Below are positions 1 through 64,000 of a stretch of DNA of 64,000 nucleotides, one piece after another; the stretch's first letter is position 1; every line of letters begins with the position of its first letter. Source of the DNA: Candidatus Tumulicola sp. (GTDB lineage: Bacteria; Vulcanimicrobiota; Vulcanimicrobiia; Vulcanimicrobiales; Vulcanimicrobiaceae). The stretch covers positions 620,001 through 684,000 of the forward strand of contig DASXDT010000006.1 in NCBI GenBank assembly GCA_036490475.1, read 5' to 3'. The notes below the pieces were generated by a model that was not told the origin of the DNA, ran no database searches, and was given only the letters and a program-made list of their open reading frames with translations. The translations under genes and the position numbers were made by a program.

Positions 1-5
1 CACAA

Positions 6-440
6 GTGCTTATGGCGACGTCGGCCGTATGCGCAGTCGCCGCGGGCGTTTTCGCCTTAGTTGGCGGATGGTTCTCACCGGCGTACTCGGTCGCCGTCTA
101 CATCGCTCTAACTGGTCTCCTGGGTTGTGCCGTTATCGCGCACATCCACCACATCGGCGTGCGCGTGCTGCTGACGCTCGTTCTCGGAGATGATGACGAC
201 ACGCGCCCGGATTGCGTACTGGATGGCAGATTGTCGTGGATTACCGTTGGCGCGTACCAGGCCGCCGTGCTAGTCGGTGCGGCGGGGGTTGCCCGTGCGA
301 ATGCCGCACTGCTCGAAGCCGCTTCCGTCACGGGCTTCGCCGCCTTCGTTTGTATCGTAGCGAACGCGGTCGTTGCATATCGGAGTGCGAAAACGCGGCG
401 AAGGATCTCAAGAAGCGCTAAAGACGTTTGTCTGAATTAG
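6..440 (+). CDS. small multi-spanning membrane protein, unknown function
   Basis: About 144 residues, strongly hydrophobic, with roughly four predicted membrane segments (about 3-25, 28-50, 78-98 and 104-124) and an acidic loop with four consecutive Asp near residues 61-64. The tail is basic (KTRRR). It starts at GTG 6 or ATG 12, but the frame is open to the window edge, so the true start may lie upstream. It ends 51 bp before ctaD on the same strand and may belong to the same oxidase-related transcription unit. I do not recognise the family. Confidence 0.55.
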   Translation: MLMATSAVCAVAAGVFALVGGWFSPAYSVAVYIALTGLLGCAVIAHIHHIGVRVLLTLVLGDDDDTRPDCVLDGRLSWITVGAYQAAVLVGAAGVARANAALLEAASVTGFAAFVCIVANAVVAYRSAKTRRRISRSAKDVCLN

Positions 441-491
441 AATAGGACGGGAGTCAATGCTGCACCTCGCTGCGAGCGATACTCTGGGAGT

Positions 492-2129
492 ATGATCGCC
501 ACGGCGCCGGTACAGATTGAGGGACACGTTCATCCGGAACCGGCCGGGTTTATTCGCCGCTACGTTTTTTCCACCGATCATAAAATCATTGGAATTCAAT
601 ACATCATAACCGGATTGATCTTTTTCGCACTTGGCGGCCTGCTCGCCGAAACGATCCGGACGCAGCTGCTGCATGCCAACGGCGGGTTCGTATCGACCGC
701 CACGTACAACGAAGTGTACACCATTCACGGAAGCACGATGGTTTGGCTGGTCGTCATTCCGCTGCTGACCGGGGGTTTCGGCAATCTCATCATGCCGTTG
801 CAGATAGGCGCGCGCGACGTCGCGTTCCCATGGCTTAACATGCTGGCCTTCTGGATATTTCCCGTCGCCGGACTGATGCTGTATTCGTCCTTCCTGATCG
901 GAGCGCCGACCGCGGGATGGACCGAGTATCCGCCGATCTCGCTGCAAGGCGGTGCCGGCACCTCGATGTGGGCGGCGGCAATTTTCTTAGTTGGAATCGG
1001 TTCGACGATGACTGGCCTAAACTTCATCGTCACGATTCTCAAACTGCGCGCCCCGGGAATGACCTTAACGCGAATGCCACTCTTCGTATGGGGACAGCTC
1101 GCAACCGCGCCGATGTTGATGATTGCAACCACCGCGTTATCCGCGGCGTTGGGCGCATTATTTCTCGAACGGCAGTTCGGCATTCCATTTTTCGATCCGG
1201 CAAAGGGCGGAAGCCCCGTACTCTGGCAACACATGTTCTGGTTTTATTCGCACCCGGCCGTCTACATCATGATTATCCCGGCCTTCGGAATGATATCCGA
1301 GATCCTCCCTACGTTCTCGCGTAAGCCGATTTTCGGATACAAGCTCATCGCGTTTTCCTCCATGGCGATCGCTTTGGCCAGCTTCTTGGTTTGGGCGCAT
1401 CATATGTTTACGTCTGGGCTGGCGCCGTACTTGCAGTTGCCGTTCATGATCATCACCTTTATCATCGGTATTCCGACCGGCATAAAGATCTTCTCTTGGA
1501 CGGCGACCTTGTGGGGCGGCAAACTGCATTTCACGACCGCGATGCTCTTTGCGATCGGGTTCGTGGCGCTGTTTACCTGCGGCGGCATCACGGGTGTCTT
1601 TTTGGCGGCCGTTCCCTACGATTTAGACGTGCACGGTACGTATTTCGTCGTCGCCCATTTCCATTACGTACTGGTCGGCGGAAGCATGATGGGCATCTTT
1701 GCCGGCATGTATTATTGGTTTCCGAAAATGTCGGGTCGACTGCTGAATGAAACGATTGGCAAGTGGCACTTCGCGCTATTCTTTCTCGGCTTTAACGGCA
1801 CGTTTCTCCCCCAGCATTGGCTCGGCGTGATGGGCATGCCGCGGTGGGTGGCCACGTACGATCCGCAGTTCGAGTTTTGGAATCGCTTTTCGTCGATCTC
1901 CTCGTACGTTATGGGCGTCGGCGTGCTGTTGTTTTTTGCGAACCTCGTCTGGAGCGTACGGTACGGCAAGAAGTCCGGCTCCAATCCGTGGGGCGCCCGC
2001 ACGTTAGAATGGCAGATCGCGTCGCCACCGCCGTATTACAATTTTGCTCGGATCCCGACCGTATACGGTTTACCGTACGACTACTCTCAGCCGCTTCCGT
2101 ACCGAGATTTCGAACCCACGTCTCCCTAA
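492..2129 (+). CDS. ctaD: cytochrome c oxidase subunit I (heme-copper oxidase, A2 type)
   Basis: Catalytic, membrane-embedded subunit of an aa3/caa3-type terminal oxidase: it reduces O2 to water and pumps protons. 545 aa, normal for the family, about 12 TM helices. Visible ligands: H79 (low-spin heme), H254 and Y258 in HPAVY (CuB and cross-linked Tyr), H303-H304 in WAHHM (CuB), H389 (high-spin heme) and H391 (low-spin heme) in AHFHYV. The D-channel segment around residues 98-116 (NLIMPLQIGARDVAFPW) is present. Helix VI carries Y252-S253 and lacks the Glu of the A1 type, which is the hallmark of A2 oxidases. No subunit II or III follows; infC comes next, so the other subunits must lie upstream or elsewhere. 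The ATG has only a weak, very close purine stretch (GGGAG) before it. Confidence 0.96.
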   Translation: MIATAPVQIEGHVHPEPAGFIRRYVFSTDHKIIGIQYIITGLIFFALGGLLAETIRTQLLHANGGFVSTATYNEVYTIHGSTMVWLVVIPLLTGGFGNLIMPLQIGARDVAFPWLNMLAFWIFPVAGLMLYSSFLIGAPTAGWTEYPPISLQGGAGTSMWAAAIFLVGIGSTMTGLNFIVTILKLRAPGMTLTRMPLFVWGQLATAPMLMIATTALSAALGALFLERQFGIPFFDPAKGGSPVLWQHMFWFYSHPAVYIMIIPAFGMISEILPTFSRKPIFGYKLIAFSSMAIALASFLVWAHHMFTSGLAPYLQLPFMIITFIIGIPTGIKIFSWTATLWGGKLHFTTAMLFAIGFVALFTCGGITGVFLAAVPYDLDVHGTYFVVAHFHYVLVGGSMMGIFAGMYYWFPKMSGRLLNETIGKWHFALFFLGFNGTFLPQHWLGVMGMPRWVATYDPQFEFWNRFSSISSYVMGVGVLLFFANLVWSVRYGKKSGSNPWGARTLEWQIASPPPYYNFARIPTVYGLPYDYSQPLPYRDFEPTSP

Positions 2130-2288
2130 GGCAGCAGTTTTTCTCCGCCGGCGGACGCTTGCCAGATGGCCAATAGCGCCTCCAACGCCGGCGGCGTCAG
2201 CCGCTCTTTCGGCCCGCGGGCGACTGCCGAACCACCCGTGGGCCCTCAGCAATACGATGGCGTACTGCTTCTGGCGCGATTCGCGACG

Positions 2289-2319
2289 TTGACACCACCC
2301 CCAGGCGGCGTGATATCAT
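2289..2319 (+). promoter_or_regulatory. sigma70-type promoter of the infC operon
   Basis: A perfect -35 TTGACA at 2289-2294 is followed by GATATC at 2312-2317 (17-nt spacer) or the better -10 match TATCAT at 2314-2319 (19-nt spacer). It sits in the 343-nt gap between ctaD and infC. No gene is visible in 2130-2288. Confidence 0.6.
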
Positions 2320-2424
2320 CTGCGAGCCGAAGCAGCGGTCCACGGCCTAGCCGTTCCGCTCACCGGATGCCCAAGGGCGATCCGGTCTTCACTCGAGGAA
2401 GTCGCCGGCCGGCTTTCGCGTGGT

Positions 2425-2459
2425 GGGGAGTTGCCGAGGCAACGCCCTTTTTTCTTTTT
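2425..2459 (+). terminator. intrinsic terminator / attenuator in the infC leader
   Basis: GTTGC (2430-2434), a four-base loop CGAG and GCAAC (2439-2443), extended by GGG/CCC outside, then a run of six T, a C and five more T. It lies about 115 nt after the infC promoter and only 13 nt before the infC start region, so it cannot end an upstream gene and must act on infC transcription. Leaders of infC-rpmI-rplT operons are often controlled by L20 or by transcription attenuation; which mechanism applies here is not visible. Confidence 0.7.
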
Positions 2460-2472
2460 CTGGAGATATGCC

Positions 2473-3192
2473 ATAGCACGACCGCTCCGCATCAACGATC
2501 AAATCCGCATTCGTTCGGTCCGCGTGATCGACGATAACGGCGAACAGCTTGGAATCATGGCGACCGAGGACGCCCTTGCGCGCGCTCGCGGCGCCGGGCT
2601 CGACCTGATCGAGGTCTCGCCCAACGCCCAGCCGCCGGTGTGCAAGATCGCCGACTATGGACGACTGAAATACGAACAGTCGAAGAAAGATAAGGACGCT
2701 CGCAAGAAGCAGCGCCACTTCGAACTCAAGGAAGTCAAGTTGCGTCCGAAAATCGAGACGCACGACTACGAGACGAAGGCGCGCATGGCAGAGCGCCTGC
2801 TGATCGACGGAAGCAAGATCAAAGTGACGATCATGTTTCGCGGACGCGAGATCACGTACACGAGCTTCGGGCGCCGGCTGCTCGATCGAATGGCGGAAGA
2901 TATGTCTCCGCTCGCAACGCTCGAACGCGAAGCCCGCCTCGAGGGGCGGAATATGTTCATGATTCTGGCGCCGCGAGCGGTGCCCACCGGACCACCGAAG
3001 TTCTCGCCCCTCGGGCGTGAGAAGGACGCCGAGCCGGTGGAAGAGTCCGATGACGCAGACCTCGACGACAATCTCGACGACCACGAACTATTGGAGGAAC
3101 AGACCAGTGCCCAAGATACGAACTCACCGGGGAACGGCCAAACGCGTCAAAGTGACGGGGACCGGGAAAGTTCTCCATCGCCATCAATTTAG
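2473..3192 (+). CDS. infC: translation initiation factor IF-3
   Basis: Binds the 30S subunit, prevents 50S joining and checks the initiator tRNA/start-codon pair. The IF-3 N domain (RINDQIRIRSVRVIDDNGEQ), linker and C domain (about residues 80-170) are all present. I place the start at ATA 2473: GGAG lies 7 nt upstream and the protein then begins as other IF-3s do. The upstream ATG at 2431 would translate the terminator U-run into poly-Phe. A rare AUU/AUA start is expected for infC because IF-3 discriminates against it and so autoregulates. About 60 C-terminal residues beyond the usual end are acidic and low-complexity (EESDDADLDDNLDDHELLEE), and the last 86 bp overlap rpmI in another frame. 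Confidence 0.93.
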   Translation: MARPLRINDQIRIRSVRVIDDNGEQLGIMATEDALARARGAGLDLIEVSPNAQPPVCKIADYGRLKYEQSKKDKDARKKQRHFELKEVKLRPKIETHDYETKARMAERLLIDGSKIKVTIMFRGREITYTSFGRRLLDRMAEDMSPLATLEREARLEGRNMFMILAPRAVPTGPPKFSPLGREKDAEPVEESDDADLDDNLDDHELLEEQTSAQDTNSPGNGQTRQSDGDRESSPSPSI

Positions 3193-3313
3193 CGGCTGCG
3201 GTCACATCCTCAGCAAGAAGACGCGTAAGCGCAAGCGCAACTTCCGTAAAGACCAACCGACCTTCAAAGGCGATCTGAAGCGCTTGGCGCCGACGATTCC
3301 GTACCTGGTATAA
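3107..3313 (+). CDS. rpmI: 50S ribosomal protein L35
   Basis: 68 aa, standard length, begins PKIRTHRGTAKR and carries the conserved HILSKKTRKRKRNLR-like basic segment. Start is GTG 3107 with GGAGG at 3093-3097. The start and Shine-Dalgarno sequence are inside the 3' end of infC, so rpmI translation initiates within infC coding sequence. Part of the classical infC-rpmI-rplT operon. Confidence 0.95.
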   Translation: MPKIRTHRGTAKRVKVTGTGKVLHRHQFSGCGHILSKKTRKRKRNFRKDQPTFKGDLKRLAPTIPYLV

Positions 3314-3325
3314 GGGGGCTGCGTC

Positions 3326-3685
3326 ATGGCAAGAATTAAGCGAGGAGTCCACGGTCTCAAGCATCGCCGCAAGGTGATGAAGCTGGTCAAAGGCTTCCGC
3401 GCCGCCCGCCGACGCAACTACCGCGTCGCGAACGAAGCGCTGCTCAAGTCGCTGGCCTACGCGTTCCGCGACCGCCGCGTCCGCAAACGTGAGTTCCGTT
3501 CGCTGTGGATCAGCCGTATCAACGCGGCCGTGCGCAGCGAGGGTCTGTCGTACTCGGTCTTCATGAACGGCCTGAAGAAGTCGGGCGTCACCGTCAACCG
3601 AAAGGCCCTTGCCGACCTGGCCGTGTCGGATCGCGCCGCCTTCGGCTCGCTTATGAACCTAGCGAAGCAGGCCGTCGGGAAGTAG
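3326..3685 (+). CDS. rplT: 50S ribosomal protein L20
   Basis: 119 aa, normal length; begins ARIKRGVHGLKHRRKVMKLVKGF and carries the conserved RRRNYRVANEALLKSLAYAFRDRR region. Binds 23S rRNA early in 50S assembly and in many bacteria also represses its own operon by binding the infC-rpmI leader. Starts 12 nt after rpmI. The 74 nt after it hold a GCGGCG/CGCCGC inverted repeat without a U-run. Confidence 0.97.
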   Translation: MARIKRGVHGLKHRRKVMKLVKGFRAARRRNYRVANEALLKSLAYAFRDRRVRKREFRSLWISRINAAVRSEGLSYSVFMNGLKKSGVTVNRKALADLAVSDRAAFGSLMNLAKQAVGK

Positions 3686-3759
3686 CTCCGGACGGCTGAT
3701 CTGCAAAGCGGCGTGTTGCCTTCCGAGGCTATGCGCCGCTTAGCATCTAACCTTCTGCC

Positions 3760-5184
3760 ATGAACCTTCGAGCCTTTGCGTTTTTTGCATGGCTGGCCGG
3801 CGCTATGCTGGCCGGCTCCATTGTGATGCCCGCGCAGGCGGCACCGACCCGGCCGGCCCACGCTCCGGGGTTCGAATCGCGGGTCGCGACGCTGGCCCAG
3901 CGCGAGGTCGCCGAAGGCAGGACGCCGGGCATGGCCATCGCTGTCGTCCGGGACGGCGCACTCGTCTACTCGCACGGGTTCGGCTACGCCAACATCGCGC
4001 ACCACGTGCAGGTCACGGCCGACACCGAGTTTTTTGCCGCCGGTATCACACGCCAGTTTACTGCGGCCGCCGTGTTGCTGCTGGTTCAGGACGGCAAGCT
4101 GCGGCTCGACGATAAGGTCGACAAATACGTGCCGGCGCTGCATGTTGCAGCGGATGTGAGCCTCGGCCAGCTGCTCACGCAAACGTCCGGCCTTCCGGTA
4201 CCCAGCGGTTTGACGGCGCCGCTCGACGATTTCACCCGTTCCGTTCGCGCGGCCGATCTGATCGCGGCAGTCGATCAGTTGAAACCGGCCTCCCCGCCGG
4301 GTAGCGTCTACGCCGATAATCCGCTGAATTTTCTGGTGGCGGGCATGATCGTCGAGAACGTTTCGGGCGAGCCGCTCTCCGATTTTCTGCAACAGCGAAT
4401 TTTCGTACCGCTGGTAATGGAACACACGTTTTTGGCGGGCGACACCGGCATTTCGCCGAGCGTCGCGACGGGATATACCAAAGCTGCGCGCGGCGGTCCG
4501 TTCGAGACTGCCAAACCGTTCGATCCCGCTTGGCTCGCCGGCGATCGCGGGCTCGTAACAACGGTCGGGGATCTCGCAAAATGGGACGTCGAAATGCCGA
4601 TCCTCTTGCGCGACGACGCCGTTCGAACGATGTTTACGGCCGCCGCCACATCGCAAGCCACGCAGTACGGTATGGGTTGGGTCATCGATCGTCGCGGCGG
4701 TGGTCGCTACGCATGGTACGCCGATCAGACTCCAGGTTATTCCGCCGCAAATGCGTTGTTGCTAGATCGCCACGACGCCGTCATCGTGCTAGCCAACACC
4801 GATTCGCTGAATGGAGGACGCGTGGTCGCGCCGATCGACGTCGCATCGCACGTCTTAGATGCGTTCGATCCCGCTCAAACGGCAAATCTCGACAACGCGG
4901 TGATCGCGCGCGTTCGCGAATGGCTGCAGCGCCTCGCCGATAAGAACATCGACCGGACGGAATTAACGCCGTCGTTTAGCCGGTATCTCAGCGATCAAGT
5001 CGTATCGCGCGCGGATGTTGCCGCACTCGGAAAACTGCAAAGCATCGTGCCCGTTTCAAGTTCGCAACAGACCAATGGCGACACGCAATACGTGCTTTTG
5101 GTTCGATTTGCTAAAGCCCAATATCACTGCCGGTTCGCGGTAACCGCCGACGGCAAAATCGACGGCCTCTATCTGGTGAACTGA
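3760..5184 (+). CDS. secreted serine-hydrolase-fold protein (PF00144-like), catalytic residues lost
   Basis: 474 aa with a clear signal peptide (about residues 1-27, ending AQA). The body matches the class C beta-lactamase / D-aminopeptidase family: residues 91-120 fit the SxxK block and 180-203 the YxN block. The catalytic motifs are gone. SxxK reads G95-I-T-R98, so nucleophile Ser and general-base Lys are both replaced. YxN is displaced or absent in VYADNPLNF (183-191), and the C-terminal HxG/KTG block reads YADQTPG (320-326). The frame is intact and the fold-defining residues are kept, so this looks like a retained pseudoenzyme, possibly a binding protein, not a dead gene. A C-terminal domain (about 380-474) is not recognised. 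Stands alone after rplT. Confidence 0.8.
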   Translation: MNLRAFAFFAWLAGAMLAGSIVMPAQAAPTRPAHAPGFESRVATLAQREVAEGRTPGMAIAVVRDGALVYSHGFGYANIAHHVQVTADTEFFAAGITRQFTAAAVLLLVQDGKLRLDDKVDKYVPALHVAADVSLGQLLTQTSGLPVPSGLTAPLDDFTRSVRAADLIAAVDQLKPASPPGSVYADNPLNFLVAGMIVENVSGEPLSDFLQQRIFVPLVMEHTFLAGDTGISPSVATGYTKAARGGPFETAKPFDPAWLAGDRGLVTTVGDLAKWDVEMPILLRDDAVRTMFTAAATSQATQYGMGWVIDRRGGGRYAWYADQTPGYSAANALLLDRHDAVIVLANTDSLNGGRVVAPIDVASHVLDAFDPAQTANLDNAVIARVREWLQRLADKNIDRTELTPSFSRYLSDQVVSRADVAALGKLQSIVPVSSSQQTNGDTQYVLLVRFAKAQYHCRFAVTADGKIDGLYLVN

Positions 5185-5189
5185 GGAGC

Positions 5190-5462
5190 TTACTCCTCGC
5201 CTTCCGCTAAGCGGCGCCCAGTCGCCTCGACGACTTTGCCGAGCATCGTGACGGCCTCGGCGCGCGTCGCGTTGCTAAACATATAACGCAATCGCTCGTC
5301 GGCATCCTCAACCACCAACACCGCGCGGCGGCCGGAACGAACTGCGGCGATTAACGACGTTAGATAGGCTTCGTCTTCAGGTGCGAGTGCCGTTTCTCCA
5401 TCGGCACGACCGGCATACAACAGTCGTTTGAGAACGGCGTCGATATCGCTCGGTATTTCCAC
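5190..5462 (-). CDS. small conserved-looking protein, unknown function
   Basis: 90 aa, cytoplasmic, mixed alpha/beta composition (AVLVVEDADERLRYMFSNATRAEAVTML). I choose GTG 5462 because GGAGG precedes it by 6 nt; a TTG 36 nt further upstream has no such signal. It begins 61 nt downstream of the Nudix gene on the same strand and probably shares its transcript. It is convergent with the serine-hydrolase-like gene, 5 nt apart. Family not recognised. Confidence 0.6.
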   Translation of the reverse strand: MEIPSDIDAVLKRLLYAGRADGETALAPEDEAYLTSLIAAVRSGRRAVLVVEDADERLRYMFSNATRAEAVTMLGKVVEATGRRLAEGEE

Positions 5463-5523
5463 GAGGTCCCTCCAACGCGGATGCTCGCGTCGTAGCAACT
5501 CGACGCGAAACGATGACTACGGT

Positions 5524-6081
5524 CTACGACCGAGTCGTCCCGCTTCGCAGTTCGTTGTCTCGCGCCTTCAACCACAGCAACGCGAGCGCCGTTTTCGCGT
5601 CGCATACTCGCTCGGTAACCAAGCGCCACGCTTGGTCGACCGAAATCTCTCGTACGTCAATTCGCTCGTCCTCATCGAGCGCCCGTGCGCCTTGCACTAA
5701 ATCGTGCGCCACGAACACGTGTACGACTTCGTCGCAAAATCCGGGCGTCGGATAGATCGACGCAAGCAGCTCGATCCGCGCGGCCCTGTAGCCCGTCTCC
5801 TCACGCAATTCGCGCAACGCTGCGTCTCGCGCATCTTCACCTGGATCGACCGCTCCGGCCGGCAATTCCCATACGTACTGGCCAACGGCGTGACGGTACT
5901 GTCGCACGAGCACGATCGAACCGTCGTCCTGCAACGCCGCGATTGCGACCGAACCACCGTGCTCCACGACGTCGATGCGGTGCGGTGGTTCGGAGGCGTA
6001 TTGAATCTCGTCGACGCGGACATCGAAGACGCGTCCTTCGTACGCCGGGCGAGAAGAAACGACGCGTACCGATTCGGGCAT
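5524..6081 (-). CDS. Nudix hydrolase, ADP-ribose pyrophosphatase type
   Basis: 185 aa. Complete Nudix box G76-x5-E82-x7-R90-E91-L92-x-E94-E95-x-G97-Y98 with the downstream Pro typical of ADP-ribose pyrophosphatases (YPTPGF). It is expected to hydrolyse ADP-ribose or a related nucleoside diphosphate to AMP and a sugar phosphate, using Mg2+ bound by the REExEE glutamates. The ATG at 6081 is chosen because homologous sequence begins there; the open frame upstream is basic and low-complexity. It may be co-transcribed with the 5190-5462 gene. Confidence 0.88.
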   Translation of the reverse strand: MPESVRVVSSRPAYEGRVFDVRVDEIQYASEPPHRIDVVEHGGSVAIAALQDDGSIVLVRQYRHAVGQYVWELPAGAVDPGEDARDAALRELREETGYRAARIELLASIYPTPGFCDEVVHVFVAHDLVQGARALDEDERIDVREISVDQAWRLVTERVCDAKTALALLWLKARDNELRSGTTRS

Positions 6082-6156
6082 TCTCGCGCTGTTGGCGGAA
6101 CCTCGCTGCCCCGCCTCGTAGCACGTGGAGTGAAGCCTGCGCGCTCCTCGATTGCC

Positions 6157-6336
6157 GTGGAAATCGGATGGCTGGCGTATTTTTTGGCGGTGTTTGCGAT
6201 CGCCGTTTACGCCATGGTCATTTTCGTGGTTCCGCATCATTTCAACGATAAGGTCGCGATCGCGGTGGCCGGGCTTTTTGCAGCGCTGGTGCTGATCGCG
6301 ACGCGCGCTAAATTCGGACGGCCTCCGCCGCCGTGA
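6157..6336 (+). CDS. small two-TM membrane protein coupled to the methyltransferase gene
   Basis: 59 aa from GTG 6157 (GTG 6130 is an in-frame alternative): two hydrophobic helices (about 3-25 and 32-49) separated by a short VPHHFNDK loop, with a Pro-rich end. Its TGA overlaps the GTG of the next gene in a GTGA tetranucleotide, the coupling used throughout this window, which supports it being real. Unknown function. Confidence 0.5.
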   Translation: MEIGWLAYFLAVFAIAVYAMVIFVVPHHFNDKVAIAVAGLFAALVLIATRAKFGRPPPP

Positions 6337-7118
6337 TCGCCCCGCTTGGAGCGCAGTCGGATCGGTTGACCCGCGTCGCATCGCTCAAGACCGCCAAGGG
6401 CCGCCGTCGGCACAAGCAATTTGCTTTTGAAGGCCCGACCTTGCTGGACGAAGCGTTGCGCGCCGGAACGCCGATCGACGAGCTGTACGTCACGCAAGCC
6501 GCGCTCGATGCCCACTCGGACCTCACCGAACGGGCGTCCGGCATTCCCGTTCACATCGTAAGCGAACGCAGCTTTGCGAAGATTTCAGACGTCGAAACGC
6601 CGGCCGGTCTGCTGGCGGTGGCTCACGCGAAACAAGCCCCGTTGGAGGCATTGCTGGACGGCGCGGGGTTGGTAGCCGTGCTTGCCGGCCTGAACGACCC
6701 GGGCAATGCCGGCACCCTCCTTCGCTCGGCCGACGCGTTCGAGGCGCGCGGCGCGGTTTTTGGCGATGGCGGGGTGGATCCGTTTTCGCCCAAAGTGGTG
6801 CGGGCCGGTATGGGCGCATTTTTCCGCCTCAAGATCGCCGTCGCGACGCCCGACGGTTTCGCCCAGGCGGCCGCGTCGAGCGGTTTCACTGCGATCGGCC
6901 TTCGGGCGGGCGCACAGCCTCTCCACGAGGTCGATTGGCCGGAACGAACCGCGATGGTCGTCGGCCACGAACGCCGCGGGCTGGGGGCCTGGGAGGCGCT
7001 TTGCGAGCGTTTCGCCGGCATCCCGATCGGTGGCGCGGCGGAGAGTCTTAACGCAGCAGTCGCGGGCTCGATTGCTTTCTACGAGGTCGCTCGGTCTGGC
7101 GGAAAACGGCTCATCTGA
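6333..7118 (+). CDS. TrmH/SpoU-family RNA 2'-O-methyltransferase
   Basis: 261 aa. SPOUT fold with all three family motifs: motif 1 N121-DPGNAGTLLR131, motif 2 VVGHE213, motif 3 IPIGGAAESLNAAVAG (230-245, with S238 and N240). An N-terminal substrate-binding domain (about 1-100) is like that of the RlmB/TsnR/AviRb group. It transfers a methyl group from S-adenosylmethionine to a ribose 2'-OH; the target (rRNA or tRNA) cannot be read from sequence. GTG start overlaps the preceding stop by 4 nt. Confidence 0.88.
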   Translation: MIAPLGAQSDRLTRVASLKTAKGRRRHKQFAFEGPTLLDEALRAGTPIDELYVTQAALDAHSDLTERASGIPVHIVSERSFAKISDVETPAGLLAVAHAKQAPLEALLDGAGLVAVLAGLNDPGNAGTLLRSADAFEARGAVFGDGGVDPFSPKVVRAGMGAFFRLKIAVATPDGFAQAAASSGFTAIGLRAGAQPLHEVDWPERTAMVVGHERRGLGAWEALCERFAGIPIGGAAESLNAAVAGSIAFYEVARSGGKRLI

Positions 7119-7179
7119 GAATTTGTCAAGAGAGCGGTTTCGGCCCAAAAAGTCAAGACTACCCGGGTAAAAACCTGCG

Positions 7180-7188
7180 TGCTATACT
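7180..7188 (+). promoter_or_regulatory. extended -10 promoter element upstream of the YqzL-like ORF and pheST
   Basis: TGC followed by TATACT (7183-7188), 61 nt before the small ORF at 7249. No convincing -35 at 16-18 nt, as is usual for extended -10 promoters. Only candidate promoter in the 130-nt gap after the methyltransferase gene. Confidence 0.45.
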
Positions 7189-7248
7189 CACGACATTCCT
7201 CGACCCGGCCGCACGGAATCGACGGCTAACAAGGAGACCGAAGCGCCA

Positions 7249-7347
7249 ATGACCGCTACTTTCTTCTGGAAACTTTTCTCTCAAACGGGTTCGATCGATG
7301 CCTACCTGGCATATCGCCAGATACCCCCGGCAACGAGTCCGAGCTGA
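7249..7347 (+). CDS. YqzL-like small protein / possible pheST leader peptide
   Basis: 32 aa: begins MTATFFWKLFSQTGSIDAYL. Perfect Shine-Dalgarno AAGGAG at 7231-7236, 12 nt before the ATG. The segment FFWKLFSQTGSIDAYLxYR closely resembles the Firmicutes YqzL family (FTWKVFSQTGNIDTYL-type), a small protein of unknown role often beside era/recO. Three Phe codons (TTC) fall in the first ten codons and a strong terminator hairpin lies between this ORF and pheS, so it could also act as an attenuator leader peptide for phenylalanyl-tRNA synthetase. Both readings may hold. The stop codon sits inside a second potential hairpin (GCTGAC 7343-7348 with GTCAGC 7359-7364). Confidence 0.7.
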   Translation: MTATFFWKLFSQTGSIDAYLAYRQIPPATSPS

Positions 7348-7370
7348 CGACCGGAGAAGTCAGCGTCAGC

Positions 7371-7411
7371 TTTGAAAACGCCCGGTAGAATGAACACCGG
7401 GCGTTTTCAAA
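7371..7411 (+). terminator. perfect 16-bp hairpin terminator/attenuator ahead of pheS
   Basis: Left arm 7371-7386 and right arm 7396-7411 are exact reverse complements (TTTGAAAACGCCCGGT and its complement) around a 9-nt loop. The right arm carries GCGTTTTC, giving the U-tract. It ends 34 nt before the pheS start and must be read through or prevented from folding for pheST expression unless pheS has its own promoter, and none is visible. Confidence 0.8.
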
Positions 7412-7445
7412 TTGTGCCGCCCGCACGCACGCGAAATGGAGCATC

Positions 7446-8480
7446 GTGAACGGGCTGGAGATGAGTCTCAAAGACGTACGGCAGCGATTCGCCACAACCA
7501 TCGAACGCGCCGAAGACGAGCGGGCACTCGAAGCCGCGCGCGTCGCGTACTTGGGGCGCAGCGGAGAAGTCACCAACGTGCGCCGGCAAATCGGTGCGCT
7601 GCCGCCGTCCGAACGGCCCGACGCCGGGCGCGTCATCAACGAGGCCGTGGCGGCGATGGAGGCGATGCTCGACGACGCAGCTGCCGTGCAGCGCAACCGC
7701 GCGCTCGAGTCGCAGTTGGAAGAATCGATCGACGTCACGTTCCCGGCGATTCGACCGGCCGAAGGATCGATTTCCCCGCTCCGGCGTGTGGTCGAAGATG
7801 TGTGCGCGTATTTTCGTTCGCACGGCTTCGCAATCGTTACCGGTCCCGAAGTCGAGCCGGACTATTATAATTTCGACGCGTTGAATATTCCGCCGGATCA
7901 TCCGGCGCGCGAAGGATTCGACTCGTTCTGGCTCACCGATTCGCTGCTGCTGCGGCCGCACACATCGCCGGTGCAAGTGCGCACCATGCAACAGCATCGA
8001 CCGCCGATCGCGATCATCGCGCCGGGGCGTTGCTACCGTCGCGATGCAGTCGACGCGCGCCATCTGTTCCAGTTCCACCAGATCGAAGGACTGATGGTGG
8101 CAGAGGGCGTGCACTTCGGGCATCTCAAAGGAATGCTGGAAGCAATGTGCCGCGAGCTGTTCGGCCCGGCGCAGAACGTTCGTTTCCGGCCGTCGTTCTT
8201 TCCCTTCACCGAACCGAGCGCTGAGGTCGACACGACGTGTCCGCGCTGCGGAGGCCACGCGCAAACCTGCGGTATGTGCGGAGGTTCGGGTTGGATCGAA
8301 CTCGGCGGGTGCGGAATGGTGCATCCGTCGGTGTTGCGTTACGTGAACTACGATCCCGAAACGTACACCGGTTGGGCCTTCGGATTTGGAGTCGAACGAT
8401 TGGCGTTGGCGCGATACGAGGTCGACGACATCCGCCGATTCATCAACTCCGATCCCGCTTTTCTCGCCGCACTGCAGTAA
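7446..8480 (+). CDS. pheS: phenylalanyl-tRNA synthetase alpha subunit
   Basis: 344 aa. Charges tRNA-Phe with phenylalanine as the catalytic half of an (alpha-beta)2 enzyme. N-terminal coiled-coil (about 1-95), then the class II catalytic core: PHTSPVQVRTM (171-181), motif 2 GRCYRRD (194-200) and motif 3 GFGVERLALAR near the C terminus. A CPRCGG...CGMCGG cysteine pair loop precedes GWIELGGCGMVHP. GTG 7446 is preceded by GGAG; ATG 7461 is a possible alternative. Followed 15 nt later by pheT. Confidence 0.97.
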   Translation: MNGLEMSLKDVRQRFATTIERAEDERALEAARVAYLGRSGEVTNVRRQIGALPPSERPDAGRVINEAVAAMEAMLDDAAAVQRNRALESQLEESIDVTFPAIRPAEGSISPLRRVVEDVCAYFRSHGFAIVTGPEVEPDYYNFDALNIPPDHPAREGFDSFWLTDSLLLRPHTSPVQVRTMQQHRPPIAIIAPGRCYRRDAVDARHLFQFHQIEGLMVAEGVHFGHLKGMLEAMCRELFGPAQNVRFRPSFFPFTEPSAEVDTTCPRCGGHAQTCGMCGGSGWIELGGCGMVHPSVLRYVNYDPETYTGWAFGFGVERLALARYEVDDIRRFINSDPAFLAALQ

Positions 8481-8495
8481 GGAAGTCGTTGTAGG

Positions 8496-10862
8496 ATGCG
8501 CGTTCCCATTGGGTGGCTGCGTGAGTTCGTCGATCTGCCCGACGATGCCGGATCGATCGCCGATCGACTTGCGTCGCTTGGATTTCCAGTCGCGGAAATC
8601 GAACGCCGGCCAGACATCACAGGCGTGGCCGTCGGCAAAGTGCTCGACATCGCTAAACATCCCAACGCAGACCGTTTACAGGTGGCACGCATCGATGCCG
8701 GCGACGACGAGCCGCTCACGATCGCAACGGCCGCGACCAACGTCGCGGCAGGGCAGACGATCGCCGTGGCGAGAATCGGTGCGCGTCTCCCGCAGTTGAC
8801 CATCGCTCCCCGCACCATGCGCGGCATCGCGTCGCAAGGCATGATGATTTCGGCCGAAGAGTTGGCTTTGCCGGCCGAGTGGTTCGAGGACGGCATTTTG
8901 CAGCTCGATCCCGAGACGCCGGCCGGAGCCGATGCGGTGGCGCTGTTCGGCCTCAACGATCCGGTGTTCGATGTGGAAATCACAACCAATCGCGTCGACG
9001 CGATGTCGATGCTCGGAATCGCACGCGAGCTGGCTGCATCCTATCGTTGTCCGTTGCGCCTACCCGAACTCCTCGAGGCCGGCGACGTACGCGCGAACGG
9101 AGATCCCGGTATTGTGGTCGACCTCGCTTCGACTGGATGCACGCGCTTCGTGGTGCAGCAATTTGGGGAACTGCACGCCGGCGTCGCGCCGGCGTGGATG
9201 CGCGTGCGATTGGCGTTAGCGGGCCAGCGGCCGATCGATAACGTGGTCGACGTTTCGAACTACGTGATGCTCGAAACCGGCCAACCACTGCATTTCTACG
9301 ACGCAGGCCGAGTTGCGGGTTCGACGCTCACCGTACGCGACGCGCACCAAGACGAGACGATCGTCACACTCGACGATGTCGAACGAAGGCTTGCGCCGTC
9401 AACGCTCGTCGTTGCCGACCAGCAGCGCGCGTTGGGGGTTGCGGGCGTGATGGGCGGCCGCGACTCCGAAGTCTCGTCTTCCACGTCGACGATCGTGCTC
9501 GAAGCCGCCACCTTCGAAGGCTCGCGCGTGCGCCGCGCGGCGAAAGCGTTGGGACTGCGTACCGAAGCCGCAGCGCGGCACGAGAAAACGCTACCCCCGC
9601 GTCTGGCCGATTTTGGAGCGGCGCGGGCGGCGTGGCTGTTGGTGCATATGGGAGCGACGGCGTCGCAGCCCAGAGCGTATGGCGAGGAGCTCGAAGACGC
9701 CGCCCCGATCGCGTTACGCACGCGCGATGTGAAGCGACTGCTGGGATTGGAAGTGCCCGCGCAACGTATTGCCGGCGAACTCGAATCGCTCGGCTGTCGC
9801 GTCGCACAGTCTGGCGACACATTCGACGTTACGCCGCCGTGGTGGCGACGCGATCTCGTCATCGCTGCCGACCTAATCGAAGAAGTCGCCCGCATGGAAG
9901 GCTACGACCGGATCGACGCAACCGTGCCGAGCGTCGCGCCGCACGCGATCTCCAGCGATTCGTTCGATCGCGAACGGGATGCGGCGAACGCGTTAGCGGC
10001 CCTCGATTATCGCGAAATCGTGACGTACTCGCTGCGCCCGTCAAACGAGCTCGAGCGCGTTCGACGCGCCGGCTTCTCGTTCGCAGATGCCGCGGTGGAA
10101 GTGCGCAATCCGCTTTCCGAGGATCAACGCTTTCTTCGCACGTCGCTAGCCGACGGATTCGTTTCCTATTGCGCGCAAATCGATCGCCCGGTTCGCGTCT
10201 TCGAGATCGGCGACACGTTCCGTCGCGATGACGGCGGTGCGATCGACGAACGCAACAGCGCTATTTTTGGATTTGCAGCCGAGTCGCTCGACGAACCGGC
10301 ATGGCACGACACGCATTTCTTGCGTCTCAAGGGCGACTGCGCAACGCTGCTCGAGCGACTCACGGGACGCGCGTGCGCGGCCGAACGTGCGAGCGCTCCG
10401 GGCTTGCACCCGGGCAAGACGGCCGCGCTGACAATCGACGGAACGCGCCTAGCGACGTTCGGTTGCATCGATCCTCGCCTAGCGGCGGCCTTCGACGCGC
10501 GTTTGCCGCTGTATTTCGCCATCGTTGCACTCGATCGACTGCCGGCCTACGCGGTCAAACGCTACCATCCCGCATCGAAGTTTCCCGGAACGTCGCGCGA
10601 TTTAGCGTTGACTCTGGATACTTCGGTCGACGCCGGTACGGTCGAACGTACGATCGCCGACGCAATCGGGGCCGCGTGCACGTCGGCCGAAGCGTTCGAC
10701 GAATATCGCGGGCCACAGATTCCGGCCGACAAAAAAAGTCTGGCGGTGCGTGTCGCTCTGCGGCTCGACGACGCAACGATCACGGACGCGCAGGCCGACG
10801 AAGCGATCGAACGCGCGCGCGAGGCGCTGGATACGAAACTCGGAGCGACGCTTCGAACGTGA
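8496..10862 (+). CDS. pheT: phenylalanyl-tRNA synthetase beta subunit
   Basis: 788 aa, full length. N-terminal EMAP-like tRNA-binding domain (about 40-150, VGKVLDIAKHPNADRLQVARID), B3/B4 editing domain that clears Tyr-tRNA-Phe, B5 domain, catalytic-like module, and C-terminal ferredoxin-fold anticodon-binding domain starting near YHPASKFPGTSRDLALTLD. Ends in a GTGA overlap with the CvpA-like gene. Confidence 0.97.
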   Translation: MRVPIGWLREFVDLPDDAGSIADRLASLGFPVAEIERRPDITGVAVGKVLDIAKHPNADRLQVARIDAGDDEPLTIATAATNVAAGQTIAVARIGARLPQLTIAPRTMRGIASQGMMISAEELALPAEWFEDGILQLDPETPAGADAVALFGLNDPVFDVEITTNRVDAMSMLGIARELAASYRCPLRLPELLEAGDVRANGDPGIVVDLASTGCTRFVVQQFGELHAGVAPAWMRVRLALAGQRPIDNVVDVSNYVMLETGQPLHFYDAGRVAGSTLTVRDAHQDETIVTLDDVERRLAPSTLVVADQQRALGVAGVMGGRDSEVSSSTSTIVLEAATFEGSRVRRAAKALGLRTEAAARHEKTLPPRLADFGAARAAWLLVHMGATASQPRAYGEELEDAAPIALRTRDVKRLLGLEVPAQRIAGELESLGCRVAQSGDTFDVTPPWWRRDLVIAADLIEEVARMEGYDRIDATVPSVAPHAISSDSFDRERDAANALAALDYREIVTYSLRPSNELERVRRAGFSFADAAVEVRNPLSEDQRFLRTSLADGFVSYCAQIDRPVRVFEIGDTFRRDDGGAIDERNSAIFGFAAESLDEPAWHDTHFLRLKGDCATLLERLTGRACAAERASAPGLHPGKTAALTIDGTRLATFGCIDPRLAAAFDARLPLYFAIVALDRLPAYAVKRYHPASKFPGTSRDLALTLDTSVDAGTVERTIADAIGAACTSAEAFDEYRGPQIPADKKSLAVRVALRLDDATITDAQADEAIERAREALDTKLGATLRT

Positions 10863-11401
10863 GCGGCAGCATCGATTGGCCCGACATCGCGATCGGGCTC
10901 ATCATAGCCGCTGCCGCGATCAAGGGATTCTCGCGCGGGTTCGTAGCCGAACTCGCCGGCATCGCAGCGATCGTCGCCGGCTTCGTCGCGCCGTGGTGGT
11001 ATAACGGCGCGGCCGACGGACAGATCGAGTCGTTAACGCATTTGCCGGCGGGAGACGCGCACATCGCGGGCATGCTGTTGACGGGAATCTTCGCCTACGT
11101 CGTGGTGCTCGTGCTGGCGGCGATCGTCGGCCGCATAGCAAAGCTGCCGATCATCGGCATTGGAAATGCTTTGGGCGGAGCGCTGGTCGGCGTCGTGAAA
11201 GGCGCGGTCGTCGTTTGGCTGCTGCTATTCGTCGCGCTTTTTTTTCCGCTGACGCCTCAAATGCACGAGCAGCTTCGCGACGCGCGATTGGTGGGCTATT
11301 TTACGGCGTTCGACGACACCGCTGGCAGTGCGATCGAACGGTTCGCACCGCCGTTCGCGCAGCCGGTCATCGCGCCGTTGCTAGACCGGCACCACCTCTA
11401 A
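10859..11401 (+). CDS. CvpA-family inner-membrane protein
   Basis: 180 aa with four hydrophobic helices (about 8-45, 60-82, 88-105, 112-130). It begins WPDIAIGLIIAAAAIKGFSRGFVAELAGIAAIVAGFVAP, the typical CvpA/colicin V production start with the K-G-x-x-R-G-F pattern. The C-terminal third is soluble. Overlaps pheT by 4 nt (GTGA), so translation is coupled; the biological link to pheT is unclear. Convergent with, and overlapping by 4 bp, the aminotransferase gene. Confidence 0.85.
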   Translation: MSGSIDWPDIAIGLIIAAAAIKGFSRGFVAELAGIAAIVAGFVAPWWYNGAADGQIESLTHLPAGDAHIAGMLLTGIFAYVVVLVLAAIVGRIAKLPIIGIGNALGGALVGVVKGAVVVWLLLFVALFFPLTPQMHEQLRDARLVGYFTAFDDTAGSAIERFAPPFAQPVIAPLLDRHHL

Positions 11402-12543
11402 GCCGGGCGAAACGCCGCGCGCGCGGCTGCGACGCCGGCACCGGGTTCGAACGAGGCGCCTTGATCGCGCAACGCCGACTCGAGCGCGTCGATCGCGTGA
11501 AGCACGTCGTCTTGTGCAATGTCGCCCATCGTGCCGAAGCGCACGATTTTTCCAGCGAGTTCTCCTTGACCACCGGACAGCACGACGCCGTAGTGCTCGC
11601 GCAATCGGTCCAGCAACGGCGCGATCGCGGTTCCCGCCGGGGGCACGGCCGCGACGACCGTCACGGAATGCGCGCCGGGTTGAGAAACGAGCGCCCAGCC
11701 GAGTGCTTCGAACGCTGCCCGAACCGCCTGCGCGTAGCGCGCGTGCCGGGCAAATGCGGCGACCATTCCTTCGGCGTGATATCGTTGCAGCGCGACGTCG
11801 AGCGCGTACACGATCGATACGGGTGGCGTCCACGGCGTTTGACCTTCGCGTGAAAATTCGTGCGCTTTGGTGAGGTCAAAATAGTACCGCGGCGTACGGC
11901 TTTTTGAAACCGCCGCGCGGGCGCGGTCGCTGAGTGCGATCATCGCGACGCCGGGTGGTGCTGCCAGTGCTTTTTGTGAGGCGGTCGTTACGACGTCGTA
12001 ACCCCACTCGTCCATACGAAACTCCGCGGCGCCAAGTCCGCTCACCGAATCCACGAGCGAGAGGGCGCCGTGGCGACGCAACACTGCCGCAAGCGCGGCC
12101 ATATCGTTTTGCGCTCCGGTCGAGGTTTCGTTGTGCGTTAATAACACACCGGCGATGCGCCGATCGCCATCGACATCCAAACGCTCGGCCAGCGCTTGCG
12201 GACGTACCGCACTACCGGTTGGTGTATCCAACGTTTCGACGTAACAGCCATACGTTTTGGCGATTTCGCCGAAGCGGCGTCCGAAGACGCCGATGGGGCA
12301 CGACAAGACGACGTCGCCCGGTGAAAAGCAATTAACGATGGAAGCTTCCATCGCCCCGGTTCCCGACGAGCCTAGAACGTACACATCGTTGCCGGTACCG
12401 AATAACGGTTTGAGCGCCGCGCTCACGCGATCCAGCAACTCGCGAAAGCGAGCCCCACGATGATTGATCATCGGCTGCAGCATCGCTTCTAACACCGGCG
12501 CCGCGACGGTCACCGGTCCGGGGAGCAGCAGTAACGGCTTCAC
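11398..12543 (-). CDS. class V aminotransferase (alanine-glyoxylate / serine-pyruvate type)
   Basis: 381 aa from GTG 12543; a TTG 48 nt upstream would add a non-homologous Arg-rich stretch overlapping a terminator, so I reject it. PLP fold type I: LLLPGPVTV start (4-13), GSSGTGAMEAS (58-68), cofactor Asp in D165-SVSGLG and Schiff-base K191 in TTASQKALAAPPG. The family transfers amino groups between alanine or serine and glyoxylate or pyruvate; serine-glyoxylate and phosphonate variants exist, so the substrate is uncertain. Stands alone. Confidence 0.9.
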   Translation of the reverse strand: MKPLLLLPGPVTVAAPVLEAMLQPMINHRGARFRELLDRVSAALKPLFGTGNDVYVLGSSGTGAMEASIVNCFSPGDVVLSCPIGVFGRRFGEIAKTYGCYVETLDTPTGSAVRPQALAERLDVDGDRRIAGVLLTHNETSTGAQNDMAALAAVLRRHGALSLVDSVSGLGAAEFRMDEWGYDVVTTASQKALAAPPGVAMIALSDRARAAVSKSRTPRYYFDLTKAHEFSREGQTPWTPPVSIVYALDVALQRYHAEGMVAAFARHARYAQAVRAAFEALGWALVSQPGAHSVTVVAAVPPAGTAIAPLLDRLREHYGVVLSGGQGELAGKIVRFGTMGDIAQDDVLHAIDALESALRDQGASFEPGAGVAAARAAFRPA

Positions 12544-12583
12544 GCTCAGACGATACGCTCCCGAAGTACGATGTCCCCGCGCG

Positions 12584-12620
12584 AAAAACAAATGCGGAGC
12601 CGCTTTCGCGACCCCGCATT
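12584..12620 (-). terminator. intrinsic terminator after the propeller lipoprotein gene
   Basis: Read on the minus strand: AATGCGG and CCGCATT arms (12614-12620 and 12591-12597) around a GC-rich 16-nt loop, followed by TGTTTTTC. It sits 20 nt after the stop of the 12641-13696 gene. Confidence 0.75.
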
Positions 12621-12640
12621 GTTGGCTTCCGAATTCGGAA

Positions 12641-13696
12641 CTACTTACCTTTTTTCTGTACGATGACCGCTCCGTACGGACCGCCGTTACCTGTGAACGA
12701 CGACATTTGAGATCCGCCGGGGAACGTATACGTATAGCCTGCGTTCAAGCCATAATCCGGTCCGGCGAAGGTGGCAGTGCCGCCAGGGCCGTCGCCGCGC
12801 TTGTATCCGGCAACGACGTCAGACGACCCGCTCAGCAGGATATTTTTCACGATCGTAGCCGTGCCACCGCTGACGGTCGCCTGATTAACGGACGATCCAA
12901 AGCCGTCGCCCTGATCGCCCAATAGCAGGTACGATCCGCCCCATTGAATCTGGCCAGGGAACGCGATCGAGCCGCCCGTCACGTTCAAAGCGTTGAACGT
13001 GGTCGACCCGCTCACGGCTTCGTTGAGTTGATAAACGCCGCTGGTATTGCGCCCTGCAACGTACAGGTCGCCGCTGTTATCATACGCGACGTATTCGTCG
13101 ATGGGATCGTTCGACACCGTGTAGACGGCCGGCGTACCGGACGCGCCGGCGTAAATCGAGACGCTGCCGCTATCGAAGTTCGCCACTGCTAAATCACCAG
13201 TGGTCGGATCCACCGAGCAGCCAAACGGTTCGAAGCCACTGTCACTGAGCGTCTGCGTTGGGGTGGACGAACCGTACGCAAATTCGGTAATAGTTTCTAG
13301 GTCGAAGTCGGGGATGAAGACATTCCCTTTGTTATCGGTGCATCCGGGCGTCGGAAACTCGAAACCGGTCAGCGTGCCCTGAAGCGGCGGGTTGTTGCCG
13401 CCCGCGTATTTATAGATGTTGACCGTGCCATAGGTGATTTCCGAGACGTACATGAGCGCCTTCGAAGAAGCCGCTGCCGGATTGGCCCAGGATTTGCCGG
13501 TCGACGGCCGGCTAAGGTGCGAAACAACCGGCTTCAAGGACGGCGAGAAGCCGTGGTGCGAAGCCGCCACAACGTGCGAAGACTGAGGAATGGATGGCGA
13601 CGAACTTAGCGCCGATTGCGAATTGCCGCTGCAGCCGGCCAATAAGGCAGCTACCGCAGCGAAAGTCACGAGGCGCTTTGTCGACGGAAAACTCAT
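12641..13696 (-). CDS. NHL/propeller-like surface lipoprotein
   Basis: 351 aa. Lipoprotein signal with lipobox LLAGC (C22), then a Ser/Pro/His-rich linker to about residue 75 and repeated short beta-strand units (VNIYKYAGG, ITEFAYGSSTPTQTLSD, GDLAVANFDSGSVSIYAGASG) typical of a six- or seven-bladed NHL or SMP-30-like propeller. AAGGAG lies 7 nt before the ATG. It is paralogous to the plus-strand lipoprotein at 23196-24260, and the two lie either side of the tandem phosphoesterase array. No catalytic residues are recognisable; a binding or adhesion role is a guess. Confidence 0.75.
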   Translation of the reverse strand: MSFPSTKRLVTFAAVAALLAGCSGNSQSALSSSPSIPQSSHVVAASHHGFSPSLKPVVSHLSRPSTGKSWANPAAASSKALMYVSEITYGTVNIYKYAGGNNPPLQGTLTGFEFPTPGCTDNKGNVFIPDFDLETITEFAYGSSTPTQTLSDSGFEPFGCSVDPTTGDLAVANFDSGSVSIYAGASGTPAVYTVSNDPIDEYVAYDNSGDLYVAGRNTSGVYQLNEAVSGSTTFNALNVTGGSIAFPGQIQWGGSYLLLGDQGDGFGSSVNQATVSGGTATIVKNILLSGSSDVVAGYKRGDGPGGTATFAGPDYGLNAGYTYTFPGGSQMSSFTGNGGPYGAVIVQKKGK

Positions 13697-13800
13697 ACAA
13701 AAGCTCCTTAGTTCTCTGGTTGGAAGAGACTAGTACGGGGCGGTTGTTATGCAGTGCGAAGCAACCACCCTGCTGGAGCTACGACAAAAGTAAACGAACG

Positions 13801-16266
13801 TCAGCGCTTGCGCGTTGCCTCGCTACGCTTGCGCTCGGGACGCGCGCTCTTGGCGACCCGGCGTCCGCGCATCGGAACGACGTTATCCCGGGCGCCGGAC
13901 TCGGCACCTAAGGGAACGCGCGAGATCACGCGTTTCCCAAGAGCGTTGAACAGCACTTCGGACAGCTCTTCGACCGGCACGAAGGTCATCGTATCGCGGA
14001 CTTCCTTCGGGATATCGTCGAGGTCCATCTCGTTACGCTTCGGCAACAAGATTTTACTGATGCCGGCACGCTTTGCGCCGAGCACTTTTTCTTTCAGGCC
14101 GCCGATCGGCAGCACTTGTCCGGTCAACGTAATCTCGCCGGTCATCGCGAGATTCGGATCGACCTTGAGGCCGGTCAAAATCGACGCGATCGAGGTTGCG
14201 ATTGAGATACCCGCCGACGGGCCGTCCTTGGGCGTCGCGCCGGCCGGGACGTGAATGTGCAGGTCGTGCTTTGCAAAGTAATCCTCGGCCAGTCCTAACT
14301 CGCCGGAGCGCGACCGGAGGAACGACACCGCTGCCTGCGCGCTTTCCTTCATCACGTCGCCGAGTTGGCCGGTGAGCACCAGTTTGCCGGTGCCCGGCAT
14401 AGCTTGTGTTTCGATGAACAGGATATCGCCACCGACCGGTGTGTAGGCCAGGCCCGTCGCGACGCCGACCGACGCCACGCGCTTACGAACTTCGTTGAAG
14501 AATCGCGGCTTGCTGAGATACTCCACCAAATTGGCGGGCTGGACGCGCGTTTTGAAGCGCGCGTTCTCGGCGATCTTGCGCGCGATCTTACGGAACACCG
14601 TTCCGATTTCACGTTCGAGGTTCCGGACGCCGGCTTCGCGCGTGTAATCGTTGATGATGGCGCGCAGCGTGGTATCGGTGATCTGCGCCTGCGCGTCTTT
14701 CAAACCGTTGGCCTTGCGCTGCTTCTTCAGCAAATAGCGCTTCGCGATTTGGAGTTTTTCCATCTCGGTATAGCCGGCCAGCGTAATAATTTCCATGCGA
14801 TCGCGCAGCGCCGGAGAGATCGTGTCGAGACTGTTGGCCGTGCAGATGAACAGCACTTGCGACAGGTCGAACGGAAGGTCTAAGTAGTGGTCGCGGAAAT
14901 TGAAGTTTTGCTCGGGGTCCAACACTTCGAGAAGCGCCGACTGCGGGTCGCCGCGATAATCCGCGCCGACTTTGTCGATTTCATCAATCATCATGACCGG
15001 ATTTTTCTTTCCGGCATCGCGAATCGCGCGAACGATCGTTCCCGGCATCGCGCCGATGTAGGTGCGCCGGTGCCCGCGAATCTCGGATTCGTCGCGAACG
15101 CCGCCGACCGACAGCCGCACGAACTTACGTCCCATCGCACGTGCGATCGACTGTCCGAGCGACGTCTTGCCGACGCCGGGCGGTCCGACAAAGCACAGGA
15201 TCGGCCCGGTCAGCTTTTTCTTGAGTTTGCCCACCGCAAGATACTCGACGATGCGGTCTTTGATTTTCTCGAGATCGTAATGATCTTCATCGAGAATCTC
15301 TCGCGCGCGCTTGATGTCGATGTGGTCGTTCGTTTCGCTGCTCCAGGGTAGCGTGATCAACCAATCGAGATACGTGCGGATGACGCTATATTCGGGGCTG
15401 GCCTGCGGCACTTTCGAAAGCCTGTCGAGTTCGCGGTCGGCGGACTTTTTCACGTCCTCCGGCATTCCCGCCGCTTCGACTTTTTCGCGCATTTCGTTCA
15501 TTTCGGCCAACTGCGGATCGACTTCGCCGAGTTCTTCTTGAATCGCGCGCATTTGCTGGCGCAGATAGAACTCGCGCTGATTCTTTTCCATCTCACGCTG
15601 GATGTCGCTCTGGATCTTATGACCCAGCTCGACGACTTCGAGCTCCTTGGTGAGCATCATCGTCAGCTTGCGCATGCGTTTGGCGGTATCGCGCTCTTCC
15701 AGCAACGCTTGCCGGTCGGCCGTTTCCAAACGCATGGTCGAGGCGACGAAGTACGTCAGCACCGCGGGATCGGTGATGTTCTGAACCTCCATCTCCATCT
15801 CGCGCGGAGCCTGAGGCAGAAACGACAGCAGCTTTTGAAACAACGTCGCCAGGTTGCGCTGCATCGCGACCAACTCTTCGCTCTCCAGCGTGATATCGGG
15901 AAGCTCGGTGTAGGCCGCCACCATGTAGGGCGCCGATTGCGTGAACTGATCGACTTTAAAAACTTGCTGTCCGGCCACGATGCAACGCAACGTGCCGTCC
16001 GGCACCTTCAGCATCTTCTGAATCGTACCGATGGTGCCGACGCGCTGGACATCGTCCGGACCAGGATTTTCGGTGTCGCGATCCTTCAGGACCGTCAAAC
16101 CGATCGGTCTGCCTTCGCGCAACGCCTCTTCGACGAGCTGGATGCCGGGTTTCTTGACGACAGCCAACGGGATGACGGTGTGCGGAAACAGCACCGCTTC
16201 TTGCAGCGGCAATATACCGATCGTGCTAGCCGGTACCACCAGGGTTGATTTTTTCCGAGCGGGCAT
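13801..16266 (-). CDS. lon: ATP-dependent Lon protease
   Basis: 821 aa. N-terminal LON substrate-binding domain (about 15-205), coiled-coil, AAA+ module with Walker A GPPGVGKT (361-368) and Walker B MMIDEID, and C-terminal serine protease with catalytic dyad S684 (KDGPSAG) and K727 (GGLKEK). The C terminus has a basic tail (about 800-821, RGRRVAKSARPERKRSEATRKR) longer than in the E. coli enzyme. It starts immediately after the hsp20 stop codon, so the two are one heat-shock operon behind the CIRCE site at 16678. The 104 nt between lon and the next gene downstream hold an imperfect hairpin only. Confidence 0.97.
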   Translation of the reverse strand: MPARKKSTLVVPASTIGILPLQEAVLFPHTVIPLAVVKKPGIQLVEEALREGRPIGLTVLKDRDTENPGPDDVQRVGTIGTIQKMLKVPDGTLRCIVAGQQVFKVDQFTQSAPYMVAAYTELPDITLESEELVAMQRNLATLFQKLLSFLPQAPREMEMEVQNITDPAVLTYFVASTMRLETADRQALLEERDTAKRMRKLTMMLTKELEVVELGHKIQSDIQREMEKNQREFYLRQQMRAIQEELGEVDPQLAEMNEMREKVEAAGMPEDVKKSADRELDRLSKVPQASPEYSVIRTYLDWLITLPWSSETNDHIDIKRAREILDEDHYDLEKIKDRIVEYLAVGKLKKKLTGPILCFVGPPGVGKTSLGQSIARAMGRKFVRLSVGGVRDESEIRGHRRTYIGAMPGTIVRAIRDAGKKNPVMMIDEIDKVGADYRGDPQSALLEVLDPEQNFNFRDHYLDLPFDLSQVLFICTANSLDTISPALRDRMEIITLAGYTEMEKLQIAKRYLLKKQRKANGLKDAQAQITDTTLRAIINDYTREAGVRNLEREIGTVFRKIARKIAENARFKTRVQPANLVEYLSKPRFFNEVRKRVASVGVATGLAYTPVGGDILFIETQAMPGTGKLVLTGQLGDVMKESAQAAVSFLRSRSGELGLAEDYFAKHDLHIHVPAGATPKDGPSAGISIATSIASILTGLKVDPNLAMTGEITLTGQVLPIGGLKEKVLGAKRAGISKILLPKRNEMDLDDIPKEVRDTMTFVPVEELSEVLFNALGKRVISRVPLGAESGARDNVVPMRGRRVAKSARPERKRSEATRKR

Positions 16267-16656
16267 CTACGAATGAGTCCTCTTTACCAAAATGCGGAGT
16301 TCCGTGCGCGCGGTCGGACGATACGCCGTGGCGGCGATCGGAAGCGCGATTATCAGAAGGCCGTCTGCGTAACTTGCGGCAACGCCGTCGAACTCGACGG
16401 CGACCGGCAAATGGATCCGTTTGGCGAAGTCGCCGTACGCGATTTCCTTTTGCACGAACGAAGCGCTGCGTAGCCGCAGCGGCTCCCGGCGGGTGCCCGC
16501 GATGTACAGGTGACGCTCGTCGACCTCGACCCGGAGCGACTCCGGGTCGGCCCCGGCTACCTCAACCATGGCCACCACCCGGCCCCGATCCTCATCGACC
16601 AGAACGTCGGCGTTAGGTTCGGGGGCCGCGATGCGGCTTCGTATCACGAACTCCAT
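16267..16656 (-). CDS. small heat-shock protein, Hsp20/alpha-crystallin family
   Basis: 129 aa. The alpha-crystallin domain covers about residues 14-110, including VVAMVEVAGADPESLRVEVDERHLYIAGTRR and the closing A-x-x-x-x-G-L-L-I-I-A-L-P motif (GLLIIALPI). ATP-independent holdase for unfolding proteins. Stop codon directly abuts the lon ATG. Regulated by the CIRCE element 22 nt upstream. Confidence 0.9.
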   Translation of the reverse strand: MEFVIRSRIAAPEPNADVLVDEDRGRVVAMVEVAGADPESLRVEVDERHLYIAGTRREPLRLRSASFVQKEIAYGDFAKRIHLPVAVEFDGVAASYADGLLIIALPIAATAYRPTARTELRILVKRTHS

Positions 16657-16677
16657 GCTCTGATAGAACTCCCCGTT

Positions 16678-16704
16678 TTAGCACTCGGATGCACCGGGTG
16701 CTAA
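16678..16704 (-). promoter_or_regulatory. CIRCE operator (HrcA box) of hsp20-lon
   Basis: TTAGCACTC - 9 nt - GGGTGCTAA. This is the CIRCE consensus (TTAGCACTC-N9-GAGTGCTAA) with one mismatch and exact 9-nt spacing, 22 nt upstream of hsp20. Binding of HrcA here would repress hsp20-lon until heat shock. No hrcA gene is in the window. Confidence 0.9.
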
Positions 16705-16721
16705 AATTGCTGCCGGCCGGG

Positions 16722-17255
16722 TTACATGCTCGGATCGGGAAGCGGGCGTCCGGCCGGCCAGGCGACGCAGGGCAGTATTACGATCTGGAGCGTAGACATC
16801 GACGCTCCCGAGACTTGAACCCGGAAAAACTGCGTGTACTTGGTCGCGATCCCGTTGCGCATTTGCGGGGGAAAGGTCGAGATGTTCTGGCCAGGGGCGT
16901 GTGTGATGCTCAGAACCTGGTTGATCTGGTTTGCAGCGGCGCCCGACATGTACTGCTGCGCGCGCTGTCCGAGCCACGTCGAACCGTCGCCGAGCGTGTA
17001 CAGATACCCGATGGTCTCGCCTGGAAGCATCGTCGCGGTTGAGACGACGCGGTCGATACGGACGACCTGCATCGAGCGCTCGATGGGGGGCATCAGCACG
17101 CGCGGAACCGGTCGCGGCGCATCCAAACACGAGCCGCTCTCTAACGTTTGTTGCGAGGGCGACGCCAGTTGGGCTAACAGCGTCTGCGTCGAAGGGGTTT
17201 GTCCCGGCGCGGCCTGTGCGGCGATCAGCGCCGAAAGGATGATCGATGCAAGCAT
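16722..17255 (-). CDS. secreted protein, unknown function
   Basis: 177 aa with a short signal peptide (about 1-16, ALIAAQA). The mature part has a Pro-rich N terminus and no recognised domain; it is rich in Gln, Ser and Thr, with a single Cys at 43 and another near 165. It lies between hsp20-lon and the phosphoesterase array on the same strand but is separated from hsp20 by the CIRCE region. Family not recognised. Confidence 0.6.
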   Translation of the reverse strand: MLASIILSALIAAQAAPGQTPSTQTLLAQLASPSQQTLESGSCLDAPRPVPRVLMPPIERSMQVVRIDRVVSTATMLPGETIGYLYTLGDGSTWLGQRAQQYMSGAAANQINQVLSITHAPGQNISTFPPQMRNGIATKYTQFFRVQVSGASMSTLQIVILPCVAWPAGRPLPDPSM

Positions 17256-17310
17256 GCGAGGGGATTCGCACTAGAGCGCTCCGCTCCCGTTGCCTCCGCG
17301 TGGATTACCG

Positions 17311-18696
17311 CTACTCGCTATCGACCGGCCGCGGGTCGATCGGCTCTCTTTCGAAGTACGTCTCGTCGAACGCCGCCGGTATCGCTGCAAACGGCCGAGG
17401 CGGACGGGAGAAATCGAAGCAATCTCGTTCCGGCGAGATCGCGCGCTTGTCCGAAGCCGCTAAACGCGGCAGGCCGAATTGGTCCTCGACGAACTTTAGA
17501 ATGCTGCCGTGCTCGAACTGGACGTGCGAAACGTACCCTTTCTTGGCGTACGGCGAAATGATAAGCAATGGAATGCGGATACCGAGACCATCGTAGTCGA
17601 CCATCTTTGGCGGAACGTGATCGTACCAGCCACCGTATTCGTCCCAAAAAATAAAGATGGCACTGGAGTCCCAATATTTGGACTTGCCGATCGCATTGAC
17701 GAGCGACGCCACCCAGACGGGACCGTGATCCGACGAACAACCCGCGTGGTCGGAATTGCGGCACGACGGCGTTATCCAGGTTACGGGTGCCAGCTTACCC
17801 GCCTTGATATCCGGGAAAAAACGTCGTGCCGGAGCGACGACGCGATCGCTCCAATCCGGCCCGTATCGAATATGCCGAATCGCACGGTACGCACTCCAAT
17901 AACTGCCGCTTCCCTCTAAACCGGACGTATAGTACTTCCACGACATTCCCGCGGCGTCCAATTCGTCGCCGAGCGTTTGATTGTTGAAGCAACTCGAAAT
18001 AGGCGTTCCGATCGTACGTTGGGCGGTCAGTGTCGGAACGGTGTCGATTGGACCGCCTCCACAGCCCCAGATCGTTTCCGGGAAATTGACCGAAGAACTC
18101 GACTGACCGGCGATGATGTACTGATGCGAGGTAAAGCTCGATGCGTCCAAGTGTGACGTGAACATGCGATCGGCGAAGACGTACTGCTCGCCCATCGAAA
18201 AATACGGCTTCGTCTCGCTGTGCGGGACGAACCCGTACTGCGGATTCGGCGGGCAGCCACGAAGACAGCTCGTGGTTTCCTCGTTGAATCCATCCATCTT
18301 GCAGTCCGTCCCCGGCAGCGTCCCTCGGCCGTCGCACGCTTCGAAAAACGATTGCGAGCTATGGTCGATATCGTACGGAGCAGTTAACGGAACGGGCTGC
18401 AAGCGTATCTTCGTGCCGTCAGTATTGTATCCGTACGGACGCGTATCGGCGCCCGGAAAGCCTTGGAACAGATTATCGACGCTGCGATTCTCCTGAATAA
18501 TAATAATGACGTGTTTGATTTTGCCCGCGGCGCGATCGTCGAGCCCGTTCAGAGCGGCCGTCGCGACCGGAGCGTTGCTTTGCGGCACGACCAATGCGGC
18601 CGATCCGGTGCCGTCTCCACACCGAGCGAGGAGAACGGCACCGGCGGCGAGAGCGAGGGGCGTTGTAATTCGTCGTGTGTTGAACGCTGTCATCAT
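17311..18696 (-). CDS. PF04185 phosphoesterase (acid phosphatase / phospholipase C-like), copy A
   Basis: 461 aa, exported. Catalytic signature QENRSVDNLF (E69, N70; metal ligands in the AcpA/PlcC superfamily) and WDEYGGWYDHVPP with the second acidic metal site. Such enzymes hydrolyse phosphomonoesters or phospholipids outside the cytoplasm; the substrate is not determinable here. The signal region ends LLARC, an unusual lipobox because Arg sits at -1, so lipidation is doubtful in this copy. The start is ATG 18696, where ATGA overlaps copy B's stop; the open frame upstream runs antisense-like through copy B and is not coding. Last gene of the four-copy minus-strand array. Confidence 0.9.
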   Translation of the reverse strand: MMTAFNTRRITTPLALAAGAVLLARCGDGTGSAALVVPQSNAPVATAALNGLDDRAAGKIKHVIIIIQENRSVDNLFQGFPGADTRPYGYNTDGTKIRLQPVPLTAPYDIDHSSQSFFEACDGRGTLPGTDCKMDGFNEETTSCLRGCPPNPQYGFVPHSETKPYFSMGEQYVFADRMFTSHLDASSFTSHQYIIAGQSSSSVNFPETIWGCGGGPIDTVPTLTAQRTIGTPISSCFNNQTLGDELDAAGMSWKYYTSGLEGSGSYWSAYRAIRHIRYGPDWSDRVVAPARRFFPDIKAGKLAPVTWITPSCRNSDHAGCSSDHGPVWVASLVNAIGKSKYWDSSAIFIFWDEYGGWYDHVPPKMVDYDGLGIRIPLLIISPYAKKGYVSHVQFEHGSILKFVEDQFGLPRLAASDKRAISPERDCFDFSRPPRPFAAIPAAFDETYFEREPIDPRPVDSE

Positions 18697-20054
18697 TCCG
18701 TATCCGTTGGGCGAAGGTCGAGTGGTTCGCGCTCGAAATCGTGCCGGCCGAGCGCTGCCGGAATCGTTTGGAACGGCCTGGGAGGGCGCGAGAAATCGAA
18801 GCAATCCTTTTCCGGCGATTTCGCTCGCTCGTCCGATGCCGCAAGGCGGGGCAGTCCAAACTGGTCTTCGACGAATCGAAGAAGGCTGCCGTGCTCGTAT
18901 TGCACGTGCGAAACGTAGCCTTTTTTTGCATACGGAGAAATGACGAGCAACGGGACGCGGATACCGAGGCCATCGTAGTCGACCATCTTCGGAGGGACGT
19001 GGTCGTACCATCCGCCGTATTCATCCCAAAAGACGAAGATCGCGGTCGAGTTCCAATATTTTGAGGTCCCGACCGCGTTGACGAGGGAGGCGACCCACTC
19101 CGGTCCGTGATTCGAGTCGCAATCGGCGTGATCGGAGTTTTCGCACGTCGGCGTCACCCAACTGACTGCAGGCAATTCTGCGTCGTCGATCGCCTTGAAA
19201 AATTTCGTCTGCGGACTTATGACGTTTCTTTTCCAATCGGCTCCGTACCGGATGTGCCGGATCGCTTGATATGCGTTCCACAATTGACCGTTCGCGTCCA
19301 ACGCCGACGTGAAGTATCCCCAAGAAATACCCGCTGCGTCCAGTTCGTCGCCTAGCGTTCGATTATTGAAGCACGGACGAACCGGCGTCCCTTGACGGCG
19401 CCGCATCGTCAACGTCGGAACCGTATCGGTCGAACCACCGCCGCAACCCCACAACGAGCTTGGGAAATCGTCCGACGAGCTAGACTGACCGGCAATGATG
19501 TATTGGTGCGACGTGAAGCTGCTGGCGTCGATATGTGAAGTGAACATGCGGTCGGCGAAAACGTACTGCTCGCCCATTGCGAAGTATGGCTTGGTTTCGC
19601 TGTGCGGGACGTAACCGTATTGAGCGTCCGGTTTGCAGGTGAGGCACATTAACGCTTCTTTGTCGAAGCCGTTCATCCGGCAGTCCGTGCCGGGCATGCT
19701 TCCACTTCCGTTGCACGCTTGCAGAAAGGACTTGAGGCTGTGATCGATATCGTAGCCCGCTTCCAGCGGAACCGGCTGCAGCCGGATCTTGTGATTCTTG
19801 CTATCGTAACCGTACGAACGTGTATCGGCCCCGGGAAAACCGGTGAAAAGGTCGTCGACGCTACGATTTTCCTGAATGATGATAACGACGTGCTTGATTT
19901 TTCCGCTCGCCGGCTGCCGCAAATCGTCGAGACCGCCGATCGCTTGGGCGCCGCCGGCGGAAGATGTTGGGAACGATGCCCCGCTCCATCCGTTACATGC
20001 TGCGAATGACAGAACCAGCGCCGCACCGAAGAAGGGCTTCGAGATTTTCATCAT
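18693..20054 (-). CDS. PF04185 phosphoesterase lipoprotein, copy B
   Basis: 453 aa. Lipobox SFAAC (C20), then QENRSVDDLF (E62, N63) and WDEYGGWYDHVPP. Conserved Cys residues (in NGSGSMPGTDC, CLTC, WGCGGG, PCFNN, TPTCENSDHADC) suggest several disulfides, as expected for an exported enzyme. It overlaps copy C upstream and copy A downstream, each by an ATGA tetranucleotide. Same family function as copy A. Confidence 0.92.
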   Translation of the reverse strand: MMKISKPFFGAALVLSFAACNGWSGASFPTSSAGGAQAIGGLDDLRQPASGKIKHVVIIIQENRSVDDLFTGFPGADTRSYGYDSKNHKIRLQPVPLEAGYDIDHSLKSFLQACNGSGSMPGTDCRMNGFDKEALMCLTCKPDAQYGYVPHSETKPYFAMGEQYVFADRMFTSHIDASSFTSHQYIIAGQSSSSDDFPSSLWGCGGGSTDTVPTLTMRRRQGTPVRPCFNNRTLGDELDAAGISWGYFTSALDANGQLWNAYQAIRHIRYGADWKRNVISPQTKFFKAIDDAELPAVSWVTPTCENSDHADCDSNHGPEWVASLVNAVGTSKYWNSTAIFVFWDEYGGWYDHVPPKMVDYDGLGIRVPLLVISPYAKKGYVSHVQYEHGSLLRFVEDQFGLPRLAASDERAKSPEKDCFDFSRPPRPFQTIPAALGRHDFEREPLDLRPTDTE

Positions 20055-21466
20055 TCTGCGTCCGGAACGCGCCGGTCGAGCGGCTCGTTCTCAAAATACG
20101 TTTTGCCGAACGACGACGGAATCGTCTTAAAGGGGCGGGGCGGCTTTGAAAAATCGAAGCAGTCGGCTTCGGGGGAATTGGCGCGCGTATCCGATGCCGC
20201 TAGGCGCGGGAGGTCGAACTGGTCTTCGACGAACTTCAGAATGCTGCCGTGTTCGAACTGCACGTGAGATACGTAACCGCGCTTCGCATACGGCGAGATA
20301 ATTAATAACGGGACGCGTAGGCCTAAGCCATCGTAATCGAGCATTTTTGGCGCGACGTGATCGTACCAGCCACCGTACTCGTCCCAGAAGACGAAGATCG
20401 CGCTCGACTTCCAATACTTTGACTGACCGATCGCATTGACGAGCGACGCTACCCAGTGCGGACCGTGATTCGACTCACAACCGGCGTGATCGGAATTGTT
20501 ACACGTCGGCGTGACCCAGCTCACGGCGGGAAGCGTTCCTTGGGCGACCGCCTTAAAAAATTTGGTTTGCGGGCTAAACACGTTTCTCTTCCAGTCCGGG
20601 CCGTAGCGAATGTGCCGGATCGCCTGATATGCGTTCCATATACTATCGGCGTTATTGAGGGTCGCCGTGTAATATCCCCACGAGATGCGCGCCGCATCGA
20701 GTTCGTCGCCGAGCGTCTGATTCGTGAAACACGGTTTGATCGGGGTCGATTCGCTGCGCTGCATCGTGAGCGTCGGAACGGTATCGTTCGCGCCGCCGCC
20801 GCAGCCCCACCGCGAGGCCGGAAAATCGACCGAAGAACTGGATTGGCCCGCGATGATGTATTGATGCGATGTGAAGCTGCTGGCATCGATCATCGACGTG
20901 AACATGCGGTCGCCGAATACGTAACTCTCGGCCATGTCGAAATAGGGTTTCGTTTCGCTACGCGGCACGTAACCGTACTGGGGGTTCGGAGGGCAGCCGA
21001 CCAGGCAGCCAACCTTCTCGTTATTGAAGCCGTTCATTTGGCACTTCGTCCCGGGTAGTTTTCCGAGTCCGTTACACGCGGCTAGGAACGACGCTAAACT
21101 ATGATCGATATCGTACGACGACTCGAGTGGCACCGGTTGCAAGGCGATCTTGTTGCCGTTGCTGTCGTAACCGTACGATCGCGTGTCGGCTCCTGGGAGG
21201 CCCGGAAAGAGGTCGTCGACGCTCCGATTTTCTTGCACGATGATGATGACGTGCTGGATCTTTCCGCTTGGTCTATAGCCCGGCCCATCGAGCGATCGCA
21301 TCCCTTTTCCGCCGACATCCGGTAACGACGCTGCGGCGCTCTGGTTGCAGCCAGCCACGAATAGCGACGTTGACAATAACAGGCCGACGGTAATCGTCCT
21401 CTGGACGAACCCGAGCCGATGGAGAAAAATCAAAACAATCCCTTTTGCAAGACGTCGCGCGCGCAT
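20051..21466 (-). CDS. PF04185 phosphoesterase lipoprotein, copy C
   Basis: 471 aa from ATG 21466; TTG 21433 with AAAGGG 6 nt upstream is a strong alternative and would give a conventional 29-residue lipoprotein signal. Lipobox FVAGC (C40 in the long form), QENRSVDDLF (E79, N80), WDEYGGWYDHVAP. Its 5' end lies inside the decayed copy at 21402-21562, so the native start and promoter were probably replaced during a deletion. Downstream overlap ATGA with copy B. Confidence 0.9.
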   Translation of the reverse strand: MRARRLAKGIVLIFLHRLGFVQRTITVGLLLSTSLFVAGCNQSAAASLPDVGGKGMRSLDGPGYRPSGKIQHVIIIVQENRSVDDLFPGLPGADTRSYGYDSNGNKIALQPVPLESSYDIDHSLASFLAACNGLGKLPGTKCQMNGFNNEKVGCLVGCPPNPQYGYVPRSETKPYFDMAESYVFGDRMFTSMIDASSFTSHQYIIAGQSSSSVDFPASRWGCGGGANDTVPTLTMQRSESTPIKPCFTNQTLGDELDAARISWGYYTATLNNADSIWNAYQAIRHIRYGPDWKRNVFSPQTKFFKAVAQGTLPAVSWVTPTCNNSDHAGCESNHGPHWVASLVNAIGQSKYWKSSAIFVFWDEYGGWYDHVAPKMLDYDGLGLRVPLLIISPYAKRGYVSHVQFEHGSILKFVEDQFDLPRLAASDTRANSPEADCFDFSKPPRPFKTIPSSFGKTYFENEPLDRRVPDAE

Positions 21467-21562
21467 GCGACACGGCCAAGCCTTCCAGCCCGATCGACCT
21501 TCTACTTAATGTGGAATGCTCCGCCGGTTCGATTGCGTTGACGAGCGAAGCGACCAAATGCG
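21402..21562 (-). pseudogene. fossil of a sixth PF04185 phosphoesterase
   Basis: On the minus strand the stretch encodes LVASLVNAIE (as in WVASLVNAIG of the intact copies). Then, with about 70 codons missing, it encodes GLEGLAVSHARATSCKRDCFDFSPS (as in GLPRLAASDTRANSPEADCFDFSKP). Order and frame match the C-terminal third of the neighbours, so it is the remnant of a tandem copy after internal deletion. Copy C starts inside it. Confidence 0.75.
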
Positions 21563-21566
21563 CGCT

Positions 21567-22940
21567 CTATTCGGAGTCCGGAATGCGCGGGTCGTTCGGC
21601 TCCTTTTCAAAATATGCTCGCTTGAGTTTGGACTGAATCGGCTCGAACGCTCGAGGTTTCTGCGTGAAATCGAACGCATCTTTTTCGGGCGACGTCGCAC
21701 GCGTATCCGACGCTGCCAACCGAGCTAGTCCGAACTGATCCTCAACGAAACGCAGTATGCTGCCGTGCTCGTATTGGACGTGCGACACGTAGCCTTTCTT
21801 GGCATACGGCGAAATAATCAACAGCGGAACACGTAACCCTAAGCCGTCGTAGTCCAGCATCTTTGGCGCGACGTGATCGTACCAGCCGCCGTATTCGTCC
21901 CAGAAAATAAAAATTGCGCTCGAGTTCCAATACTTGGATTCACCGATTGCGTTGACGAGCGAAGCTACCCAGTGCGGCCCGTGATTCGACCTGCATCCCG
22001 CATGATCGGAGTTTTGACACGTCGGAGTGACCCAGCTTACTGCCGGCAGCGCGCCACCGTCGATGGCTTTGAAGAATTTTGTCGCCGGCCAGTGCACGTT
22101 TTTGTGCCAATCCGGTCCGTAGCGGATGTGATCGATCGCCTGATACGCGTTCCATATATTTCCGTCGCCATTAATCGACGCGGTGTAGTATCCCCACGAA
22201 AGGCCGGCCGTGTCGAGTTCGTCGCCGAGCGTCGTGCTTGGAAAACACGGTTGAATCGTCGGCCCCTCCACTCGCTGCTGGGTGAGCGTCGCAATAGAGT
22301 CGCTCTTTCCGCCGTCGCAGCCCCAAATCGAGGTGGGAAAGTTGACCGACGACTGTGCCTGGCCCGCGATAATGTACTGATGCGAAACGAAGCTGCTGGC
22401 ATCGATCATCGACGTGAACATATGATCGGCCAACACGTATTGTTGCGCCATCGCGAAGTATGGTTTGGTTTCGGAGGCCGGGACGTAACCATACTGCGGA
22501 TTGGGCGGACACTGCGACGGTCCGTGACCGCACGTTACGAGCTCCTTATTGAATCCGTTCATCTGACAATTCGTCCCAGGCAGACTTCCCGTACCGTTGC
22601 AGGCTTCGAGGTACGACTGTAGGCTGTGATCGACGTCCCATGGGGTTTGGAGCTTAATGGGCGTCAGGGCAATCTTTTTTCCAGTACTATCGTAGCCGTA
22701 CGACCGAACGTCGGCGCCCGGATAGCCTTGGAACAAATTGTCGACGCTACGGTTTTCTTGGACGATGATGATGACGTGCTGAATCTTGCTCGATGCGGCT
22801 GCGTGCCGTTCGATGGCGCGAAGATCGGGCAACGCGCCGACCCAGCTCGGCGCTCCTGCGGTCGGAGTGCTGCAGGCCGGCAGCGCGACGGAACAAGACA
22901 GAGCTAGAATTCCCAAACAAGGCAAGCGCATAAAATTCAT
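21567..22940 (-). CDS. PF04185 phosphoesterase lipoprotein, copy D
   Basis: 457 aa. Lipobox ALPAC (C23), QENRSVDNLF (E62, N63), WDEYGGWYDHVAP. First gene of the minus-strand array; it has a unique insertion near residue 150 (CGHGPSQCPPNPQYG). Starts 255 bp from the divergent propeller lipoprotein. The fossil copy separates it from copy C, so coupling is broken here. Confidence 0.92.
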   Translation of the reverse strand: MNFMRLPCLGILALSCSVALPACSTPTAGAPSWVGALPDLRAIERHAAASSKIQHVIIIVQENRSVDNLFQGYPGADVRSYGYDSTGKKIALTPIKLQTPWDVDHSLQSYLEACNGTGSLPGTNCQMNGFNKELVTCGHGPSQCPPNPQYGYVPASETKPYFAMAQQYVLADHMFTSMIDASSFVSHQYIIAGQAQSSVNFPTSIWGCDGGKSDSIATLTQQRVEGPTIQPCFPSTTLGDELDTAGLSWGYYTASINGDGNIWNAYQAIDHIRYGPDWHKNVHWPATKFFKAIDGGALPAVSWVTPTCQNSDHAGCRSNHGPHWVASLVNAIGESKYWNSSAIFIFWDEYGGWYDHVAPKMLDYDGLGLRVPLLIISPYAKKGYVSHVQYEHGSILRFVEDQFGLARLAASDTRATSPEKDAFDFTQKPRAFEPIQSKLKRAYFEKEPNDPRIPDSE

Positions 22941-23195
22941 CTACAATGACCTTCTCGGCGAGGGATCGACACTGACGCGGTCACGCCGCGCCCTCAAAGC
23001 CTACCTTAGGGTTCGCCCTTGGTTTGCTGCGCTTTACGTTTTCTTTACAAATCTCAGGGCCACGATGAAGGTCGTACCCACCCAACCTTCCAAACTCGCG
23101 TCATCGACCTTAGGGTAAGAGCCCTTGGTTGTTTCGGTAACCCTTCGCCCACCCCAAGGCTCGTTTTGACGCCTAGAAAAGGGAAACATTTACCT
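22941..23195. promoter_or_regulatory. divergent intergenic region with a duplicated motif
   Basis: 255 bp between copy D (minus) and the propeller lipoprotein (plus). It holds two near-identical units, CCTTAGGGTTCGCCCTTGGTT (23004-23024) and CCTTAGGGTAAGAGCCCTTGGTT (23108-23130), 104 bp apart, each an imperfect inverted repeat (TTAGGG/GCCCTTGG). The position suggests operator sites for a regulator acting on one or both genes. No convincing -35/-10 pair was fixed by eye. Confidence 0.45.
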
Positions 23196-24260
23196 ATGAA
23201 TATGCCACAATCGGCAAAATATATTTTGGGCGTGGCCGCAGCGGCCGCGCTCCTCGCGGGTTGCAGCAGCGGCGCAACCTCGTCGCTTGCTCCGTCGGGC
23301 GCCCCGGTCGTCGGCGGCGCCAGCAAGCTCATGCACAACGGCCACGTCCTTACGACCTCGATCCTCGACCCGAAGGTCGCGATTCGTAAGAGCGACCTCT
23401 CGAAGTCGCATCCGCTTCACGGCAAGATCGACTCCAGAACAAAGACGTTCTGGATCAGCGATTCCGGCGATAACGTAGTTCAGGTGTACTCCTATCCGTC
23501 GGGCAGCTACATGGGCGCCCTCGCGGCCCCGCCCGAAGGCTTCTCGGAGCCGCAAGGCATGTGCTCGGACAAGAACGGCAACGTGTTCATTGCGAACACG
23601 GAAAACAGCAAGATCGACGAGTACGCTCCCAGCGGCACGTTCACGCAAGCACTGTCGGATCCGGGTGAGTTCCCGGCCGGTTGCGCAGTCGATCCGAAGT
23701 CCGGAACGCTCGCCGTTTCGAACATCATCAGCACCAGCGACTATGCTGGCGGCATCAGCCTGTATGCCAACGCTTCGGGCGCCCCGCAGCAGCTGACCGA
23801 TCCGAACATGTTCGAAGTGTTCTTCATCGGCTACCTCGGCAAGACTGGAAACCTCTACTACAGCGGTTTCGATAACTCGTTCTATGCGGCGATCAGCTCG
23901 TACATCGGCGGCAACTTCGCGCTCCTCCCGATCAGCGGCGCGACGATCGGCTTCCCGGGTACCGTGTCCAACGCTCATAAGACGGGCTCTTTGGCCATCG
24001 GCGACCAAGACACGTTCAGCGGCCCGACCTTCTACCAGGTCGACGCCACCGGCACCGTGAGTGGTTCGACCGTTCTCAGCTGTCCGTCGGGCTACTGCGA
24101 CGTCGTTCAAGCGACGATCAAGGGCACGAAGGTCGTTGCTCCGGATGCCGAATCGCTCGACGCCGGCGTCTATCCGTACCCGGCGGGCGGCGCCGCGCTC
24201 GTCACCGTCAGCGGTTTTGGCCAGCCGATCGGTTCGGCAGTCAGCTCCGTCAAGAACTAA
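23196..24260 (+). CDS. NHL/propeller-like surface lipoprotein (paralogue of 12641-13696)
   Basis: 354 aa from ATG 23196; the open frame upstream is out of family. Lipobox LLAGC (C22 in the numbering from this Met). Blade-like repeats: FWISDSGDNVVQVYSYPSG, VFIANTENSKIDEYAPSG, TLAVSNIISTSDYAGGISLYANASG. The same NDKGNVF-type strands and a GC(S/A)VDPxxGxLAVxN motif occur in the minus-strand paralogue. Codon use is strongly GC-ending, suggesting high expression. It is followed by two terminators. Likely surface-exposed binding protein; function unknown. Confidence 0.8.
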   Translation: MNMPQSAKYILGVAAAAALLAGCSSGATSSLAPSGAPVVGGASKLMHNGHVLTTSILDPKVAIRKSDLSKSHPLHGKIDSRTKTFWISDSGDNVVQVYSYPSGSYMGALAAPPEGFSEPQGMCSDKNGNVFIANTENSKIDEYAPSGTFTQALSDPGEFPAGCAVDPKSGTLAVSNIISTSDYAGGISLYANASGAPQQLTDPNMFEVFFIGYLGKTGNLYYSGFDNSFYAAISSYIGGNFALLPISGATIGFPGTVSNAHKTGSLAIGDQDTFSGPTFYQVDATGTVSGSTVLSCPSGYCDVVQATIKGTKVVAPDAESLDAGVYPYPAGGAALVTVSGFGQPIGSAVSSVKN

Positions 24261-24286
24261 CACTCCGAATCGACCTCGGGTCGACT

Positions 24287-24321
24287 CAAAAGGGGCCCGC
24301 TTCGGCGGGTCCCTTTTCTTT
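24287..24321 (+). terminator. intrinsic terminator after the propeller lipoprotein
   Basis: AAAAGGGGCCCGC - TTCG tetraloop - GCGGGTCCCTTTT followed by CTTTG; one mismatch in a 13-bp stem. 26 nt after the stop codon. Confidence 0.9.
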
Positions 24322-24339
24322 GGGCGTGGCTTCGAATTG

Positions 24340-24372
24340 GCAACGGCTCGCTTGCGCAGGCCGTTGCTTTTT
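24340..24372 (+). terminator. second intrinsic terminator in tandem
   Basis: GCAACGGC (24340-24347) pairs exactly with GCCGTTGC (24360-24367), then TTTTT. It lies 18 nt after the first terminator and 90 nt before copy E; it either backs up the first or attenuates copy E. Confidence 0.75.
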
Positions 24373-24408
24373 ACGTACGCGCCGAACATACTGGAAAGGC
24401 ATGGCCGC

Positions 24409-24444
24409 GACGTACTCGCCTGCTCTGACGTACGCGCCTGCTCT
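24409..24444 (+). repeat. 18-bp tandem direct repeat upstream of copy E
   Basis: Two adjacent units, GACGTACTCGCCTGCTCT and GACGTACGCGCCTGCTCT (one mismatch), ending 17 nt before the copy E ATG; a partial third match (TTACGTACGCGCC) lies at 24371. Helical-turn-like spacing could be an operator. Confidence 0.6.
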
Positions 24445-24461
24445 AAGGGGGGTTCTCGATC

Positions 24462-25802
24462 ATGCGGCCATCGTCGCAACTCACATTCGTCGCCTGCACC
24501 GCGCTGCTGGCCGGCATGCTTTCGGCGTGTTCGTCCAGCCCGACGTCATCGCAAAGTAGTTCGTTTTCGCCTCAGGCGCAACGGTACGCACCGGCCGGAG
24601 CGAATAAAATTCAACACGTGGTCATCATCGTTCAAGAAAACCGAACGATCGACAACCTGTTTCAGGGATATCCAGGTGCCAACACGCAGTCGGAAGGTAA
24701 GAACTCGAAAGGCGAAACGATTAAACTTACGCCGGTCAGCTTAAAGACGCAATATATTATCAATCATTCGGCTGCGGCGATGTTCGACGCGTGCGATGGC
24801 ACCGGAAGTCTTCCCGGAACGAAGTGTAAGATGGACGGCTTCGACAAGGAAGGCTCGTACGGAGGTCCTACCAACCCGGAATACGTCTACGTTCCGCACA
24901 GCGAGTCCAAACCGTATTGGGACATGGCAAAAGAATGGGTGCTCGGAGACGACTTCCACACGTCGCAATTGGACGAAAGCTTTGCGTCGCATCAGTACAT
25001 CATCGCCGGGCAGGCTGCGACGAGCGTCGACGTTCCCGAACCGGGCGAATGGGGTTGCTCTGGAGACGGGCTGGTCGAAACGCTGACGCAGGCCCGCACG
25101 TACGGAGGGAGGCAAACGCCGTGCTTCGATTACACGACGCTGGGTGACGAACTCGATGCTGCCAGCCTCACGTGGCGTTTCTACTCCAGCAAGATCTCGC
25201 AACCAATGGGCGGCTTTTGGTCGGGATATCAAGCCATCAAACATATTCGATACGGCAAAGACTGGGCGAACGTCATCACTCCACAAAAAAGGATCCTTAA
25301 CGACGTGCCTGCCGGCAAACTTGCCAGCGTGACGTGGGTAACCCCGACGTGCGAAGAGTCGGATCACAGTGCGTGTGGCGGCGGCCTCGGACCGGCCTGG
25401 GTAACCTCGGTGGTAAATGCGATCGGCGAAAGCAAGTACTGGGATTCCACCGCGATTTTCGTCTTTTGGGACGACTGGGGTGGCCTCTACGACCACGTGA
25501 AGCCGCCGATGGTCGATTACGATGGACTCGGTTTTCGTACGCCGCTGCTCGTTATCTCACCGTATGCCAAACGCAACTTCGTTTCTAAGGTGCAATACGA
25601 GCACGGCAGCATCTTGAAGTTCACCGAAGATATTTTCGGACTTCCGCGGATGGCAGACTCCGACACGCGCGCGACATCGGTGGCCGGCGACTGCTTCGAC
25701 TTCAACCAGAAACCGCGAACGTTCGTGCCGATTCAAGCTCCGCAGAAGGCAGAGTTCTTTTTGACGCGCGCCGCCGACGAACGGGCACCGGACTACGAAT
25801 AG
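24462..25802 (+). CDS. PF04185 phosphoesterase lipoprotein, copy E
   Basis: 446 aa, the most divergent copy and the only one on the plus strand. Lipobox LSAC (C23). Signature is [10 protein letters not shown] (E59, N60) and the second metal site reads [11 protein letters not shown], so the usual DE is DD. The start is ATG 24462, preceded by AAGGGGGG. No coupling; downstream comes the permease gene after 50 bp. The older-looking divergence suggests it is not part of the recent tandem expansion. Confidence 0.92.
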
Positions 25803-25852
25803 CGGCTCGGCGTGGCAAGGGGGTTCGTCGAGCGGTCACTAAGGCCGCACTC

Positions 25853-27178
25853 TTGCCTACACTGCTCCGGCGACTAGGGACACGCGATGCCGCGCTCATC
25901 GTCATGGGCGGTATCGTCGGCTCCGGAATCTTCATGAATCCGTCGGTCGTTGCACGCTACGTGCCGTCGGCCGGCGGTATTTTATTAGCATGGGTTGCCG
26001 GTGGCGCAATCGCATTGTTGGGCGGCGGTCTGTTCGCCGAGTTGGCGTCGCGACGGCCACGCGATGGCGGCTTGTACGCCTACATGTGCGATGCGTTTCA
26101 TCCATCGGTCGGATTCCTCTACGGATGGACGCTACTGCTGGTGTCGCAGAGCGGCGGCATGGCGGCCGCGGCCGTAACCTTCGCCAATTACTTCGAGCCG
26201 CTGACGGGGTTGCACGTTTCGGCGCGGACGCTCGGCGTGCTCGCGATCGCGTTGTTCACCGCGATCAATTCGCTCGGCGTGCGCTCGGGCGCCGGTACGC
26301 AAAATGTATTCATGGCAATTAAGGTCGCCGCCATCGCAGGCTTCGTGTTGGTCGGAATCGCGGCGCCGCGCGCAGCATCGGTGACGCTCGGACCGGCCGC
26401 GACCGCGGGGGCATCGGCCGCAGCGATCGGTTTGGCAATGGTGCCGGTACTGTTCGCCTACAGCGGCTGGCAGACGGCCAGCTTCATGTCGGCCGAGTTG
26501 AAAACGCCGGAACGGACGTTGCCGCGCGGATTGATTCTTGGTTTGTCGTGCGTCGTGATTCTCTATCTCGCCGTAAACGCAGTGTGCGTTCGCGTACTTG
26601 GGCCGGCTGGATTGGCTGCGACGCGAACGCCTGCTTCGGCGATCGCGCAAACGGCGTTCGGTCCTGTGGGTGGGCGGATCATGGCCGCCGTGGTAGCAGT
26701 GTCGACGCTCGGGTTTTTGAGCAATCAAATCCTGACGTCGCCGCGCGTCTATTTCCAGATGGCCGCCGACGGCACGTTCTTTCGCAGCTTAGCGTGGATC
26801 GATCCGCGCACACACGTACCATCGTTCGCGATCCTCGCGCAGGGTGCGGTTGCGGCGATCGTCGCGTTATCCGGCCGGTACGATCAAATTCTGAACTACG
26901 TTACCAGCGTCGACTACGTGTTCTTCGGATTGGCCGGCGTCGCACTGATCGTCTTCTGCCGTCGCGACGCAGCCGAATCGAGAACACGCCCGCACATACG
27001 GTTGCCGGGCTATCCGTGGAGCGCGATCGCGTTCGTCGTCATTTCGTGGGCGGTCGTCGGCGACGTCGTTTTTAAATCGCCCGGCGACACTTCGATCGGG
27101 CTCGGCATCATGCTGGCCGGGTTGCCGGTGTACGCAATCTTTCGCGCCGTCAACCGGCGCCGGACCGCGACATCGTGA
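25853..27178 (+). CDS. APC-superfamily amino-acid permease
   Basis: 441 aa, 12 predicted TM helices. Characteristic first helix VMGGIVGSGIFMNPSVVARYV (broken GxGIF substrate site) and conserved FAELASRRPRDGGLYAYM. Imports or exchanges an amino acid; specificity unknown. The TTG start at 25853 places TM1 correctly; the next Met (25904) would truncate it. Its TGA overlaps the next gene's GTG (GTGA). Confidence 0.88.
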   Translation: MPTLLRRLGTRDAALIVMGGIVGSGIFMNPSVVARYVPSAGGILLAWVAGGAIALLGGGLFAELASRRPRDGGLYAYMCDAFHPSVGFLYGWTLLLVSQSGGMAAAAVTFANYFEPLTGLHVSARTLGVLAIALFTAINSLGVRSGAGTQNVFMAIKVAAIAGFVLVGIAAPRAASVTLGPAATAGASAAAIGLAMVPVLFAYSGWQTASFMSAELKTPERTLPRGLILGLSCVVILYLAVNAVCVRVLGPAGLAATRTPASAIAQTAFGPVGGRIMAAVVAVSTLGFLSNQILTSPRVYFQMAADGTFFRSLAWIDPRTHVPSFAILAQGAVAAIVALSGRYDQILNYVTSVDYVFFGLAGVALIVFCRRDAAESRTRPHIRLPGYPWSAIAFVVISWAVVGDVVFKSPGDTSIGLGIMLAGLPVYAIFRAVNRRRTATS

Positions 27179-28995
27179 AGCGCTCCGTGCGCATAACGCT
27201 CGTAATTTTGTTGGGGCTTTTCGAGCTTGGGTCGATCGTCGCGACGCTCGCGACCTTCGACCAGAGCGTCGGCGAATACGGTTATAATATCGGGCCGGAT
27301 GGAATGACGGTCATCGCGGTCGAGCCGGGGCTTCCGGCCTCGCGCGCCGGCATCGTCCCCGGCGATCGCATCTCGTACGAACATCTCGCGCTTCCCGGGC
27401 GCATGAACGCGATCCTCAACTCCACGATGTCGCCCGACACACCATTGACGCTCGATCTCCGGCACGGATCGAGCGTTAGAACCGTGCACTTGATGCCGGC
27501 GCTGCTCCCGCGTCTCTACGGCGCCGCGGATCTTTCGTTCGCGTTCGCCGGATTCTGTTTGGGCGCGGTGAGCCTCGCGCTCGTCTTGATGCGCCCGAAC
27601 CGCATGACTTGGGGCTTCGCGTTGGTCGTGCCGCCACTCGTACTGCCCGAAGCGGCTTTCTTATGGGCGCAGCACGCACCGCTCGCGCTAGGGTTGTCCT
27701 ACGCGATTTTTATCTCGCTGCTATACGGTTTACAGTCGTATGGAACCATCGCGTTCGCCAGCCGTTTTCCAGCCGACGAACCGGCCGGCATCGCACGCTG
27801 GATCGACAAGTTGGCGGCTCCGGCGGGCATAGCCGCCGCTTCGATCTATATCGGCACCGATTACGCCATTTGGCTGGCCTCCGCGCCCCCGCCGCATTGG
27901 TTGCTCGTATCGCAAGACTATCTCGCCCCGATCGTGCCCAACGCGTTCGCACTCATCGCGATCGTAGCCACTTACGTACGCAGCGACCGAAATCTGCGCA
28001 GCCGCCTCGCGCCGGCGTTAGCCGCGATGGTGCTCATGATCGCCAGCGCGATAGCGCAACAATTCGGCGAAGTGGGAACCAGCAACGCGACGATCTTGCT
28101 CGCCACCTATTTCGCGTTCGCCGGATCGGCCGCGTTCCTGGCCGCGTCGGTCGCATATGGCGTGGTTCGCCACCGCGTCATCGACGTCAATTTCTTTATC
28201 GGCCGCACCCTCGTGTACGGAACGTTGACGATCGTCGCCGTCAGCATCTTCTCGCTGATCGAATATTTGTTTGGAAAGTTGCTCGAACGCGGCGGACTGG
28301 CGACCGTTCTCGAGATTCTTTCGGCGATCGCGCTGGGGTTGTCGCTGAATGCGCTGCACGGGCGCCTCGACTATTTCATCGACGTCGTACTGTTCCGCCG
28401 GAGGCACATCGCCGAGGCGCGCGTCGCGCGGACGGCGCACAACGTTGCGTTTGCAAACTCCACCGAGATCGTCGAAGAGATGCTCGTGAACGAACCTGCC
28501 GACGCGTTCGATTTAGCATCGGCGGCCGTGTTCGCCGAAGATCCCCGCGATGCGTCGTTCGTTCGCCGGCACGCCGTCGGATGGGACGACGGCAGCGCTG
28601 CTGCGTTGGACGGCGACGATCATCTTGTAGTTCGGATGCGTGCCGAATTACGGGCCAGCGATCTTTCGGATTTACGCTGGCCAAGGCACGACGTTCCAGC
28701 CGGTGCGCGCCAACCGATCTATGCGATTCCAATCGTTGTCGGACGCCGTTTGCACGCGATTGCGCTATACGGTGCCCACTCCAGCGGCGAAGACATAGAC
28801 CCCGACGAGCGCGCCGGCCTACGGCAACTCGCGGCCGGCGCCGCATTGGCCTACGATCATCTTGCGACCAAGGCGCTGCGCGATCGGGTCGCATCGCTGC
28901 AACGCGAAAACGCCGCGCTGCGCCGCAGCGAAGAAACGCTGTCGGCTATTGTGGCGGAACGATTGCCGCGGTCGCTTGAACCGGACGGCGCTTGA
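27175..28995 (+). CDS. membrane sensor with PDZ, 7TM-like and GAF-like domains, no output domain
   Basis: 606 aa. TM1 (about 7-28); extracytoplasmic PDZ-like domain (about 40-105, MTVIAVEPGLPASRAGIVPGDRIS); seven or eight TM helices (about 115-365); a cytoplasmic linker with FFIGRTLVYGTLT and RLDYFIDVVLFRRRH, as in 7TM-type sensor kinases; a GAF-like domain (about 400-570); and a short coiled-coil end (LRDRVASLQRENAALRRSEETL). No histidine-kinase, GGDEF or phosphatase module follows. GTG overlaps the permease stop, implying co-expression and perhaps sensing of the transported amino acid or of the envelope. Its 3' end overlaps the convergent gene by 50 bp. Confidence 0.75.
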   Translation: MKRSVRITLVILLGLFELGSIVATLATFDQSVGEYGYNIGPDGMTVIAVEPGLPASRAGIVPGDRISYEHLALPGRMNAILNSTMSPDTPLTLDLRHGSSVRTVHLMPALLPRLYGAADLSFAFAGFCLGAVSLALVLMRPNRMTWGFALVVPPLVLPEAAFLWAQHAPLALGLSYAIFISLLYGLQSYGTIAFASRFPADEPAGIARWIDKLAAPAGIAAASIYIGTDYAIWLASAPPPHWLLVSQDYLAPIVPNAFALIAIVATYVRSDRNLRSRLAPALAAMVLMIASAIAQQFGEVGTSNATILLATYFAFAGSAAFLAASVAYGVVRHRVIDVNFFIGRTLVYGTLTIVAVSIFSLIEYLFGKLLERGGLATVLEILSAIALGLSLNALHGRLDYFIDVVLFRRRHIAEARVARTAHNVAFANSTEIVEEMLVNEPADAFDLASAAVFAEDPRDASFVRRHAVGWDDGSAAALDGDDHLVVRMRAELRASDLSDLRWPRHDVPAGARQPIYAIPIVVGRRLHAIALYGAHSSGEDIDPDERAGLRQLAAGAALAYDHLATKALRDRVASLQRENAALRRSEETLSAIVAERLPRSLEPDGA

Positions 28996-29644
28996 TCAGT
29001 TCGAGGCCGACTGCAACGAGAAAAACCGCGGTCGGCAGCGCGCCGAAGATTCCCGGGCCGGTGTTGCTCGGTGACATAAATCCTTCCCGGAAGAAAATTG
29101 ATAACGTCGCGATGCCGTTTCCGGCCGCAGCAACGTACCCGATCCACACGAGCCACTCGGGCGCGGAATCGTGCCGGCGCATGCTGTGCGCAACTGCGAA
29201 CGTGAAGATCGCAGCGGGCCCGTAGGCCAGTCCGCCTTGCAAGAACACGAACGTATCGTACACGGCGGCCATACCAAAGGATTGAAAAACGTCCGCAGCG
29301 GCGTACGCCACCGTCGTTTCCAAGCATGCCGCGACGATCGATAGACAGATCATCACGACGCCGGCAACCAGCGCGAACATCGAGAGCCCCTCTTGCCGTC
29401 CGGGTGCGTGTGACAGATACGTCCGAAGACCGACGATGAACCACAAGAAGAATCCGGCCGCCGGAAACATCAACCACGCGCCCAGGAGCAGCGTGGGTCG
29501 ATGCAGGTCGAGCAACAGACCGATGTCTGTCGCTTTCAACGTCGGCGACGGGAGCGGGCTCGTCACCACGGTCGCTATGAGGATCAGCGCGACGAAACTA
29601 AGAATCGACCAGCCCGCCGAACGCTCGGCATGCACGTTTTCCAT
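28946..29644 (-). CDS. six-to-seven-TM membrane protein, unknown function
   Basis: 232 aa with about six hydrophobic helices and a short cytoplasmic N terminus (MENVHAERSAG). The layout resembles DUF4386-like small integral membrane proteins but no diagnostic motif is visible. It is convergent with the PDZ/GAF sensor, overlapping 50 bp. Confidence 0.65.
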   Translation of the reverse strand: MENVHAERSAGWSILSFVALILIATVVTSPLPSPTLKATDIGLLLDLHRPTLLLGAWLMFPAAGFFLWFIVGLRTYLSHAPGRQEGLSMFALVAGVVMICLSIVAACLETTVAYAAADVFQSFGMAAVYDTFVFLQGGLAYGPAAIFTFAVAHSMRRHDSAPEWLVWIGYVAAAGNGIATLSIFFREGFMSPSNTGPGIFGALPTAVFLVAVGLELIKRRPVQATAAIVPPQ

Positions 29645-29667
29645 AAGGCCCGTTTACTTGGTTCGGA

Positions 29668-29687
29668 AAGCCGGTCCTCCCCGGCTT
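29668..29687 (-). terminator. hairpin between two minus-strand genes
   Basis: AAGCCGG and CCGGCTT, 7-bp stem with a 6-nt loop, 13 nt downstream of the glycosyltransferase stop. No strong U-run, so termination is likely weak. Confidence 0.4.
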
Positions 29688-29700
29688 GTGTCGCCTTGCA

Positions 29701-31257
29701 TTACAGGCCATAGTACTTAAACGAGGGCCACATCTGCGCCAGCGGCGCATGTGGATGCGTGCACAAGTAGATCGGAAGCGGTCCTTCAAGAACCCAGCGA
29801 AATTCGTTGCGATAGACGGCGATTTGCCGCACGCTTCCGAACGCGCGTAAGAGGAGCGGATAATCCGTCGCACCGACGGCCAGCATCGACGCGCCGGAAT
29901 ATCCTCGAACGCCCCAGACGTAATATTGATTGTTTGGGCTAATCGCGACCGGTAACCCGTAGCTGGGTCCGTAGCGATTTAATGCGCCGGCATAGGCATA
30001 CCGGTCCGCGAAGATTGCCGTCTGCGCGCGCTGCGGTTGCGGTATCGATCGATAGGCGAGCGCGACGGTTTCCACCATCGCTTTCCATCCCAGCTGATCG
30101 GCGTAGAGCGGATTCATCAGCCGTCTGCTTCCGTCGTGCGCTATCGAATCGCCGATGCGGCTCACACCGATCAACGATTCGTATTGCATATAGGCGGGCA
30201 ACGACAAGATCGGGAGCGCGATCGGAACGAATATCGCCGCGACGATGAAGGCCGCCGCTGCGAGGGCCGCACGACGACGCGGATGTGGGGCTAACCAGCG
30301 TTCGACGGCTACGCCGCCTGCTGCGAATAAGGTTGGATAGATACCGAAGATATAATATGGACGCCCGACGCTGACGACCGCAATTGCAAGCAACACGCCG
30401 TATGCGACCGCTACGAAACGCGCGTCGTCGCCGAGACGCCCACGCGCGGACGCGACGACACCGGCGATCCACAGCGGCGCGAGAAATGCATTGAGATAGA
30501 GAATCTGCCCGATCGCCAGAAACAATGCGTTGCGGGCCATTCCAGACGATTCGTCGGCTATTCCGTTGGCCAACGCGTGGCGGTTCGCGCGATCGCCGGC
30601 GATCACGCCAAGCATCGGAATATGGTGCGATAATTGCCACCAGACGTTCGGCCACACGAGCACGACGGTCAACAACGCGCCGAGCGCGAGCCAACGCGAC
30701 CGCAACACGTACGCTTTTCCGGTGAGCAGTAGCCCGAGAGCGAGGGCGAGCGCGCACGCAACGATCGAATACTTGGCGTAGAAGGCGACCGCGACGATCA
30801 ACGCCATCGCAATATACCATCGTCCGTCGCGCGTGCGAACTAAGCGTAGCGTGCAATATGCGAGCGCAGTCCATGCCGCCGGGGAAAGCAACTCGGTCGA
30901 CAGTCCGTACCCGAGACCCAGCAACCCTGGAGCGAGCGCGGTTCCGATCGCAGTCAACAGTTGCGCGTACGCACCACCGCGCAACTCGCGTGCGACCGCG
31001 CACGCCAGCAAGACGGTGACGCCGGCAAAGATTGCCGGCGGTAATCGCAGCGCCCACACCGCATAGCCGGCGGGTGCCGACAACCACGCTACGAACGGCG
31101 CGAACGGCGGCTGATCGACGTACCCCCACGACAGATGGCGAGCACAGTCGATGAAGTACAGTTCGTCTCGGTAGTATCCGTAGCGGTGGTTGAACGCGAC
31201 GTGCACCAGCAGCGTTGCCACGGCCGCCACGTAGGCGACCGGATGCAGCTTCTTCAC
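29701..31257 (-). CDS. ArnT/PMT-like membrane glycosyltransferase (GT39/GT83 type)
   Basis: 518 aa. N-terminal TM helix followed by the periplasmic loop YYRDELYFIDCARHLSWGYVDQPPF (about 26-50), whose acidic RDE is the catalytic site of lipid-linked sugar transferases (PF13231), then about ten more TM helices and a C-terminal soluble domain (about 380-518). It transfers a sugar from a polyprenyl-phosphate donor to lipid, protein or glycan outside the membrane. The start is GTG 31257, overlapping the upstream gene's TGA (GTGA). Confidence 0.88.
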   Translation of the reverse strand: MKKLHPVAYVAAVATLLVHVAFNHRYGYYRDELYFIDCARHLSWGYVDQPPFAPFVAWLSAPAGYAVWALRLPPAIFAGVTVLLACAVARELRGGAYAQLLTAIGTALAPGLLGLGYGLSTELLSPAAWTALAYCTLRLVRTRDGRWYIAMALIVAVAFYAKYSIVACALALALGLLLTGKAYVLRSRWLALGALLTVVLVWPNVWWQLSHHIPMLGVIAGDRANRHALANGIADESSGMARNALFLAIGQILYLNAFLAPLWIAGVVASARGRLGDDARFVAVAYGVLLAIAVVSVGRPYYIFGIYPTLFAAGGVAVERWLAPHPRRRAALAAAAFIVAAIFVPIALPILSLPAYMQYESLIGVSRIGDSIAHDGSRRLMNPLYADQLGWKAMVETVALAYRSIPQPQRAQTAIFADRYAYAGALNRYGPSYGLPVAISPNNQYYVWGVRGYSGASMLAVGATDYPLLLRAFGSVRQIAVYRNEFRWVLEGPLPIYLCTHPHAPLAQMWPSFKYYGL

Positions 31258-32369
31258 GCAGCGCCGGGGCGCGATTGATATCCGGCTATAAAGAGTTGCG
31301 CCACGCAGACGCCGGCGATCCCGGCCAGCGCGATGCATCCGAAGGTAAAACTCGCATCCCACCACGTCCCGCCGAACATCGGGAAGGCGAACAGAAAGTA
31401 CGCCGCCATATACGCTGCCGGCACGACCCCGCCGAACCAGCGCAAAGCGCAGGCTCGCACGACCGACGGGCGATATTTCGCGACGATCGCGTCGCCCGCG
31501 GCACCGGCGACGATCGATGCGAGCAAGATCAATACGAACTCGCCGGCATCGGTCGATAATTCGCCGCCGATCCAACATTTTTCCGCGACGCACAGCACGA
31601 TCAACGCACCGGGGTGCAGTTGTTTGCGGCTGCACATGTAGATCGTCGCTGCAGCCAAAACCAAGCTTTGCCAGATGACCGTCAAGATCTCGGTAGACTG
31701 CTTGTAGAACAGCATCACCGACAACACGAATTGTTGATGGATGAATTGCTGTTGCGAAAGCGGATGGTCGCGCAGCAGCGCCTCGGGATAAAATCCGAAC
31801 TGCGTAACGAACTGCACGACTTCGAACGCGACCCCGAGGGAAACGAGCATCGGCAACTCGTCGACTAAGTTCGCGGCATTCGGCCTAGCCAGTCCGCTCC
31901 GCACCGGGCCGGTCACCAAGAAGAACAATCCCGTTAGTAAGACGAGGTGTGGCGGACTCAACAAGAGATCGAGCTGGTGCTCGAAGCCGAACACGGAATG
32001 CCACGCCGCGTCGAGCGCCCCGCCGAGAATCAAGCAAGCGGCACCTACCACGCTTTGCGTGTAACCGTGCGGGATAGCCGCCCAAAAGGAGCGACCGGGC
32101 TTCTGGTTCCGGCGAATCTCGAGCGTCAGGATGACCGCTGAAGCGATCGCTCCGCTGTACAACGTGACGTGCCAGGGGTTGAGAAACGTGTCGATCGTTT
32201 CAAACAGGTGCTGATGCGCGTCGATAAACAGGCCGGTCATCATCCAAACGGCTGCTATCGTTATGTACCAGTCCAAGCGTGTGGGTACGCCGGGACGAGA
32301 GTCGATAGACTCCTTTGGGATGGTAAACAAGGCCAGGGACGTCCCCATTAAGAAAATCGCGAGGCTCAC
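31254..32369 (-). CDS. polytopic membrane protein with two histidine-rich half-repeats
   Basis: 371 aa from GTG 32369; ATG 32348 and GTG 32396 are in-frame alternatives. About nine TM helices. Two parts look alike: HQHLFETIDTFLNPWHVTLYSG and HSVFGFEHQLDLLLSPPHLVLLTG, each with paired His, a P-x-H-x-x-L-(Y/L)-(S/T)-G core and following TM helix, suggesting an internal duplication that could bind metal or heme. Translationally coupled (GTGA) to the downstream glycosyltransferase, so a role in cell-envelope glycosylation is possible. Divergent from the lipoprotein at 32373 with almost no gap. Confidence 0.65.
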   Translation of the reverse strand: MSLAIFLMGTSLALFTIPKESIDSRPGVPTRLDWYITIAAVWMMTGLFIDAHQHLFETIDTFLNPWHVTLYSGAIASAVILTLEIRRNQKPGRSFWAAIPHGYTQSVVGAACLILGGALDAAWHSVFGFEHQLDLLLSPPHLVLLTGLFFLVTGPVRSGLARPNAANLVDELPMLVSLGVAFEVVQFVTQFGFYPEALLRDHPLSQQQFIHQQFVLSVMLFYKQSTEILTVIWQSLVLAAATIYMCSRKQLHPGALIVLCVAEKCWIGGELSTDAGEFVLILLASIVAGAAGDAIVAKYRPSVVRACALRWFGGVVPAAYMAAYFLFAFPMFGGTWWDASFTFGCIALAGIAGVCVAQLFIAGYQSRPGAA

Positions 32370-32372
32370 CTC

Positions 32373-32819
32373 ATGTTTCGGCTCGCCACAAAACACCTGC
32401 CGTGGCCTGTCGTGGTTGCATGTTGCATCGCGCTTGTTGGATGCGGCGGTTCACCCGTTGCCGTACCGTCCAACGTCGTCGTTGCAGCCCACCAACCGCG
32501 CGAATGGCCCTCGGCCGTCGTACGAACCCCCAACGCACCGCCGCATATGTTGCGCGTGTGGCTTTCCACGTTAACGCTTCATCCCGGCATGTGGCTCGAC
32601 GGATCGGTGGTTGCCGATACGAACGTGGCTTCCGTCGAGATTCGAACCGCAGCGTTCTCGATCAACTGCGAGCACGTCGGACCCGGCTTGTTCCGGTTTC
32701 ACACGCTGTTCTTGGAGCTGCCGCCGCTCTCGCGACGGCATACCTATCAGCTCGATATTATCGCGCGCAATACGCCCGGGGACGAAGAGATCGAACACGC
32801 GCCGCTGCGCATCGAATAA
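32373..32819 (+). CDS. small lipoprotein, unknown function
   Basis: 148 aa. Lipobox ALVGC (C24). The mature part is beta-rich (VVADTNVASVEIRTAAFSINCEHVGPGLFRFHTLFLELPP) and may be an Ig-like fold. It is divergent from the polytopic gene, the two starts only a few bases apart, so at least one of the two is probably expressed from a promoter inside the other. Confidence 0.65.
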   Translation: MFRLATKHLPWPVVVACCIALVGCGGSPVAVPSNVVVAAHQPREWPSAVVRTPNAPPHMLRVWLSTLTLHPGMWLDGSVVADTNVASVEIRTAAFSINCEHVGPGLFRFHTLFLELPPLSRRHTYQLDIIARNTPGDEEIEHAPLRIE

Positions 32820-32828
32820 TCAGTTGCG

Positions 32829-34331
32829 TTAGGGCGTCCGAGCTACGACGCGATGGTGCAGCTTCCCCAGCGGCAGAAAGTGCCGCAATGGAAGCTCGGC
32901 GGTGGCGGCGTGCCGGATGCCGGCGACCGATATCAGCGTGACGACGCCGACTGCGACGCACACCCAAAAAGCGGCGATCAGACCGCCGGCGAGGGCATCG
33001 GCCGGCGTTGCGCCGGCGTGCAACAACGCGCGGGCGCGCAGCTCTTGCGCCGACGCACCGAGTGCGACACCGAAGCCAATTCCCAACTGCAGCGCGAAAC
33101 TCAGCGCGGCCGAAGCACTGCCTTCGTCGGCATCGTCGACATGACCGAGGCCGGCGATCATGCCGCTCTGATACGCGAGCATTCCACCGAAGCCGCCGAT
33201 CACCGTGGCTGGAAGTAGGCCGTACCAGAACGGGGTGGATGGGTGGAGGAACAACAAAATCGCTTCACCCGCAACCATCACCGCGCTTGCGATGAAACCC
33301 ATGGCACGCACGCCGATGCGGCGCACGATCGTCATCGTCAATGGAGCTGCCACAAACGATGCGATGACCGACGACGGTAAGAAGGCAAGACCGGCGTCGA
33401 GGGCGCTATATCCGGCGACGCGTTGGGCGTACATCGACGTAAAGACCAGCACGCCCGCATACGACATCGGCTGCAACAGCATGACCGCCGCGCCCGATAG
33501 CAAGTCGGGATACCGAAATAAGCGTGACGGCAAAATCGGCTCGGCTGCCCGGCGCTCGATTCGGACGAGCAGCACCAACAGCGCGATCGTCGCGACGATG
33601 CCGGCGCCGGTCGCAATCGACGTCCATCCGCGCTGCGGTACCGATTCGATCGTGTAGACGAACGTCAGCAGTGCGGCCGTCAGCGTTAGCGCGCCGACGA
33701 CGTCGAGACGCGACGAACTTCGCTGCGGTGTGTCGCACGGCACGTACGTTCGCACCAGTACGAAGACGGCCACGGCAAACGGAATGTTGACGAAAAAGAC
33801 GGATCTCCAGCCAAGAAATTGTACCAAAATCCCACCGAACAGCATCCCGGCTGCGATGCCGCTGCTGCCGATCGTTCCCCACAATGCAATCGCGCGCGAA
33901 CGCGCGGGCCCGGCCGGAAACAACGACAATACGATTGCCAGCGCGGCCGGATTGACCATTGCAGCGCCAAGGCCTTGCAGTCCGCGCATCGCGATCAGGA
34001 ACGTCCCGTCGTGCGCGAGACCGCCGAGTAGCGACGCGATGGTAAAGACCGCGAGGCCTACGATAAAGAAGCGGTAGCGGCCGTACAAGTCGGCGCACCG
34101 GCCGGTTAACATCAAAAAGCCCGCCAGGAAGATCGCGTACGTGCTGACGATCCATTGTCCTTGACCGGCGCTGAGATGAAGCTCGGTCTCGATCGTCGGC
34201 AACGCGATCGAAACGATCGAGAAATCGACCAGCAACATAAAGAAAGTCGCGCTCAAAACGAAGAACGCGACCCATGTTTTGCGACTCGGTGCCGCTACGG
34301 CGATGATTTGATCTTCGCGAGGAACCTGTAT
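32829..34331 (-). CDS. MFS drug-efflux transporter, DHA2/EmrB-QacA type
   Basis: About 500 aa with 14 TM helices. Motif D/A region VDFSIVSIALPTIETELHLSAGQGQWIVSTYAIFLAGFLMLTGRCADLYGRYRFF and motif C GIAAGMLFGGILVQFLGWRSVFFVNIPFA place it in the DHA2 exporter group (proton-driven drug or solute efflux). No ATG, GTG or TTG sits near the family-consistent start; I give ATA 34331 as a placeholder (ATC codons at 34307 and 34304 are also possible). The start region overlaps the last ~37 bp of the upstream secreted-protein gene, so translation may be coupled to it with a rare start codon. An in-frame TTG at 34256 would delete half of TM1. Confidence 0.82.
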   Translation of the reverse strand: MQVPREDQIIAVAAPSRKTWVAFFVLSATFFMLLVDFSIVSIALPTIETELHLSAGQGQWIVSTYAIFLAGFLMLTGRCADLYGRYRFFIVGLAVFTIASLLGGLAHDGTFLIAMRGLQGLGAAMVNPAALAIVLSLFPAGPARSRAIALWGTIGSSGIAAGMLFGGILVQFLGWRSVFFVNIPFAVAVFVLVRTYVPCDTPQRSSSRLDVVGALTLTAALLTFVYTIESVPQRGWTSIATGAGIVATIALLVLLVRIERRAAEPILPSRLFRYPDLLSGAAVMLLQPMSYAGVLVFTSMYAQRVAGYSALDAGLAFLPSSVIASFVAAPLTMTIVRRIGVRAMGFIASAVMVAGEAILLFLHPSTPFWYGLLPATVIGGFGGMLAYQSGMIAGLGHVDDADEGSASAALSFALQLGIGFGVALGASAQELRARALLHAGATPADALAGGLIAAFWVCVAVGVVTLISVAGIRHAATAELPLRHFLPLGKLHHRVVARTP

Positions 34332-34705
34332 TGTTTTCCGCTTCTGGTCGCGGTTCCGGAGATGGTTCCGTCGTTCTCGAGCTTCCCGCGTACGGTGTAT
34401 CCACTGATGCCACCGACGTCGAGATAGATATTGCCGCCGGTCACGGTGCCGGTCACATTGATCGTCCGGCCGTACATCGGGTCGGGCTTGACCGAGGTCG
34501 CCGTGTAGGTTCCGGAGATGATTCCGTGGTTGAATTTGAGCTTTAAGTCGCCGGAATACGGAACGCCGCCGTTCCACAGTGGATTGTATGCCGCGACGTA
34601 GGTCGCGCTCCATTGCGAAGCGTGCACGGAAACTGCGGCCGGTGATGCCGCACAGCAAATCGCGGCCAGCACGGAGGTGAGAAATGTAGCGCGCAAATAT
34701 CGCAC
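34295..34705 (-). CDS. secreted beta-rich protein, unknown function
   Basis: 136 aa from GTG 34705 with GGAG 7 nt upstream. Signal peptide about 1-29 (ending SVHA). The mature domain is Gly/Thr-rich beta sheet (GIISGTYTATSV, VTGTVTGGNIYLDVGG, GTISGTATRSGKQYRF), with repeated I-x-G-T strands like small lipocalin or beta-barrel domains. Overlaps the MFS gene start. Confidence 0.65.
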   Translation of the reverse strand: MRYLRATFLTSVLAAICCAASPAAVSVHASQWSATYVAAYNPLWNGGVPYSGDLKLKFNHGIISGTYTATSVKPDPMYGRTINVTGTVTGGNIYLDVGGISGYTVRGKLENDGTISGTATRSGKQYRFLAKIKSSP

Positions 34706-34728
34706 GGCGGCTCCTTTCGTTTATGCGG

Positions 34729-35739
34729 CTACGGCCGCATCAGCGCATCCCAATCGGTTCGGGAGATGCGCAGCGATTCTTCGTCGTGGTCTACCAGCGA
34801 ACGCTTAGGCAAGCGTTCGCGTTCGCAGAGGTCGCGTGCGTTCGTATCGACGTAGAGCAGGCCGGTGACGAACTCCCCGCGCGCGGTTGCTTCATGGATA
34901 ACGCCAAGCGCTAGACCGGCGTTGGTCGGATCGTAATCGACCTCCAGCTTGCGCAGCAGCACGTGCGATCCGTCATCGAGCTCGACGTCGCGCACGGTTC
35001 CGGGTTCGTAGTCGACCGTGATCTCGCGGCCGCCGGCGATGTAATCGGCCGTATGCAGCACGATGTCGTGATCCTTGACATACGCGTAACTCTTGGTCGA
35101 GCCTTCGTGATCGTTGAACGTAACGCACGGACTGATGATGTCGATAATCGCCGTTCCGCGATGCGAAAGGGCCGCTTGCAACAGAGGTACGAGCTGCTTG
35201 CCGTCGCCCGAAAACGAGCGGGCGACGAAGGTCGCGCCAAGTTCGATCGCCAGGCCGCAGACGTCGATGGTGGCGTACTCGTTTACCTTGCCGCCCTTTT
35301 GCGTGGAACCGACATCGGCGGTCGCCGAAAACTGGCCTTTTGTGAGCCCGTAGCAGCCATTATTTTCGATGATATACGTGAGGTCGACGTTGCGTCGAAT
35401 CATGTGGCAATATTGCCCCAGTCCGATGCTGGCGGTATCGCCGTCGCCGCTGATGCCCATGACGACGAGATTGCGGTTCGCAACTTTCGCACCGGTTGCG
35501 GCCGACGGCATACGCCCGTGCAAGCCGTTGAAACCGTGCGCCTGCTCGACGAAGTACGCCGGCGTTTTAGAAGAGCAGCCGATACCGCTCATCTTGGCCA
35601 GCTTGTGCGGCTCCAATCCGTAGTCGTACAGCGCCTTGATTAAATGATTGGTAATCGAGTTGTGACCGCAGCCGGCGCACAGTGTCGTCGGCAGTCCTTT
35701 GTAGACTTCGCGGGTGAGCCCGATCAGGTTAACCGTCAT
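34729..35739 (-). CDS. korB: 2-oxoacid:ferredoxin oxidoreductase, beta subunit
   Basis: 336 aa. Binds thiamine pyrophosphate and one [4Fe-4S] cluster: TPP motif GDGDTASIG...ENNGCYG (98-131), cluster Cys C21 and C24 (CAGCGH), C55 and C205. With the alpha subunit it converts a 2-oxoacid (2-oxoglutarate most likely, pyruvate or branched-chain acids possible) and CoA to acyl-CoA, CO2 and reduced ferredoxin. Starts 11 nt after korA. Confidence 0.9.
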   Translation of the reverse strand: MTVNLIGLTREVYKGLPTTLCAGCGHNSITNHLIKALYDYGLEPHKLAKMSGIGCSSKTPAYFVEQAHGFNGLHGRMPSAATGAKVANRNLVVMGISGDGDTASIGLGQYCHMIRRNVDLTYIIENNGCYGLTKGQFSATADVGSTQKGGKVNEYATIDVCGLAIELGATFVARSFSGDGKQLVPLLQAALSHRGTAIIDIISPCVTFNDHEGSTKSYAYVKDHDIVLHTADYIAGGREITVDYEPGTVRDVELDDGSHVLLRKLEVDYDPTNAGLALGVIHEATARGEFVTGLLYVDTNARDLCERERLPKRSLVDHDEESLRISRTDWDALMRP

Positions 35740-35750
35740 GTTTCGACCCT

Positions 35751-37571
35751 TTAATCGGCGACGACCGCCGGCTGGCGTTCGGCTTCGAGCAGCGGCTCGA
35801 CGATGGCGTGTGCGTCGATCGGCACTCCGTTATAATGCCGCACCGATTGCAGTCGCTGAATGAGATGCGTCGGCAGTTCGGTGCGTAGAATTCCGAAGAG
35901 TTGGCCGTCGCGGTTCTGTTCCACGACGTAGACGCGATCGTAGCGCGCGATCGTCGTCGCGACGTCGGGAGACAGCGGCAGCGCTCGCACGCGGATGTAG
36001 TCGACGTCGATGCCGGCGTCGTGCAAGCGGTCGCGTGCCTCGACCACGGCGTGATGGGTCGTACCATATGCGAGAATTGCAACCCGCCGTCCGGACGCCT
36101 CGACAATCGGCGCCGGCACGGACATGCGCGCCGATTCGTGCTTGCGCACGAGACGATCGAGATTCCGCTTCCAAACGTCGGGAAGTTCTGAATAGCGCGC
36201 TTCCTCATCGTGGCCGGTTCCGCGCGTGAAAAAGCCGGCGTCGCTGTGTTTCGTGCCGGGCAGCGTTCGATACGGGATGCCGTCGTTGTCCACATCGCGA
36301 TACCGGCCCCACGACGGCAGCCGGTTGAGATCCTCGGCCGTCAAAACTTTGCCGCGATCGAACGGCTTCGTCGGATAGTGCAGCGGTGGCGTCAGCCACG
36401 AGTTCATCCCCAGATCCAAATCCGAGAGCACGAACACCGGCGTTTGAAAACGATCGGCCAAATCGAACGACTCCATCGCGAACTCGTACGCCTCCTCGAT
36501 GGTAGCCGGCAGCAGTACGATGTGCTTGGTGTCGCCGTGCGACAGCGTGTACGCAAAGGCGACGTCGCCCTGCATGGTGCGCGTCGGCAAGCCGGTCGAC
36601 GGCCCGGCGCGCTGCACGTCGAAAATCACTCCCGGCACTTCGGCAAAGTAACCGAAGCCGGCATACTCGGCCATCAGCGACACACCAGGCCCCGACGTGG
36701 AGGTCATCGCACGCGCCCCGGCCCAACCGGCGCCGAACACCATGCCGGCCGCGGCCAGCTCGTCCTCGGCTTGGACGATCGCAACGGCGCGCTCGCCGGT
36801 CTCCGGATCGGTGCGGTAACGCTCGCAAAATTGAATGAAGTATTCGACCAGCGACGATGACGGCGTGATCGGATACCAGGCGGCAACGGTGCAACCGCCC
36901 ATCACGCACCCCAGTGCCGACGCGCGATTACCTTCCATGAAAAGAAGGTTCTCGGTGGCACCGGTCATCGGTTCGAGCTTATACGGGTCGCGTTTTTCGA
37001 AATGTTCGCGCGCGTAGTCGTAGCCGACCCGGACCGCCGCCATGTTCGATTCGATTGCCGCCGTTTTTTTCTTAAACTGTGCGCGGAGGCCGGCCTCGAC
37101 GGTTTCCAGCGGCAACTCCAATAGCTGCGCCAGCGCGCCCACGTAGATCATGTTGGTGAGATACTTACGCAAGTCGCCGCGATCGCCGAAGTGCTCCTTA
37201 GCGAGTTGCGTGAACGGCACTCCGTAATACACGACGTCGTCGCGCAGCGTCTCGCCGGCCACTGGATAGGCGGCTTCGTGCAGAATCGCCCCACCCGGCT
37301 TGACGCCGGTCACGTCGGTCGCCCACGTCGTCGCATTCAGCGAAACCAGTACGTCGACGTCACGCGTGCGGCACCGATAACCTTTGGCGGTAACCCGAAT
37401 ATCGAACCACGTCGGCAGTCCCTCGATGTTCGAGGGAAACACATTCTTCGGCGCGACCGGAACGCCGAGCCCGACGATGGCGTTGGTGATCGCCAAGTTG
37501 GCAGACTGGCTTCCCGACCCGTTCACGGTGGCCACGCGAATCGTAAAATCGTTGACGGCACGCTGCGTCAT
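35751..37571 (-). CDS. korA: 2-oxoacid:ferredoxin oxidoreductase, fused gamma-alpha subunit
   Basis: 606 aa. N-terminal gamma domain (about 10-190: TVNGSGSQSANLAITNAIVGLGVPVAPKNVFPSNIEGLPTWFDIRV) fused to the alpha/TPP-pyrimidine domain (about 200-590: GNRASALGCVMGGCTVAAWYPITPSSSLVEYF, containing the conserved YPITPSS). No ferredoxin-like delta domain is present or encoded beside it. The pair lets an organism run the 2-oxoglutarate step of the TCA cycle (gltA lies 6 kb away) with ferredoxin as acceptor. Confidence 0.9.
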   Translation of the reverse strand: MTQRAVNDFTIRVATVNGSGSQSANLAITNAIVGLGVPVAPKNVFPSNIEGLPTWFDIRVTAKGYRCRTRDVDVLVSLNATTWATDVTGVKPGGAILHEAAYPVAGETLRDDVVYYGVPFTQLAKEHFGDRGDLRKYLTNMIYVGALAQLLELPLETVEAGLRAQFKKKTAAIESNMAAVRVGYDYAREHFEKRDPYKLEPMTGATENLLFMEGNRASALGCVMGGCTVAAWYPITPSSSLVEYFIQFCERYRTDPETGERAVAIVQAEDELAAAGMVFGAGWAGARAMTSTSGPGVSLMAEYAGFGYFAEVPGVIFDVQRAGPSTGLPTRTMQGDVAFAYTLSHGDTKHIVLLPATIEEAYEFAMESFDLADRFQTPVFVLSDLDLGMNSWLTPPLHYPTKPFDRGKVLTAEDLNRLPSWGRYRDVDNDGIPYRTLPGTKHSDAGFFTRGTGHDEEARYSELPDVWKRNLDRLVRKHESARMSVPAPIVEASGRRVAILAYGTTHHAVVEARDRLHDAGIDVDYIRVRALPLSPDVATTIARYDRVYVVEQNRDGQLFGILRTELPTHLIQRLQSVRHYNGVPIDAHAIVEPLLEAERQPAVVAD

Positions 37572-37672
37572 GCGGCGTAGTTCCGACCGCGTACGGAAAT
37601 ACCCTTACGAAGGCTACGCCCCGCGGATTGGTGGCGCTCCGCGATTGCCGGGGCCGTTCGACATTTGAGAGT

Positions 37673-38191
37673 TTACCTCGAGAGTTCTGGTCCGGGTCCG
37701 AACGTCAGGCCGGGAACGAAATGCAGCGCGTAGATGTTCGTTCCATTGACGTCGTAGAGCGGCCAATAGGACGGGATAACATAGGCATCGGCAGCGCGTC
37801 CGGGTTGCACGAGCGCTGCCTTTTGCCGTACCTGCATTCCGTCGATGAGCCAGAATACTCGCGACATCCGCGCGACCATGCTGGTAGTCGCGTCGGCGCT
37901 GACCGCAACATCTTGGATCGCAATCGTTCCAAATTCGCGCCGAGTAATCGTCACAGCGTACGTGGCCGGCACGAGCGAGATAAAGACGAAGTGCCCGGCG
38001 GCGTCGGTGACGGTTTCCTCGCGCTGCGCCGGCGACGTTGCGACGACGGTCGCGCCGGCAACCGGCGCGTGACGTTGATCGGTCACGACACCGCGCAACG
38101 CACCGGTCGTCTCGGCCGAGACAACACCAGTCAAGAATGACGTCGTCAAAGCGACAACGATCGCGCAGAGAGCGCAGCGACGCAGCATCAT
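37673..38191 (-). CDS. secreted carboxypeptidase-regulatory-like protein, copy 1
   Basis: 172 aa; start ATG 38191 overlaps the previous gene's TGA (ATGA). Signal peptide about 1-26. A carboxypeptidase-regulatory-like / Ig-like beta domain (about 28-105: TGALRGVVTDQRHAPVAGATVVATSPAQREETVTDAAGHFVFISL), as found at the N termini of TonB-dependent receptors, but no barrel follows. The C terminus is IPSYWPLYDVNGTNIYALHF then VPGLTFGPGPELSR, shared almost word for word with copy 2. Confidence 0.75.
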   Translation of the reverse strand: MMLRRCALCAIVVALTTSFLTGVVSAETTGALRGVVTDQRHAPVAGATVVATSPAQREETVTDAAGHFVFISLVPATYAVTITRREFGTIAIQDVAVSADATTSMVARMSRVFWLIDGMQVRQKAALVQPGRAADAYVIPSYWPLYDVNGTNIYALHFVPGLTFGPGPELSR

Positions 38192-38700
38192 CGCGAGAGC
38201 GCCGGTCCGGCACCGAATGTTACGCCGGGAATGAAGTGCAGCGCGTAAATGTCGTGCCCATCGAAGCTGTAGAACGGCCACTCCGAGGGGATCGAATACA
38301 CGTCGGAGACGACGCCCGGCCGTACGAAATTCGTCATCAGCCCAGGCCCATCCACCACCACGTGCAGGATCTGCGGGCGCAGCTCGACAGTGAGCCGCGA
38401 TTCGTTGTCGGCACTAATCAACACGGTGCTTCCTGCGTTCTCGTAGCCGTACCGGGATACGCTGACAACGTACGAGCCCGGCGCAAGTGAGACAAAGCAA
38501 AAATACCCACGTGCGTCGGTTGTCGTTTGTTCTTTTTGGACTTCAGATGTAATGGTCACGGTTGCGCCGGCGATCGGTGCCTGCGAATTTGGATGTGAAA
38601 TTCTTACGGTGCCAGCCAGCGCGCCCGTCGTACCGGCAACGCCGGCAACCGGGAGCAACGACGCGACGGCCAACACGGCCGTGACCAGCAAAGCCCTCAT
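38188..38700 (-). CDS. secreted carboxypeptidase-regulatory-like protein, copy 2
   Basis: 170 aa from ATG 38700 (an upstream frame lacks a signal peptide). Signal peptide about 1-22 (LLPVAGVAG). Domain: TGALAGTVRISHPNSQAPIAGATVTITS...DARGYFCFVSLAPGSYVVSVS. C-terminal IPSEWPFYSFDGHDIYALHF then IPGVTFGAGPALSR. Tandem paralogue of the downstream gene, translationally coupled by ATGA. Two secreted stand-alone plug-like domains with the same tail suggest a conserved docking motif. Confidence 0.75.
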   Translation of the reverse strand: MRALLVTAVLAVASLLPVAGVAGTTGALAGTVRISHPNSQAPIAGATVTITSEVQKEQTTTDARGYFCFVSLAPGSYVVSVSRYGYENAGSTVLISADNESRLTVELRPQILHVVVDGPGLMTNFVRPGVVSDVYSIPSEWPFYSFDGHDIYALHFIPGVTFGAGPALSR

Positions 38701-38746
38701 ACGGTTCGAACGTTCGTGCGGTGCGTGCAGTGACCCGCACAAATGA

Positions 38747-38774
38747 AAACGGGCCCGGCAATCGCCGGACCCGC
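38747..38774 (-). terminator. intrinsic terminator of groES-groEL
   Basis: Minus strand: CGGGTCCGGC - GATT - GCCGGGCCCG, then TTTTC; about 10-bp stem with one mismatch, 27 nt after groEL. Confidence 0.9.
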
Positions 38775-38799
38775 TCGAAGCTTCCGTCGGAACGGAGAG

Positions 38800-40792
<1,993 letters not shown>

Positions 40793-40828
40793 GGAAAAAA
40801 CAACCTCCACAGCGGTCCCGAAGAACGA

Positions 40829-40855
40829 TTAGCACTCTCGGCATGAGAGCGCCAG
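40829..40855 (-). promoter_or_regulatory. degenerate CIRCE element of groESL
   Basis: Plus-strand reading TTAGCACTC - 9 nt - GAGCGCCAG: one perfect half-site, the other 6/9, with exact spacing. It lies immediately downstream of the predicted transcription start, the classical CIRCE location. Compare the near-perfect site of hsp20-lon. Confidence 0.75.
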
Positions 40856-40862
40856 CTGTGCC

Positions 40863-40891
40863 ATTTTAGCAGAGCCGCCCGGCGAGTGCAA
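40863..40891 (-). promoter_or_regulatory. sigma70-type promoter of groES-groEL
   Basis: Minus strand -35 TTGCAC (40891-40886), 17-nt spacer, -10 TAAAAT (40868-40863). Transcription would begin near 40856, at the edge of the CIRCE site. Confidence 0.8.
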
Positions 40892-40913
40892 GGGACTTTT
40901 GGAGCAGGCTTGC

Positions 40914-41207
40914 TTAGGGGACGAGACGGGCGAATTCGGCCCCGCCGAAGAGGTAGCTGACGACCAGCATCCCGGCTAAGAAAATCCAAAAAAGCCTCGT
41001 AGGAGGCCGTTCGGCTGAGAGTCCAACCACCGCGATTCCCGCTCCGACCGTTACGACTGCGGCATGCGCGGCTGTCTGCGCGTCGCTGTGCCGAAGAAAA
41101 AGCCAGAGTCCGAATGCGCCTCCCAGCCCGAGCAGCGCCCCCAGCAGCGATCCGGCCGTCCAGATGACGACCTCGGTCGGTTCGGGAACCGAATGCTGCG
41201 GAAGCAT
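40914..41207 (-). CDS. small three-TM membrane protein
   Basis: 97 aa from ATG 41207: LPQHSVPEPTEVVIWTAGSLLGALLGLGGAFGLWLFLRH and two further hydrophobic helices, ending GGAEFARLVP. The longer open frame starting at 41363 has an Arg-rich non-homologous start and is rejected. Unknown function; lies just upstream of the groESL promoter on the same strand. Confidence 0.5.
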   Translation of the reverse strand: MLPQHSVPEPTEVVIWTAGSLLGALLGLGGAFGLWLFLRHSDAQTAAHAAVVTVGAGIAVVGLSAERPPTRLFWIFLAGMLVVSYLFGGAEFARLVP

Positions 41208-41286
41208 GGCGCGATGATACCGCCGGTTCCCTAGGTTTGGCTGGGGAACTCCAGGCGAGCGAATCGCAAACGCGAAGGCCCGGCAC

Positions 41287-41769
41287 ATGGCTACCTCCGT
41301 GCGCCGCCTTCCGTGGGGCGCCATCGTCTCGCGCGGGCTTGCAGCCGGGATCACCGGCGCCATCGCAATCGACGCCTATCTCTGGTTGACGACGCTACTG
41401 CCCGTTCATGCGCCGATTACGACGATCTGGCAGTGGGTCGCGTCGACCGCCTTCGGGAAAGGCGCGCTCGCCGATCCGGTTTTCGTGTGGGTGGGATTGG
41501 CGATGCATCTTCTCGTGAGCGCGGGTTGGGGCGTCGGATATGCGTACATTGCGGCGACGCGACCGTCGATCACCGCGCGTTGGCCGGTCGCCGGCATCGT
41601 CTACGGCATCGTGGTGTACGCGATCATGTCGATCATCTTATTGGCCGACAATAATTTCACGTATCCCCCCACGATCAACGCGTTCCTAAACGCGGTCGCG
41701 GCGCATGCCGTATTCTTCGGAGTTCCGGTCGCGTTCGTCGTCGACCGATGGAGGCGCCGTTCGGCGTGA
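41287..41769 (+). CDS. four-TM membrane protein, unknown function
   Basis: 160 aa with four TM helices; N-terminal ...GLAAGITGAIAIDAYLWLT and a central VGLAMHLLVSAGWGVGYAYIA helix, like the YagU/DUF1440 group of small membrane proteins. Its TGA overlaps the alr GTG (GTGA). Confidence 0.6.
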   Translation: MATSVRRLPWGAIVSRGLAAGITGAIAIDAYLWLTTLLPVHAPITTIWQWVASTAFGKGALADPVFVWVGLAMHLLVSAGWGVGYAYIAATRPSITARWPVAGIVYGIVVYAIMSIILLADNNFTYPPTINAFLNAVAAHAVFFGVPVAFVVDRWRRRSA

Positions 41770-42896
41770 GCGCGCGCGTCGTGGTTTCGCTAGCTGCGCT
41801 TGCGCACAACGCCGTCGCGTTACGCGACTTGGTTGGCGCCGGTCACGCCGCCTTCGTCGTTAAAAGCAATGCGTACGGCCACGGACTGGTCGAAACCGCA
41901 AAAACCGTCGAACCGTTTGCCGTTCGATTGTGCGTGTACGCACCCGGCGAAGGCCTCGCATTGCGCGAAGCCGGCATCGCCATTCCGATTTTGGTGCTCG
42001 GACCCGTCGAGCCGCACGACGCCGATGCAGCCGTTGCGGCCAACTTGGAATGCGCGCTATGGGACACCGGCGAGTTCGCCCACGCGCTCGCAGCCGCGGC
42101 GCACGCGCACCGAACGCGCGCAGGCGTGCACGTAAAGATCAACACCGGATTGAACCGGCTCGGTCTCGAGCCGCACGAATTGGCCGATGCGCTGGAAGAT
42201 TATTTGCGACGGCCCGAGCTACGCGTCGCGGGCGTCTTTTCGCATTTGTCGTCGGCCGAGGAACTGGACTCGCCCTCGACGATGCGACAACTAGAAACGT
42301 TCGAACAAGCTATGGCGCCGGCAGCACCGCTCTTCGAACAACACGGCATCTCGCCGATACGGCACATCGCCGCATCGGCAGCCGCCATGCTGTGGCCACA
42401 AACGCGTTTGGATATGTCCCGGTTCGGCATCGCGCTGTACGGATTGTGGCCGTCGCAGCAAACCCGCGAAGCGATGAACTCCCACGGACTAGATCTGCAA
42501 CCGGCGCTATCGATGACCTCGACGCTGGCGGTCACCCGCAGCGTACCCGCCGGGTCGCCGATCGGCTACGGCGCGAGCTATCACGCTCCGCGCGATATGC
42601 GCGTCGGCGTCGTTCCGGCCGGGTACGCCGACGGTATCCCGCGACTGCTTTCAAATCGAGGATCGTTTTTGGTCGACGGCGCGCTCTGTCCGATCGTCGG
42701 ACGCGTCGCGATGAACGTCACCGAAATCGACCTGACCCGCGCGCCGAACGCGCACGCAGGCTCTACCGTCACGTTGATCGGCCGAGACGGTGACGCGAGC
42801 GTTACCGCCGACGATTGGGCGGCGTGGAGCGAAACGATCAACTATGAAATCGTCGCGCGGCTACCCTCAGAACTGCCGCGGGATTACGAGGACTAA
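41766..42896 (+). CDS. alr: alanine racemase
   Basis: 376 aa from GTG 41766, chosen for the GTGA overlap and a GGAGG 10 nt upstream; ATG 41748 would add six residues and overlap the upstream gene by 22 bp. PLP-dependent fold type III: Schiff-base K33 in VVKSNAYGHG, catalytic Tyr Y268 in GYGASY. Interconverts L- and D-alanine, supplying D-Ala for the Ddl encoded 2 kb further on. Convergent with hisA (9 nt apart). Confidence 0.95.
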   Translation: MSARVVVSLAALAHNAVALRDLVGAGHAAFVVKSNAYGHGLVETAKTVEPFAVRLCVYAPGEGLALREAGIAIPILVLGPVEPHDADAAVAANLECALWDTGEFAHALAAAAHAHRTRAGVHVKINTGLNRLGLEPHELADALEDYLRRPELRVAGVFSHLSSAEELDSPSTMRQLETFEQAMAPAAPLFEQHGISPIRHIAASAAAMLWPQTRLDMSRFGIALYGLWPSQQTREAMNSHGLDLQPALSMTSTLAVTRSVPAGSPIGYGASYHAPRDMRVGVVPAGYADGIPRLLSNRGSFLVDGALCPIVGRVAMNVTEIDLTRAPNAHAGSTVTLIGRDGDASVTADDWAAWSETINYEIVARLPSELPRDYED

Positions 42897-42905
42897 GAGG
42901 CTAGA

Positions 42906-43625
42906 CTACGCGACGGCTTCGATCGCCGCGCGCAGGTCGAGCGTGCCTTTATACAGCGCGCTACCGACGATGCACGAATCGACGGTTAGCGGCACTTCGC
43001 GCTTGAGCGTCAGCAAATCGTTGATACTGCGCGCACCCCCCGACGCCGTAATCAACACTTCGGCCGCATTGGCAACCGCGTTGAGCGCGTCGATATCGTA
43101 ACCCGCGCCCATTCCGTCGTGCTGAATTTCGGTGAAGATGACGCGGGTTACGCCCCATTGCGCTACGCGTTTCACCAACGCATCGCGATTGACGGGCGTT
43201 CGCTCTTGCCAGCCGTGGGTGGCGACTTGCGTTCCGCGCGCGTCGATGCCGGCCAACACGCGGCCCGGAAAGCGACTGATGATGTGGCGCGAGAGGCGCT
43301 CGTCTTCAACCAGCAGCGTTCCGATGATGATTTCGGCTGCGCCGGCGTCGATCGCCGCTTCCGCGTGCCGAACGGCCCGCAGGCCGCCGCCGGTTTGCAC
43401 CGGCACGTTGACTGCAGAACAGATGCCCTCGATGGCCGAGAGATTTTCGCCCGATCCAAAGGCGCCGTCGAGATCGATCACGTGTAATCGCGTCGCGCCG
43501 GCCTGCACGAACGCTTTGGCGCGCTCGGCGGGGTCGCCGTCGTACGTCGCGGTGGTGGAGGGGTCGCCGCCTTCCATCCGCACGCATTTTCCGCCGCGCA
43601 AATCGATCGCGGGAATAACGATCAC
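42906..43625 (-). CDS. hisA: HisA phosphoribosyl isomerase
   Basis: 239 aa from GTG 43625, 1 nt after the gltA stop; the frame upstream is non-homologous. TIM barrel with both catalytic Asp: AIDLRGG (near residue 8) and GIDARG (near 130). It isomerises ProFAR to PRFAR in histidine biosynthesis. No other his gene is nearby, and coupling to citrate synthase is unusual. A PriA-like dual HisA/TrpF activity cannot be excluded by eye. Confidence 0.9.
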   Translation of the reverse strand: MIVIPAIDLRGGKCVRMEGGDPSTTATYDGDPAERAKAFVQAGATRLHVIDLDGAFGSGENLSAIEGICSAVNVPVQTGGGLRAVRHAEAAIDAGAAEIIIGTLLVEDERLSRHIISRFPGRVLAGIDARGTQVATHGWQERTPVNRDALVKRVAQWGVTRVIFTEIQHDGMGAGYDIDALNAVANAAEVLITASGGARSINDLLTLKREVPLTVDSCIVGSALYKGTLDLRAAIEAVA

Positions 43626-43626
43626 G

Positions 43627-44796
43627 TCAAGAGTTCCTTGCCACGGTGCCGTCGCGCTTGTCGATCGGGACGAACGGTCCTGCCGGCGGGCCATCGTACG
43701 TCGCTTGCGGACGGATGAGACGATTATCGGCTAACTGCTCCAAAATATGCCCGGTCCATCCTGCGATCCGGCCGCACGCAAACAGACACGTAAACTCGTC
43801 GCCTGGGATGTTGAGATCGGCCAACACGGGCGCCGTGTAGAAATCCACGTTGGCGTAAATTGTGTTGTCCGGCTTTTTCTCTTGCAACACTTTGCGGCTG
43901 GCTTCTTCTAAACTGTGCGCGATCTCGTACCAGCGGCTCGAACCTTGATGGTCGGCCAGCTTATGCGCCATCTCTTCTAAGTGCCGCGCACGTGGATCGC
44001 GCACTTTATATTCGCGATGCCCCATGCCCATGATGCGCTCGTTGCGTGCCAGCGCATCTCGAACGTATTGCTCGGCGTTTTCTGGCTCGCGGACTTCGGT
44101 CAGCGTATGATAGGACGCGCTGGCGGCACCGCCGTGCAGATCGCCTTGCAGGGTCGCGAGCGCCGCCGTAACCGACGCGTAGACGTCGGCACGGGTCGAC
44201 GCGGCGACTCGCGCGGCAAACGTCGATGCGTTGAACGAGTGATCGGCGAGCAACACGAAGTACCGGTCGAGCGCACCGGCTTCGATAGCGTGCGGGACCT
44301 TACCCGAACGCATATATAAGAAGTTCGCGGCTTGCGACAGATCGGCGCGCGGGTCGACCGGCTCCAATCCGCGGCGGATGCGATCCCACGCCGCCACGAT
44401 GGTCGGCATTTTGGCGACCAGCTCGATGGCCGTGTGCACGTCGGATAAATGCTCGCCATGCGCGTTGACGGGCGAAAACAAACCTAACCCACTTACGATG
44501 GTACGCAGCACGTCCATCGGCCACGCCGATTTGGGCACGTTCTGCATCGAGCTGATGAGCGGCTCCGGCAACGAACGCCGGGTGCCCAGCTCGCGACGCA
44601 GCGTTTCCAGTTCGATCCGGTTCGGAAGGCGGCCGTACAACAGCAAGTGCACGACTTCTTCGAACGTTGCGTTCGGCGCGAGATCGTCGATGTCGTAACC
44701 GCGATAGGTTAACCGGCCGGTCGTGCCTTGAACGTTACTGAGCTGGGTTGATCCGACGACGACGCCTTCTAGGCCGCGATCGACAACGGTTGGCAA
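43627..44796 (-). CDS. gltA: citrate synthase
   Basis: 389 aa. Catalytic residues in place: His in GDLHGGA, His in GMGHREYK, and Asp in NVDFYT. Condenses oxaloacetate and acetyl-CoA. Start is TTG 44796 with GGAGG 5-6 nt before it. The stop is 1 nt from the hisA start, so both are co-translated. Confidence 0.95.
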   Translation of the reverse strand: MPTVVDRGLEGVVVGSTQLSNVQGTTGRLTYRGYDIDDLAPNATFEEVVHLLLYGRLPNRIELETLRRELGTRRSLPEPLISSMQNVPKSAWPMDVLRTIVSGLGLFSPVNAHGEHLSDVHTAIELVAKMPTIVAAWDRIRRGLEPVDPRADLSQAANFLYMRSGKVPHAIEAGALDRYFVLLADHSFNASTFAARVAASTRADVYASVTAALATLQGDLHGGAASASYHTLTEVREPENAEQYVRDALARNERIMGMGHREYKVRDPRARHLEEMAHKLADHQGSSRWYEIAHSLEEASRKVLQEKKPDNTIYANVDFYTAPVLADLNIPGDEFTCLFACGRIAGWTGHILEQLADNRLIRPQATYDGPPAGPFVPIDKRDGTVARNS

Positions 44797-44976
44797 AGAG
44801 ATCCTCCAGTGACGCGCTCCGAAGGGGCGGAGCGTTCGAGTGTTTCTTGGCGACCGTGGCGGCTCGCCTGCACCCCCCAGACGAAAAACGCTCGGGAAGC
44901 GAGAAATGTCACTCTGTGCTGCGACTTCTCACGAACCGAGCGTCCGACGGCTCGTAGGGACCGTTATGGAAGCGGC
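44797..44976 (-). promoter_or_regulatory. gltA leader with hairpin
   Basis: 180 nt between ddl and gltA. It contains a 7-bp hairpin (CGCTCCG 44815-44821, CGGAGCG 44828-44834), about 8 nt before the Shine-Dalgarno GGAGG, and a weaker CTCG...CGAGCGTTTTT structure nearer ddl that may be its terminator. No gene is visible. Confidence 0.4.
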
Positions 44977-45918
44977 TTACGCGACCGCGTCACGCATGTC
45001 GCCGCGAGCGAGCGCATAGCCGAGTAGACGGTCGACCAACGCCTCATAGGTGATGCCAACACTCGCACAGGCTTCCGGGAAGATGCTGGTGGCCGTCAAG
45101 CCCGGCAGCGAATTTATTTCGAGTATCTGCGGACGCTGATCGTTGCTAACGATGAAATCCGTTCGCGAGCAGTCGCGAAGCCCGAGCAGCCGGTGTGCCG
45201 ACAGCGCGAGCATTTGTAAGCGCGCGGCAAGATCTTCGTCGATCTGCGCCGGTACGATGTGCGTGCTCCCGCCCGGTTCGTATTTGGCGTCGAAGGTATA
45301 GAACGCATCGCGGTTCGGCACGATTTCCACGATCGGCAACGCTTCTTCGCCCAACACCGCACATGTAAACTCGCGACCCTCGATAAACTCTTCAGCCAAA
45401 ATCTGCGAATACGATTTCGAGGCCGACAACATCGCCGCCGTCCATTGTTCGTGCGTGCGCACGATCACGACGCCGATGGCCGAACCTTCGAAACGCGGCT
45501 TTACGACCAGCGGCGGATCGAGCGAACCCGGCAGCAGTGGCAACGTGCCGCCGCTCAAATCGAACAAATCCCATGCTGCAGTCGGCAGACCTTCGGCAGC
45601 CAGCAGTTTCTTCGTCAGGTGCTTGTCCATCGACAGCGACGACGCTTCGACGCCGCTGCCCGTGTACGGGATCGAGAGGTAATCGAGCAGCGCTTGCACG
45701 TGGCCGTCTTCGCCACCCGGGCCGTGCAGCGCGTTGAACACCGCATCCGGCGCGAGCGAACGGATTGCGTCGAAAAAGCGATCGTCGTATTCGATCGGCG
45801 TCGCGTCGTACCCGAGCGACGCTAGCGCGCGCAGCACGCCCGTTCCGGTATTTTTCGAGATGTCGCGTTCGGCGCTGTTGCCGCCCATCACGACTGCGAC
45901 CTTGGCTTGACGCTTCAT
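44977..45918 (-). CDS. ddl: D-alanine--D-alanine ligase
   Basis: 313 aa from ATG 45918, overlapping murB's TGA (ATGA). ATP-grasp fold: VAVVMGGNSAERDIS start, HGPGGEDG near residue 70, EEFIEGREFTCAVLG, and the C-terminal EINSLPGLTATSIFP magnesium/ATP motif. Produces D-Ala-D-Ala for MurF. Last gene of the dcw cluster here. Confidence 0.95.
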   Translation of the reverse strand: MKRQAKVAVVMGGNSAERDISKNTGTGVLRALASLGYDATPIEYDDRFFDAIRSLAPDAVFNALHGPGGEDGHVQALLDYLSIPYTGSGVEASSLSMDKHLTKKLLAAEGLPTAAWDLFDLSGGTLPLLPGSLDPPLVVKPRFEGSAIGVVIVRTHEQWTAAMLSASKSYSQILAEEFIEGREFTCAVLGEEALPIVEIVPNRDAFYTFDAKYEPGGSTHIVPAQIDEDLAARLQMLALSAHRLLGLRDCSRTDFIVSNDQRPQILEINSLPGLTATSIFPEACASVGITYEALVDRLLGYALARGDMRDAVA

Positions 45919-46868
45919 CGATCTACGAATACTCCGACAAGATGCACTTCGAGTTGTAAGTCGACGCCGAAACGTTCGGCGACACAACGACGAACGCGCG
46001 CGAGCAAGACGGCCACGTCTCGCGCGCTCGCGCCACCGACGTTATTGATAAAGTTGGCGTGCAGCGGCGAGACTTCCGCTCCGCCCTCGCGCCATCCCTT
46101 GGCACCGGCCGCCTCGATGAGGCGTGCCGCTTTATCGTCCGCCGGATTGCGGAAGCACGATCCTGCGTTCGGCAGCGCGATCGGCTGCGTGTGCTTGCGC
46201 CGAACGAGCCGCGATTGCATGACGCCACGCACCTCTTGCGGCTCGCCGCGCTCGAAGGCTAAGGTGGCACGCGCGACGACTGCATCCCGCGCCAGCGAGG
46301 AGCGGCGGTACTGATACTGCACCGATACCGCGTGCGGCGCCGGACGCGATGGCGATTGGATCCACACGGCCCGCACGAACTCGCCGATTTCACGATCCGT
46401 CCCCGCGTTCATCCGCAACGAGCCACCGACCGTTCCGGGGATGCCCGAAAGCGCATCGATACCGGTGGCGCCGGCCGACGCCGCTCTCGCGGTCACCGTC
46501 GCCATCCCGGCCGAGGCCCCAGCTTCGATTACGACCTGCTCGCCATCGGTGCGAACGGTGACGTCCGCAAACGCGCCGGCCAGCCGCAGAACGACTCCGC
46601 GTATGCCCCCGTCGCCAACCAACACGTTGCTGCCGGCGCCGATTACGAACCACGGCAATTTGCGACGTCGCACGAGCTCCAGGACGGCGGCTAACTCATC
46701 TTCCGACTCGAGCGTCATCAAGGCGTCGGCCGGGCCGCCGATTTTCCACGATGTGTACGGCGCGAGCGACTCGTCGAATGCGGCGCGCGTGCCTGCGATA
46801 GATCGAAGCGAGGCTCGATCGTCGTCGTCCAACAGCGACGCCATAGCGCGTTCGGTCGTCAGGCTCAC
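45915..46868 (-). CDS. murB: UDP-N-acetylenolpyruvoylglucosamine reductase
   Basis: 317 aa. GTG 46868 overlaps the murC stop (GTGA). FAD-binding motifs SWKIGGPADA, GAGSNVLVGDGGIRGVV and GIPGTVGGSLRMNAG, and catalytic Ser in NAGSCFRNP, the form of a type II MurB. Reduces the enolpyruvyl group to form UDP-MurNAc with NADPH. The open frame upstream is a shadow of murC. Confidence 0.95.
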   Translation of the reverse strand: MSLTTERAMASLLDDDDRASLRSIAGTRAAFDESLAPYTSWKIGGPADALMTLESEDELAAVLELVRRRKLPWFVIGAGSNVLVGDGGIRGVVLRLAGAFADVTVRTDGEQVVIEAGASAGMATVTARAASAGATGIDALSGIPGTVGGSLRMNAGTDREIGEFVRAVWIQSPSRPAPHAVSVQYQYRRSSLARDAVVARATLAFERGEPQEVRGVMQSRLVRRKHTQPIALPNAGSCFRNPADDKAARLIEAAGAKGWREGGAEVSPLHANFINNVGGASARDVAVLLARVRRCVAERFGVDLQLEVHLVGVFVDR

Positions 46869-48247
46869 GTGGCCACCGGCGAGACGGATGCCACGCGTTG
46901 CGCTAGCCGGTGCGCGACGTTGGTGATCGTGCCGGCGCCCAACATTAATACCATCGTGCCGGCCGGCGCTTCGTCGAGTAGTACGTCTTCGAGTGCGTCG
47001 ACACCCGGCACGTAGCGCACCGTCGCGCCCGCAGCTTCTAGCGGTTTGCCGATCGAACGCTCGCTCACGCCGGGGATCGCAGGTTCGGACGCCGCGTACA
47101 CGGGTGCCAAATACACGCGGTCGGCGCCGGCCAACGCCTGCGCGAACTGCGCGGCCAAGAAAGCCGTGCGCGAATAACGATGGGGCTGAAACGCGACGAA
47201 CAGCAGTCCGCGATGATAGCCGCGGGCGGCGGCGATCGTCGCAGCAACTGCCGTGGGATGATGGGCGTAATCGTCGACCACGATCATGCGTTCGACATCG
47301 GCCAGCACGTCGAAACGGCGGCGCACGCTGCGAAATCCGCGCAACGCCTCGGCGACTCGTGCGAAGGGAACTTCGAGTAAACGCGCGACCGCAATCGCTC
47401 CCAACGCATTCTGCACGTTCATCGCTCCGGGAACCGGTAGTTCGGCCGTTCCCAAACACGCGCCGCCGGCGATGACGTCGAACTGCGAGCCGAGACGATC
47501 GAACCGCAGATTGGTCGCGCGAACATCGGCTTGCGCGCCGAACCCGAAGCGCGTTACCGGAACCGGCAAGTCGTGCGACGCCAAGGATGCCGAGTGCACG
47601 TTGTCGGTGCCGACGATGGCGGCGCCGCGGTCCGGAAGCTTGCCGAGAAACTCCGCGAATGCGCGGACGAGCGCCGGAAGTTCGTCGTCGCTGGCGAGAT
47701 GATCGTTTTCAACGTTGATAACGACCGCAACGTCCGGCTCGAGCAACGCGAAAGAACCGTCGGATTCATCAGCTTCGGTAACGAACCACGGCGAGGTACC
47801 GTCGTGTGCATTCGTGTTCAGCGTGCCGTCGATTCCGCCTAAAATCAACCCAGCGTCGATTCCGCCCGCGCGAAGAACCGCGTGCGTCATCGCGGTGGTG
47901 GTCGTCTTCCCGTGCGTTCCGCAAATCGCGATGCCGCGACGACCCTGCATGAGGCGCGCCAACATCTCGCCGCGATGCAGTACCGTCGTCCCCGCGCGGC
48001 GCGCGGCCGCAAACTCCGGATTGTTGCGATCGATAGCGGAACTGACGACCACGATCGATGCGTCGCGAACGTTGTCGGCGGTGTGGCCGATCGCGACGTC
48101 GACTCCCTCTTGGCTCAAGCGGTCGAGCAGCAGCGACGGTGCCGAGTCGGAACCCGAAACGGCTTGGCCGCGTTCGAGCAGCACCCGTGCGATCGCACTC
48201 ATGCCGATCCCGCCGACCCCGACGAAATGAACTCGCTCGCTCCTCAC
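46865..48247 (-). CDS. murC: UDP-N-acetylmuramate--L-alanine ligase
   Basis: 460 aa. N-terminal Rossmann motif GVGGIGMSAIA, ATP loop GTHGKTTTTAM (about 110-120), central and C-terminal Mur ligase domains (IVVDDYAHHPTAVAATI). Adds the first peptide residue, L-Ala. GTG start overlaps the murG TGA. Confidence 0.96.
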   Translation of the reverse strand: MRSERVHFVGVGGIGMSAIARVLLERGQAVSGSDSAPSLLLDRLSQEGVDVAIGHTADNVRDASIVVVSSAIDRNNPEFAAARRAGTTVLHRGEMLARLMQGRRGIAICGTHGKTTTTAMTHAVLRAGGIDAGLILGGIDGTLNTNAHDGTSPWFVTEADESDGSFALLEPDVAVVINVENDHLASDDELPALVRAFAEFLGKLPDRGAAIVGTDNVHSASLASHDLPVPVTRFGFGAQADVRATNLRFDRLGSQFDVIAGGACLGTAELPVPGAMNVQNALGAIAVARLLEVPFARVAEALRGFRSVRRRFDVLADVERMIVVDDYAHHPTAVAATIAAARGYHRGLLFVAFQPHRYSRTAFLAAQFAQALAGADRVYLAPVYAASEPAIPGVSERSIGKPLEAAGATVRYVPGVDALEDVLLDEAPAGTMVLMLGAGTITNVAHRLAQRVASVSPVAT

Positions 48248-49344
48248 GCGCGTTGTGTTCTCGAAGCTAGCCGTTCGACCCGGGCAGCGATGCCGGCAAG
48301 CGGATCTTCGGCAGCCATTCGCCGCGCCGCCGAAGCCGCATCCGCCAAACGGACCGTCTCCATCGCACCTTGCAGCGCAGCGATCAACCCGCCATCGCGC
48401 ACGTCTCGGTCCGAAACGACGGTCGCCGCGCCGCCTTTTGCGAACTCGACGGCGTTGCTCGTTTGATGGTCGGCCGCGGCGAACGGATACGGCACGAGGA
48501 CGGCCGGCTTTCCGACAGCCGCCAATTCGGCCAACGTCGAGGCGCCGGCACGAGCCAGCACCAGGTCGGCTGCGGCGTAGGCGGTCGCGGGGTCGTCGAG
48601 ATACGGCCGCACTTCGACCCCCGGACGCTCCGCCGCGCGATAGGTATCGAAGTCACGGTCACCCGTCACCACGATGGCTTGCCAGCCGGGAAACGCGCCG
48701 GCACGCAGTCCCGCAATCAGCGCATCGTTGATCGAACGTGCACCCTGGCTGCCGCCCATCGCGAAGAGAATCGGCTTGGCGGGATCGAGCCCGAACGCCG
48801 CCGCCGCGGCAGCGCGGCCCGGAAGTTGCCGCAGCCCGGGGCGCACCGGTACTGCCGTGCGCACGTACTTGCCGGCGAATCCGGCGTCCCCACCCGCAAA
48901 CGGCCCCCATACCTCGTCGACCCAGCGCGCGGTGACGCGGCTGGTCAAACCCGCAGCCGCGTTCGGTTCGAGCATCGCGATGCCGGCCTTCGATAGGCCG
49001 GTGCGGCGCAACAATGCGGCCGCCGCGACGACCGGAAAGCAGACGTACCCACCGGTCGCGATGACGACGTCCGGTCGTAAGCGTCGCAACAGCCGCGCAC
49101 TTTGCGTCACACCCCACGCATTGGCGAAAGCGTTGACGAGCGTTCGTTTCGGGGCGACGAACATCGGTTGTGCGCTCACCGCATATAATCGATAGCCTTC
49201 TGCCGGTACGATCCGCGCTTCCAGACGATCGCTCGTCCCGACGAAGTCGATGGTTGCGTCGAAGCGCTCGCGCAACGCGCCCGCAATCGCGAGCGCGGGA
49301 TAAATGTGACCGCCGGTGCCGCCGGCGGCGAAAACGACTTTCAC
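48244..49344 (-). CDS. murG: UDP-GlcNAc:lipid I GlcNAc transferase
   Basis: 366 aa, GT-B fold. Glycine loop FAAGGTGGHIYPALAIA at the N terminus and UDP-binding LARAGASTLAELAAVGKPAVLVPYPFAAADHQ in the C domain. Makes lipid II on the inner face of the membrane. Start GTG 49344, 18 nt after ftsW. Confidence 0.96.
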   Translation of the reverse strand: MKVVFAAGGTGGHIYPALAIAGALRERFDATIDFVGTSDRLEARIVPAEGYRLYAVSAQPMFVAPKRTLVNAFANAWGVTQSARLLRRLRPDVVIATGGYVCFPVVAAAALLRRTGLSKAGIAMLEPNAAAGLTSRVTARWVDEVWGPFAGGDAGFAGKYVRTAVPVRPGLRQLPGRAAAAAAFGLDPAKPILFAMGGSQGARSINDALIAGLRAGAFPGWQAIVVTGDRDFDTYRAAERPGVEVRPYLDDPATAYAAADLVLARAGASTLAELAAVGKPAVLVPYPFAAADHQTSNAVEFAKGGAATVVSDRDVRDGGLIAALQGAMETVRLADAASAARRMAAEDPLAGIAARVERLASRTQRA

Positions 49345-49362
49345 GCCGCGCGCACGCGGCGG

Positions 49363-50550
49363 TTACGTTCCGGCGCGCAGGCGCCGGTGCCGCCCGACGT
49401 TCGCGATCAGCGCGACGGCCACCAGATTCACCACAAGCGAGCTTCCACCGAACGAGATGAACGGCAGCGGCACGCCGGTCACCGGCCATGACGATGTGAC
49501 GACGCCGATATTGATGAAGGCTTGGATCGCGATCATCGCGCCGAAACCGCACGCCAAGAAAAAGCCGAACCGGTCGGGTGATGCCAGTGCGATGCGAATC
49601 GCGCGGTACGTCAGGGTGCAGAACAACACGACCACGACGATCGCGCCGATCAGGCCCAGTTCTTCGCCCAGCACCGAGAAGATGAAGTCGGTATATTGCT
49701 CGGGCAGATAGAAAAATTTGGCTCGCGACGCGCCGAGGCCCATGCCGAACAAACCGCCGCTTCCCAGTGCGAGCAACGATTGCACGATGTGAAAGCCGGT
49801 GTTCTGCGGGTCTTTCCACGGATCCAAGAACGCGAAGACGCGCGCCCGCCGGTACGGGCTCGCCACGACCGTCAACGCTGCGATCGGCAGCGTCACCGCG
49901 GCGACAGCGATGAGATGTGCGATACGCGCGCCGGCCGCAAAGAACAGCGCGAAGGCGGTAAACACGAGCAGGCTCGCGGTGCCCATATCGGGCTCCTTTA
50001 GCACGAGAACCGCTATAACCAGCACCGGCGCGAACAATGGAAAGAGTCCGCGCGGCAACGACGTGATATGTTCGCCTCGGGTCGATAGCACTGCCGATAG
50101 ATAGACGACGAGCGCGAGCTTGGCAAATTCCGACGGTTCGAAGCTCAGCGATGAAAAGCCGATCCAGCGACGCCCGCCGTTCACGACGAAGCCGATATGC
50201 GGCACGAACACCAACGCCAACGCGAACACCGACGCCACCAGCAAGTACGGCGCCGCCCGTTTGAGCTTGAGCAAGTCCATGCGATAGGCGAAAAATGCCG
50301 CGACGATACCGACCACGAGCCATATGAGCTGGCGCTTCACGTAGTAGGCGATATCGGCGTGCTCGGCATACGCAGTCGCGCTCGAAGCAGAGAAAATCAT
50401 GACGAGCCCGATCGCCACGAGCGTCGCGACGACCGCAAACAGCACGGCGTCGGGCCGCGCCGCCACATACGAGCGCAACGGAGCGCGATCGCTTTTGGTC
50501 GACTGCACGATCCGCGGACGCGGCTTAGATGCAGTATTACGCACGCGCAC
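49363..50550 (-). CDS. ftsW: septal SEDS glycosyltransferase FtsW
   Basis: 395 aa from GTG 50550 (50544 is an alternative), overlapping the murD end by 14 nt. About ten TM helices; SEDS signatures RRWIGFSSLSFEPSEFAKLALVVYLS and GVPLPFISFGGSSL. Polymerises lipid II together with FtsI at the division site. Confidence 0.94.
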   Translation of the reverse strand: MRVRNTASKPRPRIVQSTKSDRAPLRSYVAARPDAVLFAVVATLVAIGLVMIFSASSATAYAEHADIAYYVKRQLIWLVVGIVAAFFAYRMDLLKLKRAAPYLLVASVFALALVFVPHIGFVVNGGRRWIGFSSLSFEPSEFAKLALVVYLSAVLSTRGEHITSLPRGLFPLFAPVLVIAVLVLKEPDMGTASLLVFTAFALFFAAGARIAHLIAVAAVTLPIAALTVVASPYRRARVFAFLDPWKDPQNTGFHIVQSLLALGSGGLFGMGLGASRAKFFYLPEQYTDFIFSVLGEELGLIGAIVVVVLFCTLTYRAIRIALASPDRFGFFLACGFGAMIAIQAFINIGVVTSSWPVTGVPLPFISFGGSSLVVNLVAVALIANVGRHRRLRAGT

Positions 50551-51913
50551 GCTCCCCCAAGCCGGCGACGGCTTCGGCAAAGCGTTCGCCGCGATCTTCG
50601 GCAGAGGCGAACATATCGAACGAGGCACAAGCGGGAGAGAGAAGCACGACGTCCCCCGGCGCTGCAGCATCGCACGCTCGCTCGACGGCATCGCGCATCG
50701 ACGCTGCCTGGGCGGCATGCAGGCCCGAGGCGCGCGCGATCTGCGGCCCGGCTTCGCCGATTGGAATCAACGCTTTCACCCGATCGTGAATTTCGCGTCC
50801 GAGCTCGTCGAAGTCGCCGCCCTTCGCTCGACCTCCCGCAATCAAAACGATTGGCTGGGAAAAGCTACGCAGCGCGGCGATCGTCGAGTGCGGCGTGGTC
50901 GACTTCGAATCGTCAACATAGGCGACGCCCGCGCGTTCGACGATCCGTTCGAGACGGTGATGCAGGCCACCAAAAGTCGCCAACGCGCTGCCGGCGCGTA
51001 CCGGATCGCACCCGGCGGCAATCGCGGCAAGTAACGCCGCCATCGCGTTCTGCACGTTATGCGCTCCCGGTAGCGGCATCGACGAGGCGCGCGCCACCGC
51101 GGTTGACTGCCGCCCGTCGCCGGGCGAGAAGATCAGCATTCCGTCGCGGACGCACATGCCGGCGCCTTCTAACGAATCGGACAGCGTGAACCACAGTTGC
51201 CGCGCGCGTAATTCATCGTTGCCACGCAACCCGGCGACGCGCGCGTCGCCGACATTCCCGACGAACCAGTCCCGGGCATCTTGCCGGGCAAACACGTTGT
51301 ATTTGGCGCGCGCGTAGTCGTCCATCGACGAGTAGCGGTCGAGGTGGTCGGGCGCGATGTTGAGCAGTACCGCGACGCGCGCGTGAAACGTGGTCACGGT
51401 CTCGAGTTGAAACGACGAAAGTTCCGCCACGATCCACTCGTATTCGCCGGGCGCATCGACTTCACCGACCAGCGCGTTGCCAATGTTACCGCCGACCCGC
51501 GCGCGCAGTCCGCATGCGTTGAGAAGATGCCCGATCAACGCTGTGGTCGTCGACTTGCCTTTGGTTCCGGTGACGGCGACGATCGGCGCGCGACGCAGGC
51601 GATACGCCAGTTCGACTTCACCGATGATGGGCACGCCGGACGCGGCGACAGACGCAACGACTGCTGCCGTCTGCGGAATTCCTGGCGACAGCACCGCCAT
51701 CTCGAATCCCTCGAGTCGACCGCGCAATTCTCCGGGCGATTCGAAGCGTGCGCCCTGCGACGTGATGCCGGAGATCGCTTCGCTTAAGCGTTCGGGTTGC
51801 TGTTCGTCGGTCGCGACGACCGTCGCACCGTGCGCGAGCAGCGCCGAAACGCTGGCGCGACCGCTCCGTCCCAAACCGATCACCAGTACGCGCCGGCCCT
51901 CGAACGCCATCAT
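50537..51913 (-). CDS. murD: UDP-MurNAc-L-Ala--D-glutamate ligase
   Basis: 458 aa. N-terminal Rossmann VLVIGLGRSGRA, ATP loop VTGTKGKSTTTALIGHLL, and C-terminal domain with DDSKSTTPHSTIAAL. Adds D-Glu. Start ATG 51913 overlaps mraY's TGA (ATGA). Confidence 0.96.
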   Translation of the reverse strand: MMAFEGRRVLVIGLGRSGRASVSALLAHGATVVATDEQQPERLSEAISGITSQGARFESPGELRGRLEGFEMAVLSPGIPQTAAVVASVAASGVPIIGEVELAYRLRRAPIVAVTGTKGKSTTTALIGHLLNACGLRARVGGNIGNALVGEVDAPGEYEWIVAELSSFQLETVTTFHARVAVLLNIAPDHLDRYSSMDDYARAKYNVFARQDARDWFVGNVGDARVAGLRGNDELRARQLWFTLSDSLEGAGMCVRDGMLIFSPGDGRQSTAVARASSMPLPGAHNVQNAMAALLAAIAAGCDPVRAGSALATFGGLHHRLERIVERAGVAYVDDSKSTTPHSTIAALRSFSQPIVLIAGGRAKGGDFDELGREIHDRVKALIPIGEAGPQIARASGLHAAQAASMRDAVERACDAAAPGDVVLLSPACASFDMFASAEDRGERFAEAVAGLGERARA

Positions 51914-52908
51914 CGAACGATTGCCAATCCGACGATCGAACAGGCCAACGAGGCCAGCCAAAACCGCGACGTCACTTTGGTTTCCGGCCAGCCGCTCAGC
52001 TCGAAATGGTGATGCAGCGGGCTCATCCGCAGAATCCGCTTGCCGCCGGTGGCCTTAAAATACGCTACTTGAAGGATGACGGATACTGCCTCCGCCACGA
52101 ACACGCCGCCGATCACGATCAGCAGCAGCATCTCTCCGGATAGAATCGCGACGCCGGACAGCAGTGCACCCAGCGCCAGCGATCCAGTGTCGCCCATGAA
52201 CATCTTCGCTGGGTGCCGATTGTAGAACAGAAACCCGACGCACGAACCGACGCCCGCCGCCGCGCCGATCGCAGCTGCCGGAACGATCGTCTGCGATGCG
52301 ATGGCGACGAACGCGGCCAGCGGCGTCACAACCGTGCCGGCTGCGAGACCGTCGAGCCCGTCGGTAAGATTAACGGCGTGGATCGTCGCGGTTACCGCCA
52401 ACGCACCCAGAACCAGCCACAACCAATACGGTCCGGTCAGCGCCCACGTCCCGGCGTGGAACAGCACGTTACGTGGGAAAAAGGCCGGCGAGGCCGCCAG
52501 CATGCGCAGAAAGATAATTGCGACGACGGCGGTCGCCAAGAATTTGGTACGCGCCTTCAACCCGCGATTCCGGCCGAGCGCGATTCCGAGCGCGTCATCG
52601 AGCAATCCGATCGCTCCGCACCCGACGACGAGCAGCGCAAGCTCAAACATCAAGGGCGCGCGCGTTGCCATCGCCACGACGATCGTCGTGAGAATGAAGA
52701 CGAGCCCGCCCATCGTCGGCGTACCGCTTTTGACGGCGTGCGTCTTCGGCGCATCTTCGTACGCTTGCTGGCGCAGTTGCAGGCGGCGTAATAACGGCAG
52801 CAGCAAGGCGCCGCCGACGGTAGCGACGAGCAAACCCAGCAACACCCACAACGGTGCGGTGGCAAACAAACGCTCGGGCGTCAGCGATAACGTCGTCGCG
52901 CTAGGCAC
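51910..52908 (-). CDS. mraY: phospho-MurNAc-pentapeptide transferase
   Basis: 332 aa, ten TM helices. Active-site Asp clusters GLLDDALG, NLTDGLDGLAAG and MFMGDTGSLALG, and SPLHHHFELSGW loop. Forms lipid I on undecaprenyl phosphate. GTG start 8 nt inside the end of the CofE-like gene. Confidence 0.96.
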   Translation of the reverse strand: MPSATTLSLTPERLFATAPLWVLLGLLVATVGGALLLPLLRRLQLRQQAYEDAPKTHAVKSGTPTMGGLVFILTTIVVAMATRAPLMFELALLVVGCGAIGLLDDALGIALGRNRGLKARTKFLATAVVAIIFLRMLAASPAFFPRNVLFHAGTWALTGPYWLWLVLGALAVTATIHAVNLTDGLDGLAAGTVVTPLAAFVAIASQTIVPAAAIGAAAGVGSCVGFLFYNRHPAKMFMGDTGSLALGALLSGVAILSGEMLLLIVIGGVFVAEAVSVILQVAYFKATGGKRILRMSPLHHHFELSGWPETKVTSRFWLASLACSIVGLAIVR

Positions 52909-53614
52909 CGGCGGCCACCAAACACGGATTGCGGCCGTTGCCGCGCCACTTTATCACGACCACCGGCGTCTGCTCGTCGCCGTTGCCGTGTGGATTGTCG
53001 AGCAACGCTTTCTCGACGGCGTCGCGATCGACGCCGCTCGAAGCGCCCAACACCTTGGCTTTCTCGAGATCGTTGGCGTCGACCACGGTACATTCGACCT
53101 GCAACCGTTCGAACACCGACTGCGAGAACGCGTCGGGATTGCGCGGCGCCAACACGATGGCGCGTTCGAACGGGGGCATGGTTCCGGTATAGCCGTCGAT
53201 TGTGGAAATCGCCTCCCCGAGCACGCGATAGAAGCCGCCCGACCGTCCCGTCAAGCGACCGAGCAATTGCGCGAACGTCGCATACACCACGCGCCACCAG
53301 CCAACGCGGTCGATGACCAGTTGTACGGATTCAGGTTGGCTCATCGTTGCCAGCGCGCCCGCGCGGCGTGCGAGCGTATATGCGAGCTTCGACGGCCGGA
53401 TGTGCTCGGCTACAACGAACTCGCCTTGCGCGATCGCCAGCGCGGTTTCGGACAGCGCGATCACATCGCCGGGTCGCGCGATACCGGTAACGGCGCGTTC
53501 GACGACGTCGACCGGATCGTCGCCGGGACGCACCAACGGCGTACGCACCGGTATGGCGATCAATCCCGCCGGCAGTTCGGGGCGCGCGACCGCCAACGCA
53601 CGAGCCGCGCTCAC
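52901..53614 (-). CDS. CofE-like gamma-glutamyl ligase (PF01996 family) inside the dcw cluster
   Basis: 237 aa. The N terminus GLIAIPVRTPLVRPGDDPVDVVERAV...PGDVIALSETALAIAQGEFV and the FYRVLGEAISTIDGYTGTMPPFERAIVLAPRNP block match the F420-0:gamma-glutamyl ligase (CofE) family, which ligates L-Glu to a phosphate-activated acceptor with GTP. The GTG overlaps murF's stop (GTGA) and the end overlaps mraY by 8 nt, so it is fully integrated in the operon between murF and mraY. No other F420 genes are in the window. Family membership is well supported; the substrate is not, and glutamylation of a peptidoglycan precursor is a tempting guess only. Confidence 0.7.
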   Translation of the reverse strand: MSAARALAVARPELPAGLIAIPVRTPLVRPGDDPVDVVERAVTGIARPGDVIALSETALAIAQGEFVVAEHIRPSKLAYTLARRAGALATMSQPESVQLVIDRVGWWRVVYATFAQLLGRLTGRSGGFYRVLGEAISTIDGYTGTMPPFERAIVLAPRNPDAFSQSVFERLQVECTVVDANDLEKAKVLGASSGVDRDAVEKALLDNPHGNGDEQTPVVVIKWRGNGRNPCLVAAGA

Positions 53615-54978
53615 GATTGCAACTCTTCCAGAATTTCCTCGAGCCGGTATTTGCGCGACCCCTTGAGCAACACCACGTCGCCGCTGCGCGCGTTCTCACG
53701 CAGCCAGCGCGCGGCGCCGGCGTTCGAATCGACGCGCACGACATCGGCGGCGCCGGTTTTCGCGCCGCGCTCCAGCGCGTCGGCATAGTCGCCGGTGACG
53801 ACGACCACGCCCGCCCGTTTCGCGGCGTGTGCGCCGACCCGTTCGTGCAACTGCGTCGACTCGTCGCCCAGTTCGGCCATGCTCGCGAGCACGGCAATAG
53901 CGCGGCGTGCGTGCTGGTCGTCGAGCGCGTCGAGCGCTGCAATCGTACCGCCGGCGCTCGCATTGTACGCGTCGAAAATCAAGCGCCAGCCTCCGCCCAT
54001 CTCGAAGGTTTCGAAACGTCCGGCAGGCATCTGTAGCTTGCCGAGTGCGTTGGCGACATCAAGCACGTCCACGCCCAATTCGATCGCGCAAGCCGCCGCT
54101 GCGGCCGCGTTGGGGCGGTTGTGCTGGCCCGGTATATCGAGGCTAACGTGCAGGTCGACCGCCGCGCCCCCGCCGCCATCGATAAGCCGGTTACCGTCGA
54201 CGATCGCCGTGACGTGTCCGGGCATGCGAATCGTTTCACTCGAATCGTAGGCTGCGAACCAATGCGGTTCGTGCCTCAGCATGGACGCGCGGGAGAGCGA
54301 AACGTCGTCGCGTGCGTTGAGAATCGCGCGCGCGCCGCGTGAGAAGAGCGCCCATTTCGTTTCGGCCAAGCGTTCGCGCGAGCCCATGATCTCGACGTGC
54401 GCGTCGCCGACGTTGGTAAGGATACCGACATCGGGCGTAGCCGCGTCGACCAGCGTCGCGATGTCGCCGGGGTGCCGCGCACCCATTTCGACGACCGCAA
54501 TGTCGTGTTCGGCCGGATCGAGCCCTAGCAGTAGTTTGCTCACACCGATCTCGTTGTTTTCATTGCCCGGCGCCGATGCGACGCGCGCGCCGTACCGCGG
54601 AGCGAGTAATTGCACGACGAAGGCGCGGGTCGTCGTTTTTCCCGTGCTGCCGGTAATGCCGATGACCGGCCCGTCGAAACGACGGCGCGCTAGCGCTGCC
54701 AACGCCAGATACGCAGCACGCGTGTCGTCGACCAACAACGCCGCAGTTCCGGCAACGACCGAATCGGCGCCTTCGACGACGACCATTCGGGCGCCGCGTT
54801 CGACTGCGGTCGCAACGAATTGGTGGCCGTCGAACGACGGCCCCCGCAACGCCACGAACGTTTCGCCCGGCTGCAAAGCGCGCGTGTCGGTGGTTACGAT
54901 AACGTCCGCCGGCGCCGCGTCTGCGTCGATCAATCGGCCGCCGGTCGCGGCGACGACATCTTTCAACGGCAGTTTCAT
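53611..54978 (-). CDS. murF: UDP-MurNAc-tripeptide--D-Ala-D-Ala ligase
   Basis: 455 aa. ATP loop ITGSTGKTTTRAF (about 108-120), EMGARHPGDIATL and C-terminal Mur ligase domain with IFDAYNASAGGTIAAL. Completes the pentapeptide. ATG overlaps murE's TGA. Confidence 0.95.
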   Translation of the reverse strand: MKLPLKDVVAATGGRLIDADAAPADVIVTTDTRALQPGETFVALRGPSFDGHQFVATAVERGARMVVVEGADSVVAGTAALLVDDTRAAYLALAALARRRFDGPVIGITGSTGKTTTRAFVVQLLAPRYGARVASAPGNENNEIGVSKLLLGLDPAEHDIAVVEMGARHPGDIATLVDAATPDVGILTNVGDAHVEIMGSRERLAETKWALFSRGARAILNARDDVSLSRASMLRHEPHWFAAYDSSETIRMPGHVTAIVDGNRLIDGGGGAAVDLHVSLDIPGQHNRPNAAAAAACAIELGVDVLDVANALGKLQMPAGRFETFEMGGGWRLIFDAYNASAGGTIAALDALDDQHARRAIAVLASMAELGDESTQLHERVGAHAAKRAGVVVVTGDYADALERGAKTGAADVVRVDSNAGAARWLRENARSGDVVLLKGSRKYRLEEILEELQS

Positions 54979-56435
54979 ACCGCACTCCGAGCGCGCAACG
55001 CCTCGCGGGCGACGGCGGCGTCGTCGAAATCCAATACCCGATCGGCGACGATCTGGTACGTTTCGTGTCCCTTGCCGGCGATCAGCACCACATCGCCAGG
55101 TTCGGCGACGGCAATCGCACGCACGATGGCCGCACGGCGGTCGAATTCCACAGTATATTGCGCTCCGGCCATGCCGGCGGCAATCGCATCGACGATCGCA
55201 CGCGGATCCTCGCTGCGCGGGTTGTCGTTGGTTAGGTAAATGCGATCGGCGTCACGCGCGGCGATCGCCCCCATTTGCGAACGCTTACCACGATCGCGAT
55301 CGCCGCCGCAACCGAAGACCACCGCCAACGACCCGCGCGTGGTTTCGCGCAGCGCCTCGAGCGCGCGTTCCAACGCGTCGGGCGTGTGCGCGTAATCGAC
55401 GACGGCGACGACTCCGTCGCCCGCGATCCGCTCCATCCTTCCCCGCACGCCTTGCGCGTCCGCGAGGGCGGCGGCGCTGCGCGCGTCGTCGATACCGAAC
55501 TCGCGTGCCACCGTCACCGCGGCCAGCGCATTCAGCACGTTGAAACGACCGCTCACGTGCAGTTCGAACGCCGTCCCATCGAGTTCGAAATTCGTCCGAT
55601 CGTCTCGAACGGCGACGTCGACTGCGCGCACCGACGCTCGTTCGCTCGTACCGTACGTGACAACTTTTGCACCGGACGATAGCAGTTCGCCGCTCCAACG
55701 CGCGCCTAATTCGTCGTCGAGGTTGAACGCGACCACCGGAGCCATATCGAAAAGCTGTCGCTTGGCGGCGGCGTACGCATCGAACGTCTGGTGAAAATCG
55801 AGGTGATCGCGCGTCACGTTGGTAAGGACGGCCATTCGAAAGCGCACGTCGTCGACCCGTTCGAGCGCCAACGCGTGCGAACTGACTTCCATCGCAACCG
55901 CGCTCGCGCCGTCGTCGCGCATTCCAGCGAGTACCGCATGCAACTCGTTCGGAAGCGGCGTCGTGTGCTCCAGTGGCCAGGCGCGCGTGCCGAAGAATGC
56001 CCCGATGGTTCCGATGGTCCCGCACGGACGCCCCGACGCGTTGCAAATCGCAGCGATCATATGCGTGGTCGTCGTTTTGCCGTTCGTTCCGGTAACGCCG
56101 ACCACGTCGAGCGCGTGCGACGGCCGTCCGTAGAATGTGTCGGCGAAGGCTGACAACGCGGCGCGCGCGTCGTTCACGGATACGCTTGCGATGCCGGACG
56201 GCACCACAACCGGGGCGTCGGCTAGGATCGCGACGGCGCCCGCGGCGATCGCGCGCTCCACGAACGCCCGGCCGTCGTTGTGCTCGCCACGCAACGCGAC
56301 GAACAACGCGCCCGGTTCGACCCGTCGCGAGTCGGTGGCGATGCCGGTGATGGGAGTACGGGGATCGCCCTCGATGCGCCCGGGTATGGGGAGGGAGTTG
56401 GCCAGATCGCGGAGCGAGACGGTTCGGTTAGCCAT
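54975..56435 (-). CDS. murE: UDP-MurNAc-L-Ala-D-Glu--meso-DAP ligase
   Basis: 486 aa from ATG 56435, 8 nt inside the end of ftsI. ATP loop VTGTNGKTTTTHM, VDYAHTPDALERAL, and the specificity motif DNPR (in LTNDNPRSEDP), which indicates meso-diaminopimelate and therefore DAP-type peptidoglycan. Confidence 0.96.
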   Translation of the reverse strand: MANRTVSLRDLANSLPIPGRIEGDPRTPITGIATDSRRVEPGALFVALRGEHNDGRAFVERAIAAGAVAILADAPVVVPSGIASVSVNDARAALSAFADTFYGRPSHALDVVGVTGTNGKTTTTHMIAAICNASGRPCGTIGTIGAFFGTRAWPLEHTTPLPNELHAVLAGMRDDGASAVAMEVSSHALALERVDDVRFRMAVLTNVTRDHLDFHQTFDAYAAAKRQLFDMAPVVAFNLDDELGARWSGELLSSGAKVVTYGTSERASVRAVDVAVRDDRTNFELDGTAFELHVSGRFNVLNALAAVTVAREFGIDDARSAAALADAQGVRGRMERIAGDGVVAVVDYAHTPDALERALEALRETTRGSLAVVFGCGGDRDRGKRSQMGAIAARDADRIYLTNDNPRSEDPRAIVDAIAAGMAGAQYTVEFDRRAAIVRAIAVAEPGDVVLIAGKGHETYQIVADRVLDFDDAAVAREALRARSAV

Positions 56436-58158
56436 GTGGCGATGCCGTCGGAACGATTCCGGCGTGCAGCATCGCCGCCCTTGAAATGGCCGCAAACGCC
56501 GGCGCCGCGACGAGCGATCCATAGTAAGAACCGATCGGCCGTTCGACCTTCACGTAGACGATGTAGCGCGGGTGCTCGTAGGGCACCATGCCGATAAACG
56601 ACGCGGCATAGTAGCCGCCGCGATATTCGCCGTCGACGACCATTTGCGCGGTACCGGTTTTCCCGGCCGTGGTGTAGCCCTCAATTTGCGCGCTTGGATT
56701 ACCCGTCCCGTGTAACACGACTTGACGTAAAAATCCGCGTAACTCGCTCGCGGTACGCTGCGAAAAGATGCGACGCACGACGTGCGGACGCATGGTCCGC
56801 TCCAGATTGCCTTGTTCGTCGTATACCGCGTGCACGATTTGCGGCTGCATCAGCAAACCGCCGTTCGCGATAGCGCAATAGAAACGGGCCATCGCCAAGG
56901 GTGTTACCGAGACGCCCTGTCCGAACGACATCGTCGCGAGCGACGAGGCACTCCAAACGCTAGGTGGCGGCACGATGCCGGGATTTTCACCCGGCAACCC
57001 GATGGCGGACCGATCACCAAACCCCGCGCGTCGTTCCATGTTGTAGAACGTCCGGCCGCCGATGGAGAGGCCGACTTCAGCCGCGCCGACGTTGTGCGAA
57101 TACTGGATGATCTGTCCGAGCGTTTCGCTGCCACCGGCGATCGCCATGCCGTCCTCGGCGTTGTGAATCGTGCGGCCGCCAACCTCGATCGCGTCGCGCG
57201 CGGGGAAGAGCGTGCTGAGATTTACTTTCCGCGAGTCCAGCGCAGCCGCCGCGGTGACGAGCTTAAAGGTTGAGCCCGGTTCGTAGGCGTCCATTACGGC
57301 GCGGTCGCGCCGCTGGTCGTCGCTATATTTCCAAAACTTGTTCGGATCGAAATCCGGTGCATTCGCGAGGGCGAGCACTTCGCCGGTGTACGGATCCATT
57401 ACGATGGCCGTGCCGTCGAGCGCGTGAAACGCAGAAACCTGCTTGAAAAGCGCACGCTCGGCGACGAACTGCAGATACGAGTCGATGGTGAGCTGGACGG
57501 TAGATCCGGGATCGGCTTTCTTGAGCACACGCTCTTGTCCGAACGGAATCGGATGCCCGAACTCGTCGGCTTCGAGCATCACGCTGCCCGAACGGCCGCG
57601 CAGCAACGCGTCCTGAGAATACTCTAATCCGTCGAGCCCGTTTTCGTCGGTGCCCACGAACCCGACGACGGTCGACGCCAACGTTCCCACCGAGTCGACT
57701 CGAAGTCCCGTTTCCTCTTCTTTGAGGTTGACGCCGGAAAGCCCCAAGGCACGCACGCGCTCGGCTTCGTCGTGCGGCACTTTTCGAGCGATCCAAACAA
57801 ACCACGACGTGCGATCGTGCAGCTGCGCGATCGTTTGCGGCGTTAGCTTGCCGATCACCGACTTCAGCTTGGCGGCAGCCACATCGGGATCGGCGATGTC
57901 GCGCGGAACGGCATAGACACTTTCGGACGGCATCGATTGCACCAGCACGCTTCCGTTGCGATCGACGATACTACCGCGCCGTGCGAAGACTTCGACGGTG
58001 TCGGAACGCTGCGCCAAGGCCTCGCGGCCGTATTGCGCGCCGTGCAGCACCTGAACGTCGTAGAGACGCCACGTCAAATACGCCGCGACGATCATCCAAA
58101 TATAGAAAAGCCATCGCGCTCGAACCGGCGAAACGCGGGCGAACGTGCGCTGATGCAC
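56428..58158 (-). CDS. ftsI: septal penicillin-binding protein (class B transpeptidase)
   Basis: 576 aa. One N-terminal TM helix (about 15-33), dimerisation/pedestal domain, and transpeptidase domain with S296-TFK299 (SxxK), S354-HN (SxN) and K500-TG. No PASTA domains. Cross-links septal peptidoglycan with FtsW and is the beta-lactam target. Starts 9 nt after ftsL. Confidence 0.96.
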   Translation of the reverse strand: MHQRTFARVSPVRARWLFYIWMIVAAYLTWRLYDVQVLHGAQYGREALAQRSDTVEVFARRGSIVDRNGSVLVQSMPSESVYAVPRDIADPDVAAAKLKSVIGKLTPQTIAQLHDRTSWFVWIARKVPHDEAERVRALGLSGVNLKEEETGLRVDSVGTLASTVVGFVGTDENGLDGLEYSQDALLRGRSGSVMLEADEFGHPIPFGQERVLKKADPGSTVQLTIDSYLQFVAERALFKQVSAFHALDGTAIVMDPYTGEVLALANAPDFDPNKFWKYSDDQRRDRAVMDAYEPGSTFKLVTAAAALDSRKVNLSTLFPARDAIEVGGRTIHNAEDGMAIAGGSETLGQIIQYSHNVGAAEVGLSIGGRTFYNMERRAGFGDRSAIGLPGENPGIVPPPSVWSASSLATMSFGQGVSVTPLAMARFYCAIANGGLLMQPQIVHAVYDEQGNLERTMRPHVVRRIFSQRTASELRGFLRQVVLHGTGNPSAQIEGYTTAGKTGTAQMVVDGEYRGGYYAASFIGMVPYEHPRYIVYVKVERPIGSYYGSLVAAPAFAAISRAAMLHAGIVPTASPHG

Positions 58159-58167
58159 GCTAGACGA

Positions 58168-58620
58168 CTACCGGTGGTGCTCTACTGCCGGGAGAAACAT
58201 CCCGGCCAACGACGAGAGCACGGCGACGTGCGAACGATCGTTCTCCGGATGTTGTTGCGGAACGCGGACCACCGCGAACCGTTCGGGATCGCGCATGCCG
58301 AGGCGCGCGGCAATAATCGATAGCCGTTCGTCGGATTGCAACGCGTTGATTTTGTCGTCTAAACGCATCGATTCCATTTGCACCGCCTCGCGTTGCCGTT
58401 CGGCCGACGCGACCGCATACGAAAGACCGGTCAAACTCGACATCAGCACGACGTACGACATAAATGCGATCAGCAGTACGCCGATCACCCGTGCGGCCCG
58501 CCATACGTCGGTGTAGCGTGCGCGAGATTTGCGTACGGTGCGACGTTCGGTGGCAGCACGCGCGACGCGCGGATTGGAGACGCGCGGGCGCGGAGCGGGG
58601 AGCGCACGAGGTTGGATCAC
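58168..58620 (-). CDS. ftsL: FtsL-like division protein
   Basis: 150 aa. Basic cytoplasmic tail, one TM helix (about 44-66) and a predicted coiled coil (SAERQREAVQMESMRLDDKINALQSDERL). Sequence identity of FtsL is low in general, so the call rests on topology and its place between rsmH and ftsI. GTG directly abuts the rsmH TAA (TAAGTG). Confidence 0.75.
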   Translation of the reverse strand: MIQPRALPAPRPRVSNPRVARAATERRTVRKSRARYTDVWRAARVIGVLLIAFMSYVVLMSSLTGLSYAVASAERQREAVQMESMRLDDKINALQSDERLSIIAARLGMRDPERFAVVRVPQQHPENDRSHVAVLSSLAGMFLPAVEHHR

Positions 58621-59493
58621 TTAACTGGCCTTCCGTCGGGCTGCGCGCAGTTTAGCACTGCGCGAGCGGGCGTTTGCCGAACGCTCGGTATCGTCGGCGA
58701 CCACGGGACGTTTGGTGAGGACCTCAAGCCGCTCGTCGCCGCGGAACGTTTGCTTGACGATCCGGTCTTCGAGCGAGTGGAAACTAATAACGACGACGCG
58801 GCCCGCTTTACGTAAACGGCCGATCGCCGCGTGCATGCCGTCGCGCAACGCGTCGAGCTCGTCGTTGACGGCGATTCGCAAGGCTTGAAATACGCGGGTC
58901 GCAGGATGCACGCGTTCGCGGTGCCCCGGACGGTGCACGACGCCCGAAACGAGCGATGCGAATTCGGTGGTTGTGGTCGGAAGCGCTCCGGCCGAGCGAC
59001 GTTCGACGATCGCATGCGCGATGCGTCGCGCGGCGCGCTCTTCGCCGAAATGAAAGAAGATGTCGGCCAACTCGCGCTCGCTGGCGGTGGACAACACGTC
59101 GTAGGCACTTTGGCCGGCGTGCGCGTTCATGCGCATATCCAGCGGAGCTTCCTTAGTAAAGGAGAAGCCGCGATTGCCGTCATCGAGCTGCATAGACGAA
59201 ACACCAATGTCGAACAGCGCGCCGTCGATGGACTCGACGCCCAGCCGCTCCAGCACCGAATCGAGTTCTCGGAAGTTCGCTTGAACGAACGTCAGGCGCG
59301 GATCCCCGATCGCGTTCGCTCGTTCCGCCGCCATCGGGTCGGCATCCAGTACGATCAGCCGGCCGCGATTCAGGCGTTGTAGGATCGCCTGTGAGTGACC
59401 GCCCGCTCCAAATGTGGCATCGACGTAGATCCCATCGGGGACCACCGCCAGCCATTCCAAAACGGGCTCCAATAGAACCGGAACGTGCGTCAT
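58621..59493 (-). CDS. rsmH: 16S rRNA m4C1402 methyltransferase
   Basis: 290 aa. SAM-binding YVDATFGAGGHSQAILQRL near residue 20-40, DIGVSSMQLDDGNRGFSF and the C-terminal ISFHSLEDRIVKQTF. N4-methylates C1402 of 16S rRNA in the decoding centre. 12 nt after mraZ. Confidence 0.97.
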   Translation of the reverse strand: MTHVPVLLEPVLEWLAVVPDGIYVDATFGAGGHSQAILQRLNRGRLIVLDADPMAAERANAIGDPRLTFVQANFRELDSVLERLGVESIDGALFDIGVSSMQLDDGNRGFSFTKEAPLDMRMNAHAGQSAYDVLSTASERELADIFFHFGEERAARRIAHAIVERRSAGALPTTTTEFASLVSGVVHRPGHRERVHPATRVFQALRIAVNDELDALRDGMHAAIGRLRKAGRVVVISFHSLEDRIVKQTFRGDERLEVLTKRPVVADDTERSANARSRSAKLRAARRKAS

Positions 59494-59505
59494 AGTTGGC
59501 GCACA

Positions 59506-59949
59506 TCAGTACAAGCCGAGGTCGGCCATAAAATCGGCGACCCCCTCCTCGGGTTGCGAGTAATCGGCATACCGCTCCTTGGCCCAAATCTCGACGCGGG
59601 TCAGAGAACCGACCGATACGATCTCGCGCTCGATGCCCGCGTACGCGCGCAGAGCTGCGGGAATGAGGAGCCGGCCTTGTGCGTCGCACGCGACTTCCTC
59701 GGTGTGGGCGAACAAATGCCGGATGAACCGGCGGTAGCTTTCGGGCTTACGCGGTGCTGCTTCGAGGCGATTGCAAACGCCGGCCCACGTGACGCTCGGA
59801 AAGAGCGCCAGGCAAGGGTCGGGTTCGGCGATCGTCAGCACGAAGCCGGCGCCCAAGCGCTCGCGAAAGCGCGCGGGCACGATGAGCCGGCTCTTGTCGT
59901 CAAGAGCATGCTCGACGGACCCCGTAAAACGCGGTAATTCCGCGTGCAC
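59506..59949 (-). CDS. mraZ: MraZ transcriptional regulator
   Basis: 147 aa. Two AbrB-like halves (GSVEHALDDKSRLIVPARFRE and ACDAQGRLLIPAALRAYAG). DNA-binding regulator that recognises repeated boxes in the dcw promoter. GTG 59949 with GGAGG 6 nt upstream; an ATG at 59951 is out of frame. Confidence 0.94.
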   Translation of the reverse strand: MHAELPRFTGSVEHALDDKSRLIVPARFRERLGAGFVLTIAEPDPCLALFPSVTWAGVCNRLEAAPRKPESYRRFIRHLFAHTEEVACDAQGRLLIPAALRAYAGIEREIVSVGSLTRVEIWAKERYADYSQPEEGVADFMADLGLY

Positions 59950-59965
59950 ATAATCCTCCCCGTAG

Positions 59966-59991
59966 CACCACCGGACACCACTTCACACCAC
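59966..59991 (-). promoter_or_regulatory. three MraZ boxes with 10-bp period
   Basis: GTGGTG on the minus strand at 59991-59986, 59981-59976 and 59971-59966: exact 10-bp phase, one helical turn, as in MraZ operators. They run from the -10 box into the 5' leader of mraZ, so MraZ binding should block transcription of the whole dcw operon. Confidence 0.85.
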
Positions 59992-60018
59992 TATACGCCC
60001 CAGGGAATGTTAAGGCAA
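59990..60018 (-). promoter_or_regulatory. sigma70-type promoter of the dcw cluster
   Basis: -35 TTGCCT (60018-60013), 17-nt spacer, -10 TATAGT (59995-59990). The first MraZ box overlaps the -10 by two bases. It is the only promoter I found for the 15-kb gene chain down to ddl. Confidence 0.8.
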
Positions 60019-60413
60019 GCGTAAGCAACCGCGAGTTTTGTGAAAACTCGAAGTGAATGCGACTTAGGCGTAGAGAGTGCTACTATTGCGAAGAGGATGC
60101 TATTCAGTACCGCGCACGATCTGAAAGGCTAAATTGCTCCGAACGCAAGTTCGGATTATCAAGTGGTGCGGCCAGTTGGGAGCCTAGGAAGCGCGCTCTG
60201 GACCGTTCGTGACCTTGACTGTGCGGCGGCGCCGCAAATTCCAGAGTCTACACTGCAAGGGTGTGCCGATATTAGCCGGCTGTGCCATTGGCTCTTCTAT
60301 GAGCGCGGAAGGCCTCAAGCAGCAATACCTTACCGATCTAGGCGCAATTGCAAGATCGAAGCCCGCTAGGAGTGGAACGACGTAGGGAAAAGGGTCTAGG
60401 GCGCGCCGCCTCG
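60019..60413. other. 395-bp gap without a supportable gene
   Basis: Between the dcw promoter and the small gene at 60414-60644. The only long frame (60163-60369, plus strand, 68 aa) has no ribosome-binding site, no recognisable domain and Arg/Pro-rich composition. A short inverted repeat CCGAAC...GTTCGG lies near 60137-60156. Composition already looks less GC-rich than the dcw genes. Confidence 0.5.
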
Positions 60414-60644
60414 TTAGTCGCGTTTGTTTTGCTCATGGTCAGCAAGAACGGACGCGGCGACGGTGCGCTCGGACTTATTTCCGTCATGCATAAGGCTGCC
60501 AGCGAGTGACGCTACGTGATTGCGCGTATGAGCTGGCGGATTTGTGTCTGACAGTGCCGCTGCAGCGACGCTGCGGACGTCAGGTTTTGGGCTCGTGCGA
60601 AGCAGTTTGCTAGCAAGGTGATCGACGTTTTTGTGGGTGGACAT
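60414..60644 (-). CDS. small protein with two internal repeats
   Basis: 76 aa. GGAGG lies 3-4 nt before the ATG. Two similar halves: HLASKLLRTSPKPDVRSVAAAALSD and HVASLAGSL...KSERTVAASVLAD, each with an A-S-x-x-x-x-L and a V-A-A-x-x-L core. Small proteins with ASK...L...KSxAGSAL repeats are common beside accessory genes in Proteobacteria, from memory; function unknown. Its promoter side faces the DUF3800 gene. Confidence 0.6.
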   Translation of the reverse strand: MSTHKNVDHLASKLLRTSPKPDVRSVAAAALSDTNPPAHTRNHVASLAGSLMHDGNKSERTVAASVLADHEQNKRD

Positions 60645-60859
60645 AGGCCTCCAAAAAGTAGCGTGGGAACGTATGTTCGATTACACCATGACCACAGGCC
60701 GTCGCGCTACACCCGACTTGAGGAGCTGACTTCTCACGTCAATCGAGCCGGTTCTGTGCTGAATCGTCCAAATGGTGTCTCGTCTCCGAACTAAATGAGC
60801 ACTCCGATCGGAATGTCGCGATAACGCATACAGTTCGTGGCTGTGCGCGCGTCTTATGT

Positions 60860-60865
60860 TACAAT
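60860..60865 (+). promoter_or_regulatory. -10 element placed for a leaderless DUF3800 mRNA
   Basis: TACAAT ends 6 nt before the ATG at 60872, so transcription would start at or next to the A of the ATG. No Shine-Dalgarno is visible. The 215 bp upstream (60645-60859) hold nothing else I can name. Confidence 0.5.
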
Positions 60866-60871
60866 GCACAA

Positions 60872-61915
60872 ATGGCGCCGACAGAATCGTCGCCGGAAGA
60901 TTTAGAGAATAGCCGCGATCACCGGGTTCTCAGACAACGAATTGCTCTGCAACAGGTGCTCGTAGCGAATCTCCGTCTCGCGAAGCGCTCTAGAATCGAC
61001 TTAGCGCTCGATCCGGCACTTATCGAACCGGCCCTCAAACAGGCCGAGGACGAACTGAGCAACCTGACAGCACAGGCCGGCGGCCGCATTGAACCTCGAA
61101 AGAAGGCTAAGGTCGATTCCATCGAGACCTGCACGGTGTACATTGATGAGTGTGGCACGCATTCGCTAATGGCGAAAGAGGAATTTGGAGCCTTTTGCCT
61201 CGCCGGTGTAATCGTACGAGATAAAGATCTTGAGGCGTTTGAGGCAAAATGGAAGCATTGGAAGTTAGAAAATTTAGGAGCTGAACTACGCAAGGTTCAT
61301 GAACCGGATGTGCGCAGACGCACCGGATCATTTTGGCTCGGAAAAGACACCGCTCGACAGGATAAAGTGATTGCATCGTTGTCGGAAGTGCTCGGGGAGC
61401 TTGACTATACCGCAATCGCTTGCGTTCTCCATCGTGAAAAGTACCTCGAACAATACGGCGATGACGTTATGGATGCTAGTCTGCCTCGTCACGGCTATCT
61501 CATGACCGTGCACTTCTTGGCCGAACGAGTGGCCATGGCGTTGCAACACCAATTCGGTGGGGCGAAGGCCCGTTTGATCCTCGAATCCAGGGGCCCAAAG
61601 GAAGACGCGCTGATTCAGTACGAGTTTGCTCGTTTGTTTCTCGACGGCACGGCCTATCTTGCGCCGGGCTATTTTCGACGGCAATTCTTTCCTGGTCTCG
61701 AGTTTAAGTCGAAAGACGACCACGTCACCGGTCTTGAAATAGCTGACCTAGTCGCTCGGCCATGCGCGGACAAGGTGTTGGACCCAAGAAGCGACCCGGC
61801 ACGATGGCAGGACGTTCGTAAGAAACTGTGTCAAGGGCAGGGTACGAAACACTCGATATTGGGCCTTAAGGTTGTCCCGTGGGCGGCCGAATATGCTGAC
61901 CTTTGGAAAAGCTGA
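60872..61915 (+). CDS. DUF3800-family protein (RNase H-like acidic residues)
   Basis: 347 aa. N-terminal alpha-helical segment (about 14-75), then the DUF3800 core: VYIDECGTHS (D92, E93), LILESRG (E239) and the C-terminal TGLEIADLVARP (D292). These four acidic residues are spaced like an RNase H-like nuclease site. DUF3800 proteins are often encoded in mobile or defence regions; the activity is not established. The N-terminal helical extension is not part of the usual domain. Followed after 214 bp by the TnsE-like gene on the same strand. Confidence 0.8.
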   Translation: MAPTESSPEDLENSRDHRVLRQRIALQQVLVANLRLAKRSRIDLALDPALIEPALKQAEDELSNLTAQAGGRIEPRKKAKVDSIETCTVYIDECGTHSLMAKEEFGAFCLAGVIVRDKDLEAFEAKWKHWKLENLGAELRKVHEPDVRRRTGSFWLGKDTARQDKVIASLSEVLGELDYTAIACVLHREKYLEQYGDDVMDASLPRHGYLMTVHFLAERVAMALQHQFGGAKARLILESRGPKEDALIQYEFARLFLDGTAYLAPGYFRRQFFPGLEFKSKDDHVTGLEIADLVARPCADKVLDPRSDPARWQDVRKKLCQGQGTKHSILGLKVVPWAAEYADLWKS

Positions 61916-62118
61916 AAGGACCGCTTTCGCGATCCCTCCCGCCGACCAGGCTAAATCCTAGCCCTTGAATGCAGTATACGGACAGTAGGCAGTCAAGTCA
62001 AGGTCGGACATTTTACCACACGGTCTATCCTGTGAGCAAATTAGAGGATTCTCCTTTCGGTGCGAAATTTTCCGGGGAAGCCTAGTGCCACGGGCTTCGT
62101 CCCTTCCGGTTCTAGACT

Positions 62119-62124
62119 TATAAT
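62119..62124 (+). promoter_or_regulatory. -10 TATAAT placed for a leaderless TnsE-like mRNA
   Basis: A perfect TATAAT ends 5 nt before GTG 62130, matching the geometry upstream of the DUF3800 gene. A weak TTCGTC lies 17 nt upstream. The 214-bp gap (61916-62129) shows no gene. Confidence 0.55.
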
Positions 62125-62129
62125 TGCAC

Positions 62130-63908
62130 GTGTCTGCGGATCGCCGGCGCGTCGTAATCGGACCCTTTCCAGAGGGCATCGTTCGATTGGACTGGGTCGG
62201 CCCGATGCAACGGATGGAAGACGGACCGGTCTTCCCGGTCCAGTTTTCAAGGCTTCGGCACGGTCTAAGCGTCGTAACGGAGGACGAATCCATTTTCGAG
62301 CCGCGCCGGATCGTCCTACGAACGGGCTTTGGCTACGCTCCAGTACTTCAGGCTGGTACGATTTGGGAAGATCGCGTCTTTAAGAGGCGTTGGCCTTTCA
62401 AAGAGACTGTATTCGAAACCGTCGTGTCTACGTCGGTTCCAGTCGTCCATGCTTACGGTAAAGTTGGAATCGACGGTAATGAACGATTCATCATACCTTC
62501 CGGACAATTTTTTATTGATGCTCGAGTCGCTGGTTCAAAAGTATGCTGCTTTCAGGCAATAACCGATGGGAAACCGGTGTTACTCCTGATCCCGTGTATG
62601 GAAATCTTTCGGTTCTATTACGGTCATTCCACAAAACTTGCGTACAGAATTTTGCGCGGGGACTTTCTCACGGCGCCGTACTCGGTATACATTGCTGATG
62701 GCAGCTTCGTTGCGTCGGACGGGACTGGGCGGCTTGAGCTCGCGCCCACAATGGACGGTGGCGATGCGTATACAGTTGCGCGGTTCGTCCTCGACCCCAC
62801 AGGATTAGCGCGCGCTCGGGTTATCGTTGAACGAGCGATGCTTGACGCGGCGGGGTCGACTCCGATTGATGTGCTTCCGCCATTCGACGGTCTTTGGCGG
62901 TTGAAAGTGCGCGGAAAGTGGCTTTCCTATGGTCGCGAACACGCGTTTCTCGTTTTCGCAATCGTGCGTTGCGCAGCGGCCGTGTCGTTCAACCACTTGG
63001 AGGTCTTCGGCGGTAGGGCCGCCGACGTAACATCTAGGCCTGCCGCTACGATCCGGGAGGAGCGCCGGGCACCAATCGAACGACGCAAGGGCGTACCACC
63101 GTCAGCCGATCTCACCTTAGAAAAAGGCGAACCGAGTGCGCGAAGCTTACCACAAAGACTGCCTACGCTTGACTCGGACGATCGATATCCGCAGATGGGG
63201 GTTCGGTACGCTATTCGCCGACGAAAGAAAAATTTGAGCCGCGGACGCAAAGCTAACATAACGGCAGTTGAAGACGATAGCTCGGCAGCCGTAGCCGATC
63301 TACTGTCTGAAACTGGTCCGAGTGAAGGTTCCTTCGGTGCGAAACGAACAACTCGTAAGTCGGAGATAGTAGAGGGACGCAATATGTTGGACCTTTATGA
63401 GAGGGCACTCAATGCGCTCCCAAAGATCGCCCGAGAGATCAGTATCTCTTGCATCATCGAACGAAGGACGGTTGACCTAGTAGAGGCGTTTAGCGGTATA
63501 GCGCCGCCAATCGCCTTTATCGATCGTAAGTCTGAAATTTCGCGTGTGGTATTGCTCGCCGAAGTTCAACTAGGAGAAGCGCGGGCGGCGGTGATGGAGA
63601 TTCAGCGTAGACCGGGGGTGCGCGAAGAAAGCCGAACGATAATCGTTATTGAAGAAGCGTTCAATGAAGTTGGAGAGGAGAAAATCAACAAGCTGCTCGT
63701 TCTTTGGGCCAGTCGGGGTGGGCACCTTCGCGACATACGGGGCCTGCCGGCACTGCGGAATTTACGCTTATCTGGAGTCAATCACCGTCAAAGCGACACT
63801 GCGGAGACGTACGCAACGAGAATGCTCGATGGACTCGTTCGTCTTATCCTTGATATCGAGCCTGACGTAGCACTCCAAGTGACGCCGTTGAGTTTTGAAG
63901 AACCTTAG
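62130..63908 (+). CDS. TnsE-like protein (distant), accessory region
   Basis: 592 aa from GTG 62130; TTG 62124 lies inside the -10 box. The N-terminal half is beta-rich with LLLIPCMEIFRFYYGHSTKLAYRIL (152-176), GRLELAPTMDGGDAYTVARFVLD (200-222) and PPFDGLWRLKVRGKWLSYGREHAFLV (250-275). A basic, low-complexity linker (about 300-420) follows, then a C-terminal domain with VVLLAEVQLGEARAAVMEIQ, IVIEEAFNEVGEEKINKLL and SGVNHRQSDTAETYATRMLDGLV. The order of these blocks parallels Tn7 TnsE (HIPQLELARSLF..., GWKLHVKGR..., FVLLEVDASDG...). That comparison is from memory and remote. No TnsABCD genes are in view. Remaining 92 bp of the window hold no visible gene. Confidence 0.4.
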   Translation: MSADRRRVVIGPFPEGIVRLDWVGPMQRMEDGPVFPVQFSRLRHGLSVVTEDESIFEPRRIVLRTGFGYAPVLQAGTIWEDRVFKRRWPFKETVFETVVSTSVPVVHAYGKVGIDGNERFIIPSGQFFIDARVAGSKVCCFQAITDGKPVLLLIPCMEIFRFYYGHSTKLAYRILRGDFLTAPYSVYIADGSFVASDGTGRLELAPTMDGGDAYTVARFVLDPTGLARARVIVERAMLDAAGSTPIDVLPPFDGLWRLKVRGKWLSYGREHAFLVFAIVRCAAAVSFNHLEVFGGRAADVTSRPAATIREERRAPIERRKGVPPSADLTLEKGEPSARSLPQRLPTLDSDDRYPQMGVRYAIRRRKKNLSRGRKANITAVEDDSSAAVADLLSETGPSEGSFGAKRTTRKSEIVEGRNMLDLYERALNALPKIAREISISCIIERRTVDLVEAFSGIAPPIAFIDRKSEISRVVLLAEVQLGEARAAVMEIQRRPGVREESRTIIVIEEAFNEVGEEKINKLLVLWASRGGHLRDIRGLPALRNLRLSGVNHRQSDTAETYATRMLDGLVRLILDIEPDVALQVTPLSFEEP

Positions 63909-64000
63909 CCACTGACTCGAATGTCACGCATCTAAAAGAACTTGCAGCCTACCGCTCGTGAGGATATTTCTTAAAATATTGATCAAGCGTATCGACACCT

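Follow-up and report, generated by a model that had tools for sequence, protein, structure and literature searches.

Introduction

The closest described systems to the gene pair studied here are the N-terminal parts of Oar- and SusC-type TonB-dependent receptors, for which we draw on the excerpted text of the published papers cited. Oar of Myxococcus xanthus carries a signal peptide, a PF13620 NTE, a linker with a TonB box and a plug; its N-terminal part binds the TonB C-terminal domain in a two-hybrid assay, and secretion is still supported by Oar lacking the NTE (PMC6434023, excerpts). In SusC, a transthyretin/Ig-like NTE (PF13715) is followed by a flexible region with the Ton box; on its own the NTE is folded, and deleting it blocks growth; a part in selecting among several TonBs has been proposed, with the function of receptor NTEs described as not settled (PMC7782687, excerpts).

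P1 and P2, two neighbouring genes in the window (the whole stretch of 64,000 nucleotides analysed), encode proteins that follow the Oar order of signal peptide, PF13620 NTE, linker with box, and plug start, as well as the SusC order of a transthyretin/Ig-like domain with a flexible box region behind it. However, Oar continues to a full plug and a 22-stranded barrel, whereas P1 and P2 end at the plug start (PMC6434023, excerpts); and the SusC NTE is part of a receptor, described on its own only as an experimental product, whereas P1 and P2 are natural stand-alone products (PMC7782687, excerpts). Neither stand-alone NTE proteins nor P1/P2-type proteins were the subject of any paper listed in our literature searches. 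We tentatively propose, with a probability of roughly 0.4, that P1 and P2 are stand-alone NTE modules without a barrel, soluble and periplasmic, whose box and tail would bind TonB or receptors.

Results

A gene pair between groEL and korA

The gene order at the locus is groES-groEL, a hairpin, P2, P1 and korA-korB (groES, groEL and korAB named by eye), with the following features:

38747..38776, minus strand: terminator-like hairpin between groEL and P2
38188..38700, minus strand: P2, putative stand-alone receptor N-terminal module, 170 aa (ORF and PF13620 match; purifying selection in comparison with P1)
38632..38700, minus strand: P2 signal-peptide-like N terminus (highest hydrophobic peak of the protein; cleavage site by eye)
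38380..38613, minus strand: P2 PF13620/transthyretin-like domain (Pfam; AlphaFold)
38287..38337, minus strand: P2 linker box FVRPGVVSDVYSIP (box profile E 6.1e-7)
38191..38292, minus strand: P2 tail, probable plug start, ending GAGPALSR (tail searches, HHalign)
37673..38191, minus strand: P1, putative second module, 171-172 aa (ORF and PF13620; ATGA overlap with P2)
38114..38191, minus strand: P1 signal-peptide-like N terminus (highest hydrophobic peak; by eye)
37865..38098, minus strand: P1 PF13620 domain (Pfam)
37772..37822, minus strand: P1 linker box LVQPGRAADAYVIP (box profile E 2.0e-5)
37676..37777, minus strand: P1 tail, probable plug start, ending GPGPELSR (tail searches, HHalign)

The initial annotation, made on this DNA alone, described two coupled genes for secreted proteins, and these do exist: the ORFs overlap by ATGA, both have signal-like N termini, and each contains a PF13620 domain (Pfam E-values 1e-16 and 1e-15). 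Their overall identity is 45%. Neither has a Pfam match to the plug domain PF07715, only the plug start being found, by profile; both end at 170-172 aa, korA comes next and the 22-stranded barrel is lacking, and by eye no barrel remnant was seen in the 113 bases 3' of P1. The hairpin 3' of groEL is strong and terminator-like (z -3.35 for a 71-base stretch). At three of 30 groEL loci, our own included in the total, groEL is directly followed by korA (G001, G013 and G011), with 15-153 bases from groEL to the first Met of korA; thus, the P1/P2 pair looks inserted there. None of the named neighbour genes in the window is a TonB gene beside the pair, and the TonB_C domain has seven matches over cut-off in the window's genome.

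The shared tail matches the start of receptor plugs

The C-terminal 36 residues, first described as nearly identical, are indeed the best-kept part of the pair, but this wording overstates the likeness, as 24 of the 36 positions are identical (16 of the last 20). When the identity pattern over P1 and P2 was shuffled, an equally good 20-residue stretch arose in 3.6% of the shuffles; therefore, the two proteins alone argue weakly for a special tail, and their relatives more strongly. A tail query against all 7 contigs of the genome (3.3 Mb) found two sites only, P1 and P2, while the whole-protein query matched receptors too, in alignments ending near residue 140. With the A3 profile (four tails, 98 relatives), the window's own short proteins and those of genus g25 came first, followed by dozens of weak matches, most of them at the plug start within frames some 800-1650 aa long; of the weak matches listed, roughly a fifth lie in shorter frames, contig ends among them unsorted. 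The seven-row A4 profile, run at E 1e-4 against 149 genomes of the phylum, listed 12 matches, namely seven short proteins from four genomes plus five frames of receptor size (1071-1231 aa). The receptor matches of the tail profiles lie at the plug start, right behind the PF13620 domain, and the PF07715 plug of two receptors of the same genome covers the tail-equivalent stretch (Pfam).

HHalign aligned the seven short proteins with 47 receptor N termini over 140 columns, reaching the PGV turn (E 7e-34); the receptor rows were chosen by a regular expression requiring D/E-x-Y before PG and an IRG-like strand, and frames lacking this pattern were left out, uncounted. This alignment bears out the earlier description of the pair as plug-like, receptor-derived and barrel-less. 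The tail alone aligned with the plug at E 5e-4 and probability 32, a score reached by none of 100 column shuffles. Because the profiles match mostly receptor plug starts behind the same domain, the P1/P2 tail is, judging from sequence, plug sequence that ends just before the conserved IRG strand. GAGPALSR also has a suggestive resemblance to GAGPTLSIRGG of some receptors.

Spread and selection of the tail-bearing proteins

The seven tail-bearing copies come from 4 of the 149 phylum genomes and belong to two genera: two in the window's genome, two neighbouring genes in G057, two on different contigs in G122 (an assembly with 5% contamination) and one in G048. In the one other genome of the window's genus, the A4 profile did not find the family. 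All seven end in PG-x-x-x-G-x-(G/A)-P-x-(L/M)-(S/M)-(R/H). The dN/dS ratio is 0.37 for P1/P2, a pair with high silent-site divergence, and 0.26 and 0.18 for two G057/G122 pairs. With the tail columns included the seven proteins form one group (support 98/86); with these columns removed they do not (two changes), and one clade is not rejected (p-AU 0.4), so that a single origin of the seven is not proven.

Patterns for P1 and P2 found no relatives in genome_contigs, and viral_contigs held none. The g25 profile matched two Candidatus Eremiobacterota records in genome_contigs, both corresponding to genomes already counted (a G122 protein at 100%, and G057). Three weak matches of the g25 short-protein profile were seen in Sorangium (L110, L111, L112), at 38-41% over part of the query. 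In genus g25, a small lipoprotein-like ORF (LFxxC) lies just upstream of the short genes and is preceded by a GGDEF protein (both named by eye); the ORF is located at L091:10701-11060 (+), with matching ORFs in L062, L092 and L096.

The linker box

The linker box follows the pattern P-G/N-x-T-A-D-V-Y and is retained in P1 and P2 too; the receptor linker, LV(K/R)PGTT(A/S)D(V/I)YSV, resembles both their boxes, FVRPGVVSDVYSIP and LVQPGRAADAYVIP, and that of a second family of stand-alone proteins described below. A 17-position box profile run against the whole genome gave ten sites with E-values of 3.4e-4 or better; the next matches, at 0.5, are noise. The ten sites are seven receptors, P1, P2 and the genome's own second-family protein, and since the profile was built with rows from most of them, the result is a separation from noise and not a discovery. 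The D and Y of the box occur at 47/47 receptor rows, partly by construction of the row choice; the Gly four positions before also occurs at 47/47, which the row choice did not require. The stand-alone rows of the box alignment were cut by an expression requiring Y. The actual TonB box may lie elsewhere in these receptors, TIxxVxxR just after the NTE domain being the rival candidate, and D-x-Y could represent the first plug strand.

Discussion

Stand-alone modules of receptor origin

In the AlphaFold model, blocks across the first 90 mature residues have a pLDDT of 82-96, against 34-44 further on, in the box and tail; these low values are as would be expected of a flexible element, and may also stem from the alignment, which had five rows. 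Foldseek matched transthyretin-like domains, including the SusC NTE (9hfj, rank 50), and a further entry in the comparison with the SusC NTE, 6ytc, is a TonB-dependent receptor.

According to our proposal, P1 and P2 would be paralogous stand-alone modules that correspond to the N terminus of Oar-like TonB-dependent receptors of the phylum and consist of a signal peptide, a transthyretin-like NTE (PF13620), the linker box, then the plug's initial helix with the PGV turn; they would stop before the IRG strand, the shared tail being plug sequence retained as C terminus. With the flexible box and tail they would engage the partners that receptors engage through this region, either a TonB C-terminal domain or the receptors as such, and would act as competitor, adaptor or regulator. 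Receptor ancestry is well supported by the alignments. The barrel is absent, selection is purifying, and both box and tail are retained. From the SusC and Oar background together with the seven TonB_C matches, we infer soluble periplasmic modules that would dock on TonB or receptors as partners and have a regulatory role. That the barrel-less proteins are simple debris is contradicted by the C-terminal motif common to the seven copies, by dN/dS ratios below 1 and by the position of the pair between groEL and korA; we see in them a genuine variant of receptor N termini that has been kept.

A different role, unconnected to TonB, would be that of a transthyretin-like assembly or scaffold factor for a complex in the periplasm or at the surface. 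Small solo proteins of this fold do occur in complexes: the top Foldseek matches include 6hif_Y, from the hydrazine dehydrogenase complex of Kuenenia, and NCBIfam gave a match below cut-off to an anammox S-layer model. This role leaves the retention of receptor box and plug start unexplained, and we regard it as unlikely, if worth keeping in view. Somewhat less credit is due to the view that P1 and P2 are truncated receptor remnants heading for loss, with the tail as leftover plug; every part is receptor-derived and the phylum has few copies, but the dN/dS values of 0.18-0.37, the two intact coupled ORFs, the recurrence of the C-terminal motif in another genus and the lack of a visible barrel remnant in the 113 bases after P1 argue against it. 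A split receptor, in which a barrel without NTE and plug start would be complemented in trans by the module, would fit modules that end inside the plug, but is very improbable considering that FepA's plug is unfolded when isolated (PMC11658791, excerpts). A C-terminal sorting signal for a dedicated secretion system was rejected as main reading and is hardly credible: the tail-to-stop distance is fixed and kept in seven proteins, but there are at most two such genes per genome (two tail sites in this genome, 4/149 genomes with the family), the tail is homologous to the plug, and NCBIfam gave no match to a C-terminal sorting model.

The initial annotation had read the tail as a sorting or docking signal, an idea it would have given up had the tail been found only in these two genes or in the middle of larger proteins. 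The window's own genome has it in these two genes only, other genomes carry it as well, and weaker homologues lie inside large receptors. The sorting half of the idea falls with the evidence above; docking may still hold, but the receptor linker box just before the tail is the more widely kept element.

A second, box-ending family

Another stand-alone family was first seen as a whole-protein match ending SAATSDVYRI. It is present as a single copy in each of 34 of the 149 phylum genomes (12/70 genera), all carriers belonging to the window's family, and constitutes one group in the tree (100/100). All 34 C termini stop at or just past the linker box, with at most three residues after the box Tyr in 32 of them and nine in L171; the Tyr is present in 33/34, having been lost in L225 (direct reading). 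These proteins share with P1 and P2 a signal-like N terminus, a related domain and the same box, but they end at the box without a plug start, have two conserved Cys (12-row alignment), are single-copy and are more widely spread. This box-ending family is a more general and more surprising part of our results than the P1/P2 modules: NTE proteins that naturally lack plug core and barrel, and in 34 genomes have kept the box as C terminus, would offer a small soluble system for studying what NTE and box bind. That the window's bacterial family keeps two kinds of solo NTE, box-ending and plug-start-ending, as dedicated soluble periplasmic TonB or receptor ligands that would tune receptor traffic, a TonB-box-in-trans control, is a doubtful extension of our proposal. 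The copy in the window's genome is as follows:

G000:C4:132680-133111 (L191:4178-4612, minus strand in L191): second-family protein with signal-like N terminus, related domain and box at the end

Its gene is situated between a Crp-like regulator on one side and, on the other, a coiled-coil ORF beyond which come coaD and rsmD (all named by eye).
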